Source of the DNA: Adhaeribacter swui
GTDB taxonomy: Bacteria; Bacteroidota; Bacteroidia; Cytophagales; Hymenobacteraceae
Length of the DNA: 64,000 bases
Assembly (NCBI RefSeq): GCF_014217805.1
Contig: NZ_CP055156.1
Span: 3,478,585-3,542,584 of the forward strand
Direction: 5' to 3'
Numbering within the stretch: the stretch's first letter is position 1; every line of letters begins with the position of its first letter. The notes below the pieces were generated by a model that had not been told where the DNA came from, made no database searches, and was given only the letters and a program-made list of their open reading frames with translations. Of the stretch, positions 1 to 64,000 are shown piece by piece. Position numbers and translations under genes: made by a program.

Positions 1-242
1 TATTGATTAAGTAATTAATAGTCAATGTTTAAAAATATTGGCGAAAATAATAGCAAATCCATTTTAATGAATGCGATTGAAAAAGCCTTACAAGTAGAAA
101 AATAGCGCCTGTAAAAAGAATTTGTTTTTAATATTAGCAGTCAGATTAACGTAAATTTGGCTGATTTTTAAATTTACTCAATCTAAAAATCTTTGAGGCC
201 TATTTTTATTTAGCGAACTTGGCTTTAAAATTAATTGATTCT
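1..242. other. Leader region before the M14 peptidase gene
   Basis: AT-rich stretch with no gene I can support. A 26-codon open frame (25-105) exists, but it is preceded directly by an in-frame stop and has no recognisable ribosome binding site or family. No good TTTG/TAnnTTTG promoter pair at normal spacing was found before the peptidase gene. Confidence 0.4.
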
Positions 243-2786
243 ATGCGGCTTCTTGTACTCCGATTTTTATTTTTCGTTTTTCTTTTCACTGCCGGCCTAA
301 CTTCTTTATCGGCGCAAACCATTCAAACGCCTGCTAAGTTTTTGGGCTATAACCTCGGCGAACGCTTTACGCCCCACGCCCAGATTGTGCGCTACGTAGA
401 ATACCTGGCCGCGCAGGCACCCAAGCGCATGCAGTTGCAAACCTACGGCCGCACCTACGAAGGCCGGCCGCTGTTGCTGGCTACGCTTTCGGCGGAAGCC
501 AATATAAATAACCTGGAAAAAATCCGGACCGATAATTTAAAAAATATTGGTTTACAAGCCGGGGAAGTTAGCGGTAACCAGCCTGCTATTGTGTGGCTTA
601 GTTACAATGTGCACGGCAACGAGGCGGTATCGTCGGAAGCGGTGATGCTGGTGCTGTATAACCTGGTAACGGCACAAAATCCCGACATTGTCAATTGGCT
701 GCAAAATACCGTAGTATTAGTAGACCCGTGCGTGAATCCTGATGGTCGTGACCGCTACGCCAACTGGTACAACCAGGTAGCTAACCGTTTACCCAACCCA
801 AGCCCAATGGCACGCGAGCACCAGGAGCCCTGGCCCGGCGGACGGGTAAACCATTATTTGTTTGATTTAAACCGCGATTGGGCCTGGCAAACACAATTAG
901 AATCGCAGCAGCGCATTAAAATTTACAACCAATGGATGCCGCAGGTACATGCCGATTTTCACGAAATGGGCGTGGAATCGCCATATTACTTTTCGCCGGC
1001 CGCCAAACCCTACCACGAAGCCATAACGCCCTGGCAACGGGAATTTCAACAGATTATCGGGCAGAATAACCGGAAGTACTTCGATAAAAATAACTGGCTG
1101 TATTTTACCCGCGAAGTTTTTGATTTGTTTTACCCGAGTTACGGTGATACCTGGCCTACCTTTAATGGCGCTATTGCCATGACCTACGAGCAGGGTGGCG
1201 GCCCCCGGGCCGGCCGGGCTATTACCAAATCCGACGGCGATACGTTAACTTTAACGCAGCGTATTTCGCACCATTACGCCGCCAGTTTGGCTACCATCGA
1301 GGCTACTTCCGACCGTAAGGACCAGGTAATCCGGGAATATCAGAAATACTACCAGCAAGCCCGCACCAATCCTTCCGGTGCTTATAAAGCTTACGTTTTA
1401 AAAGCTAACAACCAACCGGGCAAACTAAACCAATTAACCACTTACCTCGATCGGCAGCAGATTAAATACGGGTACGCTACAAAAAAAAGTGCGGGCTTTG
1501 GTTTTAACTATACTACGGGTAAAGCCGAACAGGTGCGCGTCCAGCCGAATGATTTAGTAATAAGTATGTACCAGCCTAAATCCACGCTGATTAAGGTTTT
1601 ATTCGATCCGAACGCCAAACTGGAAGATTCCTTAACCTACGATATTACGTCCTGGGCCATTCCGTACGCCTACGGTTTACCGGCTTATGGTTTAAAAGCC
1701 AGGGTAGGGGATGTAGCTGATAAGCCCTTGGCTCTAGCTAATAAACCAACCAGCAAAATGGTGGAGCAGCCTTATGCCTATTTGGCGCGGTACAATAGTG
1801 TTCCCGATTTGCAGTTTATGGCATCATTAGTAAACAAAAACATTAAAGTGCGTTTTTCGGAAAAAGCTTTTGAAGCCGATGACCAAAAATACGCCCCTGG
1901 TACCTTAATTATAACTAGGGCTGGTAACGAAAACTTAAAAACTAAATTTGATGCTTTGGTAAAAGCCCAGGCCGATTCGTTCGGGGTTAGTTTAGTGCCC
2001 ACTCAAACCGGCTTTGTGACCAGCGGCGTTGATTTTGGTTCTTCCAGTGTTCGGTCGGTGCGCAAACCAAAAATTGGCTTGCTGGCCGGCGACGAGGTGT
2101 CGTCGAGTGCCTTTGGCGAAGTGTGGCATTTCTTTGAACAACAAATTCAGTATCCGGTTACGGTGATTGATACCCGGGATTTTAGCCGGGTAGCCTGGCA
2201 GCAATTGGATGTTTTGGTATTACCCGACGGCCGGTACAACGATTTACTGGATGAAAAAGGCTTAACCCAACTAAAAGACTGGATAAGAGCGGGTGGTAAA
2301 CTTATTGCCCTGGAAGGAGCCGCCGCGCACCTGGCCGGCAAGCGCGATTTTAATTTAATTAAAAAGAAAGTACAGGATAGCGTAGATTTAAAAAAAGACC
2401 CTTACCGCGCATTACGCTTGTACGGCGATGCCGAACGCAGTGCTTTGTCGGGGTTAATTCAAGGGGGCATTTACCGCGTTACCATGGATAACACGCACCC
2501 GCTGGCTTTTGGCTACGGCACCACCCATTTTGCTTTAATTCAGGAAGTAAACGATTACCAGTTTATGCAGCAAGGTTGGAACGTAGGTGTATTGAAGAAA
2601 GATATTTACGCCAGCGGTTTTGCCGGCAGTAAAGTAAAAAAGCGCTTGCAAGATTCACTAGTGTTTGGTACGCAGGAACTGGGGCGCGGGCAGGTGGTTT
2701 ATTTAACCAACAACCCTTTGTTCCGGGCGTTTTGGCACAGCGGCAAATTATTATTCGGGAATGCTTTGTTTATGGTGGGCCAGTAA
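243..2786 (+). CDS. M14 family zinc carboxypeptidase, secreted
   Basis: Exported metallopeptidase of the M14 carboxypeptidase family. The frame is open from a TTG at 219, but ATG 243 is preferred because it puts a clean signal peptide (hydrophobic core, then SLSAQ) at the N-terminus. In the 855-residue numbering from 219, the zinc-binding HGNE (HxxE) is at 132-135, followed by DLNRDW and the third-ligand segment HADFHEMG, then a YEQGG segment that probably carries the catalytic Glu. The C-terminal third (KIGLLAGDE... RAGGKLIALEG) resembles a glutamine-amidotransferase-like fold, as in long Bacteroidota M14 proteins. The substrate is unknown; nutrient peptide degradation is inferred. A strong terminator follows. 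Confidence 0.88.
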   Translation: MRLLVLRFLFFVFLFTAGLTSLSAQTIQTPAKFLGYNLGERFTPHAQIVRYVEYLAAQAPKRMQLQTYGRTYEGRPLLLATLSAEANINNLEKIRTDNLKNIGLQAGEVSGNQPAIVWLSYNVHGNEAVSSEAVMLVLYNLVTAQNPDIVNWLQNTVVLVDPCVNPDGRDRYANWYNQVANRLPNPSPMAREHQEPWPGGRVNHYLFDLNRDWAWQTQLESQQRIKIYNQWMPQVHADFHEMGVESPYYFSPAAKPYHEAITPWQREFQQIIGQNNRKYFDKNNWLYFTREVFDLFYPSYGDTWPTFNGAIAMTYEQGGGPRAGRAITKSDGDTLTLTQRISHHYAASLATIEATSDRKDQVIREYQKYYQQARTNPSGAYKAYVLKANNQPGKLNQLTTYLDRQQIKYGYATKKSAGFGFNYTTGKAEQVRVQPNDLVISMYQPKSTLIKVLFDPNAKLEDSLTYDITSWAIPYAYGLPAYGLKARVGDVADKPLALANKPTSKMVEQPYAYLARYNSVPDLQFMASLVNKNIKVRFSEKAFEADDQKYAPGTLIITRAGNENLKTKFDALVKAQADSFGVSLVPTQTGFVTSGVDFGSSSVRSVRKPKIGLLAGDEVSSSAFGEVWHFFEQQIQYPVTVIDTRDFSRVAWQQLDVLVLPDGRYNDLLDEKGLTQLKDWIRAGGKLIALEGAAAHLAGKRDFNLIKKKVQDSVDLKKDPYRALRLYGDAERSALSGLIQGGIYRVTMDNTHPLAFGYGTTHFALIQEVNDYQFMQQGWNVGVLKKDIYASGFAGSKVKKRLQDSLVFGTQELGRGQVVYLTNNPLFRAFWHSGKLLFGNALFMVGQ

Positions 2787-2811
2787 AATTTTAAAAATTA
2801 CTAATACCAGA

Positions 2812-2840
2812 AAAGCAGGTTTTCCAGAGCCTGCTTTTTT
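2812..2840 (+). terminator. Intrinsic terminator after the M14 peptidase
   Basis: Stem AAAGCAGG / CCTGCTTT with a short loop, followed by a T-run (TTTTTT), beginning 25 bp after the peptidase stop codon. A textbook rho-independent terminator for the + strand. Confidence 0.85.
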
Positions 2841-2896
2841 GTTGTGCGGTAGATCCGGTATATTTTGGTGGGGTTAAGTATAAAACGGGTATACGC

Positions 2897-3466
2897 ATGA
2901 ATGCCGGGGAACAAAAAAGTGCCACCAAATTAAAACGCACGGTGTTTTGGTATAACGCTGTTCCTAACCTGTTTTGGTCTGTTATCAACCTGGTACCCAT
3001 TTACATTTTCTGTTATAGATACCTGGCTCTTCCGGTATTGTTTGTTTTCTTGGGAGTAAGCCTGCTTAGTTTATTTTTGCCAAAAACCTTTTTTAGTAAA
3101 CTGCAATTAGGCCATACCCCAGCAATTTATCACAAAATTGGTATTCGGTTTATTAATAAGTTTACTCAAAACGGACAAATCATTAATAACCTTATTCAAA
3201 AGAAATATCCGCAGTACCGGGTGGTTTCGGCGCGAAAACGTTCAATGCAGGCCATGTTGCAACAAACTTACGTTTTCGAGAAATTTCATTTGAGCTTGTT
3301 CGTGTTTTTTAATTTGATCTGCTTATCCGCCATTAATAAAAGTCTTTGGGGTTGGGCGAGCATCATCTTACTCACTAACATTTTATACAATGTTTACCCA
3401 TGCTTTTTGCAGCAATACATCCGGCTCAAACTGCAAAATGCCGCTACCCGGAATCCACCAATTTAA
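2897..3466 (+). CDS. CrtO-like membrane acyltransferase family protein
   Basis: A 189-residue integral membrane protein. Hydrophobic segments lie near residues 22-60 and 130-165. The pattern FxSKLQLG...IYHKIGIRFINKF..NG in the middle and an FHLSLFVFFN...LTNILYNVYPCFLQQYIRLKL block at the end recalls the glycosyl-4,4'-diaponeurosporenoate acyltransferase (CrtO) family, including the characteristic late N-x-x-YP-x-x-x-Q-x-Y-x-R signature. No carotenoid genes are adjacent, so the substrate is open. The gene stands alone, 100 bp after the previous one and convergent with the SGNH hydrolase. Family assignment is from memory of the motif, so moderate. Confidence 0.6.
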   Translation: MNAGEQKSATKLKRTVFWYNAVPNLFWSVINLVPIYIFCYRYLALPVLFVFLGVSLLSLFLPKTFFSKLQLGHTPAIYHKIGIRFINKFTQNGQIINNLIQKKYPQYRVVSARKRSMQAMLQQTYVFEKFHLSLFVFFNLICLSAINKSLWGWASIILLTNILYNVYPCFLQQYIRLKLQNAATRNPPI

Positions 3467-3504
3467 ATTCCTTTATAATTGATACCTAAGTACTTTTTTC
3501 TATA

Positions 3505-4282
3505 TCAGGCTTTGATAAATTTTAATTTTTTACTGATCTGGGCCAGCCACTCGCGGGCCATTAACTCGTGACCGGCAGGCATGGGGTGGATGCCGTCCCA
3601 GATCCAGTAATCGGCGGGAGCTTTGGATAGGGCCTTATTAAAAGCTTGCTGATACTCAACCAAAATAGCATTAAAATCGGTGCAAAGGCGTTTTACAATT
3701 TGCTGCCTGAGCTTTACTTCGCGGTTGTAATCGTCCCATTTTTCTTTTACCCGGCCTACTGGCAAAATAAACGGTTCGCCCAGCACCAATTGTACCTGGG
3801 GTAGTTGTTGTTTGGTTTGCTGCAACAAAGCCCGGTAATTTTTTTCGTACTGCTCGGCTGTAAAATCCTGGTTGCCGTTCAGTAAGGCCGATACATCGTT
3901 GATGCCTACCAAAATGCTTAAAACATCGGGTTTTAACTCCAGCGTGTCGGTTTGCCAACGAGCAGCCAAATCCGTGATTTTGTTGCCGCTGATGCCCCGG
4001 TTAAAAAAATGAAATTGCTTCGCCGGGTATTCGTACCACAACTTGCTAGCGATAATATAGGCGTAGCCGTGGCCCATTACGTGATTCCAATCGTTGTTGC
4101 GGGTACGGTTGCCGTCGGTAATGGAATCGCCCTGAAACAAAAAAGTAAACCCATCTCCCGCTTTACCCGCCGGAAAATTTTGCCGCGGAAGCGCTTCAGT
4201 CAGGTGGGGCATTACCGAGGCCACCGCGCCCAGAGTAGTTATTTTTTTTTAGAAATTGTCGACGATCGTGTTCCTGATTCAT
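3505..4282 (-). CDS. SGNH/GDSL hydrolase with Tat signal, frameshifted
   Basis: Secreted SGNH-fold esterase or lipase. The uninterrupted frame ends at a GTG at 4224 and carries all SGNH blocks: FQGDSITDG (block I Ser), NRGISG (block II), LVGIND (block III) and DGIHPMPAGH (block V Asp/His). The natural start appears to be the ATG at 4282: it opens MNQEHDRRQFLKK, a twin-arginine signal, and the rest of the signal (ITTLGAVASVMP) continues in the frame of the hydrolase. The two are joined through a run of nine A (T at 4242-4250 on +); eight A would make one frame. As written the N-terminal frame stops 18 codons after QF. Either a sequence error, a phase-variable tract, slippage, or a real pseudogene. 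Confidence 0.78.
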
Positions 4283-4431
4283 GCTGCGAAGTATTCCTGA
4301 AATGTTTTTTTACTAGAGTAAACCATGGTTTGGATAATCGGAACAATTTAGCTGAAATCGTTTCATTGAGGCAATTTAAATTCGAAATGTATCAGAAAGT
4401 ATTATGTATGTATCGCCCGATATCAAAAAGT

Positions 4432-4449
4432 AAAATTTTAAAAATTTTA
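4432..4449. repeat. A/T palindrome copy (AAAATTTTAAAAATTTTA)
   Basis: A clear copy of the recurrent A/T palindrome of this window, in the short gap between the SGNH hydrolase start and the end of the MFS gene. Listed as an example; further copies are given in the findings. Confidence 0.6.
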
Positions 4450-4512
4450 TGTATTCGCTAAAATTAAAAATGGTTACATCGTGAGTAACATGAAGAAGCC
4501 CGCAAGCCAGCT

Positions 4513-5742
4513 TTACCCGGTTACGCGTTCGGGTTCCTGGGCTTTTTCCATTTTGGGTACCAGCATCCAGAAACCTAAAGACGTGATGGTAGCTAAAGTA
4601 GCTGTAAAACCCCATAGCACCGGAAACCCGAAATGCGTAATTATACTGGAACCCAGGTAAGGCCCCACCACAAAAGCCACGGAATACGATAAATTAAACA
4701 AACCCATGTAAGCGCCGCGGTTGCTGGTATCGGAACGTTGCACGGGTACGGTAGCCATAAAAGGCATAGCCAGAATTTCGGCTACACTCAGCAAAAACAT
4801 GGATAGGTACAGCATCCAAACCCCTTGAAACCAGTTGAGGATAATAAAGGAAAACCCAACCAGTAAAGTGCCGATACTAATTAAATGGGCTAGTTTAAAC
4901 CGAGGCCCCAGTAAATAAACCAAAATCATTTCGAGCGAGAACACCACGAATCCGTTCAGGGCGAACAGCAAACCAATATTGGTGCGGGGCAGCTCGTAGA
5001 CTTGCCGGTAGTACAAGGGTAAATTCGAGAAAAATTGAAAAAATATGATTCCGAAGCAGCCACTGAGTACGGCATATAATACGTATTTCTGGTCGCGGTA
5101 AGGTGAGTTGCGGATGGGGGCGGTATCGGTTGTTGTTTTGGTGGTGGGTGCGTGACCTTGCCGGTGCCGGAAGTAAAAATAGAAAAACAAACCGGCCGCC
5201 AAACTGCTAAAACCATCGGCCAGAAACAGCCATTGGTACGAAAAAGTAGCCAGCAAACCACCCAGTACCGGACCAATAGAAAAACCCAGATTTACGGCCA
5301 TCCGGTTCAGGGAAAAAGCCCGGGTAATATTGGCGCCGCTGGTATAAAAGCTCACCGAAGCCGCATTGGCCGGCCGCAGACATTCGGCAATTAAACTCAG
5401 GAAAAACATGCCGGGCGCAAACGCCACAAAGGTTTTTAAAGGCAACAACAAAAAGAAACAAACCCCGCTGCCCAGCAAGCTCATTACCTGCACCCGGAAA
5501 TGCCCTAGCTTATCGGTGAGCCAGCCACCCAAGAAAGAACCGCACATGGAACCTAAGCCAAACAAACTCAGCGTAAACCCTACTTGCTGCACCGTAAAAT
5601 GTAAAACTTCGGTTAAATAAATGCTTAAGAAAGGCAAAACCATGGCTCCGGTGCGGTTAATCAGCATCACCAAAGCCAACATCCAGGCCGGCGTGGATAA
5701 GCCACTAAAGGCATTCCGGTAAATAGAAAAAATCGGGTTCAT
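4513..5742 (-). CDS. MFS transporter
   Basis: A 409-residue major facilitator superfamily permease with about 12 predicted membrane helices. The loop after TM2 (GGWLTDKLGHFRVQ) matches the MFS motif A (GxLaDrxGrr), and a basic loop (YFRHRQGHAPTTKTTT) separates the two halves. The overall look is that of the drug-exporter-type (DHA1) MFS group in Bacteroidota, but substrate cannot be read from sequence. No linked regulator. The C-terminus ends in a polar tail (PKMEKAQEPERVTG). Confidence 0.85.
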   Translation of the reverse strand: MNPIFSIYRNAFSGLSTPAWMLALVMLINRTGAMVLPFLSIYLTEVLHFTVQQVGFTLSLFGLGSMCGSFLGGWLTDKLGHFRVQVMSLLGSGVCFFLLLPLKTFVAFAPGMFFLSLIAECLRPANAASVSFYTSGANITRAFSLNRMAVNLGFSIGPVLGGLLATFSYQWLFLADGFSSLAAGLFFYFYFRHRQGHAPTTKTTTDTAPIRNSPYRDQKYVLYAVLSGCFGIIFFQFFSNLPLYYRQVYELPRTNIGLLFALNGFVVFSLEMILVYLLGPRFKLAHLISIGTLLVGFSFIILNWFQGVWMLYLSMFLLSVAEILAMPFMATVPVQRSDTSNRGAYMGLFNLSYSVAFVVGPYLGSSIITHFGFPVLWGFTATLATITSLGFWMLVPKMEKAQEPERVTG

Positions 5743-5941
5743 GGTAAGCCAGCCTATTTATCAAATAATGTTGGAAAGGGAATAAAAATGATATGGCGTA
5801 CGTCGCTGGAAAACTTAAATTTTAAAAATTTTAATTACAAGCCAGTAAGAAGGGCACAGAAAATCAAGTAGTGATCTTTTAATATATAAGCCAAAAGGTT
5901 TTTAAATTTTTATCCGGGTGAAAAAGCAAAAATTTAAAATT

Positions 5942-6733
5942 TTACTGATAAACCCGCACGTAGTCGATATAAAACTTTTGTGGTAAGGCTTGCACATCCA
6001 CGCCTTTTTGTCCGCCCCAAGCTCCTCCAATCGCCAGGTTTAAGATTAAGTAAAAAGGCTGATCGTAGGGCCAGGCATCCGGTCCGGTACCTTCGTTACG
6101 GAAAGTAAAAACAGTTTTGCCATCCAGAATAAAATCTACTTTTTCTTTAGTCCAGTCTAGGGTGTAAATGTGGTAATCGGCGGCAGGGTTGTTTAATCCT
6201 ACTTTTTGGCCCTTGTTGGTATGCTGGCTGTGGTTATAAGCTTTGGTGTGAATGTTAAAATGCAGCGTATCCGGGTCGAAGCCCACGTGTTCCATTAAGT
6301 CCAGTTCGCCGCAGGCGGGCCAGCCTACTTGCGGGTGGTTTTTGCCCAAAAACCAAATGGCCGGCCAGGTTCCCCGCGCCGATGGTATTTTGGTCCGTAC
6401 TTCGATGCGCCCGTATTGCCATTCGTGTTTGCCTTGGGTGGTTAAACTCGCTGAGGTTACCGGTGCCACCTGGCCGTTGACTGGCAAAGAATCCAAGCGG
6501 GCTTCAATTACCAGATTACCATTTTCCAGGTGCGCATTTTCCGGACGATTGGTATAATACTGCATTTCGTTATTGCGGATGTAGCCCGTTTCGTAAACCC
6601 AATCCTGCGCGTTAGGCTGACCGGTAGTATTAAACTCTTCGCGCCATACTAATTTGCGTTTTTTCACTAGCGCGGGACTAAGCCAAGAAATAACCGTTAA
6701 CCACAATGCCAGAAATACATGCAGGTACAACAT
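5942..6733 (-). CDS. Glycoside hydrolase family 16 beta-glucanase
   Basis: Exported endo-beta-glucanase-like enzyme (GH16: laminarinase/lichenase group). The catalytic signature ELDLMEH places nucleophile E143, D145 and acid/base E148 in the 263-residue protein. Other family marks are the N-terminal LVWREEFN, WPAIWFLG before the catalytic strand, and the C-terminal YDQPFYLILNLAIGG...YIDYVRVYQ. An N-terminal hydrophobic segment (residues 1-21) is a signal peptide or anchor. Single catalytic domain with no carbohydrate-binding module. No SusC/D pair is near, so it is not in a canonical polysaccharide utilisation locus. Confidence 0.92.
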   Translation of the reverse strand: MLYLHVFLALWLTVISWLSPALVKKRKLVWREEFNTTGQPNAQDWVYETGYIRNNEMQYYTNRPENAHLENGNLVIEARLDSLPVNGQVAPVTSASLTTQGKHEWQYGRIEVRTKIPSARGTWPAIWFLGKNHPQVGWPACGELDLMEHVGFDPDTLHFNIHTKAYNHSQHTNKGQKVGLNNPAADYHIYTLDWTKEKVDFILDGKTVFTFRNEGTGPDAWPYDQPFYLILNLAIGGAWGGQKGVDVQALPQKFYIDYVRVYQ

Positions 6734-6933
6734 AGGTGCTTCGGATTAAAAATCAATTAGATGCATTGTTTCAAGGTAATTAGAAATCCGGAAAACCAGA
6801 TGCGATTTAAAGTAAAATTCAATTGGAGTTAAACAGATAATTTACCCTCGTTAAAAAAGTAAGAAGCAGATATATTTAAAAATTGCCGAAGAAAGCCTCT
6901 GGTTTATGAGCGAAGTTTATGGGAGCAAAAGCT

Positions 6934-6956
6934 AAATTTTTAAAAATTTTTAATTT
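6934..6956. repeat. A/T palindrome copy
   Basis: One of the longest examples in the window: AAATTTTTAAAAATTT is a perfect 16-bp palindrome, extended by TTAATTT. It lies in the 270-bp gap between the GH16 and YdcF genes. Confidence 0.6.
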
Positions 6957-7006
6957 CCGCCATACCAATTACGGGTATTGGGTTGAATAAGTACATTTAA
7001 AACAGT

Positions 7007-7666
7007 TTACTCCGCAATTAAATGGCTCGTAAATCCCTGGGCCACTAATTGCTCGTAAGCTGCCCAAACCTCCGCCGGAATGGGTTGATACGTTTGAAAC
7101 CCTTTTTCGGGATAAACCTTAATTCTTTGCAAATCGCCCAGCATAATCGAAATAACTTCTTCCAGGGTAACATCCTGATTGGGATAATCTTTAAAGGCGA
7201 TCTGGGGCGAGGTAACCAGAATTTCGGTTTGTTCGCCGGGCCATTGTTTCTCGAAAGTAGCCAAAGTACGCCGCTCCATATAAGGTTTCTGCACCAAAAT
7301 AAAACGCTTTACTTTAATCTGGCGCGCTTGTAACAATTGGTACGATAAAGCCACGTTTTCGCCGGTGTTGGTCGAGCGGTTTTCGATCAAGATATTTTCG
7401 GCGGGCACGCCCATTTGTTGCGCTACCGCCGCAAATTTATCGGCTTCGGTTTCTTGCCACAACCCCAAGGTTAAGCGGCCCAAACCGCCGGCAAAAAGCA
7501 GCCAGGGAGCATAACCTTGCAACCAGAGTTCGGCGCCTCTTTCGGCTACGCGCAAGTCGTGGCTACCCAGTACCATAATGCAGTCGGCGGGTTGTAGCGT
7601 ATGATTCACGTGGTGGTAATCCCAGATTTGCTGGGCTAATCGGATGGTTTCTTCGGAAAAGGCCAT
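7007..7666 (-). CDS. YdcF family (DUF218) protein
   Basis: A 219-residue DUF218/YdcF-type protein. It shows the family core: DCIMVLGS near residue 29, RVAERGAELW, LLFAGG, then ADKFAAVAQQMGVP and the conserved ENRSTNTGENV block, followed by ILVQKPYMERR. The family (E. coli YdcF, SanA) has a Rossmann-like fold; YdcF binds S-adenosylmethionine, and the cellular role is unsettled. No membrane anchor is present, unlike the SanA/YgjQ members, so it is probably cytoplasmic. Monocistronic, divergent from the SDR gene. Confidence 0.85.
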   Translation of the reverse strand: MAFSEETIRLAQQIWDYHHVNHTLQPADCIMVLGSHDLRVAERGAELWLQGYAPWLLFAGGLGRLTLGLWQETEADKFAAVAQQMGVPAENILIENRSTNTGENVALSYQLLQARQIKVKRFILVQKPYMERRTLATFEKQWPGEQTEILVTSPQIAFKDYPNQDVTLEEVISIMLGDLQRIKVYPEKGFQTYQPIPAEVWAAYEQLVAQGFTSHLIAE

Positions 7667-7866
7667 GCGGTGGTTAATTGCTCGGGTAAATTTTTAAATT
7701 TATTTTAAAATTTCAAACCAAAATAGCCAGTTTGTCCTGCTTAGAACCTGTTGTAATAGCTAAATTTAAAAATAACGAATTTTATTTCTGGATACTCTGA
7801 TTTAAGCACTTGTAATCTGTACTATTGATCTAAATTAAACTCTATAACCTGCCAACTATCAGCCCT

Positions 7867-8739
7867 ATGCTAACCAGCCCCATGTTACAGGAAAATGCTT
7901 TACAAAATAAAGTTTTAGTAATAACCGGGGGCGGAACCGGATTGGGTAAGGCCATGGCCGAAATGTTTCTGCGGCTGGGAGCGCAGGTGGTAATTACCAG
8001 CCGCAAATTGCCCGTGCTGGAGCAAACCGCTACGGAATTGCAACAACTTACCGGCGGTAGTATTTTACCTTTAGCCTGCGATGTACGCGATTACAACGCC
8101 GTAGAAACCATGCTGGAGCGCGCCGTAGCACATTGCGGTAAAATTGACGGCTTAGTTAACAATGCCGCAGGCAATTTTGTGAGCCCCACAGAGCGATTAA
8201 GCCCGAAAGCTTTTGAGGTGGTAACGGATATTGTTTTAAAAGGCAGTTATCATACAACTTTAGCGCTGGGCAAACACTGGATTGCGGCGCAACAACCCGG
8301 CTGTTTTTTAAATATTGTTACAACCTACGCCTGGACGGGTTCGGGTTACGTGGTACCTTCGGCTTGCGCCAAGGCGGGGGTGCTGGCGCTTACCCGTTCT
8401 TTGGCCGCCGAGTGGGCTAAGTACGACATTCGTTCCAACGCCATTGCGCCGGGTCCATTTCCTACCGAAGGAGCCATGAGCCGCCTCTTTCCAGCACCGC
8501 TCGCCGATACGCTCGATCCGGTAAAGCGAATTCCGTTAAAACGCCTGGGCAACCCCGCCGAATTAGCGAACCTGGCTGCTTATCTTATTTCGGATTATGC
8601 GGCTTTTATAAACGGCGAAGTAATAACGATGGATGGCGGCGAGTGGCTTTACGGTGCCGGCGAATTCAATCATTTCGACGAGGTGCCTAGCTCCATATGG
8701 GATAGCCTGGAACACCAACGCCGCGAAAAGAAAGAATAA
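7867..8739 (+). CDS. SDR oxidoreductase, 2,4-dienoyl-CoA reductase-like
   Basis: Short-chain dehydrogenase of 290 residues. The cofactor motif TGGGTGLG, the acidic CDVRD segment and NNAAGNF identify the Rossmann SDR fold. The usual catalytic YxxxK is replaced by SACAKAG, followed by ALTRSLAAEWA. That absence of the Tyr is normal for the 2,4-dienoyl-CoA reductase (DECR) subfamily, as is the substrate-loop and end region (GPFPTEGAMSRLFP). It likely works on unsaturated fatty acyl-CoA. The second ATG (7882, MLQENAL) is an equally good start. Divergent from YdcF and convergent with the lactonase-fold gene. Confidence 0.85.
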   Translation: MLTSPMLQENALQNKVLVITGGGTGLGKAMAEMFLRLGAQVVITSRKLPVLEQTATELQQLTGGSILPLACDVRDYNAVETMLERAVAHCGKIDGLVNNAAGNFVSPTERLSPKAFEVVTDIVLKGSYHTTLALGKHWIAAQQPGCFLNIVTTYAWTGSGYVVPSACAKAGVLALTRSLAAEWAKYDIRSNAIAPGPFPTEGAMSRLFPAPLADTLDPVKRIPLKRLGNPAELANLAAYLISDYAAFINGEVITMDGGEWLYGAGEFNHFDEVPSSIWDSLEHQRREKKE

Positions 8740-8789
8740 GTAAGGAAGCAGCAAAGAGCCAGTAACTAGTTATTCGTTGCTGAAATTTT

Positions 8790-8828
8790 GCTCCCATTAC
8801 TAATTGTTATACCATTAGTAATGGGAGC
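8790..8828. terminator. Perfect 15-bp hairpin between convergent genes
   Basis: GCTCCCATTACTAAT and its exact complement ATTAGTAATGGGAGC enclose a 9-nt loop. It sits between the convergent SDR and lactonase genes. Neither side carries a strong T-run, so termination is inferred from place and stem strength only. Confidence 0.5.
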
Positions 8829-8925
8829 AGATGGGTCTTGTAAGGGTTAAAACCAGTTTTATTTAGTTTTTATAGCTTTGCTGGCGAAATTTTAAAAATT
8901 TAGGGTTTAACCTGATGCAAAAAGC

Positions 8926-10119
8926 CTAACTAAAATCCGAAACTACTTGCAAACAAACCGGCTTGGGTACTTTAACTGAGAAACCCGTAGGGGTTAGCTG
9001 TCCGGTACTTTGATCGATGCGGTAGGTGTAAATATCATCGGAACGCTCGTTAGCCACTAACAGAATCCGGCCCGAAGGATCAATGGCAAAATTACGGGGC
9101 CAATTACCCTGGGTACTTACGTGCTGCACCAAAGTAAGCTGCCCGGTATCGGGGTTAATGGCGTACACCACCATGCTGTTATGGCCCCGGTTAGAGCCGT
9201 ACAAAAACTTACCATCCGGCGATACGTGCACATCGGCGCAGTAACTTTCGCCGGTAAAATCGGCCGGTAAAGTAGAAAGCGTTTGAATTTCGGTAAAAGT
9301 GCCCTGAGTTTCGTTGTAAGCCAAAGCGATCATGGTAGAGTCTAGCTCACAAATCAGGAACGCTATTTTGCCGTTCGGGTGAAAAGTTAAATGCCGTGGT
9401 CCGGCCCCAGGTTTGGTCTGGAAAGCCGGTTGAGCTGCGCGGGTAAGTTTTCCGTTATTTGGATCGAGCCGGTAACCTAATACTTGGTCCAGGCCCAGAT
9501 CTACCGCCAGAATAAAATTGTTTTTCGGATCCGGGATAATGCAATGGGCGTGCGGTCCGCTTTGCCGGTTAGAAATGCTGTTACCCTGGTGTTGCTCGTT
9601 GCCCACGGCTTTGCGTAAGCTGCCATTTTCCTGAACCGGGTAACTCACCACATTGCCACCCCCGTAATTAGCCGCTAACGCTACTTTTTCGGTTTTATCC
9701 AACGACACATAGCAAGGGGAAGATCCTTCAGTAGCTTGTTGGTTCAGCAACGTAAGCTGACCAGTTTTTTTATCGACGGCAAAGGAGCTGATGGCCCCAC
9801 TTTTCGCATTATTAAAATTGCCAATTTCGTTTACGGCGTATAGTAAGGTTTTTTTACTGTTTAAAGTTAAGAAAGAAGGGTTTTCGCCGCCTTTAAAAGC
9901 TAATTGCCGGGTAAGCTCCCCGGTAGCCGGGTTTAACTGGAAACCAAAAATGCTGTCCTGGTCGGGTTTGGCGTAGGTGCCCACGTACACAAAATACGAA
10001 GCAGCCGATTTTTGGCCAGCTTTGCCGCCGGCGCAAGCCTGCAACAACCACGGAAGCCCAGCCAGTCCCAGGCCGGTAGTTTTCATAAATTGACGACGCG
10101 AAGTAGATAATAAACTCAT
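8926..10119 (-). CDS. Lactonase-fold (7-bladed propeller) Tat lipoprotein
   Basis: Member of the 6-phosphogluconolactonase-like (Pgl/lactonase, cytochrome-D1-like propeller) family, 397 residues. The start carries a twin-arginine motif (SRRQFMK), a hydrophobic stretch and LLQACAG, so a Tat-exported lipoprotein is likely. Repeated blades are visible (SYFVYVGTYAKPDQDSIFGF; PCYVSLDKTEKVALAANYG; GPHAHCIIPDPKNNFILAVDLG; DVHVSPDGKFLYGSNRGHNS; PRNFAIDPSGRILLVANE). Being extracytoplasmic, it probably does not serve the pentose phosphate pathway; the real substrate is unknown. Confidence 0.88.
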   Translation of the reverse strand: MSLLSTSRRQFMKTTGLGLAGLPWLLQACAGGKAGQKSAASYFVYVGTYAKPDQDSIFGFQLNPATGELTRQLAFKGGENPSFLTLNSKKTLLYAVNEIGNFNNAKSGAISSFAVDKKTGQLTLLNQQATEGSSPCYVSLDKTEKVALAANYGGGNVVSYPVQENGSLRKAVGNEQHQGNSISNRQSGPHAHCIIPDPKNNFILAVDLGLDQVLGYRLDPNNGKLTRAAQPAFQTKPGAGPRHLTFHPNGKIAFLICELDSTMIALAYNETQGTFTEIQTLSTLPADFTGESYCADVHVSPDGKFLYGSNRGHNSMVVYAINPDTGQLTLVQHVSTQGNWPRNFAIDPSGRILLVANERSDDIYTYRIDQSTGQLTPTGFSVKVPKPVCLQVVSDFS

Positions 10120-10962
10120 GGGTAGATGCCTGATTTAGTCCGTGTAATTACTTAAAATTACGTTTATCACCAAATTTTAAAAAAGCAAATCCATGGCATG
10201 CTAGTAAAACACCTCCTGCCGGAACAAACCAAAAAGTTCGAGTTAAAGCTAATTGATTGATAATTAGTATTAACAGCTTTCGAGGTGATTTAAAAAGTAC
10301 CCGCATGCTGGTGGGCTGGTTTGCCTCGTTCACCCCTCCCCCCTGCGGGTACCTCCCCTAAAAACAGGGGAGGAGATGCTACTACTACTACTACTTTCTT
10401 CTTTTATAGCTTAGCTGTAGAATGTGGCTGTGCACACCGGAACCATAGAGGGGCTCTTGAGTCAAACTGGTGTTTTTGCTTGTAACTACCGCTTTTCTTC
10501 CAATATATTAGATAATTAAGGAGAAGAAAAATGGCTTTAATTAGCTGCTACTAATTACAGAAATTAACAAAATAAAAATTCCTGGTTCCGCTTCTCCTCA
10601 GAGCAGAACCTAAAGAATTCCGCTTCATACAATCTAACAATAATTGTAAAAAGTAAAAGCCTTAGCTAAGTGCCACTGACACCAGTTTGGCTGTTGAGCA
10701 CCTGCTAGGGTTCCGGTTTTGCGGAGCAAAATTCCGCAGACAGAGTCGAGGAAAGGAAGGCTAGCGAGTGCGAGAGAGCCAAACGAGGCCCGCCGGCCAT
10801 GAGGCAAAACTTGTAGGCAGCCAGTTAGATAGCACCGCAGCCTGGAGGATGGAACAGACTCCAAAGACTTACTATCACGCAAAATCTAGCAAAATCTTTA
10901 ATACAATTTGGTATAAGTAGTTTATACCGGATGAAAGTTGCCGGTGTTAGTACTTGAGCTCA
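10120..10962. other. Gene-free 840-bp spacer with repeats
   Basis: Contains no supportable gene. It holds a C-rich/G-rich imperfect inverted pair (CACCCCTCCC...CAGGGGAGGAG, about 10331-10375), a short CTA microsatellite (about 10379-10395, five to six units), and copy 1 of the dispersed repeat (10678-10866). A degenerate fragment of the same repeat end (CTTGAGTCAAACTGGTGTT, about 10453-10471) is also present. Confidence 0.5.
10678..10866 (+). repeat. Dispersed repeat, copy 1
   Basis: About 190 bp, from GACACCAGTTTGGCTG to CTCCAAAGA. It shares ordered blocks with copies 2 and 3: CACCAGTTTGGCT, ATTCCGCAGAC.GAGTCGAGG, AAAGGAAG, AGCCAAACGA, CCGGCCA.GAGGCAAA, AGATAGCACC and CTCCAAAG. GTTTGGCT at the start and AGCCAAAC in the middle are inverted, so the first half can fold on itself. 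Antisense open frames over it are by-products of the repeat. Confidence 0.8.
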
Positions 10963-11940
10963 TCAGAATTCATTTACTGCCAAGACCAGCTTACCAATGT
11001 GCGTGCTGCTTTCCAGAAGAGTGTGGGCCTGGCTTGCCTGTGCCAGCGGAAAAACCTGGTGAATAATAGGTTTAAATTTGCCTTGCTCCAACAAAGGCCA
11101 CACATTCTTTAAAATCGCGGCGGTTAGGTTAGCTTTAAAATTGGCATCGCGGGGGCGCAAGGTACTGCCCGTAATAGTTAACCGCCGGCGCATAACATCG
11201 GCAATATTAAACTCGCCCGCCGCTCCTTGCATGGCATTAATAAAAACTAAACGCCCATCCGGATTTAAAATTTTTAAATTTTTAGGCGTGTACGAACCGC
11301 CAATCATGTCTAATATTACATCTATACCTATTGGCGCTAAAACTTCGGCAAAATCTTCGGTTTTGTAATTAATGGCTTTTTCGGCTCCCAGCTTTTCGCA
11401 GGCTGCGCATTTATCGGGGCTCCCGGCGGTGGTAAATACCCGCGCCCCTAGGGCTTTGGCTAATTGAATAGCCGTAATGCCAATGCCGCTGCTTCCGCCG
11501 TGTACCAAAAAAGTGTCGTGTGCTTGCAGTTGCCCTCTTTCAAAAACATTGTGCCACACCGTAAACACCGTTTCGGGTAAAGAAGCTGCTTCTACGAACG
11601 AAAAATTTTCGGGTACGGGTAAACAATGTCTGGCGTCCACTACAGCATATTCGGCGTAACCGCCGCCGCTAAGCAACGCGCATACCGCCTGCCCGGGTTG
11701 CCATTGCGTTACCGCCGACCCGCAAGCTGCAATAATGCCGGCTACTTCCAAGCCGGGAATATCGACGGGGGCGCCCAGAGGGGGCGGGTAATTGCCTTTA
11801 CGTTGAAAAACATCTGGCCGGTTCACGCCGGCGGCTTTTACCTGGATCAGGACTTCGTTGGCTTCCGGAACCGGGGTTGGCCGTTCTTGTATTTGCAAAA
11901 CTTCGGGCAATCCGGGTTGGATAATTACAATGGCTTTCAT
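10963..11940 (-). CDS. Zinc-independent quinone oxidoreductase (MDR, PIG3-type)
   Basis: Medium-chain dehydrogenase/reductase of 325 residues, of the NAD(P)H:quinone oxidoreductase / PIG3 class. Shown by the N-terminal GroES-like domain (VKAAGVNRPDVFQRKGNYPPP, PGLEVAGIIAACG) and the cofactor segment VHGGSSGIGITAIQLAKALGARV. The catalytic-zinc Cys/His of alcohol dehydrogenases are absent, as usual for this group. It probably reduces quinones or enones with NADPH. It is monocistronic with a long AT-rich upstream region. Part of the recurrent A/T palindrome is embedded in the coding sequence (11263-11284, read as NLKILNP). Confidence 0.9.
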   Translation of the reverse strand: MKAIVIIQPGLPEVLQIQERPTPVPEANEVLIQVKAAGVNRPDVFQRKGNYPPPLGAPVDIPGLEVAGIIAACGSAVTQWQPGQAVCALLSGGGYAEYAVVDARHCLPVPENFSFVEAASLPETVFTVWHNVFERGQLQAHDTFLVHGGSSGIGITAIQLAKALGARVFTTAGSPDKCAACEKLGAEKAINYKTEDFAEVLAPIGIDVILDMIGGSYTPKNLKILNPDGRLVFINAMQGAAGEFNIADVMRRRLTITGSTLRPRDANFKANLTAAILKNVWPLLEQGKFKPIIHQVFPLAQASQAHTLLESSTHIGKLVLAVNEF

Positions 11941-12616
11941 TAAGATGATTTTTTAATAATTAATCCTTATACTTAAATCGCTACCTCCTGGCTAATCTTA
12001 TTTTAAAATGTGAGCTTATTTGTTCCAGCAGATTAACCTAAAACTTTTGATCGCTTTGAGAAAACTTTAATAAAAGAAATTTAAAAAATTGCTTTTATTA
12101 AAATAGTTGTATTATTGCGTAAGTATTAAAGATTAAATTTTTACGGGTTGTTGGCGTGCCTTGTTTATAATATTTAATAAATAATGTACCTGTGAGTTAT
12201 TTTAATATCTTACTTTTTTGATATGTATCGTGATCTTGAAAATTACAGGTGATAATTGCATAGCTTTAAAAAAAATCAAAATTATAAAGTAAAGTCGGGT
12301 AAAAGGAACCAATATTTCTTCAAAAGTATTATAAATGGGTTTGTTGGTCTTCAAATAAGCGAGCTTCAACAAAATAATAGAGTTGCAGCGGAACAGAGCT
12401 TTTAAGTTGATAAGCTCGGATTATAAAAATTTAATTTTCTGAATTATTATTTAATAGTGGTTATTATTTAATAATTGTGTATTATAAACTTGTAATTTTT
12501 TTATACATAAACACTTATTGCGGTTAATAAGTTATTAGAATAATCTAATCATTGTTATTTTTAAAATCTGTTTTATACCCTTCGGCCCTAGAATTTAGAA
12601 GGATATTGCTCTTAGT
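11941..12616. other. AT-rich intergenic region, nothing recognised
   Basis: About 680 bp between divergent genes, strongly AT-rich, with many short A/T palindromes and TTATTTAATA-type runs. I found no open frame, RNA fold or promoter pair that I would defend. It presumably carries the promoter of the hybrid kinase gene. Confidence 0.4.
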
Positions 12617-14845
12617 ATGACCCACTCCTTTACTTTAACAAACAATCCTAGCCGCGATTTTAAAAAAACACTAACCCGCAGCCGGCAAATTGTTATTTCG
12701 CTTTTAATTATCCTGATTGTAAATTGTGGGATTAAAATAGCTTTTAATCTACCTGTTTCGGCCTTTCTGGTTGGTATCATGGTGGTTATTTTCCTGGGTT
12801 TGCTGGTGTTGAGTAATAAGGGGCATATAACCCTGGTGCGGGCGGGCAGTAACCTTACAATCAGTATTTTTCTGGTGTTTATTGTCTACGCCGAGGGGTT
12901 GCGGGCTTCAGCGCATTGGTATATTTTAACGTTGCTGTTTACGATGCCCCTGCTGGGAGAAAACAATAACTTTTACAACCGGGAGAACTTTATGTACTTC
13001 CTTTTATTTGTGATCTGTTTTTGTGTGTGCATTTACTTTATAGAAGATGAAAGTAGTGTGCAACAAATTAGTGATGCTACTTACCAGGTAATTTCGCGGG
13101 TAAATAATACGCTGGTAATTCTGATGTGTATTGCTTCGTGTTTACTGTTGCTTTACAACGAAAATAAATATTATGCGGCCTTGTTAAACGAAAAAAACAA
13201 AGCCGAACAAGCTTTGCAGCAAGCCGAGCAGGCCCGCCTGGAAGCTGAAAAAGCCAACCAGGCCAAAAGTATATTTCTGGCCACCATGAGCCACGAAATC
13301 CGCACGCCTTTAAACGGAGTACTTGGCATGACTTCCTTACTGGCCGAAACCAAACTGGATGCTGAACAGCGGAACTTTACCGAAATTATTTGTAATTCAG
13401 GTAATGCGTTGCTTTCGGTAATCAACGATATTCTCGATTTTTCAAAAATTGAATCGGGGAATATGGTGCTCGAAGACGAACCTTTTGATTTGCGCGACTG
13501 CATAGAAGATGTATTGGATGTGTTTGCCAGCAAGGCGGCGCAGCAAAACCTCGAATTAATGTACGAGTTTGATCCCCAGATTCCTTTGCGAATAAGTGGC
13601 GACAGTACCCGTTTAAAACAAATATTAATTAACCTGATCGGGAACGCCTTTAAATTTACTACGCAAGGCGAAATAGTGGTTGGGTTACAATATTTAGGTA
13701 AGCGGGAAAACGGACAGACAGAACTGGCTTTTGAAGTACGCGATACCGGTATTGGTTTTTCGCCAGAGCAGGCCGCTAAATTATTTAAAGCATTTACGCA
13801 ACTCGACTCGTCTACTACGCGCAAATACGGGGGCACCGGTTTGGGCTTGGCCATTTGTACCCGTTTGATCGAACTTATGGGAGGCACTATGTCGGCAATG
13901 AGCCAGCCGGGGCAAGGGGCAACTTTCTGTTTTACTATTTTAACTCAAGAGAGCAACCCGGTTTTACCAGCGCCTTGTACTGCTAATGTGGCGGAGCTAA
14001 GCGGCCGGCGCATTCTGGTAGTAAATGCTAATGCAACCAACCGCAGTATTCTGCAAAAACAGTTAGATTGCTGGCAATTTACATCCGTGCTCACTCAATC
14101 GGGCGAGGAAGCGCTGGCGCAAATCCGGACGCAAGCGTTTGATTTGGTAATTACGGATATGCACCTGTCCGGTATAAATGGATTAGAGCTGGCAAAATTA
14201 ATAAAACAGGAGCAGCCTGCTTTACCATTCATGTTGTTAAGTTCTGTCGGTAACGATGGCGAGGCAAAATCCAGCGGTTTTTTCCGGAGCGTATTAACCA
14301 AACCCGTGCGGCAGCGGCAATTACAGCAAGAAATTATCCGTTGCCTGCAACAAGAGCAACCAGAAGAAAAGCCAGCGATAACCGAAAACAAACTATCCCT
14401 CCGCTTTGCCAACCAGTATCCGCTACGTATTCTGGTGGCCGAAGATAACCCCATTAACCAAATGTTTGCCCAAATGGCTTTAGAACGTTTAGGTTACCAA
14501 ACCGATTTGGCTGAGAACGGCCGCTTCGTGTTAGAAGCTTTGCAAAGAACTACGTACGACGTTATTTTGATGGATGTGCAAATGCCCGAAATGGATGGCC
14601 TGGAAGCTACCCGGATGATCAGGTCAAACAAGGAGCGTGATTTTGAACAGCCTTATATTATTGCCACTACGGCTAATGCCATTAAAGAAGACGAGCAAGC
14701 TTGTTTACAAGCGGGCATGAACGGATATATCAGCAAACCAATAGATTTAGACGAACTTATGCTGGCTTTGCGGCAAGCAGCCGGTGTAGTAGAAGAAAAA
14801 GCAGTACGCGAAATGAATAAAGAAGAGCAACGTTCTATAGCGTAA
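12617..14845 (+). CDS. Membrane hybrid histidine kinase with two receiver domains
   Basis: A 742-residue hybrid sensor kinase. N-terminal membrane domain with about six helices (residues 25-180) and no obvious external sensor; coiled coil (185-215); HisKA with H226 in [10 protein letters not shown]; HATPase with N-box [16 protein letters not shown] and GTGLGLAI. Two receivers follow. The first (about 455-570) has lost the acidic pocket (LVVNANATN in place of DD) but keeps a candidate Asp (VITDMHL) and the LTKP Lys. The second is complete: AEDNPINQ, D653 in [16 protein letters not shown]. There is no output domain, so it must pass phosphate on or act through the receivers. Paralogue of the next gene. 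Confidence 0.92.
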
Positions 14846-15524
14846 TACAAAAGAGTAAAATAATTTCTATTTAAATTTCTTAAGGCTACTTAAATCTGTA
14901 AAGTACAAAATAAGAGCGGCGCTGTTGGTGGTAAAGCGTATATTAAAGTTTGTATTTATTTAATGCTTTTGCACTGGTTGGTAGGCCGCAATATTGATTT
15001 TTAAAAATTAAAATTCTAGCTGTTTGGGTGGTTAGATTAAAAGCTTAAAACTAAAAATAGCCGCAATAATATAACCGGGTAGTAAATGCTTATTCTATGC
15101 TGCTCCACTTTCTATTTCCTGGTTCTGTTTCCGGTTGAGCTTCCGGAATAAGAAATTTTTAAAAAATCAGAATTTAAGTAGTAAATTTTTGCTGGCTAAT
15201 GCATTAAAATTCACGGACTTTCCTTATTTTAGAGTTCTTAAGTAACTTGTACTTTGCTGGTATAGTGTAAGATGGATTGGTTTAATTTTATAATAAAATA
15301 ATTATATTTATTTTAGTTGCATTTAGGTTGATTAAAAGCAGACCCAGAATAAGTTTTTTAAATTTTTTAGTTTTAAGTAAAGGGGCACAATGCATGTACA
15401 GGGTAGTTCTATTTCCGGAAAGCTTGTTTTTAGTTTGGGTTGCCCCGGTAACTTTTTTTTCTTATCCAGCACAACTTGTAAGTACGTACTTTGCTTATGT
15501 AGGTAGCGGCCGACCTGGTTTACG
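14846..15524. other. Intergenic region between the two hybrid kinase genes
   Basis: About 680 bp, AT-rich, no supportable gene. A 66-codon frame at 15328-15528 runs into the next gene and lacks family resemblance. The length argues that the second kinase has its own promoter, but I could not identify a convincing TAnnTTTG pair. Confidence 0.4.
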
Positions 15525-18500
15525 ATGAAACAATTCCTTTTGTGTACCCTCTTTTGTTTGAGTCTATTATCGGCCTTTGCGCAAGCGCCGGGGCTGCGGT
15601 TCACGCATTTAACTAATGCCCAGGGCTTATCTCAAGGTACGGTTACCTGCATCCTGAAAGATAAAGAAGGATTTATGTGGTTCGGCACCATGGATGGGTT
15701 AAATAAATACGATGGTTATAAATTTACCGTGTATCGCCATCATCCTAAAAAAGCCGGCAGCTTGCCCGCCAACGATGTAATGGCCCTCTATCAAGACAAA
15801 GCCGGTGATTTGTGGGTAGGCAATAATGGCGGAACTATTAGCCGTTATGACCGCGATAAGGATGCTTTTATTACGTATCCGGCTAGTCCGGCCAACGGAA
15901 AAACAATTGCCGAAAAAGCGGTGACCGCCATTTTTGAAGATAGCAAAGAAAACTTTTGGGTGGGCACTACCATGGGTCTCAGCATATTTAACCGCAAAAC
16001 CAAAAAAGCAACCCTTTTTAATGCCGATGATCAGCAAGCAAATGCTTTAAGAAACTTAAGCATTACGGCCATTACCGAAGATACCAAAGACAACCTGTGG
16101 ATTGCTACATCCGGCGGGCTCATCCGGTTTAACCTGCAAACACAGGAAATAAAACGTTTTCTGCACCACAGCGCCAACGCAAATAGTTTAACTTATAACA
16201 ATGTTACGGCTTTATTGCCCGATAGGGAGGGCAACCTGTGGGTAGGAACCTACGGTGGCCTGGACTATTATAACGCTGCTACGCAAAGTTTTACGCACTT
16301 CCGGCAAGATAATCAAAACGCAAATAGTTTGAGCAGCAACACCGTGTATGCGCTGGCAAAAGCTGGCCCGGGTAAAATATGGGTGGGTACCGAACAAGCT
16401 TTAGATTTGTATGATACCCATACCGGGCAATTTCAGCATTATACCAAAAAGCCTTTTGATGAAAGCAGCCTGAGCCACAACTCGGTCATTTCCTTGCTCC
16501 AGGATAAACAAGGCGTATTGTGGGTAGGAACCAACTCTACCGGCATTAATAAATATGACCCTAACTTAGCGTCTTTTGCCTTATACCAAAGCAATCCCAC
16601 CGATCTCGAAAGCTTAAGTTTTGATATTGTATCGTCCTTTGCCGAAAAAGACAGCACGCACGTATGGGTGGGCACCGACGGTGGCGGCCTGAACTTGTTT
16701 AACCGCGAAACGCAAACTTTTACCCGGTTTTTGCCAGAGGCAAAAAACAAAAATTCCTTAACCAGGGCTTCTGTTCTGGCGCTGGCACAAGGTAAAAAGT
16801 CCAGGTATTTATGGATTGGCATGTTCGACGGCGGCCTGGATCGCTACGATGCTAAAACCAAAACTTTTACGCATTACCAACAAGGAAACTCTGCTTTTCA
16901 CTTAAGCAGTAATGCTGTTTTCCGGCTACTCGAAGACCGGAACGGCAACACCTGGATCGGAACCGGCGGGGGAGGGGTAAACCGGCTCGATGCTAAATCC
17001 CAGAAAATAAGCAAATACCTGCACAATCCCAATGACCCCTATAGCCTCAGTGATGATTATATCCGGGCTTTGTACGAAGATAAAGCCGGTAATATTTGGG
17101 TGGGTACTTATTCCGGTAGTTTAAATAAATTCAATCCGGATACCGAAACCTTTACCCGTTTCAACAAAGAAAACAGTAACCTGAGCCACAACGTGGTTAT
17201 ATCCATCACCGAAGACCGGCAGGGCAACTTGTGGGTAGGCACCATGGGGGGCGGGTTAAATTTGTTAAACCGCCAAAGCAATAAATTTATCTCTTTCACC
17301 GAGGAGCATGGGTTGCCAAACAACGTTATTAACAGCATTCAGGAAGATGCGGCCGGTTACTTGTGGCTGAGCACGAATAATGGCATTAGCCGGTTTGATC
17401 CTAAAAATAAAAAATTTAAAAATTTCGATCCGCACAACGGCCTTCAAAGTTATGAGTTTACCGATGGTTCCGGATTAGTTACCAGCAACGGGGATATTTA
17501 CTTTGGGGGCAGTAACGGCTTTAACATTATTGATCCGGACCACATAGCCGAAAACAAAAATGTGCCCCTGGTGGTATTTACCGACTTTTACTTGTTTAAT
17601 AAATCGGCCCGGATAGGTGGCGGTTCGCCTTTGCAAAAACACATAAGCCAGACCAAAAGCATTACCTTACCCTACGACCAGGCGGTTTTTGCACTGGAGT
17701 ACGCCGCTCTGGATTATACCAGCCCGGTGCAAAACCAATATGCTTACCTGCTCGAAGGCTTTGATAAGCAATGGAATTACGTGGGCACGGAACGCAAAGC
17801 GACCTATACCAACCTCAACCCCGGGGAATATACTTTTAGGGTAAAAGCGGCCAATAACGATGGGGTATGGAATGAACAAGGCACTATCCTGAAAATTATA
17901 ATTACCCCGCCTTATTACATGACCTGGTGGTTCCGGTTTTTGGTAGCGGGTATTTTTATTGGCGGTATTACGGCGTATTACCGTTGGCGCACGCAAAGTA
18001 TCCGGGAGCAACAGGCCTTGCTGGCGTTGCAGGTACAAGAGCGTACCGCTGAAGTAAGTCGCCAAAAAGAAGAACTCCAGGCCCAGGCGGCCGATTTATT
18101 GCTGCTGAACAAACAACTGCAAAAGCAGCAGGAGCACGAAAAGCAGGCCAAAGAAGAAGCCGAGCAAGCCCGCCTGGAAGCAGAAAAAGCCAACCAGGCC
18201 AAAAGTATATTTCTGGCCACCATGAGCCACGAAATCCGCACGCCTTTGAATGGGGTAATTGGCATGACGGCTTTATTAGCTGAAACCGAGTTGAATGCCG
18301 AACAACGAAATTTTACCGAAATTATCAGCCGTTCCGGGCAAAGCTTATTAACGGTAATCAACGATGTGCTTGATTTTTCAAAAATTGAATCCGGTAAAAT
18401 GGAGCTCAATTACCAGCCTTTTACTTTGCGGGATTGTTTAGAAGATGTATTGGAGCTTTTTGCCGGTCGTGCGGCCCAGCAGCAATTAGAATTGATGTAC

Positions 18501-19748
18501 GACCTGGACGAAAACCTGCCCCGTCAGGTAATCGGCGACAGCGACCGCTTGCAGCAAATTTTAATAAACCTGGTGAGTAATGCCCTGAAATTTACTTCGC
18601 AGGGCGAGGTGGTGGTAAAAGCAGAATTAAAACAAACAGATGAAAATAATCAAATAGCGCTTTGTTTTACGGTACGCGATACGGGCATTGGTTTTTCGCC
18701 GGAAAAAGGAGCCCATCTTTTTCAGGCTTTTTCGCAACTCGATTCTTCTACTACCCGCAAATACGGCGGTACCGGCTTAGGATTGGCCATTTGCAAACGA
18801 TTGGTTAATTTAATGGGAGGCGATATTGCTGCTACCAGCGAGCCCGGCCAGGGTGCTGCCTTTCGCTTTACTATTCTGGCCGAACCACTCGTGGAGCAAA
18901 GCCCGGATAAAGCCCATAAATTGCCGGATAACTTAATTAATAAAAAGGTTTTAATTGTAGCGGCTAATACCTCGCAGCGGGAACTGTTGCAAAAACAACT
19001 TAAGCATTGGCAATATCAAGCGGTAGCGGTACCCTCGGCCCGCGAAGCGTTAACTGCCGTAAAAGAGCAGGTTTTTGATTTAATTCTTACGGACCGGGTT
19101 TTGCCCGGTATGGATGGCATCTCGCTGGCCGAAGTTTTACGGGAACAATTACCGCGGGTACCCCTTGTTTTACTGTGCGGTTTGGGTAGCGACCTGGATG
19201 TTAAATCCAGGACTTATTTTAGCGCCGTCATCAATAAACCAATCAAATACAGCTTACTGCAAAAAACGTTAATTGATAGCTTGTTGCACCGGTCTCCGGA
19301 GCAGCACGCAGCCCCAGTTGAACAAAAATTATCCCGTACTTTTGCCGACCAATACCCCTTGCGTATTCTGGTTGCCGAAGATTATCCGATAAACCAGTTA
19401 TTTGCGCAAATGGCTTTGGAACGTTTAGGTTACCCGGTAGTAATGGCCGAAAACGGAGTTCAGGCGGTAGCGGCTTGCGCCAACTCCCCTTACGATGTAA
19501 TTTTAATGGACGTGCAAATGCCCGAAATGGATGGATTGGAAGCGACCCGGGTGCTCCGGTCGCAGGAGAACAGCCAGCAGCCTTACATTATTGCCACCAC
19601 GGCCAGTGCCCTTTCCGAAGACGAACAAGCCTGTATGCAGGCCGGCATGAATGCGTACATCAGCAAACCCATTAACCTGGACGAACTGATGCTGGCTTTG
19701 CAAAAAGCTTTTGCGTTTATTCAGGAAATGGCCGAACTGGAGAAGTAA
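15525..19748 (+). CDS. Propeller-sensor hybrid histidine kinase, two receivers
   Basis: A 1407-residue one-gene sensor system. Signal peptide ([20 protein letters not shown]); a periplasmic two-component-regulator propeller with many repeats of the type G(T/N)xxGLxxYD and LWVGT (about 25-650); a Y_Y_Y domain (about 690-765); one membrane helix (about 775-800); coiled coil; HisKA with H902; HATPase with [24 protein letters not shown]. The first receiver is degenerate (IVAANTSQR instead of DD, candidate Asp in [13 protein letters not shown]). The second is intact with D1329 in [12 protein letters not shown]. Unlike classical HTCS regulators of Bacteroidota it has no AraC DNA-binding domain. The cytoplasmic half is strikingly close to the preceding gene. 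Confidence 0.94.
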
Positions 19749-20262
19749 GCTTAGTCTTCAGGCATTTGCAAGTATTCCAGTTTTGAGGTTTAAACCTCCG
19801 CCTAAAGGCAAGCTAAAACCTGAGGAGGAGTTGTGGCGGTTAATTTTTATTGCCGTTCTTTAAATGAGTATACGGCGGAATATGGCGCTACACCGAACTT
19901 ATATTTCTTATAATTAAAAAGGTTCTCTTGTACTGATACCCAATAGCAAGCAGTTTTGCTATTACAAACTTTGCTGTTGTTCTTTGGAGCCGGTTCCCGT
20001 CTCCAGGCTGCGGTGCTATCTAACTTGCTAACTACAAGTTTTGCCTCGTGGCCGGTGGGCTTCGTTTGGCTGTTGAGGGCTGTCTAAGCTTCCTTTCCTC
20101 GACTTCGTCTGCGGAATTTTGCTGCGCAAACCAGAACCAAAGATTCGCAGAATCCAGAAGGCCCTCAACAGCCAAACTGGTGTCATATGCGAATAGCTAT
20201 TGTTTTTACTTTTCTGATATTATTAGATGAAAAGTCAGAAAATCAGAATCTTTAAAATTTGA
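19749..20262. other. Gene-free spacer carrying repeat copy 2
   Basis: Between convergent genes. Besides the repeat at 19980-20184 it contains an inverted stretch GAGGTTTAAACCTC followed by CCTGAGGAGG (about 19780-19830), which may help end transcription of the kinase gene. No gene is supported. Confidence 0.45.
19980..20184 (-). repeat. Dispersed repeat, copy 2 (inverted orientation)
   Basis: About 205 bp, reverse complement of copy 1. Here the internal inverted pair is longest: TTTGGCTGTTGAGGGC at about 20065 and GCCCTCAACAGCCAAA at about 20161 are exactly complementary (16 bp), so this copy can form a strong stem around the central CGACTTCGTCTGCGGAAT block. Copy 3 keeps the position but changes bases on both arms, hinting that pairing matters. 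Confidence 0.82.
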
Positions 20263-21279
20263 TTATTGCAGCAGGTCTATAGCTTTTTCCAGCATCAAAT
20301 CTTTATTGGCTTCAATATCTTGCGGGGTGTTTTGGATTTCTACGTCGGGTTTTAAGCCTTTGCCTTCCCAGCTTACGCCATTGTGGTCGCGGTAATCGCC
20401 GATGGATAAGGTAAACTGCCAGCCATTGGGCATTTCCAGGGTGGCGCGGTCGGAGAAGTCGCCGGAAGTGGTGGTGCCAACTTGTTTTACCTGGGGCAGG
20501 CGTTTCATGGCCAGCAGAAAAGTTTCGGCGGCACTAATGGTAAAATCAGAAGTTAAAATTACAATGGGCTTCCGATATTGCGATTTGCCGGTGGGTTTTA
20601 CCTGCCACTCGTACCAATCCGTAAATTCAGTGTGTTGCGGACCGTTCCGTTTGCGGGCTTTCATATACAGCGCCGGGCTGCTGGCAAACCGGCCGGCCAC
20701 GTACTGAGCTACTTCATCGCGACCGCCCTGGTGGTTGCGGATATCCAAAACCAAACCTTTGGTATCCCGCAGGTAATCGATAATCTGATCCAGGTTAGGC
20801 TCGTAATTTTTAAATTTATCATCAAACAGCGTAATATCTATGTACCCGATGTTGCCGGGCAAAAGGCCGTAGGTGATTTCGGGCGTGGCAATTTTGGCTT
20901 CCGTCAGGTACTTGCTTTTAATCAGTTCCAGGGTAGGAATATGGTTGAGCTGGTGGGTAGCGTCCGAAACCAGGTATTTTAATTTGCCGTCGGTGGGAGC
21001 AATGGTAACGTGGTTGTCGTCGAGCTCGTTAATGAGTTGCTCCAGTACCCGGTGCAAATCGGCGTTGGTGGAGGTGGTGTTTAGCTGGGGCCGGTATTTG
21101 TCGCGGAGGGCCGGCCAGTTAATGTTCTTTACCTCAAAATTACCGTAGCGCTGGTCAAATTCTTGCCACAAATAATCAAAGTTAATGAGGGCATCGGAAG
21201 TGGGGGCGTAGTTTTCTTTTTCGCAGGCCGTGGTGGCGAGTACCAGCAACATAGCCAGTACCGAGAATATCTTTTTCAT
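20263..21279 (-). CDS. S41 family peptidase, lipoprotein
   Basis: Tail-specific-protease-like (S41) protein of 338 residues. The start MKKIFSVLAMLLVLATTAC ends in a lipobox Cys, so it is a lipoprotein outside the inner membrane. The catalytic core is seen in GLVLDIRNHQGGRDEVAQYVAG, then ILTSDFTISAAETFLLAMK (nucleophile Ser in SAAET) and VGTTTSGDFSD. No PDZ domain is evident, as in the Bacteroidota group with a short N-terminal helical domain. Its substrate is unknown. It lies just downstream of a small beta-barrel protein gene on the same strand (57 bp gap). Confidence 0.88.
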   Translation of the reverse strand: MKKIFSVLAMLLVLATTACEKENYAPTSDALINFDYLWQEFDQRYGNFEVKNINWPALRDKYRPQLNTTSTNADLHRVLEQLINELDDNHVTIAPTDGKLKYLVSDATHQLNHIPTLELIKSKYLTEAKIATPEITYGLLPGNIGYIDITLFDDKFKNYEPNLDQIIDYLRDTKGLVLDIRNHQGGRDEVAQYVAGRFASSPALYMKARKRNGPQHTEFTDWYEWQVKPTGKSQYRKPIVILTSDFTISAAETFLLAMKRLPQVKQVGTTTSGDFSDRATLEMPNGWQFTLSIGDYRDHNGVSWEGKGLKPDVEIQNTPQDIEANKDLMLEKAIDLLQ

Positions 21280-21335
21280 TTTGGATTGATCTGGAAATTT
21301 AAAAATTTAAAAAATGGATGATGGGCTGGTATTGC

Positions 21336-22145
21336 TTAAAAGGTAAATGCAGATTGGGCGCTCAAACTATTGCTCCAGGTATGCAAGCGGCGGGGCTTGG
21401 CATCTACCAGGCGTTCGAACTGATAACTCAAACCTACCCGCAGGTGCGGGCTTACCTGGTGCTGAAATTGGGTCTGCCAGGCAACCTGGTTTAACTGGTA
21501 ACCGGCCACCACCCGCGTGTTGTTCTGGTACAAAGCTTTTAAATTGCTGGTAACATCGGGTAAAGAAAGGGTAGCGTGCCACGGAAAGCGGCTCAACAGG
21601 CCGGCTAAGGTATATTGCACCTGGCTTTCCAGGAGGTTTTTTGCATTAAACTGGTGCTGAACTTTTAAAATCAGGGGCAAAGCGGTTACACTCACTAAAC
21701 CCGCGTAAGGAGCTTCGGTGGGGTACTGCAATAACTGCTGCAAACCGGTACCCAGGTACCAGGCGCTTTTAGCCGCTGCATTTACCCGGTGCAGGTAGTT
21801 CAGGGAGAAATGGCCGGCGGCCAGTTTGCTGGTGAGCGGTACCACTACTTCGCCTAAATTTACGGCCCGACCCCGGTAAGCTTTGGGGGTATAATTGCCG
21901 TAACGCGCCTGCAAACCCACCTGTAATTCGCCACGCTTAAAAGAATGCTGGTACCGGAGGGTTACCTGCGGCAGGTTGTTTTGGTACAGCAGCGGACTGG
22001 CATTCTGGTCCCGGACGGATACCTGGGATAAGCCCAGACCCAGGCTCAAAGAATGGCGGCTCGCCGGACTAAGCGGCCCATCCTGGGCCTGTAGGCTAGC
22101 CGCAAACAAGAAGGCCAGCCAGAAGAATAAAGCATTTTTTTTCAT
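21336..22145 (-). CDS. Outer-membrane beta-barrel protein, unknown function
   Basis: Exported protein of 269 residues with a clean signal peptide (MKKNALFFWLAFLFAASLQAQ). The mature part alternates hydrophobic and polar residues in strands (HSLSLGLGLSQVSV, QVTLRYQHSFKRGELQVGLQARYG, LRVGLSYQFERLV) and ends in an aromatic residue (AQSAFTF), which fits an outer-membrane beta barrel. No named family recognised. It is probably co-transcribed with the S41 peptidase and is divergent from the LytTR regulator, which is a natural candidate for its control. Confidence 0.78.
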   Translation of the reverse strand: MKKNALFFWLAFLFAASLQAQDGPLSPASRHSLSLGLGLSQVSVRDQNASPLLYQNNLPQVTLRYQHSFKRGELQVGLQARYGNYTPKAYRGRAVNLGEVVVPLTSKLAAGHFSLNYLHRVNAAAKSAWYLGTGLQQLLQYPTEAPYAGLVSVTALPLILKVQHQFNAKNLLESQVQYTLAGLLSRFPWHATLSLPDVTSNLKALYQNNTRVVAGYQLNQVAWQTQFQHQVSPHLRVGLSYQFERLVDAKPRRLHTWSNSLSAQSAFTF

Positions 22146-22202
22146 AGGATTGATTCGGTTTTTTAGTTTGGATTGGAGTTTTGATCACCGGTGAAAGTGC
22201 CG

Positions 22203-22210
22203 CAAAAGTA
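22203..22210 (-). promoter_or_regulatory. Candidate -7 box for the barrel protein/S41 operon
   Basis: CAAAAGTA on + is TACTTTTG on the minus strand, an exact TAnnTTTG box, about 58 bp upstream of the start at 22145. A TTTG -33 element at the right distance was not found, so this is a half-supported promoter. Confidence 0.38.
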
Positions 22211-22426
22211 GAGGGGCCAACGGAGCTTGTAAAACCGGAAAAAGCCGAAAGCAGCGCTCAGGAGCTTTAAAAAGCCGTATTTCCGGCTGAAGGGACCAAA
22301 ATAGGGGGTGAAATTTCAGGTAAAATGTAGAGGATAACCGGGCCAAGCTGGGAAAACAAATAAGGAAGTCTCGGTTTTGCTGCTTAATTTGCAGCAACAA
22401 GCAGAAATCTTTTTAAATTTTAAAAA

Positions 22427-23308
22427 ATGAACCAATTTCGGTATCCGGATAAGTGGTTCCGGTTAATCGGTATTCCCTTGCTGGGTTTTGTGGTGCTGAA
22501 CTTCGGTATGTACGAGCCCCTGTACGAGGCCCTGAAAACCCGGCAGTATTACCTGGACCTGGCCTACGATATTTTTATTGTGTGGGTGGTGTGGGAAACC
22601 AACCGACGCATTATTATGTACCTCGACCAGCGGTATTCCTGGATTACCCGTCGCATGGAGCGCTTGTTTCTGCAGGTTTTTTTAATTTTTACTATTTCCT
22701 GCGTGGAGGTAATCGGCCTGGTGTATCTACTCAACGAAGTATTGATTCAGCGAAAAGGGTATTTTGATATTGGCTGGTTAATGGTAATGGATATTCCCAT
22801 GGTAATGGTGTTTACCCTGATTATTAACCTGATGTACACCGGCATGTACCTGATCCATTACCACCAGGTAACCGTAACCGAACTCCAGGACCAGTTGGAA
22901 GACGCCTACGAGCAAATCAGCGCTTTGCATGCCCAAAAAACCGAAAACCGACCCGCCGAAGCGCCGCACAAGCAACTCATCGTTAATTTCGGGAATTCTT
23001 CTATCCCCATCACCACCGACCGCATCGGGCATATTTACAAAGCCAACGAGCTGTGTTTAATTAAAACCTTCGATAACAAAGAATTTACCTCGGCTTCGTC
23101 CTTAGAAAACCTGGAAGCGATTTTGAGCCAGGACAACTTTTTTAGATTAAACCGGCAGGTATTAGCCAACGTGCAGGCCATTAAACAGTTTAAACCCCAT
23201 ACCTCCGGCAAACTGCTGGTAGAGCTGGAGCCCGCCCTAACCGAAGAAGTATTCGTAAGCAAAAAACGCGCGCCGGAATTTAAAGAATGGCTCGGCAAAA
23301 AAGTGTAG
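22427..23308 (+). CDS. Membrane-bound LytTR transcription regulator
   Basis: A 293-residue one-component-like regulator. The N-terminal half has about four hydrophobic helices (FRLIGIPLLGFVVLNF; YLDLAYDIFIVWVVWE; FLQVFLIFTISCVEVIGLVYLL; IPMVMVFTLIINLMYTGMYL), then a short coiled coil (VTVTELQDQLEDAYEQISAL). The C-terminal 100 residues are a LytTR DNA-binding domain (ITTDRIGHIYKANELCLIKT, FTSASSLENLEAIL, FFRLNRQVLANVQAIKQF). No kinase or receiver is present, so the membrane domain probably senses directly. It is divergent from the barrel-protein/S41 pair across a 280-bp shared upstream region. Confidence 0.88.
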   Translation: MNQFRYPDKWFRLIGIPLLGFVVLNFGMYEPLYEALKTRQYYLDLAYDIFIVWVVWETNRRIIMYLDQRYSWITRRMERLFLQVFLIFTISCVEVIGLVYLLNEVLIQRKGYFDIGWLMVMDIPMVMVFTLIINLMYTGMYLIHYHQVTVTELQDQLEDAYEQISALHAQKTENRPAEAPHKQLIVNFGNSSIPITTDRIGHIYKANELCLIKTFDNKEFTSASSLENLEAILSQDNFFRLNRQVLANVQAIKQFKPHTSGKLLVELEPALTEEVFVSKKRAPEFKEWLGKKV

Positions 23309-23402
23309 CCCCACCCCAGGCACTAGCTAAATATACTGGTTGAAATATGAGGGGAAAGAACCCTGAACCCAATTTCTAATTTCTAATTCAGCGAAGCGCC
23401 AC

Positions 23403-24323
23403 CTAATCTGCCCAGTAAGGTTTCCGGCGGGGCGGGAAAGCGGGGGCTTCCTGGTCGATCATTTCCAGCAGCGAGGTTTCAATGGTTTGGCAAATGGAAT
23501 TAAGGGGCAAATCGTTGGGCTCCAGGCCGAAGGGTTCTTCGATTTCGGTAACAATGGCATCGAGGGCGATAAAGGTGTAGCCCACAAAAACCGTCATGAT
23601 GGGGGTCATCCAGCCAATGCTATCTACCAGGCCAAAGGGCAGCAAAAAGCAGTAAATGTACACGGTGCGGTGCAGCAGCACGCTGTAAGTGTAGGGAATG
23701 GGGGTGCCGGCAATCCGTTCGCAGCCGCCCACAATACCGGAAAGTTGGTTCAGGTTATGGTCGAAAGCGGCCTGGGCAATGGTATCGATCTGGCCTTCGG
23801 TTTTGAGTTGCTGTACCCACAGCCCTATTTCCTGGAGCAACCGGATGGGTTTAAATTTTACTTTTTGCACGGTTTGGGCCAAATCGGGCGGGAGCAGCCG
23901 TTGCAAATCCGGCGTAGCATCGGTGCGGCGCAGCTGGTGTTTGAGGGCGTAGGCAAAGGCGATAACCAAACGGGTAAATGCCACTACTTTCCCGGACTGG
24001 GCGGGCAACTGAGTAAGGGTAAGCGCCTGGCGGGTGAGCGACCGGGAATCGATGAGTAAGGCGCCCCAGAGTTTGCGGCCTTCCCAGAAACGGTCGTAGC
24101 TGGCGTTGTTCCGGAAACCCAGAAAAATAGCCATGGCAATCCCAATTAAAGTAAAAGGCGTTGGGTTGAGCGGAATTTTATACTCAAAAAACTGCCCCCG
24201 GAAATACACAATCAAGGAGGAAAGCAGCAACAAAGCCACCAAACGCGGGAAAATATCCGGCAGCACCGACCCGTGCCACACAAACAGCATCCGGAACCAG
24301 TTACTTTTTTCTTTTATAATCAT
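23403..24323 (-). CDS. Bestrophin family chloride/ion channel
   Basis: Bacterial bestrophin (UPF0187) of 306 residues, the usual length. Signature pieces are the first helix LVALLLLSSLIVYF, the FTLIGIAMAIFLGFRNNASYDRFWEGRKLWG segment, and the C-terminal FGLEPNDLPLNSICQTIE, matching the conserved EPFG.E.nDLp.....iE tract. Bestrophins form pentameric ion channels in the inner membrane; ion preference of the bacterial ones varies (KpBest is cation-selective). Monocistronic. Confidence 0.92.
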   Translation of the reverse strand: MIIKEKSNWFRMLFVWHGSVLPDIFPRLVALLLLSSLIVYFRGQFFEYKIPLNPTPFTLIGIAMAIFLGFRNNASYDRFWEGRKLWGALLIDSRSLTRQALTLTQLPAQSGKVVAFTRLVIAFAYALKHQLRRTDATPDLQRLLPPDLAQTVQKVKFKPIRLLQEIGLWVQQLKTEGQIDTIAQAAFDHNLNQLSGIVGGCERIAGTPIPYTYSVLLHRTVYIYCFLLPFGLVDSIGWMTPIMTVFVGYTFIALDAIVTEIEEPFGLEPNDLPLNSICQTIETSLLEMIDQEAPAFPPRRKPYWAD

Positions 24324-24340
24324 GGTAAGAATTTGGCCGG

Positions 24341-24348
24341 CAAATTTA
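24341..24348 (-). promoter_or_regulatory. Candidate -7 box for the bestrophin gene
   Basis: CAAATTTA on + reads TAAATTTG on the minus strand (TAnnTTTG), 18 bp before the bestrophin ATG. A CAAA (TTTG) at 24372-24375 lies 23 bp further, a little longer than the usual 19-20. Confidence 0.33.
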
Positions 24349-24428
24349 GAGAGGGATTCTTGGAAAACCTACAAAACAATGCAGGCCGAAGAAGTCAGAA
24401 GTTGAGGATTAACTGTAACTCTTTTGCT

Positions 24429-25388
24429 TTATAATGCACTTCTTATTTTGTTGATTTCGTACTGAATAAGACTAAAAGTATTAAGCTCCTCATCTGTAAG
24501 TTCATTCAATGACTTTATAATTGTTTCTGCAGATTGATCTATTGGAATAACTCTTCTTAATTTGTTTATCGCAGAAGCAGGAATGTCGTATTCTAATAAT
24601 GTTGCTGAATTAGAGTGCAAAAAACCATTTTCAAGATTGCTCGCAAAGTAAGTAAAACTACCAGGTTGTAAATTGTGTTTTGTAAATACATGTTCCTGGA
24701 TATTAGAAATTGTAGTTATCCATTTGGGTAGTTTATAATCAAACCAATGCCTAGAAATGTATAGTATAGAATATGATGCAATATCAGTACGCTCCTGTAA
24801 ATCAGGAATTTTATTAATCCAAAATTCCTGATTTATATAATGTGAGATAACTGAAGGAATTGATCTTAACCTTGTGTAGGAACGAGTAAAAGATGCTAAC
24901 CATCTTGCTGATATCCTTCCAATTTTCTCGATGTATAAAGCTCTATCAGATTGAGTTGCAAGTGTATTCCAACATAATTCTATGATAATGCTTAAACTGT
25001 CAAAATCCGGAGGATAGGTTCTCCAAGATAATAAATTATGATAATAATCTAGATTCGATTCTATTTTTTTAATAATATCTAGTTGTCCTTTAATTGAAAC
25101 TCCAGAATTAGTTTTAAGTAACTCCTGTAGATCCTGTGGGTAGCTTCTAAATTCATCTAATCGCGTCTTTGACTTTTCCTCAATTTCATTTGCATCTAAA
25201 GAAACTAAAATTTCCAAGGGGCATTTTTCATGATTAAATAATGGGATATCAACAAACAATTCCATCTGATCTGGCTCGGGTTCAAATCTCACTACTATTC
25301 CTTTATAATGGCGTTTCATTCTACCTGAACGACCAGCAATATTCTTGTAATCAAAAAAGTCTATTGGTTTAGTTCCTTTTTTTATCAA
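24429..25388 (-). CDS. hamB: HamB-like helicase, C-terminal part (after frameshift)
   Basis: Continuation of the helicase that begins at 26655. The region starts KKGTKPIDFFDYKNIAGRSGRM, which is helicase motif VI (NIAGRSGRM) and follows directly on the motif V end of the upstream part. The rest is an alpha-helical C-terminal domain typical of this Ski2/HamB-like group. The apparent TTG start at 25388 is not a credible start, because it overlaps the end of the N-terminal frame in a run of seven A. One A fewer would give a single protein of about 740 residues. Base composition is far more AT-rich than the neighbours. Confidence 0.8.
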   Translation of the reverse strand: MIKKGTKPIDFFDYKNIAGRSGRMKRHYKGIVVRFEPEPDQMELFVDIPLFNHEKCPLEILVSLDANEIEEKSKTRLDEFRSYPQDLQELLKTNSGVSIKGQLDIIKKIESNLDYYHNLLSWRTYPPDFDSLSIIIELCWNTLATQSDRALYIEKIGRISARWLASFTRSYTRLRSIPSVISHYINQEFWINKIPDLQERTDIASYSILYISRHWFDYKLPKWITTISNIQEHVFTKHNLQPGSFTYFASNLENGFLHSNSATLLEYDIPASAINKLRRVIPIDQSAETIIKSLNELTDEELNTFSLIQYEINKIRSAL

Positions 25389-26655
25389 ACAAAATCACGT
25401 TTTTAGCAGATGTATTTACTCCTTCAATTAAAGTTGAAGTGCAAAATAGCCATCTAATTGATCCGTTATTAAATGCATCAATAATTGAACTACCTAAATG
25501 TCGCGGAATTGCACCATGATGAAAAGCAATGCCATATTTTAAAGCTTCGCTTAGTGACCATGAAGAATTTACATTTTGTCGAATCCACTCTATTATAATT
25601 TCATTGTTTTCAACTTCTTGATCCGAATTAAAAGGGTTGGCTTTTGTTTGTGAAGTGTTTTTAAGGTGCGAAATAAATTCAAGCGCTAAATATGTAGCTC
25701 TAGAAGGTGAAGAACAATAAATTAAAGTTTGAGCTCTATCTGATATTAATAATTCAAATAAACGATGTTTCTTCTTTTCTTCTTTTTCAGTTGACTTTAA
25801 TTTTTCAGTTAATTCAAGATTTATTTCATCAACTGCCACTGTAGCAAATTCGGTAGAGAACCATTTAAGATTAAATTTTTCCTTAAATGAATTAGGAATA
25901 TTTTGAATCATTGGTCCGAGTAAGTAAAATCTTTGAGTAAGTTTTAAAAGTCTATATAAAGCCTGATTTAATGCAATGGCTCTGTCATCATCGCGATCTA
26001 AACTTAATTTATAAAACTCATCAATAATGAAAAAATCAACATTAGGAAAATGTTGGTATTCAACAACCCTTTCTCCTGTAAATAAAAATATATTACACTT
26101 TATTAAATCAGGCTCTTGGTTTGTTGATACAATAATTTTGTAATCCTCTCTATATCTTAAAAGCTTTTTTCTCGTTTCATCCAGTAATGCTAAAGTAGGC
26201 TGAATTATAACAATTTGTTTATATAAACAACTAGCTATTAATTCCTCAATAAGTAAACTTTTCCCAAAACTTGTGGGTGCACTTACTACAATAGAGTTTT
26301 TGTTTTGAAGAGCAATAGATAATTCTTGTTGTTCAGAATGTAAGTATATATCTTGAATAAATGGAGATTTATGATACTCATAGCGAATCTGAGCACTTCT
26401 AGATAGAAATTCAGAGTCAACATATGGATAAAGTCCTGCAGCCTCTATTAAATCATTCCAAATTGGTTTTGTACTATCGTCAACTTTATCCCAAACATCT
26501 AAAACCCTGATTATGATATCTCTTGCAATTTTTTCGTGGTCTTTAGATTTGAGTAAACTTGAACATAACTTGGATAAATAAAAACTGTTTTCAAATCCAA
26601 TTAAGTCTGTATTATTTAGAAAACTAATTGCTGATATACTATCATTAAATGTCAT
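25369..26655 (-). CDS. hamB: HamB-like DEAD/DEAH helicase, N-terminal part
   Basis: ATP-dependent helicase half of a Hachiman-type defence pair. Residues 1-110 are helical. Walker A is APTSFGKS; motif II is IIDEFYKLS (DEFY rather than DEAH, as in Ski2-like defence helicases); later motifs include LIYCSSPSR, FHHGAIPRHL and FCTSTLIEGVN. The frame then reads NVILFDKK and stops after RN, at the run of seven A (25377-25383), while the correct continuation lies in the next gene piece. The start ATG overlaps the hamA stop codon (ATGA), so the two are translationally coupled. In Hachiman, HamB loads on DNA and releases HamA upon sensing damage. Confidence 0.85.
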   Translation of the reverse strand: MTFNDSISAISFLNNTDLIGFENSFYLSKLCSSLLKSKDHEKIARDIIIRVLDVWDKVDDSTKPIWNDLIEAAGLYPYVDSEFLSRSAQIRYEYHKSPFIQDIYLHSEQQELSIALQNKNSIVVSAPTSFGKSLLIEELIASCLYKQIVIIQPTLALLDETRKKLLRYREDYKIIVSTNQEPDLIKCNIFLFTGERVVEYQHFPNVDFFIIDEFYKLSLDRDDDRAIALNQALYRLLKLTQRFYLLGPMIQNIPNSFKEKFNLKWFSTEFATVAVDEINLELTEKLKSTEKEEKKKHRLFELLISDRAQTLIYCSSPSRATYLALEFISHLKNTSQTKANPFNSDQEVENNEIIIEWIRQNVNSSWSLSEALKYGIAFHHGAIPRHLGSSIIDAFNNGSIRWLFCTSTLIEGVNTSAKNVILFDKKRN

Positions 26656-27491
26656 ATACTCTGCATTGCTTTCAATCGTTTATCTAATTCTGTATTAAGC
26701 TCATTTTTGTCTGGAACTGGAAGCAACATTAAAATAATCTCCACATTAGTTGCTGTATTTAATTTTGTGAATTCTCCATGAAGAGAATTGCATTCATTTA
26801 TAAATGCATTTAAATACAATTGATCTTCACAATCATGTTTTTTAAATAAATCGCTTGAATAAGTGCATACCATTGGTATAACTATACTTGAAAAAACGAT
26901 ATCTAGTTTTTGATGCCTATCCATTAATTGAATCCAATGTTCTCTTTCAGGTATATCTGCTGGAATCTTTCTAGAAATTAAATTGAACTCTTTTCTTAAA
27001 TAATCTCCGTTAACATGGTTTACAATGTCTTTAGCTAAATCCTTAATTCCGTCTTTACCTGTTTTAAATAATTTTGATTCGCCAAGCCACAGTTTTTTTA
27101 CATTGTTCTCAATTGTGATATGGATTCCATCAAAACCGTGAACAGGTACATTATATGTATCTTTAAACCAAATTTTAGATAATAGAGGAATAGTATTGTG
27201 AAAATCTCTTAATAAGAGATGTAAAATTAGTTCTCCAAATTCACCACGACTCTTATACTTGTCAGTTAGATATACGGTCTCAGCCGCTTCTTTTAGCCTT
27301 GTTATTATTTCATTTTGGGGGATATTTCCACAATGGAAACCAAGAGAAAATTCTGGAATTACATTTCGTATAACATCAACTAAAGGTTGAAGCCTAAATT
27401 TATTCTGGTCAAATCCAACATGATACGCCTTTAAAGTTGCATCATTGATCTGTTCATTAATTACAAGATCAGACTTAAAGGGCCTTGGCAT
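26652..27491 (-). CDS. hamA: HamA-like DUF1837 nuclease (Hachiman defence)
   Basis: A 279-residue DUF1837 protein, the effector of the Hachiman anti-phage system. The family core is visible: YKSRGEFGELILHLLLRDF, then LLSKIWFKD, VHGFDGIHI and LWLGESKLF. This gives the PD-(D/E)xK-type triad D121...E138-x-K140, which supports DNase activity. It is followed, with a 4-bp ATGA overlap, by a helicase, the gene order of known hamA-hamB pairs. The local sequence is much more AT-rich than flanking genes, a sign of transfer. Assignment rests on recalled family motifs and gene order; a profile search would settle it. Confidence 0.87.
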   Translation of the reverse strand: MPRPFKSDLVINEQINDATLKAYHVGFDQNKFRLQPLVDVIRNVIPEFSLGFHCGNIPQNEIITRLKEAAETVYLTDKYKSRGEFGELILHLLLRDFHNTIPLLSKIWFKDTYNVPVHGFDGIHITIENNVKKLWLGESKLFKTGKDGIKDLAKDIVNHVNGDYLRKEFNLISRKIPADIPEREHWIQLMDRHQKLDIVFSSIVIPMVCTYSSDLFKKHDCEDQLYLNAFINECNSLHGEFTKLNTATNVEIILMLLPVPDKNELNTELDKRLKAMQSI

Positions 27492-27635
27492 TAATAAAAT
27501 ATAGGTTATTTAAAAATCGAAACTTATAAAAGATATTATAAAGTTTTATAATTATATATTTTTTTTTGCATGTGCAAATATTTTAGTTAGTTAATTATAT
27601 ATTAAGCGTAAATATAAGATAGACTTATATCGTTC

Positions 27636-28622
27636 CTACCACCGATCATGCACCAAGGGCTTAATCTTCGCCTCGTAAATGGCTTTTACGCCTTCCCATT
27701 GCTCTGGCGTGAGGTCGGGTACTTCCAGGGCTTGCAGGTTAGAGGTGAGCTGGTTGGGTTTGGAAGCTCCTGGAATAATGCAGCTTACGGCCTCAAATTG
27801 CAATATCCAGCGCAGGGCTACGGGAGCTAAATTTTCCTGGTCCGGGAACAGTTTTTTAATTTCTTCTACCGCTTCCAGGCCGGTATTATAATCGAGGCCC
27901 GAGAACGTTTCGCCTTTGTCGAAGGCCTCGCCGTTGCGGTTAAAGTTGCGGTGATCGTCGGGGGCAAAGTGGGTTTCGGGGCGGAACTTGCCAGTGAGCA
28001 GTCCGCTGGCCAGGGGCACCCGCACAATTACGCCAATGTCGCGACGCTGGGCTTCCCGGAAAAATAACTCGGCGGGCCGTTGCCGGAACATATTAAAAAT
28101 AATCTGCACGGTGGTTACATTCGGGAATTCAATGGCTTTAAGGGCTTCTTCTACTTTTTCCACGCTCACGCCCATGTTTTGAATTTTGCCTTCTTCTTTC
28201 AGCCGGTCGAACAGCTCAAATATTTCGAGCCGGTAATATACCTCGGTGGGTGGGCAGTGCAGTTGAATCAGGTCCAGGGTGTCGAGGCCGGTGTTGCGCA
28301 GGCTGTCTTCCACGAAAGCGCGCAAGGCCGCGGGGGTATAGGATTGGTTCACGTGCGGGTTCAGGCGGCGGCCGCATTTGGTAGCCACGTGTATCCATTC
28401 GGAGCGGGATTTTACCACCCGGCCTACGGCCTTTTCGCTTTCGCCGTCGCCGTACACATCGGCGGTATCAATAAAGTTAACGCCGGCATCTATCGCGGCA
28501 TTTAAAATGTGGTCGGCATTTTCGTGGCTGAAGGGCTCGCCCCATTTGCCACCTACCTGCCAGGTGCCTAAACTTATTTCGGATACTTCAATGCCGGTTT
28601 TTCCTAGTTTTCTGTATTGCAT
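27636..28622 (-). CDS. Aldo/keto reductase
   Basis: NAD(P)-dependent aldo/keto reductase of 328 residues with a TIM-barrel fold. Start MQYRKLGKTGIEVSEISLGTW; catalytic Asp/Tyr in FIDTADVYGDGESEKAVG; Lys in HVATKCGRR; His in LIQLHCPP. Cofactor-binding end: AVSCIIPGASKPNQLTSNLQA. It resembles the general-stress YqkF/IolS-type group acting on unknown carbonyls. It marks the upstream edge of the AT-rich defence island. Confidence 0.92.
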   Translation of the reverse strand: MQYRKLGKTGIEVSEISLGTWQVGGKWGEPFSHENADHILNAAIDAGVNFIDTADVYGDGESEKAVGRVVKSRSEWIHVATKCGRRLNPHVNQSYTPAALRAFVEDSLRNTGLDTLDLIQLHCPPTEVYYRLEIFELFDRLKEEGKIQNMGVSVEKVEEALKAIEFPNVTTVQIIFNMFRQRPAELFFREAQRRDIGVIVRVPLASGLLTGKFRPETHFAPDDHRNFNRNGEAFDKGETFSGLDYNTGLEAVEEIKKLFPDQENLAPVALRWILQFEAVSCIIPGASKPNQLTSNLQALEVPDLTPEQWEGVKAIYEAKIKPLVHDRW

Positions 28623-28868
28623 GCTTTTTTATTACTATTTATCCATTAGCCTTTACCCATTAGCCACCCACAAAGTTTAAGAATCTGCTAAAACAGAAGC
28701 GCTAAAAGTAAATGCTGCGGATAAGTTTGTGCGTCTTTTTTCTAAGCTACCCGGATCGGTTAGTAGACTCCAGCGAAAGTTAAAAATTTAAAAAATCGGG
28801 GCAATCGCAAACAATCCGGCCTATAGAGTAGTATTACCAAGGCAATTTATTACATTTTTTAAATTTGA

Positions 28869-29732
28869 ATGATTATGGCCAACGAAACATCAGCCTCGTT
28901 TTCGCCCACCTTTACCATTGGTGGCGATTTAACTATTAACCGCATGGGTTATGGCGCCATGCGCATAACCGGCGACGGCATTTGGGGCCCACCAAAAGAC
29001 CACGACGAAAGTATCCGGGTATTGCAAAAAGCCGTGGAACTAGGCATTAATTTTATTGATACTGCCGATAGCTACGGTCCGCACGTGTCGGAAGAACTCA
29101 TTGCCGAAGCTTTGCATCCGTATCCAGCCGGCCTGGTAATTGCCACCAAGGGTGGTTTACTGCGCACCAGCCCTAACCAGTGGCCCATTAACGCGCACCC
29201 CGACCATTTACGCGAAGCCCTGGAAGGTAGCTTGCAACGACTGAAACTAGACCAGATTGATTTATACCAACTGCACCGTGTAGATCCGGAAGTACCTTAC
29301 GAGCAAACTTTAGAATTTTTGCAGCAAATACAGGAAGAAGGTCTGGTAAAACACATTGGCCTTTCGGAAGTAACCGTGGAGCAAATTAAGAAAGCCCAGG
29401 AATACGTGACCGTGGTGTCGGTGCAAAACATGTACAGCGTAGATAACCGCAAGTGGGAAGCCGAATTAGAATATTGCCAGGAACAAAATATGGCCTTTAT
29501 TCCGTGGTACCCCTTGAGTGCCGGTAACTTAAAAGCCACCGAAATTATTGGTAAAGTAGCCCAAAAGTACGAGGCCTCTCCGAACCAGATTGCCCTGAGC
29601 TGGCTACTGCACCACTCACCCAATATTTTACTGATACCAGGTACCTCCAAGGTAAAACACCTCGAAGAAAATTACCGGGCCGCCACCATCCAACTCAACC
29701 CCGAAGACCTCGATGTTTTGAATAATTTGTAA
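28869..29732 (+). CDS. Aldo/keto reductase
   Basis: Second aldo/keto reductase, 287 residues, only distantly related to the preceding one. Catalytic residues are in FIDTADSYGPHVSEELIAEAL (Asp, Tyr), VIATKGGLLR (Lys) and LYQLHRVDPEVPYE (His). The end LLIPGTSKVKHLEENYRAA is the cofactor-binding segment. Starts at 28869 (MIMANETS) or 28875 (MANETS) are both possible. It is divergent from the first reductase with a 246-bp gap, so they are not one operon. Confidence 0.92.
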   Translation: MIMANETSASFSPTFTIGGDLTINRMGYGAMRITGDGIWGPPKDHDESIRVLQKAVELGINFIDTADSYGPHVSEELIAEALHPYPAGLVIATKGGLLRTSPNQWPINAHPDHLREALEGSLQRLKLDQIDLYQLHRVDPEVPYEQTLEFLQQIQEEGLVKHIGLSEVTVEQIKKAQEYVTVVSVQNMYSVDNRKWEAELEYCQEQNMAFIPWYPLSAGNLKATEIIGKVAQKYEASPNQIALSWLLHHSPNILLIPGTSKVKHLEENYRAATIQLNPEDLDVLNNL

Positions 29733-29845
29733 TGGGGAAATGATAAAATTATAATATAAGCGGATAGGTTACCCAAAGCGATCTTACCAAAGTTTCTACA
29801 AGCTAGAAGTATTATCGCTCTAACAACCCATTTTCTGCCACCCCA

Positions 29846-29900
29846 AATTACCCCGGAAGTTTTTACCACGAAAGCGGTAAAAGCTTCCGGGGTAATTTTT
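29846..29900. terminator. Long near-perfect hairpin, probable terminator
   Basis: Arms AATTACCCCGGAAG-TTTTTACC and GGTAAAAGCTTCCGGGGTAATT pair over about 22-24 bp with one wobble, around a short ACGAAAGC loop. A T-run follows on the + strand. It lies about 115 bp after the aldo/keto reductase, far for a terminator but the strongest candidate here. Confidence 0.62.
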
Positions 29901-30031
29901 TAATTTTTGATAAAACCCAGTGTTAAAATTAGGAACGGATAAGGATCTCTTATAAGCAGCCCCATTGAAGTAAACAGTAAAGTTTAACTCAAATACAGAT
30001 AACTTCCGAAAAGCTGTAGCTACTAGCAACC

Positions 30032-30216
30032 GACACCAGTTTGGCTCTAGAGGGCCTTCTAAGGTTCCGGTGCGCAGCATTCCGCAGACGGAGTCGAGGA
30101 AAGGAAGCTTAGACCGCCCGAAAGAGCCAAACGAGGCCCGCCGGCCATGAGGCAAACTGGTTACTTCTCAAGCTAGATAGCACCAGGGCATAGAGACTTG
30201 AAAAGGCTCCAAAGAA
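30032..30216 (+). repeat. Dispersed repeat, copy 3
   Basis: About 185 bp in the same orientation as copy 1. Shared blocks run from GACACCAGTTTGGCT through CATTCCGCAGACGGAGTCGAGG and AAAGGAAGCTTAGAC, AGAGCCAAACGAGGCCCGCC, GGCCATGAGGCAAA, AGATAGCACC to GGCTCCAAAGAA. It is closest to copy 1 in the second half and to copy 2 around GGGCCTTCT and GGAAGCTTAGAC, so the copies are a family and not a recent duplication of one. Confidence 0.8.
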
Positions 30217-30434
30217 GAACAGTAAAGAATGAAACTACTAAAACTCTCTTTTAGCAGTTTACTCAAGCAGTTCAGGGTTCCGGCTAAAGCCGGAGTAAAG
30301 TCAGAGACTTTACCTTGTACGAAGGCCCAAGTTTGAAAACTTGCGCCAGCAAACGGAAAACTCGCGACAGGAAACGGAAAACTGCCAGAAGATAGAAGGC
30401 CACATAACAGGCACCAGCTTTGTAAAAATCTGAG

Positions 30435-33023
30435 CTATGGATTCAGCAAGCGCTCCGCGCGGAACAAATCATCAGCGGCTTGCAAAATTTTGGCTTTGAG
30501 CTTCGGATTATAGTTGGGGTGTTGTTTCAGGAAAGTCCGGACAGTGTTGGCGGCAGCGGGTGTTTGGTACGATCCGAAGGTGCTTTGCAGCCAGGAATAC
30601 GGAAAGAAAATATCGCCCGTTTTTTGAATTTCTGCCAATAAATCTAAACTGGCGGGTAAGTATTTGGCGGAAGTTTGCTGACGCAGTGGGTGATGTAGAT
30701 AACCCAAGGCCATAACTACCCAGGCTTCTTTTTCGCGGTTTGGTTCTTGTTGCAACGAAGCAAAAAAAACGTCGCGCGTATTAACTTCCGATGATAAAGC
30801 CGGCATTAAGAATTGCAGGCGTTGCTGGCGATCCGGGTTTTTAATGCGAGATAGCTGTTTTTTTAAAATTTCGGGGCTGTTGGGGTAATCCCGCAAGGCC
30901 AGGGCCTGCGCCAGTGAAGTATAATCGTCTTCGGTAAGTTTTACGCCCTGGGGTGCTTGCTCTTTTTCCCAGATTTGGTAAAGTTGCTTTTGCGCCGCAA
31001 GCGTTAAGGCGATGCTTTGGTAGGTTTTAAAAAGCAGCTTTTTGTTATTTGGCGCGGCGGCTTTTTGCATAGCCTCCCAAACTTCTTTTTCCAGCTCGGC
31101 GGCTAGCGCTGTGCGATCAACGGGCTTCAGGAATTTCCAGTAAATATCGCTCAGGTTACCGGTAATAAGTTTCAGGTTAAGTTCTTCGGGTTCCCGGATA
31201 AGGGCAGCGCGGTAAATTTGCAGCAAGTCTTTGGGGTTAATATTGCGACCATTCAGCATGTTTTCGTACAAACTAATGTACCCCGAGGCCCGGGCTACCG
31301 GATTTTTCAGGTGAACCAGGCGGTGTGCCATGCGGTTATCCGCCGGAAAAACACCGTATCCCTGGCCGGAGCTGTTAAATAAAATATAATCGGGCGCAGC
31401 GGCACCCACGGCTTCGGGTACGTTTACGGTGCGGGCATTCATGTTTACCGTAAGTTCCTGCTGTCGGTCGGGGTACACCAAGGTCATTTCAAAGAGTTGG
31501 GGCCAGATGCGCTCCGAGTTATCTTCGGCTTTTTGCGTAATTTTTAAATTTTTTATTTTTCCGTCTTCTGTTTGCAGATCGTAATCAAATATGGGCCTTC
31601 CGGGTTCGTTTACCCAAACCTGGTTCCAGGCTTGCAGATCCGTGGGGGTGCGGGCATCCAGAATCTGAATTAAGTCGGGCCAGGTGGCATTGCCGAAAGC
31701 GTATTTTTTTAAATATTCCCGCAAACCGTCCCGGAAAGCTTCTGCCCCCATGAGCCGTTCCAGTTGGCGCATCATCACGGGGGCTTTGTGGTAAATAATA
31801 CTGCCATACATCGAGCCGGCATCCTGCAAGTTATCTAGTTGCTGCCGGATGGGGTTGGCGCCAGTAGTCCGGTCGACGGCGTAGGCCGCCGGGAAATGGT
31901 CTATCAGAAATTTTAAGTCGTAGTTGGTGTTGGCTTCGGCTACCTGGGTAATTTTATCGGCCATAAAGTTGGCGAACACTTCTTTCATCCACACATCGTT
32001 AAACCACTGCATGGTTACCAAATCGCCGAACCACATGTGCGCGGTTTCGTGCGCCATTACGCTGGAACGCGCCAATTTCTGGTCCTGGGTAGCGCCTTCG
32101 TCCAGAAACAAAGCCGACAATTTATAATCTATGGCGCCCACGTGTTCCATGCCGCCGTACTGAAAATCCGGGATGGCTACAAAATCAAACTTTTGAAAGG
32201 GATAAGGGATCTGGGTATAGTCCTGCATAAACCGCAGCGCATCGCCGTGCACCTGAAAAATAGGGTCGAGGCTTAGCTTAATCTTATCCAAATCCGTTTC
32301 GCGGTGCAGCAAGTGCATGAGGCGCCCGTTTATTTTACGGTTCACCCGTTTAAACTTACCCGCCACAAACGAAAATAAATACGTGCTAATGGTATCGGAA
32401 GGAGCGAAGCGCAGCGTTTTGCCTTGTTCCCCGGCCGTAGAATCCTGCAAGGGCGCGTTGGCTAGGGCTTGCCAATCCTGCGGTACCGTTAAGGTTAAGG
32501 TAAAACTAGCTTTGAGGTTGGGTTGGTCAAAAACCGGGAAAACAGTGCGGGCGCGGTCGGGCACCAGCAGAGTGTAGAGATATTCTTCGTTGCGGTTCAA
32601 AGATAAATCGCCGGCGGTAAAGGTAATGTCGATGGTGTTGAGCCCGATTTTTAAATTTTCGGCCGGAATGAGAAGATGTTCGTTTTGGTGCTGTACCAAA
32701 ACGGCCTCGCCATTGGCTTTTACGGTTTGTACGTGGTCGGTTTTTTCTTTGAAGTCCAGTTGCAGCGGCACCTGGTTATTTTTCAGGTAAAAGCTGATGA
32801 TTTCCTGCCCCTGAATAGGCGCGGATTTGGTAGCAGGTATGGTAAAGTGCAAGGTATAACCCAAGCGGCTGATTACGGATTTGCGGTAATCGGCTAAGGC
32901 TTTGCTGACGCCATTCTCTAAAGGTATTTCTTGCGTGGTTATAGTTTTTTTGCTGCAAGCTACAGTAGCTAAAATTAAGCAGGTTAAACCGAAAATTGTA
33001 TATCGAATGGGCTTGTTTTTCAT
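30435..33023 (-). CDS. M1 family aminopeptidase, lipoprotein
   Basis: Gluzincin aminopeptidase of about 862 residues. Frame opens at 33041, but ATG 33023 (MKNKPIRYTIFGLTCLILAT) is preferred since it gives a signal ending at Cys (VACSKK), suggesting lipoprotein export. The exopeptidase motif is GGMEHVG (variant of GAMEN). The zinc motif HETAHMWFGD is at about 325-329 from the preferred start, with the third ligand in WMKEVFANF 18 residues on, where the common form is WLNEGFA. A long helical C-terminal ERAP1-like domain follows. Likely releases N-terminal amino acids from peptides in the periplasm or at the surface. Confidence 0.92.
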   Translation of the reverse strand: MKNKPIRYTIFGLTCLILATVACSKKTITTQEIPLENGVSKALADYRKSVISRLGYTLHFTIPATKSAPIQGQEIISFYLKNNQVPLQLDFKEKTDHVQTVKANGEAVLVQHQNEHLLIPAENLKIGLNTIDITFTAGDLSLNRNEEYLYTLLVPDRARTVFPVFDQPNLKASFTLTLTVPQDWQALANAPLQDSTAGEQGKTLRFAPSDTISTYLFSFVAGKFKRVNRKINGRLMHLLHRETDLDKIKLSLDPIFQVHGDALRFMQDYTQIPYPFQKFDFVAIPDFQYGGMEHVGAIDYKLSALFLDEGATQDQKLARSSVMAHETAHMWFGDLVTMQWFNDVWMKEVFANFMADKITQVAEANTNYDLKFLIDHFPAAYAVDRTTGANPIRQQLDNLQDAGSMYGSIIYHKAPVMMRQLERLMGAEAFRDGLREYLKKYAFGNATWPDLIQILDARTPTDLQAWNQVWVNEPGRPIFDYDLQTEDGKIKNLKITQKAEDNSERIWPQLFEMTLVYPDRQQELTVNMNARTVNVPEAVGAAAPDYILFNSSGQGYGVFPADNRMAHRLVHLKNPVARASGYISLYENMLNGRNINPKDLLQIYRAALIREPEELNLKLITGNLSDIYWKFLKPVDRTALAAELEKEVWEAMQKAAAPNNKKLLFKTYQSIALTLAAQKQLYQIWEKEQAPQGVKLTEDDYTSLAQALALRDYPNSPEILKKQLSRIKNPDRQQRLQFLMPALSSEVNTRDVFFASLQQEPNREKEAWVVMALGYLHHPLRQQTSAKYLPASLDLLAEIQKTGDIFFPYSWLQSTFGSYQTPAAANTVRTFLKQHPNYNPKLKAKILQAADDLFRAERLLNP

Positions 33024-33209
33024 GTTGGCTCTAAAATACAAAGGCGAAGGAAATATTTAAATCCAAATTTTAGTCTCTCTGCGGTTGTTCTTTGGCAAGA
33101 TTACATCTACCAAAGAACAACTCATCTACTCGCCCCCTTTAAAAATTTATAAAAAATTCGTGAAAGTTTTTTAAAATTAACCGTAGTAACAAAAATTTAA
33201 ACTTTCCGC

Positions 33210-33956
33210 ATGGAACATCCATTGGCACCCGAAGCATTGACGGAACTAAACGTATATCCTTTGGGGGATGCCGCTGTGGTGCTGGAATTTGGTGATCATA
33301 TAAACCGCTTAACGCAACGCCACATTCAGGACTATACGGCTTACCTGGATCAGCATCCTTTTCCGGGTTTTGTGGAGTACGTACCGGCGTTTACCACACT
33401 AACCGTGTATTACGATCCGTGGGTCGTAAGCCAGCAAGGAACCCAAAGCCCGTACCATACCGTAGTGACTTACTTAACAGAGATGCGGTTGCACGTAAAA
33501 GATAGTCCGGAAAAACCCGGAACCAAAACGGTAGAAATTCCGGTGTGTTACGGCGGTAAATACGGCCCGGACCTGGAATATGTGGCTAACTTGCACGGCA
33601 TAAAGCCCAAAGAAGTAATAGAATTGCACACCCAAACTACTTACCTGGTGTACATGATTGGTTTTGCCCCGGGGTTCCCGTACCTCGGCGGTATGTCCCC
33701 CGACATTGCTGCTCCTCGCAAAGATAAACCACGAGCTAAGGTACCGGCCGGTTCGGTGGGGATTGCGGGTAAGCAAACCGGAGTGTATCCCATCCAGAGT
33801 CCGGGAGGGTGGCAGCTTATTGGGCGCACGCCTTTACAGTTGTTTAACCCCCACCGCGACCAGCCCAGTTTGCTGCAAGCCGGTGACATGATCCGGTTTG
33901 TTGCGATTACCGAAAAACAGTTCGAGAAAAAAAGAGGAGCAGCGAATGGGCATTAA
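33210..33956 (+). CDS. pxpB: 5-oxoprolinase subunit PxpB (KipI family)
   Basis: First gene of a four-gene operon. PxpB (KipI family, 248 residues) forms the ATP-dependent 5-oxoprolinase with PxpA and PxpC, opening 5-oxoproline (pyroglutamate) to glutamate. Family marks: YPLGDAAVVLEFG at the start, HPFPGFVEYVPAFTTLTVYYDP, and the cyclophilin-like core YLVYMIGFAPGFPYLGGM...AKVPAGSVGIAGKQTGVYPIQSPGGWQLIGRTP. Its last codons overlap the start of pxpC. Confidence 0.93.
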   Translation: MEHPLAPEALTELNVYPLGDAAVVLEFGDHINRLTQRHIQDYTAYLDQHPFPGFVEYVPAFTTLTVYYDPWVVSQQGTQSPYHTVVTYLTEMRLHVKDSPEKPGTKTVEIPVCYGGKYGPDLEYVANLHGIKPKEVIELHTQTTYLVYMIGFAPGFPYLGGMSPDIAAPRKDKPRAKVPAGSVGIAGKQTGVYPIQSPGGWQLIGRTPLQLFNPHRDQPSLLQAGDMIRFVAITEKQFEKKRGAANGH

Positions 33957-34953
33957 AATTATTAGTTCGGGGTTACTCACTACCATTCAGGATATAGGCC
34001 GGTATGGCTACCAAAAAGAAGGCATTATTGTCAGCGGGCCCATGGATGCTTTTGCCCTGCGGGTAGCTAATTTGCTGGTTGGGAACGAAGAAGGAGCTGC
34101 GGCCATTGAAATTACTTTTCTGGGGCCCAAAATCTTATTTGATTCCGACCATTTGATTGCGATTACCGGCGGCGATTTATCGCCCACTATAAACGGCGAA
34201 AAAGTAAAAATGGATCGACCGGTGTTTGTGCCGCAAGGCAGCTTGCTACAATTTGGGGCACCCGGCCTGGGCAGTCGGGCGTACCTGGCGGTATCGGGCA
34301 GTTTTACTTTGCCGAAAGTACTGGGGAGCTATGCTACTTTTTTAAGGGCCGAAGTAGGTGGTTTTAAAGGTAGGGCCCTCCAAGCCGGCGACTTTTTACC
34401 AACGGCCGATCCAACGGTAATCGGTGAGATGCTGTTAACTAATTTATTAAAAAAAACTACCCGATCCAATTGGGCGCAGGCTTCCTGGACACCTATGTTT
34501 CCCCTTTTTCCGCGTTTGGAACGCAGCCCCACTTTGCGGGTAATAAAAGGCCCGGAATATGCTTTATTCACGCCAGCCAGCCAACAAGCTTTTTGGGAGC
34601 AGGAATTTACAGTAACTACCGATTCGGACCGCATGGGCTACCGGTTACAAGGCGCGCCTTTGCTATTGGAGGAACCCAAGGAAATGATATCCAGTGCGGT
34701 TACGTTTGGTACCATTCAGGTGCCCCCCGAGGGGCATCCCATTGCCTTACTCGCCGACCACCAAACTACCGGCGGTTACCCGCGCATTGGCCAGGTAATT
34801 ACAGCCGATTTTTCAAAATTGGCGCAGGTGCCCTTGGGGCAGAAAATCCGCTTTCAGGAAATTTCATTACCGGAAGCTCAGCAGCTTTTTATTCAGCAGG
34901 AAAAAACTATTCAGGAAATTAAAAGGGCTATCGGGTATAAAGTAAAGTTCTAA
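33946..34953 (+). CDS. pxpC: 5-oxoprolinase subunit PxpC (KipA family)
   Basis: Biotin-dependent-carboxyltransferase-like subunit. The frame is open from 33898, but ATG 33946 (MGIKIISSGLLTTIQD) is the family start and overlaps the pxpB stop by 11 bp, implying coupled translation. About 335 residues. Signature: SSGLLTTIQDIGRYGYQKEGI, SGPMDAFALRVANLLVGN, AIEITFLGPKILF, and the C-terminal GTIQVPPEGHPIALLADHQTTGGYPRIGQV. Acts with PxpB to activate 5-oxoproline. Confidence 0.93.
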   Translation: MGIKIISSGLLTTIQDIGRYGYQKEGIIVSGPMDAFALRVANLLVGNEEGAAAIEITFLGPKILFDSDHLIAITGGDLSPTINGEKVKMDRPVFVPQGSLLQFGAPGLGSRAYLAVSGSFTLPKVLGSYATFLRAEVGGFKGRALQAGDFLPTADPTVIGEMLLTNLLKKTTRSNWAQASWTPMFPLFPRLERSPTLRVIKGPEYALFTPASQQAFWEQEFTVTTDSDRMGYRLQGAPLLLEEPKEMISSAVTFGTIQVPPEGHPIALLADHQTTGGYPRIGQVITADFSKLAQVPLGQKIRFQEISLPEAQQLFIQQEKTIQEIKRAIGYKVKF

Positions 34954-35114
34954 AGATATTCGTGCTTTTTCTCTGCCATTAAATTTAACTGTAGAATACA
35001 GCGGGGAATACCGCATCCCACAAGCGAGCAAAAAAACTTGGAACAGAAAAATTTTAAAAATTCAACGCTATTTGTAAACGCAACCATCTAACTTGTCGCC
35101 AAACTTTATACTAC

Positions 35115-35885
35115 ATGAGCAAACCGTTACTGGTTGATTTAAACTGTGATGCCGGCGAAAGCTTTGGCGCTTACCAAATCGGCAACGACGAAGCCATTTT
35201 ACCCTACGTGAGTTCGGTAAATATCGCCTGCGGCTTTCATGCCGGCGACCCGGCTGTAATGAAGAAAACGGTGCATTTAGCTTTGCAGCAAGGAGTAGCC
35301 ATTGGCGCGCACCCGGGTTTGCCCGACTTAGTTGGTTTTGGCCGGCGGGAACTAGCTATTTCGCCCGAGGAAGCTTATGATTTAACTGTATACCAGGTAG
35401 GCGCTTTAGCCGGGTTTGTGAAAGCCGCGGGCGGGGTTTTGCACCACGTTAAACCCCACGGCGCGCTCTACAACATGGCCGCCGTAAACCTGCCCTTAGC
35501 CGAGGCCATTGTGGAAGCCGTGCACCAGCTCGAACCCAAGGCTTTTTTATACGGCTTAGCCGGTAGTTATTTAACGCAGGCAGCGCAAAAAAGAGGCTTA
35601 CCAGCGGCTAACGAAGTTTTCGCCGACCGGACCTACCAACCCAATGGTACCTTAACCCCGCGCCGCCAGCCCAATGCCCTGATTACCGATGAACAGCAAG
35701 CGCTGAACCAGGTAGTGCAAATGATAAAAACCAATACTGTTATCGCACTAGACGGTACGCAGGTAGCCATCCATGCCGATACCATTTGCATTCACGGTGA
35801 TGGTGCCCAAGCGGTAGCTTTTGCCCGGAAAATAACTCAAAAGCTGCGGGAAGAAAAGATTACTATTCGGGCGGCTACAAGTTAA
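35115..35885 (+). CDS. pxpA: 5-oxoprolinase subunit PxpA (LamB/YcsF family)
   Basis: A 256-residue LamB/YcsF protein, the third 5-oxoprolinase subunit. Diagnostic opening [20 protein letters not shown], then [34 protein letters not shown] and [10 protein letters not shown], with [17 protein letters not shown] and [11 protein letters not shown] near the end. A 161-bp gap with an A/T palindrome separates it from pxpC, but the same direction and function indicate one unit. The next gene starts 2 bp after its stop. Confidence 0.95.
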
Positions 35886-35887
35886 AA

Positions 35888-37084
35888 ATGATGAATCCGG
35901 ATAAAAAATGGAGTGTGCTGATAGGGGCAGCTTTTCTAATGGCAACTTCGGCCGTAGGACCTGGCTTTTTAACGCAAACCACTGTATTTACCCAATCCTT
36001 AGGGGCGAGTTTTGGGTTTGTAATTCTGGCCTCCATTGTTATTGATATTGGTGTGCAGCTAAATATCTGGCGAATTATTATTGTTTCGGGAAAGCGGGCG
36101 CAGGATATTGCCAATGCGGTGTGGCCAGGCTTAGGTACTTTTATTTCCATTTTAATTGTGCTGGGCGGTCTGGCCTTTAATATTGGCAACGTGGCCGGGG
36201 CTGGTTTGGGCTTGCAGGTGCTGCTGGGTATTTCGCCGGTGTTGGGTGCCGTTTTAGCTGCGGGTATGGCTATTGGTATTTTCCTGGTGAAAGAAGCGGG
36301 CAAAGCCATGGATTTATTTGCCCAGATTTTGGGTTTGCTCATGATTTTGTTAATCCTGTACGTGGTTGTTACGGCGCATCCTCCTTTAGAAGAAGCCGTG
36401 GTGAAAACCGTAGCACCAAATAAATTAGATGTAACGGCCATAATTACGTTAGTGGGTGGTACCGTAGGTGGTTATATTACCTTTGCTGGCGGACATCGGT
36501 TATTAGATGCCGGGTTAAAAGGCGAGAGCGCTTTACCCCAGGTAAAAACCAGTGCCGTTTCGGGTATTCTGGTAGCTTCTGTTATCCGGATTTTGTTGTT
36601 TTTAGCTTCGCTGGGAGTTGTGGCGCAAGGTTTGCCCATCGAGGCCACTAATCCGCCGGCTTCGGTTTTTGCTTTAGCCGCTGGGAATGTAGGTTATAAA
36701 TTTTTTGGAATGGTTATGTTTGCGGCCGCCATTACCTCTATTGTTGGTTCGGCTTATACGTCCGTATCATTTTTAAAATCTTTAAGTGCTACTGTCCGGA
36801 ACCGCGAAAAACAGATCATTATAGGCTTTATTGTAGCTTCTACCCTTATTTTTATCACCCTAGGTAAACCAATAACGCTGCTTATTGTAGCCGGCGCTTT
36901 CAATGGGTTTATTTTACCAATAACCTTAAGTACCTTATTAATTGCTGCCTACCGGAAAAAGGTAGTGGGCACGTACCAGCATCCGGTTTGGCTCACCTTG
37001 TTTGGCGTACTGGTTGTTCTGGTAATGGCCGGTATGAGCCTGCAGGTGTTTTGGGACCAGGTACAAATTTTATTGGCCGATTAA
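35888..37084 (+). CDS. NRAMP-like transporter of the 5-oxoprolinase operon
   Basis: A 398-residue membrane protein with about 11 helices, related to the NRAMP/YcsG group. It starts 2 bp after pxpA, as B. subtilis ycsG follows ycsF (pxpA). The metal-binding motifs of true NRAMP transporters are missing: in TM1 the place of DPGN holds GPGFLTQTTVF, and in TM6 the MPH place holds GGTVGGYITFAGGHR. So manganese or iron transport is unlikely. Uptake of 5-oxoproline or another amino-acid-like substrate fits the operon. ATG 35888 and 35891 are both possible starts. Confidence 0.88.
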   Translation: MMNPDKKWSVLIGAAFLMATSAVGPGFLTQTTVFTQSLGASFGFVILASIVIDIGVQLNIWRIIIVSGKRAQDIANAVWPGLGTFISILIVLGGLAFNIGNVAGAGLGLQVLLGISPVLGAVLAAGMAIGIFLVKEAGKAMDLFAQILGLLMILLILYVVVTAHPPLEEAVVKTVAPNKLDVTAIITLVGGTVGGYITFAGGHRLLDAGLKGESALPQVKTSAVSGILVASVIRILLFLASLGVVAQGLPIEATNPPASVFALAAGNVGYKFFGMVMFAAAITSIVGSAYTSVSFLKSLSATVRNREKQIIIGFIVASTLIFITLGKPITLLIVAGAFNGFILPITLSTLLIAAYRKKVVGTYQHPVWLTLFGVLVVLVMAGMSLQVFWDQVQILLAD

Positions 37085-37233
37085 CTCTTGTAAAAACAAA
37101 AAATTTAAAAAATCTGAAATACTGATTTTAAAACAAGCCGGCCGATACCCGCAAAATAATAGAATGTATTGAAGTTAATTTTCTATTTAACGAGAGTATA
37201 GTATTCAATATCCTGATCCTTGTGTCTTTTTCC

Positions 37234-37680
37234 TTAGTCTTTTAGAAATAACCCTTTGGTCGCTGATTTGGTGTTTTCGTCCATTTCATGAATTTGGCCC
37301 AGTACTTCTATTACAGCCATTAAACCATTAAACATGCGTTCTTCCGGGGTTTTGGCCCAGGGTGCCCGTTCAAAAGCATACTCTATCTGGGCTAGTTCCT
37401 GCCAGGAGTAACCGGTAGCAGTAATTTGTTCTTTGGCCTGACCAGTAAAGTTCCAGGGGCGTCTTACCTGGGCAATTTCAAAGCTAACCGTTACAAAAAC
37501 CAGTGGCCAGGCTACCTGGCGGCCAACCCACTTAAAATCATTAGTGTATTTAATATTCATTTTGGCCGCAATGATATTACCTACCGCACAGGCATGGCAG
37601 TTGCCCTGCACCAATGAGTTATTCAGATAAGCGTTTACCAGTATTTTCACGGTATTGTCAAAAAGCTCCTTGTTTTTCAT
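37234..37680 (-). CDS. Conserved hypothetical protein, Cys-motif
   Basis: Not recognised. The frame opens at 37719, but ATG 37680 (MKNKELFDNTVKILVNAYL) is the better start, giving 148 residues. It has a GNCHACAVGNIIA segment (CxxC) near residue 30 and a well-behaved soluble composition; no signal peptide or membrane helix. The CHAC pair could bind a metal, but a second pair is not seen. Convergent with the transporter gene before it and divergent from the next gene. Confidence 0.65.
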   Translation of the reverse strand: MKNKELFDNTVKILVNAYLNNSLVQGNCHACAVGNIIAAKMNIKYTNDFKWVGRQVAWPLVFVTVSFEIAQVRRPWNFTGQAKEQITATGYSWQELAQIEYAFERAPWAKTPEERMFNGLMAVIEVLGQIHEMDENTKSATKGLFLKD

Positions 37681-37954
37681 ATTGCATCTATTCTTTAGGT
37701 AAGCAAAAATCTTATACAATCCGGATCCAGGTCAGGGCGCACGGCTCTCTTTATTTTTCGTTTTTGTAGCAAATAAGTTGCCCGATAAACCGATAATTAT
37801 CAGGTAAAAAGAAGCAAAGAGCAGTGCTGGAAAAGAAAAATTTGAAAAAAATAACTCCGCAATAAAGGCTGATGTTTGATTTTAATTCCAATAGAGTAAA
37901 GCCGGATTATTTCGGGCAATTTTTTATATTTAATTCCGCATTCCCCAAAAAGCC

Positions 37955-38482
37955 ATGGTCACTCCTAAGCCTTATGTACGCATGTTGAAATATTGGTACA
38001 CGTTGGTGTTTCTATTTTTTACCGTTATTCCGCTGCGGGCCCAATCTAAACTCAAATCAGATGGAGCGTCCGATAAAAAGGCAATAGGAGCTGTGGTGCA
38101 AACCTTATTTGATAGCATGTGGGCTGGCGATAGTACAAAAGCCCGGTCGGTTATGGCGCCTAATCTGCGCCTGATTATAATTGCAAAAAATCCGGAAGGA
38201 GAAATGGTAACCCGTGAAACTTCGGGTAAGCAGTTTTTAAAAATGCTGGCCTCGCAGCCCGCCAAAACCCTCGACGAACGATCCTGGAACGGCCAGTTGC
38301 AGGTAGATGGCGATTTAGCTTCGTATTGGTGCGAGTATGCTTTCTTTAATGCGGGTAAGTTTAGCCACTGCGGGGTCGATGTGTTTCAATTATACCGCTC
38401 CCCGCAAGGCTGGAAAATCGTGAACCTGGCCTACAACATGCGCCGCGATAATTGCGACATGCAAGCCATTCCGCCCCGGTAA
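37955..38482 (+). CDS. NTF2-like (SnoaL/DUF4440-type) secreted protein
   Basis: Exported small protein with a cone-shaped NTF2 fold. After a signal peptide (best from ATG 37982, MLKYWYTLVFLFFTVIPLRAQ) come IGAVVQTLFDSMWAGDSTKARSVMAP (helix with W at the pocket), LRLIIIAKNPEG, and the strands LQVDGDLASYWCEYAFFNAGKFSHCGVDVFQLYRS and GWKIVNLAYNMRRDNC. This is the layout of DUF4440/nuclear-transport-factor-2-like proteins. Substrate or role unknown. Confidence 0.8.
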   Translation: MVTPKPYVRMLKYWYTLVFLFFTVIPLRAQSKLKSDGASDKKAIGAVVQTLFDSMWAGDSTKARSVMAPNLRLIIIAKNPEGEMVTRETSGKQFLKMLASQPAKTLDERSWNGQLQVDGDLASYWCEYAFFNAGKFSHCGVDVFQLYRSPQGWKIVNLAYNMRRDNCDMQAIPPR

Positions 38483-38497
38483 ATTTTTAAGAATTTA

Positions 38498-38540
38498 AAA
38501 AATCAGCCATATCACTTGCTTTCAAACTATGCTGATTTTA
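38498..38540. terminator. Hairpin between convergent genes
   Basis: AAAATCAGC (38498-38506) and GCTGATTTT (38531-38539) pair across a 24-nt loop between the NTF2-like gene and pth, which are convergent. The T/A flanks could serve both directions. The long loop makes it a moderate candidate. Confidence 0.38.
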
Positions 38541-38547
38541 GCGTAAT

Positions 38548-39195
38548 TTATTTGGTGTTGAAGAAATTCATGGTACGTTCCAGGCCAATAGTACCGAACG
38601 AAATGCTCATTTCGGCGGCTTTTTCAATTAAACCAGGCAGTTCCACTTGCTCATCCGGCGTAAAAGGGCTGAGTACGTAATCTACCTGGCGGCCTTTGGC
38701 AAATTGGGCATCTACGCCAAAACGCAACCGGGGATAATCCTGCGAACCCAGGGTTTCTTCGATGTGCTTGAGGCCATTGTGCCCACCCGCCGAGCCTTTG
38801 GCCCGCATGCGCAATTTGCCATACGGTAAAGCTAAATCGTCGGTGATTACCAGCATTTGGCTGGCCGGAATTTTTAAACTATTTAACCAATGACTTACCG
38901 CTTTCCCGCTTAAGTTCATGTAGGTAGTTGGTTTTACTAAAGTAAAAGACCGGCCTTTGGTTTTTATTTCGGTTACAAAGCTATGCCGGCCGGTGTCAAA
39001 AGTGGCTCCATGTTTTTTAGCCAGGTAATCCAGAACCATAAAACCAATGTTATGCCGGGTGTTGGCGTATTCCGGGCCAATGTTTCCTAAACCAACTAAT
39101 AAATATTTCATCTCGCGTGGTACGTCTGTAGCTGCTGCTGCCTTTTGGGAGTCAGCGGCCAAGTAATTTTTAAATTTTTGAAAAATCTTTAACAA
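38548..39195 (-). CDS. pth: Peptidyl-tRNA hydrolase
   Basis: Pth releases amino acids or peptides from dropped-off peptidyl-tRNA. The catalytic domain begins at residue 29 (MKYLLVGLGNIGPEYANTRHN, with the catalytic His in TRHNIG), and continues LVKPTTYMNLSGKAV, VITDDLALPYGKLRMRAKGSAGGHNGLKHI. An N-terminal extension (MLKIFQKFKNYLAADSQKAA) of 28 residues precedes it; similar extensions are common in Bacteroidota, but ATG 39111 would start exactly at the domain. The extension is partly encoded by the window's A/T palindrome. Followed upstream by rplY/ctc, a common pairing. Confidence 0.95.
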   Translation of the reverse strand: MLKIFQKFKNYLAADSQKAAAATDVPREMKYLLVGLGNIGPEYANTRHNIGFMVLDYLAKKHGATFDTGRHSFVTEIKTKGRSFTLVKPTTYMNLSGKAVSHWLNSLKIPASQMLVITDDLALPYGKLRMRAKGSAGGHNGLKHIEETLGSQDYPRLRFGVDAQFAKGRQVDYVLSPFTPDEQVELPGLIEKAAEMSISFGTIGLERTMNFFNTK

Positions 39196-39269
39196 CGAGT
39201 ATTTTTAAAAAAGTAGCAAGCCTGTATCGTAATTTGTTCGGGAAAAGCTTACGGGCTTTATTAAAAGCA

Positions 39270-39303
39270 AAAATCCCACCGGTAGAAAACAGATGGGATT
39301 TTG
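39270..39303 (-). terminator. Intrinsic terminator after rplY/ctc
   Basis: On the minus strand AAAATCCCA pairs with TGGGATTTT, with a further partial inner stem, and a TTTT run follows. It begins about 20 bp after the L25 stop codon and separates rplY from pth. Confidence 0.75.
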
Positions 39304-39322
39304 TACAAAAAAATAAAATAAA

Positions 39323-39892
39323 TTATTTCTCGTTTTGCTGTTGCTTAAGCGCCCGCGGAATAGTTACGGTAGCTACCGGCGAAGCAGGGTTAGATAAAAT
39401 AGTATAGTTAGCTGCCTGAATTTTATTAACTTTTACCGAACGACCTAATTCTAAGTCGGAGATATCTACATCAATGTAATCAGGCAGGTTAGCTGGTAAA
39501 GCTTTAATTTTAAGTTTTCTTAATTTAGAAACCAGTTTACCCCCGGCTAATACTCCTGGCGATACACCTACAAAACGAACCGGAACTTCAATTTTAACTT
39601 CTTTGTCTTCGCTTAATTCCAGGAAGTCAACATGCAGCAACATATCGTTTACCGGGTGAAACTGAATGTCCTGCATTACAGCCCGGTAGTGTGTACCTTC
39701 AATATTTAAATCCACGATATGTACTTCGGGAGAGTACACTAAATCACGAAATAAAATGGCTGGTGAATAAAAAGCTACTTGCTCCGAGCCACCGTATAAT
39801 ACACACGGTACATTAGCTTCGGCGCGCAGATCCTTTGAATCTTTTTTACCGAGATTTGCTCTTTTAAACCCTATAATCTCTAAAGTTTTCAT
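39323..39892 (-). CDS. rplY: Ribosomal protein bL25 (Ctc form)
   Basis: 50S protein L25 of the longer TL5/Ctc type, 189 residues, binding 5S rRNA. Start MKTLEIIGFKRANLGKKDSKDLRAEANVPCVLYGG is typical of Bacteroidota L25. Then HIVDLNIEGTHYRAVMQDIQFHPVNDMLLHVDFLEL, and the C-terminal beta domain VPVRFVGVSPGVLAGGKLVSKLRKLKI. Ends in a short basic tail. Followed by pth. Confidence 0.95.
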   Translation of the reverse strand: MKTLEIIGFKRANLGKKDSKDLRAEANVPCVLYGGSEQVAFYSPAILFRDLVYSPEVHIVDLNIEGTHYRAVMQDIQFHPVNDMLLHVDFLELSEDKEVKIEVPVRFVGVSPGVLAGGKLVSKLRKLKIKALPANLPDYIDVDISDLELGRSVKVNKIQAANYTILSNPASPVATVTIPRALKQQQNEK

Positions 39893-40066
39893 TAATAAAA
39901 TTTTTAATAATTGTTTTTAGCCGAAAAATCATGGTCGGCTTTCCATGTTTATTTTTAGCCCGCAGTCTACTGTTGATAGACCCCAGATTTAAATTACTTA
40001 TTGTTAAAGGTTAAAAATTTAAAAAATTAACTTTCTAACCTTTCAACTTTCTAACCTTCCAACCAA

Positions 40067-40993
40067 CTACAAAAACAGCGAGCTGATAGATTCGTGGGTT
40101 ACCACGTTGCTAATGGCCCGGGCAAATAAATCGGCAAAAGATAAAACTTTAATTTTAGAAGATTCCTGCCGCAACGGTATGGTGTTGGAAACAACTAATT
40201 CTTCGAGTACCGAATTTTCAATACGCTCGTAAGCCGGGCCCGATAAAACCGCGTGGGTCGCAATGGCTCGCACGCTATTGGCACCTTTTTCTTTTAACAA
40301 GTTTGCGGCCAAAGTAATGGTTCCGGCCGTATCTACCATATCATCCACCAGAATTACGTCCATGCCTTCTACGTTACCGATAACTTGCATGCTGGCTACT
40401 TCGTTGGCTCGGGCGCGGTGTTTATCGCACACTACTAATTCCGCGCCGAAACGCTTCGCAAAAGTACGGGCACGTACTAAACCGCCCACGTCCGGCGAAG
40501 CAAAAATTAAATTATCTAAATTTAAATTTTTGATGTAGGGCACAAAAATAGCGGAACCATCCAGATGATCTACCGGAATATCGAAGAAGCCTTGAATCTG
40601 ACCGGCGTGTAAATCGCAGGTCATTAACCGGTCGGCGCCGGCTGCTTGAATGGCATCGGCTACTACTTTAGCGCCTATGGCTACCCGGGGCTTATCTTTC
40701 CGGTCTTGGCGGGCGTACCCGTAATAAGGAACTACTACGGCTACCTGCGTGGCCGATGCCCGCTTAGCGGCATCTACCATCAGCATTAATTCCATTAAAT
40801 TATCAGAAGGAGGGAAGGTAGACTGAATCAGGAAAACGTGACAACCGCGTACTGATTCGTTGAAGCTCGCAGAAATTTCGCCATCGCTAAACTTTTGTAA
40901 GCTGATATCCCCCAGCGTAGTGCCGTAGGCGGCGGCAATTTTCTCGGCCAGTTGGACCGATTGCGAACCCGAAAAGATTTTGACCTGCGCCAT
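40067..40993 (-). CDS. prs: Ribose-phosphate pyrophosphokinase
   Basis: PRPP synthase, 308 residues, makes phosphoribosyl pyrophosphate for purine, pyrimidine, His and Trp synthesis. Shown by SGSQSVQLAEKIA at the start, FSDGEISASFNESVRG, VVPYYGYARQDRKDKPR, the metal/ribose region DLHAGQIQGFFDIPVDHL, and the PRPP loop VDDMVDTAGTI. It sits next to rplY as in many bacteria. Downstream of it lies a pyrimidine-rich tract with repeated AACTTTCTAACC-like words (40026-40062). Confidence 0.97.
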   Translation of the reverse strand: MAQVKIFSGSQSVQLAEKIAAAYGTTLGDISLQKFSDGEISASFNESVRGCHVFLIQSTFPPSDNLMELMLMVDAAKRASATQVAVVVPYYGYARQDRKDKPRVAIGAKVVADAIQAAGADRLMTCDLHAGQIQGFFDIPVDHLDGSAIFVPYIKNLNLDNLIFASPDVGGLVRARTFAKRFGAELVVCDKHRARANEVASMQVIGNVEGMDVILVDDMVDTAGTITLAANLLKEKGANSVRAIATHAVLSGPAYERIENSVLEELVVSNTIPLRQESSKIKVLSFADLFARAISNVVTHESISSLFL

Positions 40994-41036
40994 TTTAAAA
41001 AACTATGAGTTGAATGTAAAGTCTGTTAAAGAGGGG

Positions 41037-41044
41037 CAAAAGTA
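41037..41044 (-). promoter_or_regulatory. Candidate -7 box for prs
   Basis: CAAAAGTA on + is TACTTTTG on the minus strand, matching TAnnTTTG exactly, about 43 bp before the prs ATG. No clear TTTG at -33. Confidence 0.42.
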
Positions 41045-41166
41045 CAGGATAAACCGCAATCGTGCACGCACTATTTTTTATTTAATTCCAACCCGGCTAT
41101 TAACAAAATTAACAATGCGCTTCGTTCGGAAAATCCAAAGTGGCACATTGTTAATTTCTTTTTTTG

Positions 41167-41239
41167 TTGTCCGACCAGGTTTCGAACCTGGACTCTTCTG
41201 AACCAAAATCAGACGTGTTGCCAGTTACACCATCGGACA
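41167..41239 (-). tRNA. tRNA-Gln (UUG)
   Basis: A 73-nt cloverleaf on the minus strand. Acceptor arm TGTCCGA/TCGGACA with discriminator A; D arm GTG...CAC; anticodon stem TCTGA/TCAGA with loop TTTTGGT, so anticodon TTG; T arm CCAGG-TTCGAAA-CCTGG. No CCA is encoded. It lies between purL and prs. Confidence 0.95.
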
Positions 41240-41323
41240 ATTTCCCGCTCTATTACTGATTGGGAGCACAAATATACGGGGAAGAATTAAGATTCAAAAT
41301 TTCTGCAACAAAAAAATTAAGCC

Positions 41324-43549
41324 TTATTGCATGATTTTTTCTAAGGCCGTGTCGTACAGGTTTTTAATTTCTGCAATGTCATGAAAAGTTTCGCCATCAA
41401 TGCGGCAAAGCTGCGCATGAACAGTACCCAGGTGTTCAAAAGCGGTATTTTGCTCCGCCAGTAAAGTTTCAAATGCCTCTTTTTGCTCCGGACTAACCGA
41501 CACCAACACGCGGCTTTGACTCTCGCCAAACAAATATGCATCCTTCCGGAATTCACCGTTGGTGTGCACCTCAAAACCCAGCTCGTTTGGCATTGCCGAT
41601 TCCACTAAGGCAATATACAACCCACCATCCGATAAGTCGTGCACCGACTGACCTAAATTTTGTTGGATAAGCGCTTTTACGGTGGTTTGTACTTTTAATT
41701 CTTCGTCCAGGTCAAAAGCCGGGGCAGGCGATAATTTTACGTTCTGGTACGAATACAAATACTCCGAAGAATTAATATCGTTTTTGGATTCGCCAACCAA
41801 GTAAATTAAATCGCCCGCTTTTTGGAACGCCAGGGTAGTAGCGTTTTCTTTTTGTTCTACTAAACCCAACATACCAATGGTAGGCGTCGGGAATACCGGG
41901 CCTTCGTCGGAAGACTGGTTGTAAAAGCTTACGTTACCACCCGTAACCGGAGTGCCAAATTTTTCGCAGGCTTTTTTCATACCTTTAATGGCGCCCACAA
42001 ACTGCCAGTAAACTTCGGGCACGTAGGGATTACCAAAATTTAAGCAGTTGGTAATGGCTAAGGGTTCGCCGCCGGAGCACACAATATTCCGGGCCGCTTC
42101 GGCCACAGCAATGGCGCAGCCTTCTTCGGGGTTGGCGTTTACGTAACGGCTGTTGCAATCTACGGTAATAGCAATCGCCTTATCCGAGCCTTTTACTTTT
42201 ACAATGGCCGCATCGCTGGGCGCATTGGTGGTCATGGTGGCAGTGCCTACCATGGAGTCGTACTGCTGCGATACCCAGCGGCGCGAACAGATATTGGGGT
42301 GTTGTACCAGGTGTTCCGCAATTTGTTTAAGCTCCTCCAGCGAGGTTGGCTCGGTTACCTGGTTAATGTTAAATTTAAAAGTTTCCTGAAAGTAAGCGGG
42401 CTCGCGGTACTCGCGGTGATACACCGGAGCGCCACCACCCAGTACTAAATCTTCCGCCGGTACATCGGCTACTAATTCGCCGTTTTGGTAATAGCGTAAA
42501 CGTTTGGTATCCGTAACTAAAGCTATTTGCTCGCAGTACAAATCCCATTTATCGCAAATCTGGTAAATTAAATCTTCGGAGCCTTTTTCCATTACTACCA
42601 GCATGCGTTCCTGGCTCTCGGAAAGTAAAATTTCAAAAGGCTGCATGTTGGCCTGGCGGGTAGGCACTTTATCGAGCCATACATCCATGCCGCTTTCGCC
42701 TTTGGCGCTCATTTCGGAAGTAGAGCAGGTAATACCGGCGGCGCCCATATCCTGCATGCCCACTACTTTACCGGTAGCCAAAACTTCTAGTGTAGCTTCC
42801 AGTAATAATTTTTCCTGAAAAGGGTCGCCTACCTGTACCGAAGGTAATTTTTCGGCGGAAGCTTCGCTGATGTCTTCGGAAGCAAATGTAGCCCCATGAA
42901 TACCATCTTTACCGGTAGCAGACCCAATAATAAATACCGGGTTACCTACGCCGTGCGCGGTAGCCGATGCCGTTTTGCCAACTTCCACGATGCCTGCCGA
43001 AAACGCATTTACCAATGGGTTTACATTATAGCAATCATCAAAAAACAACTCGCCGCCTACCGTTGGTATACCAAAAGCATTGCCGTAATCGCCGATGCCT
43101 TTTACTACGCCGCGCAGCAACCGTTTGGTTTTATCACTGGCCAGGTTACCAAAACGCAACGAATTAAGCTGCGCAATAGGCCGGGCTCCCATGGTAAAAA
43201 TATCGCGGTTAATGCCACCTACGCCGGTAGCCGCCCCTTGGTACGGTTCAATGGCCGATGGGTGATTATGCGATTCAATTTTAAAAGAACAGGCCAGACC
43301 GTTACCAATATCTACCAGTCCCGCGTTTTCTTCGCCGGCTTCGGCCAGCATGCGGGGCGAGGTTTTAGGCAAAGTTTTAAGCCAAACAATAGAGTTTTTA
43401 TAAGAACAGTGCTCCGACCACATTACCGAAAAAATACTTAACTCGGTAAAGTTGGGCGTCCGTCCTAAAATAGATTTAATTTTTTCAAATTCTTCTTCCA
43501 GCAAGCCAAGCTTTTTGGCTGTCTCGAAAGTTGGGAGCGATTGTTCCAC
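41324..43549 (-). CDS. purL: Phosphoribosylformylglycinamidine synthase subunit PurL
   Basis: Small-type PurL (741 residues), the synthase subunit of FGAM synthase, which needs separate PurS and PurQ. Features: [16 protein letters not shown], the ATP/metal region [65 protein letters not shown], and [21 protein letters not shown] at the end. Single gene followed by tRNA-Gln. Confidence 0.97.
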
Positions 43550-43571
43550 GGGTTGCGGTTTTGATTTGCCG

Positions 43572-43605
43572 CAAAATTAGAAATTTCTATTTTACGGACT
43601 TCAAA
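43572..43605 (-). promoter_or_regulatory. Candidate purL promoter
   Basis: Minus-strand TTTG (43605-43602) and TAATTTTG (43579-43572) match the Bacteroidota -33 and -7 boxes, with a 22-bp spacer, slightly over the usual 19-20. The predicted start lies about 20 bp before the ATG. Confidence 0.45.
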
Positions 43606-43696
43606 AAATGTGATATTTTAAAAATCCTTGCTTTGTTACTACTAAAAAAAGCAGGATTAAGTATTTATAAAGAAACGATAAGCAACAGGCAGGTAA

Positions 43697-44278
43697 TTAC
43701 CGGCTTAACAAGTAGCCCAAAGAAAGTTGGAAAACTACGTTGCGGGCTTCGGTAGGCTTGTTTAATACGCGGGCATAGGGCTCCGATAAATCGGTTAGGT
43801 AACGCAAGCTTACAAACGTGCCGGTGCCTACGTGCGCCCCAACTCCGGCGGCTACGCCAAATGCGGTGCTTTTGGTCCAGTTCTTTGTATCGGTTTCGGT
43901 GCCGCCACTTTTAAGTTTAGATGCCGTTAAAAAAGAAAGTTGCGGCCCGCCTTCAAAAAACAAGGTGCCGGTGTCTACCTTTAATAATAAGGGTACATCA
44001 ATGTAGTTTACTTTGCCTTCGGAACTCACGCTGGCATTTTTGTATTCAAAACCTTTTTGCGAATAAACCACTTCGGGCTGAATAGAAAGTAAATCGGAAA
44101 AGCCCCAGTTAAAAACCAGACCACCGTGAAACTTTAATTTATAAGAAAAATCGTTATTGGTACCGGTGTTCCGGAGCGAAGCTAAATTGCCCCCGATTTT
44201 AAAACCGGTTCTAATGTTTTGCGCCTGAACGCTGGCTACTGATAAAAACGTGACAACCAGAATAAGATACTTTTTCAT
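43697..44278 (-). CDS. Outer-membrane beta-barrel (PorT-like) protein
   Basis: Small barrel protein of the PorT/OmpW-like outer_membrane_beta-barrel group. Frame open from 44338, but ATG 44278 (MKKYLILVVTFLSVASVQAQ) yields a proper signal peptide and 193 residues. Mature start NIRTGFKIGGNLASLR and LKFHGGLVFNWGFSDLLSIQPEVVYSQKGFEY are typical, with later strands YIDVPLLLKVDTGTLFFEGGPQLSFL and a final aromatic-rich strand. Function unknown. Confidence 0.86.
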   Translation of the reverse strand: MKKYLILVVTFLSVASVQAQNIRTGFKIGGNLASLRNTGTNNDFSYKLKFHGGLVFNWGFSDLLSIQPEVVYSQKGFEYKNASVSSEGKVNYIDVPLLLKVDTGTLFFEGGPQLSFLTASKLKSGGTETDTKNWTKSTAFGVAAGVGAHVGTGTFVSLRYLTDLSEPYARVLNKPTEARNVVFQLSLGYLLSR

Positions 44279-44313
44279 AAAAAATTTTAAAAAAGAGAAA
44301 TTTTGATACCGGG

Positions 44314-44321
44314 CAAAATTA
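44314..44321 (-). promoter_or_regulatory. Candidate -7 box for the barrel protein
   Basis: CAAAATTA on + reads TAATTTTG on the minus strand, 36 bp before the ATG at 44278. A CAAA at 44336 is too near to be the -33 element at normal spacing. Confidence 0.33.
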
Positions 44322-44607
44322 AAAAAATAACTATCCAAACGGTTTAATTTATTCTGAATTCCGGAAAATGCCGGTTAGATCTTTTTATATTAAAGCAATT
44401 TATAAAATAGATGCTACAGCAAAAGATTCAGGCTAAATTACCTGACTAATTAAAACAGCGTAGTGGCTAAACAAAATGCAGTAACTTAACCTGCCGGAAA
44501 GCTTAAAATTTTAAAAAAGTGTAAGCCAACCAGATACTTTAGGGGCTATGCCGGCAGCGCAGTTAGAAAAAACTGAATTTTACCGCAAAACTTTTAGAAT
44601 ATAGTAA

Positions 44608-44638
44608 TTTGAATTAAGAGAAATAAGCGTTAGTTTTG
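44608..44638 (+). promoter_or_regulatory. Promoter of atpDC
   Basis: TTTG at 44608-44611, a 19-bp spacer, then TAGTTTTG at 44631-44638: an exact fit to the Bacteroidota sigma-A consensus TTTG-N19-TAnnTTTG. The predicted RNA start near 44645 gives a 5' leader of about 43 nt before atpD. Confidence 0.8.
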
Positions 44639-44687
44639 CGGCTTGAAAACAGATTCATCTGATTCTATCTATCTTAATATAAACTAA

Positions 44688-46193
<1,506 letters not shown>

Positions 46194-46203
46194 TTATTTA
46201 GTT

Positions 46204-46275
46204 AAAAGTTATGAGTGAAGGGTTCAGAGTGCAATATCTTTAAAACTCATAACTCATAACTTTAAACTCATAACT
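46204..46275. repeat. Repeated ACTCATAACT words between atpD and atpC
   Basis: The 89-bp atpD-atpC gap holds AAAAGTTATGAGT (46204-46216) and three partly overlapping ACTCATAACT copies (46245-46275). The first word is complementary to ACTCATAACTTT at 46252-46263 (12 bp), so the leader of atpC can form a hairpin with alternatives. Confidence 0.6.
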
Positions 46276-46282
46276 CACAAAC

Positions 46283-46528
46283 ATGTATCTAGAAATTATT
46301 ACCCCTGACCAGAAGGTATTTGAAGGTGAAGTGGCTGGTGCCAAATTCCCGGGTACTCTGGGCTCTTTTGAGGTACTTAATAATCATGCGCCCATTATCA
46401 GCACCTTGGAAAATGGCGAGATTCGAATAACAACCGCAGCCGGTCCCCAGTTTTTTCAGGTTGATGGTGGTGTAGTAGAGGTATTGAACAACCGCATTAT
46501 TGTACTGGCCGAATCTATTTCTGCTTAA
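46283..46528 (+). CDS. atpC: F1F0 ATP synthase subunit epsilon, short form
   Basis: Central-stalk epsilon subunit of only 81 residues. It holds the whole N-terminal beta-sandwich (MYLEIITPDQKVFEGEVAGAKFPGTLGSFEVLNNHAPI...VDGGVVEVLNNRIIVLAE) but not the C-terminal helix pair that inhibits ATP hydrolysis in E. coli. Short forms like this are usual in Bacteroidota. Ends before a strong terminator. Confidence 0.95.
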   Translation: MYLEIITPDQKVFEGEVAGAKFPGTLGSFEVLNNHAPIISTLENGEIRITTAAGPQFFQVDGGVVEVLNNRIIVLAESISA

Positions 46529-46552
46529 GCTATTATAAGTATAAGTTTTTGT

Positions 46553-46590
46553 AAAAGCGCCTCCTTCTGATCAGAGGGAGGCGCTTTTAT
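46553..46590 (+). terminator. Intrinsic terminator of atpDC
   Basis: AAAAGCGCCTCC and GGAGGCGCTTTT form a perfect 12-bp stem with a loop of about 12 nt, followed by TATTTTAATTTTTTT. Begins 25 bp after the atpC stop. Confidence 0.9.
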
Positions 46591-46698
46591 TTTAATTTTT
46601 TTGTAAAGCTTATGAGGAGAAAGGCCGTGCTTGTATTTTATAGTTATCTTGTACAAGCTTATAATTAATAATTTTTAAAATTTAAGTAAGATTACGGC

Positions 46699-47313
46699 AT
46701 GCGGCTTCTGGTTTTTATATGGGTTTGTCTATTTAAATTAAGTTTTTGTTTAGGCCAGGATGCGTGGGAACTGCGCCGAAATGAAAACGGAATAGCAGTA
46801 TATAGCCGGAAAGTGGCGGATGCGTCGTTTAAAGAAATTAAGGTAGAATGTGCGTTGCCCGGTACCCCAGCACAGCTTATCCGGATAATAAAAGATGTGC
46901 CTCATCACTCGGACTGGGTGTATGGTGTTAAAAAGGCTAGTATTTTAAAAAAGAAATCGGACTATAACTTTATTTACCACACCGAATCGGATATGCCCTG
47001 GCCAGTTACCGACCGGGATTTAGTGGCCGAAAATACCATTCATCCAATGGATAAAAACGGCCGGGTTACGATAGAGATCCATAGTTTAAAAGATTATTTG
47101 CCGGAAACTAAAGGCTTTGTGCGGGTACCTTACTCCGCCGCCAGTTGGGATATTTTACCTTTGCCGGAGAATAAAATTAAAGTAACCTACATTTTTCGGG
47201 TTAACCCCGGGGGAGCAATTCCGGCCTGGTTGGTAAATGCCACTATTGCGGCGGGGCCATATAATAGCTTTATGAAACTGCGCGAGATACTAGAAAGTGG
47301 CAAGTACAAATAA
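46699..47313 (+). CDS. START-domain lipid-binding protein, secreted
   Basis: A 204-residue protein with a signal peptide (MRLLVFIWVCLFKLSFCLGQ) and one START domain: WELRRNENGIAVYSRKVADASFKEIKVEC, VPHHSDWVYGVKKASIL, FIYHTESDMPWPVTDRDLVAENTI (a well-kept START signature), and PGGAIPAWLVNATIAAGPYNSFMKLREIL. START domains bind a single lipid. The ligand here is unknown. Flanked by terminators on both sides, so a single-gene unit. Confidence 0.88.
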   Translation: MRLLVFIWVCLFKLSFCLGQDAWELRRNENGIAVYSRKVADASFKEIKVECALPGTPAQLIRIIKDVPHHSDWVYGVKKASILKKKSDYNFIYHTESDMPWPVTDRDLVAENTIHPMDKNGRVTIEIHSLKDYLPETKGFVRVPYSAASWDILPLPENKIKVTYIFRVNPGGAIPAWLVNATIAAGPYNSFMKLREILESGKYK

Positions 47314-47351
47314 AAAAGGTAGCTCCCGAATTATCAGGAGCTACCTTTTTT
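47313..47351. terminator. Bidirectional terminator
   Basis: AAAAAGGTAGCTCC (47313-47326) pairs perfectly with GGAGCTACCTTTTT (47337-47350) over 14 bp, with A-run and T-run on either side, so it can end transcripts from both the START gene and the convergent esterase gene. Confidence 0.88.
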
Positions 47352-47522
47352 ATTTGAAGCTGTTTCGTATTTATAAAAGTCAGAGGCAACCTTCGCCTTT
47401 GGGGGTGTCTGCACCACCAAAACGGGATAGCTCTACAAAATACTACTTCTAAATGCTTCTAGCTGGTACCTTTAATTATTACATTTTAAAATGCTAAACA
47501 GATTCTTTATTAAAATTCGAAT

Positions 47523-49175
47523 TTATTTAGCCGGTACTTTTTCCAGAATCAGGTAGCGTTCCCGGGTTTTGTCGGTTTCGAGGCGGGTATTTACATCAAT
47601 ATACATTACCGGGGCAGGTTTGCCCGAGGTGAGCGCTGGCCATTTGGGTAAACCGTTGCCGTTGGGGTTGCCGGTTTTTATAAAGTCAGCAAAATAGCTT
47701 TGTAAGGTTTCTGATACTTTATAATCTTCGGGTTGCCAGGCGTACACTTTGTTTGTGGCTAAATTACCCATAGCGTATTCAATTTCGGCGGAGTGGGAGG
47801 CACCCCGGGCAGGGGCTGCTTTTTTAGCGGCAGCATCCGGGTTTTTAATAACTCCTCCGGCGAGTCCGGCTACGGCATTACCCATTTCGGGAGTCATTTC
47901 GGGACGCGGACGTAGGTAAAAATAACGATATACTGGTTTGTTGCCGGTTTGCGCGTGCACGTCAATCCACTTCCAGGTGCCGTACCCAATAAACCGGTCG
48001 CTGGCTAAGGCCGTTGCAGCTTGAATAACTTCTTCTTCGGTGGTGGCCGGGTAAACTTTTAAAATTTCGTTGGCCTGGTCGCCGTACAGTTTTTGTACAC
48101 CTTTCGCGTAATTCTCCGGAGTAGGTGCTTCCTGACCCAAGATGCCCCGGTAACCTGATTCTTCGGAGTTCCAGCCGGCTAGTAAAGGAACTTTAGCTTG
48201 TTCACCGGCCATAAAAATTTGAGTTGGAGATTTCGGGAAGAAATAACCATCTACTACCACCGGAAAGCGCGGCACGCCGGGTTTGCCGGTGGCTTCTAAA
48301 AGTTGCTGTGCCGGCATGGCGCGTAAAGCGGCCAAAGAGGTAGCGCCAACGCTACTGCCGAAGGTTTCGCCGGTTTTTTCGGCTTCGGCTAAGGTAGTAG
48401 GTGGCCGCAAGGATAGTAAAGAACCGCTTTCTCCAATAGCGCCGGCAATTAAGTTTTTAGATAAAGGGGAGGCCATTTGGGCGCTTACCGAATATGAACC
48501 CGCCGATTCGCCGGCAATGGTAATTTTATTGGGGTCGCCGCCAAAGGCCGCAATGTTTTTCTTAACCCACTGCAAAGCCGCACTTTGGTCCAGGAGGCCG
48601 TAGTTGCCCGATGCTTTGTTCGGCGATTCTTTGGTTAATTCCGGGTGAGCCATAAAGCCAAACACGCCGAGGCGGTAATTAACCGTAATGGCTACAATAC
48701 CCCGCTGGGCCATGCTTTCACCGTCGTAACGCGGTTCGGAGCCGTCACCGGCTACAAAGCCACCGCCGTAGAAATACACCAGCACCGGCAGGCGCTCTTT
48801 ACCCGTTTTAGCCGGAGTCCAAACGTTTAAGTACAAACAATCTTCGCTTACGCCGTTCGAGCGGAAATTCATATCGCCGAAAATGGGCAATTGCATGGCC
48901 CGTGGGCCAAATTGCTTGGACGGCCGCACGCCCGACCAGTTTTTCACGGGTTGTGGTTCGCGCCAACGGAATTCACCAACCGGCGGTGCCGCAAACGGGA
49001 TGCCTTTAAAAGCCAAAATCCCGCTTTTTTCGGTGGTGCCTTCGAGTACACCATTAGCCGTTTTAACCTGGTTTAAAGCCGCCTTCCCCGTTGTTTTGGT
49101 TTGCGCCAAACCCGTCGACAGCAGGGTTACAGTTAAGAGGCCAGCGCACCATAATTTGTTTAGATAATGCATCAT
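47523..49175 (-). CDS. Type-B carboxylesterase
   Basis: Secreted carboxylesterase/lipase of 550 residues. After a signal peptide (to LAQTK) come FKGIPFAAPPVGEFRWREPQPV, EDCLYLNVWTP, oxyanion loop YFYGGGFVAGDG, nucleophile elbow GESAGSYSV, acidic partner in GWNSEESGYRG and the His in SHSAEIEYAMGN. Catalytic triad complete. Broad ester substrates are typical. Monocistronic. Confidence 0.95.
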   Translation of the reverse strand: MMHYLNKLWCAGLLTVTLLSTGLAQTKTTGKAALNQVKTANGVLEGTTEKSGILAFKGIPFAAPPVGEFRWREPQPVKNWSGVRPSKQFGPRAMQLPIFGDMNFRSNGVSEDCLYLNVWTPAKTGKERLPVLVYFYGGGFVAGDGSEPRYDGESMAQRGIVAITVNYRLGVFGFMAHPELTKESPNKASGNYGLLDQSAALQWVKKNIAAFGGDPNKITIAGESAGSYSVSAQMASPLSKNLIAGAIGESGSLLSLRPPTTLAEAEKTGETFGSSVGATSLAALRAMPAQQLLEATGKPGVPRFPVVVDGYFFPKSPTQIFMAGEQAKVPLLAGWNSEESGYRGILGQEAPTPENYAKGVQKLYGDQANEILKVYPATTEEEVIQAATALASDRFIGYGTWKWIDVHAQTGNKPVYRYFYLRPRPEMTPEMGNAVAGLAGGVIKNPDAAAKKAAPARGASHSAEIEYAMGNLATNKVYAWQPEDYKVSETLQSYFADFIKTGNPNGNGLPKWPALTSGKPAPVMYIDVNTRLETDKTRERYLILEKVPAK

Positions 49176-49391
49176 GATAGAAGTATGAATTTGAAGGAGT
49201 AAGAAAATCAGGAACGTTATTCCAGGATAATTATAAATATATTTATCAAGGTAATTGTAAAAAAGTTAAGATTATTTCTGAAGGAAAAATAAATGAAAAT
49301 AAACGCTGGCTCAAGTAAGTATACAGGCTGCTCCAAAGTAAAATTACCCAATAATGCCCACCCCGATATAAAGGCAAAGTAAGGCTAAATT

Positions 49392-49778
49392 TTAAATTCC
49401 CAACTGGTAAGCCAGCAACATATAGTGTTTTACTTCCTCGTTTAAATCTTCGGTAGCGTACAAGCGCAAATGATGATTAAACTGTTTTTGGTTGCCGGGT
49501 ACCTGGGCAATTTTCTGGAAACACAAGTTATCGGGGTAGGGCTTTTCGAAAGGAAAATACACGTGAATAAAATTGCGGCCTAGTTGCGTAATATAGGCAA
49601 TGCGTTTTCGGGGCGTGGCAATACCAATCATGGTTTTAGCCGGGCGTACCTGTATGTCGGCTAAAAATAAATACTCTTGAATAAAATGATAATACAGCTC
49701 TTTGGTGTGCGCCGATTTATTAGCTAAAAATTCTTCAACGGTTTTGTAGCTGGCGTTACGCGGCAAGTTTTGGTTCAT
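49392..49778 (-). CDS. DUF5655 domain protein
   Basis: A 128-residue protein from ATG 49778 (MNQNLPRNASYKTVEEFLANKS); the frame continues upstream to 49820 without a better start. The layout (TVEEFL..K, iTQLGRNFIHVYFPF, HHLRLYATEDLNEEVKHYMLLAYQL) matches the DUF5655/DUF1801-like group of small soluble proteins. Function not known. Same strand as the following pair but with its own spacing. Confidence 0.72.
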   Translation of the reverse strand: MNQNLPRNASYKTVEEFLANKSAHTKELYYHFIQEYLFLADIQVRPAKTMIGIATPRKRIAYITQLGRNFIHVYFPFEKPYPDNLCFQKIAQVPGNQKQFNHHLRLYATEDLNEEVKHYMLLAYQLGI

Positions 49779-49886
49779 GTGTAAAAGGAAAAGCAACAAG
49801 TTGAGCCACCTAAAATACAAGAAACCAAAGTAGTTTGCCGGGAAATTTTAAAAATTTTTATTTCTACAACTTCCGGAATTTGCTCA

Positions 49887-50585
49887 TTAAGCAGATGATT
49901 CATCGAAAGCGAGGGGTGTTGTTCCTAGTAATTGATTTATTAAAGGTTGCTGGGTTGCTTCGTAAATTAATTCGCCTTTCAACAAAAACTGATGCGTATC
50001 CTGCATTACTTCGTAAATGGGCGTGGGTACGTGTTTCGGAATTTTAAAAATGCGCTCGTCTCGTTTATCAAAGGGCGTGGCTACTTTAGAATTAAATAAA
50101 TACGGAATTAAAATTTTAGAGCAGCTCAGGGCAATGCGGTGTACTTCGTGTTGGGCAAAGTATTCCTGCAGGCGTTCGTTAATGTTTTCGAAGAATTCGT
50201 TGGTTTCGGCGAGCCGCACCCGAGAGCCAGCCCGGGACTTTCCTTTGGTTTTTAAATATTTTACCTGGCTGGTGCCTTGCTTTTGCCGGACCATATAAGC
50301 CCGAAATACTTTGTGGTTTAAATTTATGCCGTTCTCGAAATACCCCATGGCGCAATTACCCGATTGAATGAGCAACATAATGTAATGCACCGGCTTTTCC
50401 GGTACGTGCAAATTCTGGCTCAGGGGCGGTATTGTTACAGGCAACCGCAAATAAACCAGCTCGTTTTGCTGCGAATCCAGAAGGGCGAGCCGATGTTTTT
50501 CGTAGTCGTAACGGGAAGCAAAAGAACCTTCCCGAATCTGTTGAATAACTTCCAAGGTGGTTTGTCGCGATAAAAACCGGTTCAT
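49887..50585 (-). CDS. VLRF1/eRF1-like protein, candidate peptidyl-tRNA hydrolase
   Basis: Unnamed in my memory, but the centre of this 232-residue protein (from ATG 50585) matches the VLRF1 domain of Vms1/ANKZF1: AYMVRQKQGTSQ (residues 96-107), then TKGKSRAGSRVRLAETNEFFENINERL. In Vms1 the same order holds: basic stretch, G-x-S/x-Q motif in place of the GGQ of release factors, then a GK..SAGS..RRY segment and a helix. The GTSQ glutamine would be catalytic. The start overlaps the stop of the AI-2E permease gene by ATGA, so they are co-translated. Inferred role: releasing peptides from stalled ribosomes. Confidence 0.62.
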   Translation of the reverse strand: MNRFLSRQTTLEVIQQIREGSFASRYDYEKHRLALLDSQQNELVYLRLPVTIPPLSQNLHVPEKPVHYIMLLIQSGNCAMGYFENGINLNHKVFRAYMVRQKQGTSQVKYLKTKGKSRAGSRVRLAETNEFFENINERLQEYFAQHEVHRIALSCSKILIPYLFNSKVATPFDKRDERIFKIPKHVPTPIYEVMQDTHQFLLKGELIYEATQQPLINQLLGTTPLAFDESSA

Positions 50586-51640
50586 GTTATTTTCTCCTCT
50601 TCCGTGCCTAATAAATACCCGTAGGGGTGCAATGCAGGTATTTCGTCGCAAATTACTTTAAGAATGGCAAAAAAAGGCACGAACAAAATCATGCCGGGTA
50701 CGCCCCAGATTAAATTACCCAGCAAAATAGCCAGAATAGTAGCCAACGGATTTAGTTTTACCCGCGACCCGGTAATGTAGGGCGTTAATAAATTAGCCTC
50801 CAGCAGTTGGGTAATCATAAAATATAATAGAACCAGCACGGGAGTTAAAACAGATTCCTGGGTGAGAAAAGCAAAACCAATCGGGAATGCAATGCCTAAG
50901 AAAGAACCAAAATAAGGCACCAGGCGCAGCAAAGCCGTAACTAAAGCAAATAAAAGAGCGTGGTCCAGCCCAATAGTCCAAAAGCCTAACGCATATACTA
51001 CCGCCAGAATAGAAATAACGGTAAGGGTGCCTTTCAGGTAATCGTGCACTACGTGGGTAATCCGGTAAAGTACTTCCCGCGACTCATCCCGGTTATGAAA
51101 CCAGTTGATTTTAATAAAAAAATCATGAATTCTGTGGCGGTACACCAGCAAAAAGAAAGTATAAGTTAAAACAATAAATATTGCCAGAAACAGGTACAGG
51201 CTATCTACCAGAAAATTTTTAATTGTTTTGTAAATGGCTTTTAAAATACTGGGTTTTTCCTGTTTAATAATAACTTCCTGTTCGTATTTAGAAATATCGG
51301 TGGTACGGGAAAGCAGCCACTGCAAATGCTCAGTCTTTTCTTTTACTTTTTCTTCTATTGCGGGTAAATCTTTTTGCAAGTCCGCTAAGGTGTAGTAAAT
51401 AATGATGCTTACCAAGGTAATGCTGGCCAATAATAATAAAATAGCCAGGGTAGCCGCCAAGGGCTTTTTTAAACCATGGTGCTGTAGTTTTTGCGCCACC
51501 GGGTACAACAACATGGCAAAGAAAGTGGCAATAGCCAAAGGAATAAGAAACGTTTTTGCCAGGTAAAGCAGCAACCCTACCAGAAACACCGACAATAAAA
51601 TTTTATTTATCCGGTTTAAATTAATGTGTTTTGCATTCAT
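50582..51640 (-). CDS. AI-2E family transporter (UPF0118)
   Basis: Membrane permease of 352 residues with the family pattern: two N-terminal helices (LLSVFLVGLLLYLAKTFLIPLAIATFFAMLLYPVAQKLQ), a third, a soluble segment (DLQKDLPAIEEKVKEKTEHL), and later helices including GLDHALLFALVTALLRLVPYFGSFLGIAFPIGFAF and LLTPYITGSRVKLNPLATILAILLGNLIWGVPGMILFVPFFAILKVICD. The family exports or facilitates varied solutes (AI-2, sodium/lithium exchange). Stop overlaps the start of the VLRF1-like gene. Confidence 0.9.
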   Translation of the reverse strand: MNAKHINLNRINKILLSVFLVGLLLYLAKTFLIPLAIATFFAMLLYPVAQKLQHHGLKKPLAATLAILLLLASITLVSIIIYYTLADLQKDLPAIEEKVKEKTEHLQWLLSRTTDISKYEQEVIIKQEKPSILKAIYKTIKNFLVDSLYLFLAIFIVLTYTFFLLVYRHRIHDFFIKINWFHNRDESREVLYRITHVVHDYLKGTLTVISILAVVYALGFWTIGLDHALLFALVTALLRLVPYFGSFLGIAFPIGFAFLTQESVLTPVLVLLYFMITQLLEANLLTPYITGSRVKLNPLATILAILLGNLIWGVPGMILFVPFFAILKVICDEIPALHPYGYLLGTEEEKIT

Positions 51641-51884
51641 CTGTAAAAAATGCTAAACGAAAATTCTGGTAGCAGGTTGGGTTGGTACCGGTAGCAGAAT
51701 ACTCCTAATGCATGGCGTTGGACTAAATCCAACAGGACCAAGCAATAAGCAGTTTAAAAGTTGATGCCATCTAAAACAGAAGAATTTTAAAAATTTTATT
51801 GATGCGCGTTTTTAAATTAAATCCACCTGCGTGCAGAGCTGCTTTAACCATAACGGGTACGGACCTGTACAGTAACCCGTATTT

Positions 51885-51910
51885 TGTATTTTTTAAAATT
51901 TTTAAATTTT
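51885..51910. repeat. A/T palindrome copy directly before msrB
   Basis: A long example (TTTTTTAAAATTTTTAAATTTT) ending 5 bp before the msrB ATG, in the place where a ribosome binding site would be, with no purine-rich Shine-Dalgarno present. Confidence 0.6.
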
Positions 51911-51914
51911 GACC

Positions 51915-52373
51915 ATGCTCCGCTGGATAGACGTGCTGAAATATGCCAAATACAGTAATCCGGAACCGCCGCAACGCGTAGAAAAAACCGAGGAGGAATG
52001 GCGGCAACAACTAACTCCGGCGCAATTCCGAGTTTTAAGAGAGCAAGCCACCGAGCCACCTTACCGCAATGCGTATTGCCGCACCTATGCCCCCGGCGTA
52101 TACGCTTGTGCGGGTTGCCACAGCATTTTATTTAACTCTACCGATAAATACCACGCCATTTCGGGATGGCCCAGTTTTAAGCAACCGGTAAGCAAAAGCG
52201 CTTTGCGTTATTTGTTCGACGATAGTTACAATATGCACCGCATAGAAGTGCGTTGTAATGTGTGCGGTGGTCATTTAGGGCATGTTTTTCCGGATGGCCC
52301 GGAACCCACCGGACTCCGGTACTGCATTAATTCTGAAAGTTTAATCCGGCAAGAACTACCCGCAGGTTTATGA
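51915..52373 (+). CDS. msrB: Peptide-methionine (R)-S-oxide reductase
   Basis: MsrB repairs methionine-R-sulfoxide. 152 residues from ATG 51915. Signature: TEEEWRQQLTPAQFRVLREQATEPP, zinc cysteines CAGC and CNVC, HAISGWPSF, HRIEVRCNVCGGHLGHVFPDGP and the catalytic Cys in RYCINSESL. No signal peptide, so cytoplasmic. Confidence 0.95.
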   Translation: MLRWIDVLKYAKYSNPEPPQRVEKTEEEWRQQLTPAQFRVLREQATEPPYRNAYCRTYAPGVYACAGCHSILFNSTDKYHAISGWPSFKQPVSKSALRYLFDDSYNMHRIEVRCNVCGGHLGHVFPDGPEPTGLRYCINSESLIRQELPAGL

Positions 52374-52999
52374 GATTTGTCCTGATTCTGTGCCAAATCA
52401 GTAACCTTCTAGTTTATAACCCTTTTGTAAATAAAGGCTAAATAATATTTACTAATTTGAGGTACAAATTCCTTTTTTGTTTAGGACAGGCGGAACTCGG
52501 TAATATCTCCATAAAAGCTACGGGGGGTGCCGCTTGTTTTAAATTACAGAAGAGTGCCTGGCTGCCATAAAATTAAGCGAAATAGATAAACTTTTTTTTA
52601 GTAGCGCAGTACCCTAAAGAGGTAAGTAACCCATTTATCCAAATAGTAAGCAGCAAAGCAAGTAGCAGCAAAATAGAATTAGAAAATAAAAATATTTAAA
52701 AAAGAATGTTCCGGGTGCTGGTAATGCCAGGCATATTGGTTGTTATGCTGGCTACCAGATTATGAATTTTTAAATAAATGCCCCGTCTTACTGCTTTACC
52801 CATTTTGGTTTTACGGTATCTGCTACGGCCCAGTTAAATATTGAAAGTTGTAAAAAAATCAGCTTACCGGTCAAGATTTCGGTAAATAAGGTTTAATAAT
52901 AAAAAATTTAGCTCCAGTTATTATTTTTGCAGCGTTAAAAAAACACGTTTCCAAGAGTAAAACCAGGGAGCAACTACTATTTAAATACATAAAACCGCT
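52374..52999. other. Intergenic region before the HtrA gene
   Basis: About 620 bp without a gene. A short imperfect stem (ACAGGCGG...CCGCTTGT, about 52486-52540) and a TATTTTTG box at 52922-52929 are the only structures seen. No open frame has a credible start. Confidence 0.4.
52922..52929 (+). promoter_or_regulatory. Candidate -7 box for the HtrA gene
   Basis: TATTTTTG matches TAnnTTTG, 70 bp before the ATG. No TTTG at the -33 distance, so tentative. Confidence 0.36.
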
Positions 53000-54511
53000 A
53001 TGAAAAAAGGATTCTCTGTTGTACTAATTGCCCTGATTTCAGCAGTTATGGCAATAGCTGGTTATCGGTTTATTGATAAACGATTCGATAATCAACAAAG
53101 TAACTATTACTACCAGGCCGATCCGGCTCCTATTAATTTGGTGAGCGAGCGGGCGGTTCTTAATTCTTCGGCCAATAACCCGGATTTTGTAGCCGCTTCC
53201 AGTACGGTAACTCCCGCGGTGGTACATATTAAAACTACGTACGCGGGTAGCCAGTCTACCAGCCCCTTGGAAGAGTTATTCGGGATGCCGCAATCCGGGC
53301 GGCAGGCGATGGCTTCCGGTTCCGGGGTGTTAATTACCCCCGATGGGTATATTGTTACCAACAACCACGTTATCGAAAATGCGTCGCAAATAGAAGTAAT
53401 TTTACCCGATAAACGCTCGTTTAAAGGCAAATTAATTGGCCGCGACCCCAGCACCGACTTGGCTTTGGTTAAAGTAGAAGGTACAAATTTACCTATTGTG
53501 GAGCTGGGCAACTCGGATAATGTGCAGGTAGGCGAGTGGGTTTTGGCCGTTGGGTATCCGCTTTCGTTAAATTCTACGGTTACCGCCGGTATTGTGAGCG
53601 CCAAAGGCCGCAGCATTGGCATTTTGGATCAACCCAGCCGGGACAATTACAGTGACCGGTCGCGGCAAGCGGCTGGCACGGCCATTGAGTCGTTTATTCA
53701 AACGGATGCGGCCATTAACCCCGGTAACAGCGGGGGAGCGCTGGTAAATGCCTCCGGCCAGTTAATCGGAATAAACGCGGCTATTGCTTCGCAAACGGGC
53801 AGTTACGCGGGGTACGGTTTTGCCATTCCGGTAAACTTAGTAAAGAAAGTGGTGAGCGACTTCCGAAAATACGGCGAAGTAAAACGTGGCTACCTGGGCG
53901 TATCTTTCCCGGCACCAGCCGTAGAAGACCAAATGCTCCGCGATAAAGGAATAAATCCGGCTTCGGTCAAAGGCGTATATATTACCGGGGTACAAGCGGG
54001 TAGTGGAGCGGCAGCGGCTGGATTAAAAGAAGGGGATATTATTCAGAGTATCGACGGGGTGAAAGTAGGATCATCGGCTGAGTTCTCCGAAAGAATTGCC
54101 CGCCACCGGCCCGGCGATAAAGTAGAACTGGTATACCTGCGTGGGAATAAAACCAATAATGCAAGCGTAACTCTAAAAGGCGCCGAGTCAGGAAATGCGG
54201 TAGCCAGCACCAATGCGGGCCGTGGGCTGAACACGAAATTAGGCGCCACTTTTGCGCCGGTTCCGGATAACATTAAACAACAATACCGCTTGCGTTCCGG
54301 GGTAGTTATTACAGAGTTGCAAGAAGGCGGATTTTTTGAAAGTGCAGGTATTCCGCAAGGCACCATTATCACCAACGTAAATGGCCGGCCAGTTAACAAA
54401 GTAACCGACATCGACGAAGCTTTACGGGCTTCCCGAAGCAATAACGTGCGGATAGATGGCATTACCCCCGACGGTACCGGCTTTGTATTTAACTTCCCGC
54501 TAGGTGCTTAA
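53000..54511 (+). CDS. degP: DegP/HtrA-type periplasmic serine protease
   Basis: Do-family protease/chaperone, 503 residues. N-terminal membrane anchor or signal (VVLIALISAVMAIAGYRF); trypsin-like domain with His in VTNNHVIENA, Asp in STDLALVK and Ser in NPGNSGGALVN; then two PDZ domains (GYLGVSF...AGLKEGDIIQSIDGVKV and GVVITELQEGGFFESAGIPQGTIITNVNGRPV). Acts on misfolded envelope proteins. Family members in Bacteroidota are usually stress-induced. Single gene with its own strong terminator. Confidence 0.95.
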   Translation: MKKGFSVVLIALISAVMAIAGYRFIDKRFDNQQSNYYYQADPAPINLVSERAVLNSSANNPDFVAASSTVTPAVVHIKTTYAGSQSTSPLEELFGMPQSGRQAMASGSGVLITPDGYIVTNNHVIENASQIEVILPDKRSFKGKLIGRDPSTDLALVKVEGTNLPIVELGNSDNVQVGEWVLAVGYPLSLNSTVTAGIVSAKGRSIGILDQPSRDNYSDRSRQAAGTAIESFIQTDAAINPGNSGGALVNASGQLIGINAAIASQTGSYAGYGFAIPVNLVKKVVSDFRKYGEVKRGYLGVSFPAPAVEDQMLRDKGINPASVKGVYITGVQAGSGAAAAGLKEGDIIQSIDGVKVGSSAEFSERIARHRPGDKVELVYLRGNKTNNASVTLKGAESGNAVASTNAGRGLNTKLGATFAPVPDNIKQQYRLRSGVVITELQEGGFFESAGIPQGTIITNVNGRPVNKVTDIDEALRASRSNNVRIDGITPDGTGFVFNFPLGA

Positions 54512-54530
54512 AAGCTAAAAATTTAAAAAA

Positions 54531-54575
54531 AATACCGGTATGTAGCCTTGGTTAGGCTACTTACCGGTATTTTTT
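54531..54575 (+). terminator. Intrinsic terminator after the HtrA gene
   Basis: Stem AATACCGGTA-(t)-GTAGCC(t) paired with AGGCTAC-(t)-TACCGGTATT, then a T-run of seven. Two internal mismatches only. Starts 20 bp after the stop. Confidence 0.88.
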
Positions 54576-54810
54576 TAAATTTTTAACTAATTTGTTTAAA
54601 CCAAATCAAGCTAAAGCTGTCAAAGATAAAAGCAACTGTTACGCATTTTAAAGTTTGCCGATTTAAAGCGTTCGTAGAAGCTATTTACCATTAAGCCGTT
54701 TAGAACTACCGGCTCATTTATGGGGGGATAAAACACGAAAAGGCAATTTTAACGTTCAGAATGTAAGTATATAACAGTTTATGAAATAAATAATTACACC
54801 TTAATAGCAC

Positions 54811-55629
54811 TTGTTACATTTACTAAAGTTGGTTTTCGGGACTTGTATCCCTTGGTGCGGACTATTGTTAATGGTAGCCTGTACGGTTAAAAACGCGAAT
54901 AGAAAAGAGGGCACCAATACAGTATCTTACCACCATCAATACAATACCGGCCGTTTAACTGCCCGCCCCAATAATACTTTAAACAAAGATTTTTTTATTA
55001 CCGGAGTAAGGCCCCTGCAATTAGATAGCCAGAAAGATGGCTTTGTTCTTGTCCCGAAATCGTATAAACCGGACCGCCCGGCTGCCGTGGCGGTAATATT
55101 ACACGGCGCCGATGGGGACGCAGCACAAGGTTTGTCGCTGCTGCGGAAGTACGCCGAAGAAAATAATATGATTTTAATTGCCCCGGCTGCGCGGGCAGCA
55201 ACCTGGGATATAGTTCAACAGAACCGCTTTGGGGCGGATGCCATTTTTCTTGATGAAGCATTAACCTTAGCTTTTGAACGGTACAATATTGATACAACGC
55301 ATGTGGCTATAGGCGGTTTTTCTGATGGCGCTTCGTACGCCCTTTCTCTGGGTTTGGCCAACGGCGATCTTTTTACGCATATTCTGGCTTTTTCGCCAGG
55401 GTTTGTCCATGCCCCCGAACAAAATGGAAAACCAGCCGTGTATATTTCCCACGGCATCCAGGACCAGATTTTACTTATAGATTCGTGCAGCCGCCGCATT
55501 GTGCCGCAGTTGCAGAGCCAGGGGTTAATAGTAAATTATCGGGAGTTTGAAGGCGGCCACGAAATACCCGACTCTGTGGTAGCGGCCAGCATAAAGTGGT
55601 TCTTAGACTCTAGTTTAAGTAAACGCTAG
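54811..55629 (+). CDS. Alpha/beta hydrolase lipoprotein (PHB-depolymerase-like)
   Basis: Esterase of the poly(3-hydroxybutyrate)-depolymerase/phospholipase-like group, up to 272 residues. No ATG fits: the frame opens with TTG at 54811 and a second TTG at 54829 is as likely; both lead into CGLLLMVAC, a lipobox Cys. Core: VAVILHGADGDAAQGLSLLRKYAEENNM, nucleophile GGFSDGASYALSLG, acid in YISHGIQDQILLID and His in EGGHEIPDSV. Likely at the cell surface or outer membrane. Convergent with the HNH gene. Confidence 0.84.
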   Translation: MLHLLKLVFGTCIPWCGLLLMVACTVKNANRKEGTNTVSYHHQYNTGRLTARPNNTLNKDFFITGVRPLQLDSQKDGFVLVPKSYKPDRPAAVAVILHGADGDAAQGLSLLRKYAEENNMILIAPAARAATWDIVQQNRFGADAIFLDEALTLAFERYNIDTTHVAIGGFSDGASYALSLGLANGDLFTHILAFSPGFVHAPEQNGKPAVYISHGIQDQILLIDSCSRRIVPQLQSQGLIVNYREFEGGHEIPDSVVAASIKWFLDSSLSKR

Positions 55630-55664
55630 ATGTTTTTAAAAATTTTGGCTTGGCTCCGGAGGTT

Positions 55665-56216
55665 TTAACCCGAAAGTGCTTCAGAATCTTTTTGCTTCCA
55701 GCCAAAGTCTTTGTTGGTTTTTTGCACGTGGCAACTATGGCATAGCAACTGGTAGTTTGAGAGCCAGCAACCCCCGCCCCCGTGTTTTACCGGTACAATA
55801 TGATCTACTTTTAAATCGCGGCGCGACCGGCAAACCGCGCATTTGCGGCCGTTGTATTTGGCTACAAAATACTCAAACTTGCCTACCTGCCCGTCAATAA
55901 TCGCCCATACAGCCAACGCAAATTGAGAACAATCGTCGGTGGCCCAGCGTTTTCGGCGGCCGAGCAGCGCTGCACCGCAACCGCACGAACATTGCCCATT
56001 CTGGTAATTGGGGAACATGTTTTTAAAAGCCAGATGCGTTTGTATGCGCTGGTAAGGATTGATTGCTAAACGAGCATAAATAGAACCCGGATCAAAAAAT
56101 ACTACCCGGCTTTGCCAATTGTACTTTACCTGTAACTTTTTAAAAGGCAAAGGAGCAGCAATAAGAGTTTGAAGCTTGGGCTGAATTGCGGGGGAAATTA
56201 CGGGAAGTGCGGCCAA
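55665..56216 (-). CDS. HNH endonuclease-domain protein
   Basis: A 183-residue protein with a C-terminal HNH zinc domain: CAVCRSRRDLKVDHIVPVKHGGG, then NYQLLCHSCHVQKT. A CSCGCGAALLGRRKRW zinc-like motif lies in the middle. In Bacteroidota such stand-alone proteins occur singly, without phage or restriction genes, as here. DNA or RNA nicking is probable; target unknown. No neighbour supports a defence role. Confidence 0.76.
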   Translation of the reverse strand: MAALPVISPAIQPKLQTLIAAPLPFKKLQVKYNWQSRVVFFDPGSIYARLAINPYQRIQTHLAFKNMFPNYQNGQCSCGCGAALLGRRKRWATDDCSQFALAVWAIIDGQVGKFEYFVAKYNGRKCAVCRSRRDLKVDHIVPVKHGGGGCWLSNYQLLCHSCHVQKTNKDFGWKQKDSEALSG

Positions 56217-56399
56217 TCAATTAAATTTTAAAAAGCGCAAACATAAAAAACTTACCCCGATAATGCCATTATCCGGTAATTACAAGCCAGATTTTTAAAA
56301 AATTAAAAATTACATACGGGCCATTTAAGGCTAATTGCAAAGTAAACCGAACCTAAACCAAAAGCTTTCGCGTAGGAGAATAGAAAAAACCGAAACATC

Positions 56400-56495
56400 A
56401 TGGATCCAATAAAAATAATGTCGGCCTTAGCTATTCCGGCGGCTGTAGTAGTACTGGGAATTCGCCTGACGCGTTTAATCCGGAATAAAGCTTAA
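56400..56495 (+). CDS. Small single-helix membrane peptide (31 residues)
   Basis: Short frame MDPIKIMSALAIPAAVVVLG followed by IRLTRLIRNKA and TAA: a hydrophobic helix with a basic tail, the positive-inside pattern of small membrane proteins. A purine-rich AGGAG lies about 25 bp upstream, too far for a classic site. Not recognised; support is composition only. Confidence 0.33.
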   Translation: MDPIKIMSALAIPAAVVVLGIRLTRLIRNKA

Positions 56496-56554
56496 TTTAG
56501 GGGAATGGGGGTGGTAAAACTTTCGCGCAGAAAGTTTTACTGCCATTTACCTGG

Positions 56555-57010
56555 TTATTTTTTTGCTAATTTTACGTTTACGGCGGTTAATCCTTTTGGC
56601 GTTTTTTCTACTTCAAAAGTTACCAAGGCATTTTCTTTTACGGGTTCTAACAGGCTGTTCACGTGCACGAAAACACTTTCCTGCGTTTGCTGGTCTTTAA
56701 TAAACCCGTATCCTTTTGATTGATTAAAATTAGTAACAACGCCGGTGTGGGTAGTATCTACCGGAATATCCTCTTGTTTAGGGGTACCAATCCGGATTTC
56801 TTCTAACGGAATTTCTACTTTTTGTTTCGGATCGGGCGGGGTAGAAGAAAAATTACCAAATTCATCTACGTAAGCCAGCATGGCATCTAAACCCTGGCCT
56901 TTGTTGGCGTTGGCTTTCCGTTCTTCTCTTTTTTCTTCTTTGTCCTGCCGCTTTTTAAGTTTTTTCTTTTCATTTTCTTTTTTATTGAAAGTCTCCTGTG
57001 ATCTGCCCAT
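56555..57010 (-). CDS. Cold-shock-domain protein with basic N-terminus
   Basis: A 151-residue RNA/DNA-binding protein of the Bacteroidota CspA-fused type. Residues 1-40 are a highly charged Lys/Glu helix (ENEKKKLKKRQDKEEKREERK), and the C-terminal 65 are a cold-shock domain with the two RNP motifs KGYGFIKD and VFVHVNSLL. It probably binds RNA. Single gene. Confidence 0.9.
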   Translation of the reverse strand: MGRSQETFNKKENEKKKLKKRQDKEEKREERKANANKGQGLDAMLAYVDEFGNFSSTPPDPKQKVEIPLEEIRIGTPKQEDIPVDTTHTGVVTNFNQSKGYGFIKDQQTQESVFVHVNSLLEPVKENALVTFEVEKTPKGLTAVNVKLAKK

Positions 57011-57696
57011 ATATTCTCTTTTTAGTTGTTTCGCTTAGACAATATGTGCGTCATACGGCCCGCTAGTGGTGGGATAATAAGTAAAGGTACGAAATAATTA
57101 AAGCATTTCTCGCCTTAATTCTAATTATGATTACGGAAAGCATGGTAAAAGTTCTTGTTGGTAGAGCAGCGGTAATTACTGCGGTGATTTCCTTGCTTTC
57201 TGCGGCTCCTTCTTAAAAGTAGAGAAATAGATGTAATTATTCCGGGAATATAAGAATAGGTGGATGCTTAATTCTATTTTGATTCATAGATTGTTCAGGG
57301 CCTTAGTTGCACTTAGCAACAGTTGTTTGTTTGGAACTTGGCAGAGTTTGAAATTTTTAAAATTTTGCGAAGCTGCTCCACTTTGGTGCCCCCTTAGCTG
57401 GCTCGCGCTCGTTTAAAAAAATGGAAAACGTACAAGTTCCCCTTTGGAGGGATAGGGGTGGTTGATTTATGAGAAATAATGTTAATTTCTAAATTTTCTT
57501 TATTCTAGTGTTGCACCAAGTGCCCCTCCAAACGCACCAACAAAAATCAATAGCTTTTATTAAGCGCAAAAAGTTCTTCGTAGGCCAATGCTACTTTAAA
57601 CTGGAGAAATTAAAAATTGAAAGTAAAACTGCCTGCTACCCACTTTCTTAAAAATAAAAACTTTCTCCTTAACTTTCGGGGAGGAAACTACAAACA
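57011..57696. other. Intergenic region before the SNF2 gene
   Basis: About 690 bp, no supportable gene. Contains an A/T palindrome (57351-57366) and an imperfect inverted pair of CCCCTTTGGAGGG-like words (about 57440-57460) and CCCCTCCAAA (about 57522-57531), of the kind found in small intergenic repeats. Confidence 0.4.
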
Positions 57697-60600
57697 ATGG
57701 CAGCGAGCGGGATTATAGCGGGGAACAGAAACGCAAAACACGAGTATCTGGTAGATGGCCAACGCATTACAACTATTGCTTACCACGATCTGGTAAAACA
57801 CACTTCCGCCGAAACCCTAACGGTAATGGGGTCTTCGTACCAGGTGTATCCTAGCTTTCTCGACTTAAACCAAGGTTTATTTACTATTGGCACCGGCTTT
57901 AATCCTGGGCCGGAAGTAAATGTGGTGCAGCTAGAGCACGCTATATGGTTATCGTGCCCGTGTGGGGCAGTAAAAACGCAGCTTTGTCCGCACCAAGCGC
58001 AGGTTTTACAGGCCGTAATGTTGCGGCCCGAGTTCCGGGTGTTTTTTGATGAAAAATTGCGACGCGATAAAATTTTACCGGTGGCCAAAGATTACGGCCT
58101 CGCCGAAGCAAAAAACCTGGATGCGTATTTTACTCTGGAGTATGTTAATAAAAGCATTGTGGTAAAGCCGCGTCAGAAAGAATTACTGCCACTTAACGCC
58201 GAAACCCAGGCTTACTTATCCGAAGCACTTTTACTCAAACCAAAATTACCGGTAGTTTCAGGGCAAACCCCGAAAGAAAGTACTAGATTGATTGTGGTAC
58301 TTTCGGCGCATAAACAGTACCGGCATTTGTACCTGGAGCTATACCAGGCCACCGTGAGCCAGGAAGGTAAAATTAAAAACCCTTTGCAGGTTATCTCGCC
58401 CGCCGATTTAATCTGGCTGACGGATAATCCCGAAGAAATTAAATTTTACTCGGCCATTTCTAAATTTCAAAATAATTACCACACTACTCCCGCCGAATCT
58501 GATTGGGAAGCCCTGAAAGCTTTGGTTCGCAACCCACTAAAGCTGAGTTTCTATGGCCAAAATTTAAAAAAACAAACCGATACTATTACCGCGGGTGCCT
58601 TGGTGCCTTTGCGGGTGCAAAATTTACCGGCAAACCTGGAGCTGGACGTGCACTTGCAAGATCATTTTTACCAGATAACCGGCAGCCTGATTCTGGAAGA
58701 ACAGAAATTTATGCTGCCTAAGCTGGAAATCCGGCACGAGTATTTTATTCAGATAAAGCACACTTTGTATTTTTTTCAGAACCCGGATGTGTTGCGGATT
58801 ATTCAGTTTTTTAAAAAACGGGACCACAAGATTATTGTGCATGAATCAAAATTCGCCGAATTCCGGGAAACCGTGCTGGCTAACCTGGAAAGTAAAATCC
58901 GGGTAAATTACTCGTACGTAAAACCGGCCACCGAAAAGCAAATTGTGGATTACGGTTTCGACGAAACCCGCGAACCCATTATTTATTTATCCGACTCCGA
59001 AGATTTTATTTTAATTACGCCGGTGATGCGCTACGGGCCGTTAGAGATTCCGGTAAAATCGCGGCAGCAAATTTACGCCACCGATGCCCGCGGTAATGCT
59101 TTTACTTTATCCCGCGACGAAGAAGCAGAAGATAACCTGACAGCAGCCATTTTAAAACAACATCCGTATTTTTACGAGCAACTGCACCTGGATTGCTTTT
59201 ACCTGCACCGCGACCGCTTTTTGCTGGATGGCTGGTTTCTGGAGGCTTTTGATGTCTGGCAGCAAGCTGGTATTACCATTCTGGGTTTTAAAGAATTAAA
59301 AAATAACAATTTAAATCCGCATAAAGCCAGGTTAAATATTCTGGTAACCAGCGGCATTAATTGGTTCGATACTACCGTGGATGTGCGCTTCGGCAAAAAC
59401 AAAGTGCCGCTGAAATACCTGCACAAATCCATCCGGAACAAAAATCGTTTTGTTACCCTGGACGATGGTACCCAGGGCCTGTTGCCCGAAGAATGGCTGA
59501 CAAAACTGACCCCTTATTTTGAAGCTGGCGAAGTTTCGGGCGAAACCCTGCGTACGCCCAAAACAAACTTTACCGCCATTGCCGAGCTATATGCCACCGA
59601 AGTGCTTTCGCGGGAAGTTAGGAGCGAACTGGCCTTGTACCAGGAAAAACTAGCTGATTTTACTGGTCTGCCGGAAACCCCGGTACCCGCTGGTTTACAC
59701 GCCACTTTACGCGATTACCAGAAGCAAGGCCTGAACTGGCTTACTTTCCTGGATCAGTTTAACTTTGGCGGCTGTTTGGCCGACGACATGGGTTTGGGTA
59801 AAACGGTACAAGTAATTGCTTTTATCTTAACGCAACGCGGCAAAACAAAAAATAATACCAACCTGGTGGTGGTGCCCACCTCGTTGCTGTTTAACTGGCA
59901 GGAAGAAATCGCCCGCTTTGCCCCCGATTTAAAAGTAACAACCAGCTACGGCGCTACTAGGATTAAAAAACCAGAAAATTTTAAAAATTCTGAAATTGTC
60001 CTGACTTCGTACGGCACCTTGGTATCCGATATTCAGGTATTCAAAGAATATGTTTTCAATTACATTATTCTGGATGAGTCGCAGAATATTAAAAACCCGG
60101 AAACGGAGCGGTACCGCGCGGTGCGTTTGCTGCAATCGCGAAATAAGCTGGTACTAACCGGTACACCCGTCGAAAACAATACCTTTGATTTGTACGGGCA
60201 ATTATCCTTTGCCTGCCCGGGTTTATTAGGTAACCAACGTTATTTCCGCGACCATTATTCTACGCCCATCGATAAGTTTAAAGACAGCAAGCGTGCCGCC
60301 GAACTGCAACGCAAAGTAAGTCCGTTTATTTTGCGGCGCACCAAAGAACAGGTAGCCCCGGAACTGCCCGACAAAACCGAAATGGTCATTTACTGTCAGA
60401 TGGGCCTGGAACAACGACGCGTGTACGAAGCCTCCGAAAGAGAAATCCGCGAGTATATTTCGGCGCAGGAAGAAGATGAAATTAAAAAGAACCCCATGCA
60501 TGTGTTGCGGGGCCTTACCAAACTGCGGCAAATCTGCGATTCCCCGGCTTTATTGCCCGACGGCGATTATAACGTACAAGCTTCGGCTAAAATGGAAACC

Positions 60601-61086
60601 TTGTTGGAACAAATCGAAAACAAAGCGCCTTACCATAAAATTCTGGTGTTTTCGCAGTTTGTTACCATGCTGGAGTTTATTCAGAAAGAGCTGAGCCGCC
60701 GCCAAATACCGTATGCCCTGCTTACGGGCCAAACCACCGACCGGGCCGGGGCCGTTAATGCTTTTCAGGATGATGAAAACATTCGTGTGTTTTTAATCAG
60801 CTTAAAAGCCGGCGGCACCGGGCTTAATTTAACCCGCGCCGATTACGTGTACCTCGTAGACCCCTGGTGGAACCCCGCCGTAGAAAATCAGGCCATCGAC
60901 CGCACTTACCGTATTGGGCAAACCAAAAAAGTAGTAGCCGTGCGGCTCATTTGCCCGGACACCGTGGAAGAGAAAATTTTAAAATTGCAGGAAGCCAAAA
61001 AAGAACTGGTGAAAGACGTAATTAGTAAGGAGAATACTTTTTTAAAAAATCTGTCGAAGCAAGACTTGCTGGGCTTATTTAACTAA
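57697..61086 (+). CDS. SWIM zinc-finger SNF2 helicase
   Basis: A 1129-residue Swi2/Snf2-family ATPase. Residues 80-100 hold a SWIM zinc finger (CxC..CxH: C87, C89, C97, H99). The C-terminal half is the motor: GGCLADDMGLGKTVQVIAF (motif I), VVVPTSLLFNW, YIILDESQNIKNPET (motif II, DESQ), LVLTGTPVEN, LRRTKEQVAPELPDKTE, SLKAGGTGLNLTRADYV and QAIDRTYRIGQTK (motif VI). Such bacterial proteins act like RapA or unclassified remodelers on DNA-protein complexes. No adjacent defence or restriction gene. A possible role in defence is not supported here. Confidence 0.93.
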   Translation: MAASGIIAGNRNAKHEYLVDGQRITTIAYHDLVKHTSAETLTVMGSSYQVYPSFLDLNQGLFTIGTGFNPGPEVNVVQLEHAIWLSCPCGAVKTQLCPHQAQVLQAVMLRPEFRVFFDEKLRRDKILPVAKDYGLAEAKNLDAYFTLEYVNKSIVVKPRQKELLPLNAETQAYLSEALLLKPKLPVVSGQTPKESTRLIVVLSAHKQYRHLYLELYQATVSQEGKIKNPLQVISPADLIWLTDNPEEIKFYSAISKFQNNYHTTPAESDWEALKALVRNPLKLSFYGQNLKKQTDTITAGALVPLRVQNLPANLELDVHLQDHFYQITGSLILEEQKFMLPKLEIRHEYFIQIKHTLYFFQNPDVLRIIQFFKKRDHKIIVHESKFAEFRETVLANLESKIRVNYSYVKPATEKQIVDYGFDETREPIIYLSDSEDFILITPVMRYGPLEIPVKSRQQIYATDARGNAFTLSRDEEAEDNLTAAILKQHPYFYEQLHLDCFYLHRDRFLLDGWFLEAFDVWQQAGITILGFKELKNNNLNPHKARLNILVTSGINWFDTTVDVRFGKNKVPLKYLHKSIRNKNRFVTLDDGTQGLLPEEWLTKLTPYFEAGEVSGETLRTPKTNFTAIAELYATEVLSREVRSELALYQEKLADFTGLPETPVPAGLHATLRDYQKQGLNWLTFLDQFNFGGCLADDMGLGKTVQVIAFILTQRGKTKNNTNLVVVPTSLLFNWQEEIARFAPDLKVTTSYGATRIKKPENFKNSEIVLTSYGTLVSDIQVFKEYVFNYIILDESQNIKNPETERYRAVRLLQSRNKLVLTGTPVENNTFDLYGQLSFACPGLLGNQRYFRDHYSTPIDKFKDSKRAAELQRKVSPFILRRTKEQVAPELPDKTEMVIYCQMGLEQRRVYEASEREIREYISAQEEDEIKKNPMHVLRGLTKLRQICDSPALLPDGDYNVQASAKMETLLEQIENKAPYHKILVFSQFVTMLEFIQKELSRRQIPYALLTGQTTDRAGAVNAFQDDENIRVFLISLKAGGTGLNLTRADYVYLVDPWWNPAVENQAIDRTYRIGQTKKVVAVRLICPDTVEEKILKLQEAKKELVKDVISKENTFLKNLSKQDLLGLFN

Positions 61087-61181
61087 GAAGTATTTTCGCA
61101 TTTTAAGCAAGGTCTAAATACAGCCTTAAGATTGGTGATTGCACTGCCACTATTTAGTGTAAAACCGCAATAAGGCTTGTT

Positions 61182-61301
61182 ATGTTAAAATATAAAATCA
61201 GAGTAAAGTTAATCCGGGCATGGGCAGTAGTAAGTTGGGTATTGCTGAAATGGCTATGGGTAAGTTTCATCTGGATTTTAGTTAACCAGCCAGCCAGTTG
61301 A
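61182..61301 (+). CDS. Small Trp-rich membrane peptide (39 residues)
   Basis: Frame MLKYKIRVKLIRAWAVVSWV then LLKWLWVSFIWILVNQPAS: a basic start and one Trp-rich hydrophobic helix. An AAGG lies about 7 nt before the ATG, an acceptable ribosome site. Between the SNF2 gene and the glycosyltransferase. Not recognised; coding potential rests on composition. Confidence 0.34.
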   Translation: MLKYKIRVKLIRAWAVVSWVLLKWLWVSFIWILVNQPAS

Positions 61302-61405
61302 AAAGATTTTTAAAATTTACCAGAAATGTTAATTGCTATTCAAAAGAACTGTAATAAATCTGGAAATTACATAATTTTAGGTATATAGTATTCAAAAAAT
61401 ATTTA

Positions 61406-61413
61406 TACCTTTG
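61406..61413 (+). promoter_or_regulatory. Candidate -7 box for the glycosyltransferase
   Basis: TACCTTTG (TAnnTTTG) followed by GC, 162 bp before the ATG, with an unclear -33 element. If used, the leader would be about 155 nt. Confidence 0.42.
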
Positions 61414-61574
61414 CGCAAAATGTTAATTTTTAAAATTTTAAGTACTGTATTTGCTAGTGCACTTTTAAAGATTAATCTGGAGGAGCAATCATGTTGCTTC
61501 AGCTAAATTCTAAATCAGTTAACTAACAAACATAAGTTTAAATACAGTAACTATTCTACTCAGAAATCGCCTTT

Positions 61575-62786
61575 ATGGAACATAAACACCAAACCTTAGT
61601 TTGCTTTACCAGTTCGTATCCCTACGGAACCCGCGAAACTTACTTCGAGAACGAACTGCAATACTTAGCCAAGGAGTTTAAAACCGTTTACATTCAGCCT
61701 ACTTATAATCCTTATAAAACCCACGCCAAAAGAAATATTCCGGCCAATGTGGTGGTGATAAAAGATCCTTTGGTGCCTTCGGGCAAGCAAGCCCGGTTTA
61801 CCGAAGGTATTTTTAACGGCACCTCCATGGGCATGTTTATCAAGGATTTACTCAAGAACAAAGCATATAGCTCTAAAGCGGCAATTAGCCAGTGGGTAAA
61901 CACCTTGCTCATTCACCGGATTTCGTATCCTAAAATTGAAAAATTGCTTAAAGGTTTAGACAAAGACGCTTTGCTGTATACCTACTGGGCTAATGCCCCG
62001 GTATTTGCTAGCAATTTATTAAAGCCCTACAAAAAAATTGTGCGCATGCACTTCGGCGATTTTTACCTGGACCGGTTTAACGGCTACATGCCGGTGCGGT
62101 CTAACATCTACAGTTCCGCTGATTTGTTGCTGCCTATTTCCAACAACATCTCTTCTATTTTGCAGGATTTTTACAAAATAGACAAAAGCAAAATATTTGT
62201 TAACCACTTAGGTATTGATAACACCGCGGAATACTGCACGGTTAAAGATAGCGAGGTGGTGCGCATTGTTTCCTGTAGCCATTTAGAGCCGCGCAAACGC
62301 GTGCATTTAATTGCCGAAGCGCTTACTAAATACCAGGGCACTAAAGCGATAGAATGGCACCACTTTGGGGGCGGTACCGAAATGGGTAAAATTCAGGATA
62401 TTGTAAAAAAAGTAGGCAAAAACGTGACGGTAAACCTGCACGGACCGGTATCGCAAGCGCAGTTATACCAGTTTTACCAGGATAATTACGTAGATTGGTT
62501 TATTAACGTAAGTACCGGCGAAGGTATTCCGGTAAGTATCATGGAAGCGTTTTCGTTTGGCATACCGGCTATTGCTACCGATGGGGGAGCAACTTACGAA
62601 ATTGTAAATGCCACCAACGGCCATTTAATTCCGAAAGATTTCGACACCCAGATTATTGCGGATTTACTGGCCAAACCCGATCCGGATTATTTGCGCAAAC
62701 GCAACGAAGCTTTAAATACCTGGTCCGAGAAATTTAATGCGGCTTCTAATTATACCCAGTTGGTAAAGAAAATGCAGTCGCTGTAA
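61575..62786 (+). CDS. Glycosyltransferase family 4-type protein
   Basis: A 403-residue GT-B-fold glycosyltransferase. N-terminal TSSYPYGTRETYFENELQYLAKEFKTVYI (the usual start of surface-glycan GT4 proteins), then KIVRMHFGDFYLDRF, and the C-terminal donor site VRIVSCSHLEPRKRVHLIAEAL, HGPVSQAQLYQFYQ and the ExxGxPxxxxEA-like STGEGIPVSIMEAFSFGIPAIATDGGATYEIV. Probably transfers a sugar onto a lipid-linked or surface polysaccharide. No other polysaccharide gene is adjacent. Confidence 0.9.
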   Translation: MEHKHQTLVCFTSSYPYGTRETYFENELQYLAKEFKTVYIQPTYNPYKTHAKRNIPANVVVIKDPLVPSGKQARFTEGIFNGTSMGMFIKDLLKNKAYSSKAAISQWVNTLLIHRISYPKIEKLLKGLDKDALLYTYWANAPVFASNLLKPYKKIVRMHFGDFYLDRFNGYMPVRSNIYSSADLLLPISNNISSILQDFYKIDKSKIFVNHLGIDNTAEYCTVKDSEVVRIVSCSHLEPRKRVHLIAEALTKYQGTKAIEWHHFGGGTEMGKIQDIVKKVGKNVTVNLHGPVSQAQLYQFYQDNYVDWFINVSTGEGIPVSIMEAFSFGIPAIATDGGATYEIVNATNGHLIPKDFDTQIIADLLAKPDPDYLRKRNEALNTWSEKFNAASNYTQLVKKMQSL

Positions 62787-62791
62787 AATAT

Positions 62792-62808
62792 AAATTTTTA
62801 AAAATTTA
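62792..62808. repeat. A/T palindrome copy after the glycosyltransferase
   Basis: AAATTTTTAAAAATTT, the perfect 16-bp form, a few bases after the stop codon and just before the terminator stem. Confidence 0.6.
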
Positions 62809-62809
62809 G

Positions 62810-62846
62810 AAGTGGTGTTGGTTTTTTTCTGGCACCACTTTTTTTA
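62810..62846 (+). terminator. Intrinsic terminator after the glycosyltransferase
   Basis: AAGTGGTG and CACCACTT form an 8-bp stem over a T-rich loop, followed by TTTTTTT. Begins about 24 bp after the stop codon. Confidence 0.82.
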
Positions 62847-62879
62847 TGTCTATTTTCGAATAAAGTAGTTGGGCTGGCA

Positions 62880-63040
62880 AATTATCTATCGCGAACGTCT
62901 TCGCTCGTGATGCCCATCGTCCGGCCTCTGGCCGGTAGTGCCTTGTTGCTGATTGGCTTCTAATGAAAGTATATCCGCTCGCCCGGCCAGAGGGCTACCA
63001 GATAGTAGGCACGAACGTGGACACTCGCGCCAGCTTTGTG
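62880..63040. repeat. Possible small palindromic element
   Basis: A GC-rich island in an AT-rich gap. It contains CCGGCCTCTGGCCGG (two arms of CCGGCC/GGCCGG) and a second CCCGGCCAGAGGGC, and its ends carry related words (TCGCGAACGTCTTCGCTCG and GGCACGAACGTGGACACTCGCGCC). Only one copy is in this window, so calling it a repeat family is inference. Confidence 0.42.
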
Positions 63041-63120
63041 ATGGTCATTAATTAATTTTTGATGAAGCAGCCCTATTTTACTATTCCCATGCAACAATCG
63101 GGACTTAGCTTTACAGGCAA

Positions 63121-63582
63121 TTAAATAAAATCAGTTTCGAGGCGACCGGTAATTTTGGTAAACCGGATGCGGTAAAATACCTGGTCGGATTGGACTAACT
63201 TTATATCCTGAAGGTTGTTTGCGTCTTGTGCCTGGCCGGATGAAGCAAGAGAAGTTCTTTTCCGGAGAAAATATTCGTTGTAGCGGGGTCGCAATAAATC
63301 CAATTCGGCTTTATCGGTAATTTCTTCAAAGCGGCCGTTAATAACCACACTTTTCCAGTTGTTAGAATCAATAACTTCATCTACCTCAAAACATACCGTA
63401 GGGTGTTTGCGCATAATGTCTATTTTTAAGCCCTCCAGCGAATAGCACACAATACTGTTGTCTTCGTACTGATAATTCAGGGGCACGATGTAAACATTAT
63501 CGCCATCGGTACAACCAATCCGGCCAAACGATTTTTTTCTAAGAAATTCAATGTTTTCTTTTTCGTCTAGTTCTCGCAGCAT
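63121..63582 (-). CDS. Pyridoxamine 5'-phosphate oxidase-fold protein
   Basis: A 153-residue split-barrel flavin- or F420-binding protein: ENIEFLRKKSFGRIGCTDGDNVYIVPLNYQYEDNSIVCYSLEGLKIDIMRKHPTVCFEVDEV and NNWKSVVINGRFEEI are the standard blocks of the PPOX (PNPOx_putative) family. No pathway assigned. Single gene. Confidence 0.86.
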   Translation of the reverse strand: MLRELDEKENIEFLRKKSFGRIGCTDGDNVYIVPLNYQYEDNSIVCYSLEGLKIDIMRKHPTVCFEVDEVIDSNNWKSVVINGRFEEITDKAELDLLRPRYNEYFLRKRTSLASSGQAQDANNLQDIKLVQSDQVFYRIRFTKITGRLETDFI

Positions 63583-63695
63583 AGGATATTTATTTGGTTA
63601 GTTAATCCAATGAAAACTTCTTATACGCAACAAAACAAGTTAAGGAGGATTTAAAATCAGTAAGTTACGGCCCTGGAGGTGTTTCTAAGTAAAGC

Positions 63696-63718
63696 AATTT
63701 TTTAAAAATTTAAAATTT
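63696..63718. repeat. A/T palindrome copy, tandem
   Basis: Two overlapping half-sites (AATTTTTTAAAAATTT and AAATTTAAAATTT) a few bases after the stop of the acylase gene. Confidence 0.55.
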
Positions 63719-63724
63719 GGATGC

Positions 63725-64000
63725 TTACTCGCCGGGGTGGTACGTTTTCTCGGCGTGTTTTTCTACGTCTTCCCGGTAAAATAGCACCTCTTTAAATTGA
63801 CCTTTGGTGTACATTTCCGCCTGATCGTTAAAGTGTTTGGAAGCAGGGTCGCCGCTGTTGCCACCAGCCAGTAAAGATTTGGCTTTTATTCTTTGGCCAA
63901 ATTCTACGGCACACACAAAACTGTTGCCGTTGTAACCGTACCGTTTATTAGTTCCCGGGTAAGTGCGGCTCACAAACGAGGGCAAGCAGCCCCAGGCAGA
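63725..64000 (-). CDS. Penicillin acylase-type enzyme, C-terminal part
   Basis: The gene runs off the window. The visible C-terminus (about 91 residues) contains LPSFVSRTYPGTNKRYGYNGNSFVCAVEFGQRIKAKSLLAGGNSGDPASKHFNDQAEMYTKGQFKEVLF, which is the ending of Ntn-hydrolase acylases (penicillin G acylase/PvdQ-type): an R-x-x-S-L-x-x-GxSGxPxSxHFxDQ motif. The catalytic beta-chain Ser lies outside this window. Substrate (beta-lactam, acyl-homoserine lactone or other) cannot be judged. Confidence 0.84.
   Translation of the reverse strand, partial: SAWGCLPSFVSRTYPGTNKRYGYNGNSFVCAVEFGQRIKAKSLLAGGNSGDPASKHFNDQAEMYTKGQFKEVLFYREDVEKHAEKTYHPGE

Follow-up and report, generated by a model that had tools for sequence, protein, structure and literature searches.

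The locus analysed here raises the question of whether a Hachiman anti-phage system whose helicase is read in two frames is a lost, a switchable or merely a misread defence. A first-pass annotation of the 64,000-nucleotide stretch of DNA that contains it (the window) had called the locus Hachiman, from a DUF1837 protein followed by a helicase, and had made this call depend on HamA profile matches of the upstream protein. Such matches were indeed found, as HamA was recognized by PADLOC PDLC00150 (E 1.1e-89) and by Pfam HamA, PF08878 (E 4.9e-52; 177.5 bits against a cut-off of 25), and all of the 23 PADLOC families that matched it at E up to 0.01 were HamA, while a phmmer search of solved structures with HamA alone gave no convincing relative, with four chance-level matches (best E 0.07). 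The residues D121, E138 and K140, proposed in the annotation as the nuclease triad, lie at exactly those positions and are invariant in all 14 HamA proteins compared, that of the window included; E138 and K140 are named as catalytic in the accessible part of a Hachiman study (PMC12278908), and the inclusion of D121 follows the annotation. The ATGA in which the HamA stop overlaps the HamB start is also present as described. The locus thus has a HamA/DUF1837 protein, the HamA catalytic residues and an adjacent Ski2-like SF2 helicase, HamB, but not the helicase as a single uninterrupted frame. It is Hachiman by descent, with a putative function.

We then located the frame change relative to the helicase profile. 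The N-terminal piece of HamB, in which Pfam finds DEAD and Helicase_C domains, corresponds to positions 11-405 of the 709-position PADLOC profile PDLC00180 (E 2.3e-152), and the C-terminal piece to positions 404-705 (E 2.1e-63), so that the two meet at the seven-A run with zero profile positions missing, exactly where the helicase had been reported to split. The meeting of two pieces of a single profile at this run is not chance; furthermore, a search of the whole genome with PDLC00180 at E up to 0.001 returned only these two pieces. The C-terminal piece is free of stops, and none of 2,000 base shuffles kept it open, indicating that an open frame of such composition does not arise by chance. 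Before the run lies IEGVNT, which we take to be motif V, and after it GRSGR, which we take to be motif VI, and the cut thus presumably falls within the helicase core itself and not at a domain boundary. The features of the locus are collected in Table 1.

Table 1. Positions in the window of the Hachiman genes, the frame change and the borders of the island.
Feature	Position	Strand	Basis
Bestrophin gene, one hotspot border	23403..24323	-	Pfam Bestrophin_2, E 6.7e-114
Acquired island, 3.2 kb, bounded by loss of homology to G004	24392..27632		Nucleotide matches
HamB C-terminal piece, 319 aa, other frame: motif VI and C-terminal part	24429..25388	-	PADLOC, AbpB alignment
N-terminal piece of HamB, 428 aa, with Walker A, the DEFY box and the motifs as far as V before its stop	25369..26655	-	PADLOC, Pfam, AbpB alignment
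Seven-A run at the frame change (seven T on +, seven A on -)	25377..25383	-	Sequence, run list
HamA (DUF1837 nuclease), 279 aa	26652..27491	-	PADLOC, Pfam
Aldo-keto reductase gene (AKR1), other hotspot border	27636..28622	-	Pfam Aldo_ket_red

The genes lie in what had been read as a recently acquired AT-rich island, and the comparison with the sister genome G004 bears this out. Homology to G004 ends with the bestrophin block at 24391 and resumes at 27633, adjoining the stop codon of the aldo-keto reductase gene, and the GC content of the island is 0.304, whereas the four kilobases that end at 24 kb and the eight that begin at 28 kb have values of 0.45-0.51. Another AT-rich kilobase, at 12-13 kb, was inspected and looked ordinary, being the start of an apparent histidine kinase gene (named by eye).

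The reductase was matched in all eight genomes of the genus, although in G003 the close copy covers only part of the gene; a search there for a full-length close copy turned up nothing but distant paralogues and the truncated copies at the hotspot. Different cargo stands behind the reductase in four of the eight genomes (G003, G004, G005 and the window's own, G000). The cargo of G004 comprises HigB, a HigA-like gene, an HNH protein, an IS3-like element and a Fic protein (HigA and IS3 assigned by eye from the sequence), and that of G003, where the reductase copies are all truncated, an HNH protein, a PD-T4-5-like protein, Nmad2 and a zeta-toxin-like protein. In G005, one ORF that PADLOC did not match separates the reductase from the type I restriction system behind it, and the bestrophin gene is located elsewhere; the other four genomes carry seemingly ordinary genes at this place, as judged by eye. 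Truncated reductase 3' ends and bestrophin 5' ends stand between the cargo genes of G003 and G004 (L042:8989-9266, 11457-11812 and 13467-13835; L043:4522-4770 and 7691-8011), as though modules had arrived in succession and brought part of a flank along. The gap behind the reductase (24323-27636 in the window; also in L042, L043 and L144) is therefore a hotspot for defence and toxin-antitoxin genes, and the differing cargo together with the truncated flank copies supports acquisition by exchange at the hotspot, through a putative mechanism. Defence cargo in the genus can also be sought independently in the flanking hotspot.

Several details of the borders were observed in addition. Judged by eye, the homology of the reductase copies breaks off a few bases at most from the stop codon, and a short GTAGG occurs at both hotspot borders in several genomes (near 27635 and 24375 in the window; also in L042, L043 and L144), which may be chance. 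A composite of the HigA-like gene, a reductase remnant and the HNH gene is common to two sister genomes (L043:4155-5771 and L042:10458-12075).

What, then, has happened to HamB? We give a probability of about one half to the reading that a Hachiman operon in a defence hotspot lost its HamB frame very recently by a slip in the lysine-coding A-run, and the locus is probably an ordinary Hachiman inactivated in this way. An operon with the short form of HamB, about 740 aa, would have been acquired into the hotspot, and a slip in the A-run, which encodes a lysine-rich stretch between motifs V and VI, would have cost HamB its frame. The translated HamB would end after motif V, so that the RecA2 part of the ATPase core would be incomplete, HamA would stay unreleased, and the cell would largely tolerate the loss. 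From the missing motif VI and C-terminal part, we infer that defence may be off in this clone. According to the part of the Hachiman study at hand, HamB senses aberrant DNA, a proposed RecA2 motion releases HamA, and HamA degrades DNA; in E. coli, deletion of HamA or HamB, or mutation of either active site, ablates defence, and HamA interface mutants remain viable (PMC12278908). The same part reports that mitomycin C and bleomycin affect E. coli strains with mutant HamB more strongly than HamA mutants (PMC12278908), and the loss of HamB is thus perhaps not fully harmless. Since both pieces of this HamB score well, the locus also warns that profile hits by themselves are a poor basis for counting defence systems.

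Next, the HamB frame was compared among relatives. Three sets of genomes that partly overlap, numbering 204, 390 and 395, were searched, and 13 other helicases scored above 730 bits; HamB is a single open frame in all 13. A protein-only scan of genome contigs with the HamB N-terminal piece gave zero relatives, whereas a scan based on an alignment of ten of the 13 did yield them, affording 99 further loci, namely the best 80 of at least 459 confirmed from genome contigs and 19 from viral contigs. Within this selection, 97 of the 99 have one frame without stops, and 93 of the 94 matches that cover at least 85% of the query are clean; as the loci were selected by score, a criterion that tends to bring up intact genes, these counts are not the true rate of broken HamB. 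The two exceptions are L283, with one in-frame stop late in the match, and L286, a partial match (25%) in two frames, and one of the 80, L188, is the same gene as L005. No break at the window's site was found among the 13 relatives or these 99 loci, and none of the relatives examined has two separate proteins ending at this site, which the annotation had named as a finding that would speak against a frameshift. A distant HamB relative in G054 (L013, about 25-27% identity) lies in two frames with an unmatched middle. A plasmid search with the L005 helicase returned 63 records, all below 60% identity, four of which cover at least 80% of the query. HamB relatives were also seen in archaeal bins (L202 and L205) and in 19 IMG/VR viral contigs (L268-L286).

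The stretch between motifs V and VI was scanned in 111 loci, giving 101 distinct segments, with pattern misfits and repeated segments left uncounted. It measures 19 residues in 73 segments, 20 in 22, 21 in five and 23 in one, and thus at least 19 in every one of the 101. By a count made by eye, the window has 18 codons and a single extra base there. It is thus two bases shorter than the commonest length, which suggests a net loss in the lysine-coding A-run. Indeed, FDKKKG stands at this spot in nine of the 101 segments, with A-runs of 4-6, and the longest core A-run has 2-5 A in 83 segments, six in 14, seven in three and eight in one, and hence at least six in 18 of the 101, suggesting that the spot can be slip-prone.

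The cut-off half was also examined for further decay. The identity of the C-terminal piece between the window and L051 is 49.5%, that between the two intact genes L005 and L051 is 47.6%, and that between the window and L005 is 43.3%; over 305 sites, the window has 42 unique changes, L005 48 and L051 29. For HamA, the window has the fewest unique changes of the same three (19, versus 30 and 54). By these comparisons, the cut-off half of HamB shows no apparent further decay and HamA no apparent signs of it, and the description of the locus as "dying" was therefore overstated. The lack of decay suggests that the break is very young, not real, or bypassed, being expected from a sequence error or a bypassed break as well. 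Between decay, switch and error, which the annotation had left open, our results lean towards a genuine and very young loss of frame.

We therefore investigated whether the A-run might have been miscalled in sequencing or assembly, leaving the gene whole in the organism, which we regard as unlikely but possible. The break sits at a homopolymer, a classic error site, neither the cut-off half of HamB nor HamA shows decay, and in the accessible part of one survey, frameshifts that occur as singletons and are validated by BLASTp are expected to reflect sequencing errors and not true indels (PMC3711429). Against this, the window's genome is a three-contig assembly of 100% completeness, and its A/T runs of 8-10 occur at about the same frequency as those of two sister genomes. 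From the 6.2-Mb genome, 800 kb were compared with an equal length of a sister genome; the 225 sister genes that matched with at least 60% identity across 80% or more of their length were kept and the others dropped. In the window's genome, homopolymers of seven bases number 113 in these 225 genes, those of eight 30 and those of nine 4, and none of the 147 runs of at least seven bases stands at a frame break, as judged by eye from the printed contexts. Three of the 225 matched in two frames, none at such a run: one is the sister's own break, some 50 bases from which a seven-A run lies, the window's genome having an unbroken 317-aa frame there; one concerns the first 20 residues only; and one looks real, with no run of six or more in its printed context. 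In the reverse comparison, eight of 223 conserved genes of G004 (800 kb) lay in two frames, which indicates that the test is able to see breaks.

The same gene family provides a worked example of such errors, in the DUF1837-helicase loci (L287, L288 and L289) of three sibling, near-identical plasmid records of Rhizobium leguminosarum; HamB lies in one frame in strain Ta1k, in three in Ta9k and in four in Ta6k. Compared with Ta1k over 6.3 kb, Ta9k and Ta6k each have one mismatch but six and eight indels (record ends included), several of them at homopolymers. In Ta6k the annotated HamA, too, is split, and in Ta9k the same holds for a neighbouring protease gene. With many indels and hardly any mismatches, the broken HamB of these two records looks like sequencing error. 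None of their HamB breaks lies at the window's site, and in contrast to the Rhizobium records, the window shows just one break. These records moved our odds slightly, lowering the probability of a recent loss from 0.52 to 0.50 and raising that of an error by as little.

It is improbable that the run is a switch or is bypassed, so that slippage of replication or of RNA polymerase would yield full HamB in a fraction of cells or transcripts and keep a mildly toxic system mostly silent. Such a bypass would account for the undecayed half of HamB, and ectopically expressed Hachiman is mildly toxic, according to the available part of its study (PMC12278908). As a precedent, the accessible part of another report describes an 11-A run in Citrobacter rodentium tssM1, where transcriptional slippage restores the full protein at about 20-25% (PMC4256274), and slippage has been suggested for a dnaX gene with seven A in the part of the frameshift survey at hand, which nonetheless cites more than 7 A as the run length for transcriptional slippage (PMC3711429), so that seven A is at the lower edge. 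Furthermore, runs of seven A/T are common (651 per Mb in 800 kb of the window's genome), those of at least seven occur in the island at chance number (three observed versus 3.37 expected from codon shuffling), and no examined relative changes frame at the window's site. With regard to phase variation, the tract is seven long, at chance frequency and known from a single sequence, and we found no positive sign of a switch; the titles and abstract openings of the literature on Hachiman with frameshift or phase variation describe no broken or switching HamB. We give little credence to a Hachiman that is mostly off but recoverable via the A-run in its helicase core, with only rare cells or transcripts making the sensor. 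If it were switchable, the locus would show how a defence that destroys the DNA of its own host is kept quiet, in a hotspot of mutually replacing defence and toxin-antitoxin modules.

A programmed ribosomal frameshift, or two genuine proteins assembling a split helicase in trans, is very improbable: the TTG start of the second frame does overlap the end of the first by 20 bases, but the arrangement is absent from every relative examined, the RNA fold around the break is no better than that of shuffles (z -0.11), neither a conserved site nor a stimulatory structure was found, and the cut presumably lies inside the helicase core, between motifs V and VI. Nothing supports programmed frameshifting at this break.

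Finally, we return to the recent loss of frame and compare the locus with known systems. It shares with the Hachiman of E. coli ECOR31 (PDB 8VX9) the two-gene arrangement of a DUF1837 nuclease with E138 and K140 and a Ski2-like helicase, as described in the accessible part of its study (PMC12278908); the ECOR31 HamB has 1174 aa, in contrast to the broken, shorter HamB of the window, and matches it only over residues 356-428 of the N-terminal piece (E 4e-7). The closest solved helicase by sequence is the 729-aa AbpB of E. coli AbpAB (PDB 8ZUE), in which the N-terminal piece corresponds to residues 15-411 (E 3.7e-64) and the C-terminal piece to residues 412-693 (E 2.1e-9) of 8zue_B. An identity as AbpAB was rejected. 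AbpA has 538 aa with an N-terminal Cap4 nuclease, by the part of its description at hand (PMC10732053), and an inactive HamA site, by that of the Hachiman study (PMC12278908), whereas the HamA of the window has 279 aa, only the Pfam HamA domain and an intact triad. Citrobacter rodentium tssM1 is likewise interrupted at an A-run, but its run has 11 A with measured slippage, as stated in the accessible part of the report (PMC4256274), while the seven A of the window are known from sequence alone. With L051, the HamAB of Hymenobacter edaphi (G197; L005, L048 and L188) is one of the two nearest relatives found, with identities of 67% in HamA, 61% in the N-terminal and 43% in the C-terminal piece of HamB, and its HamB is one open frame of 738 aa, whereas that of the window is broken. 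The locus is thus one more Hachiman of the short-HamB form, with its helicase frame lost at a lysine-coding A-run.
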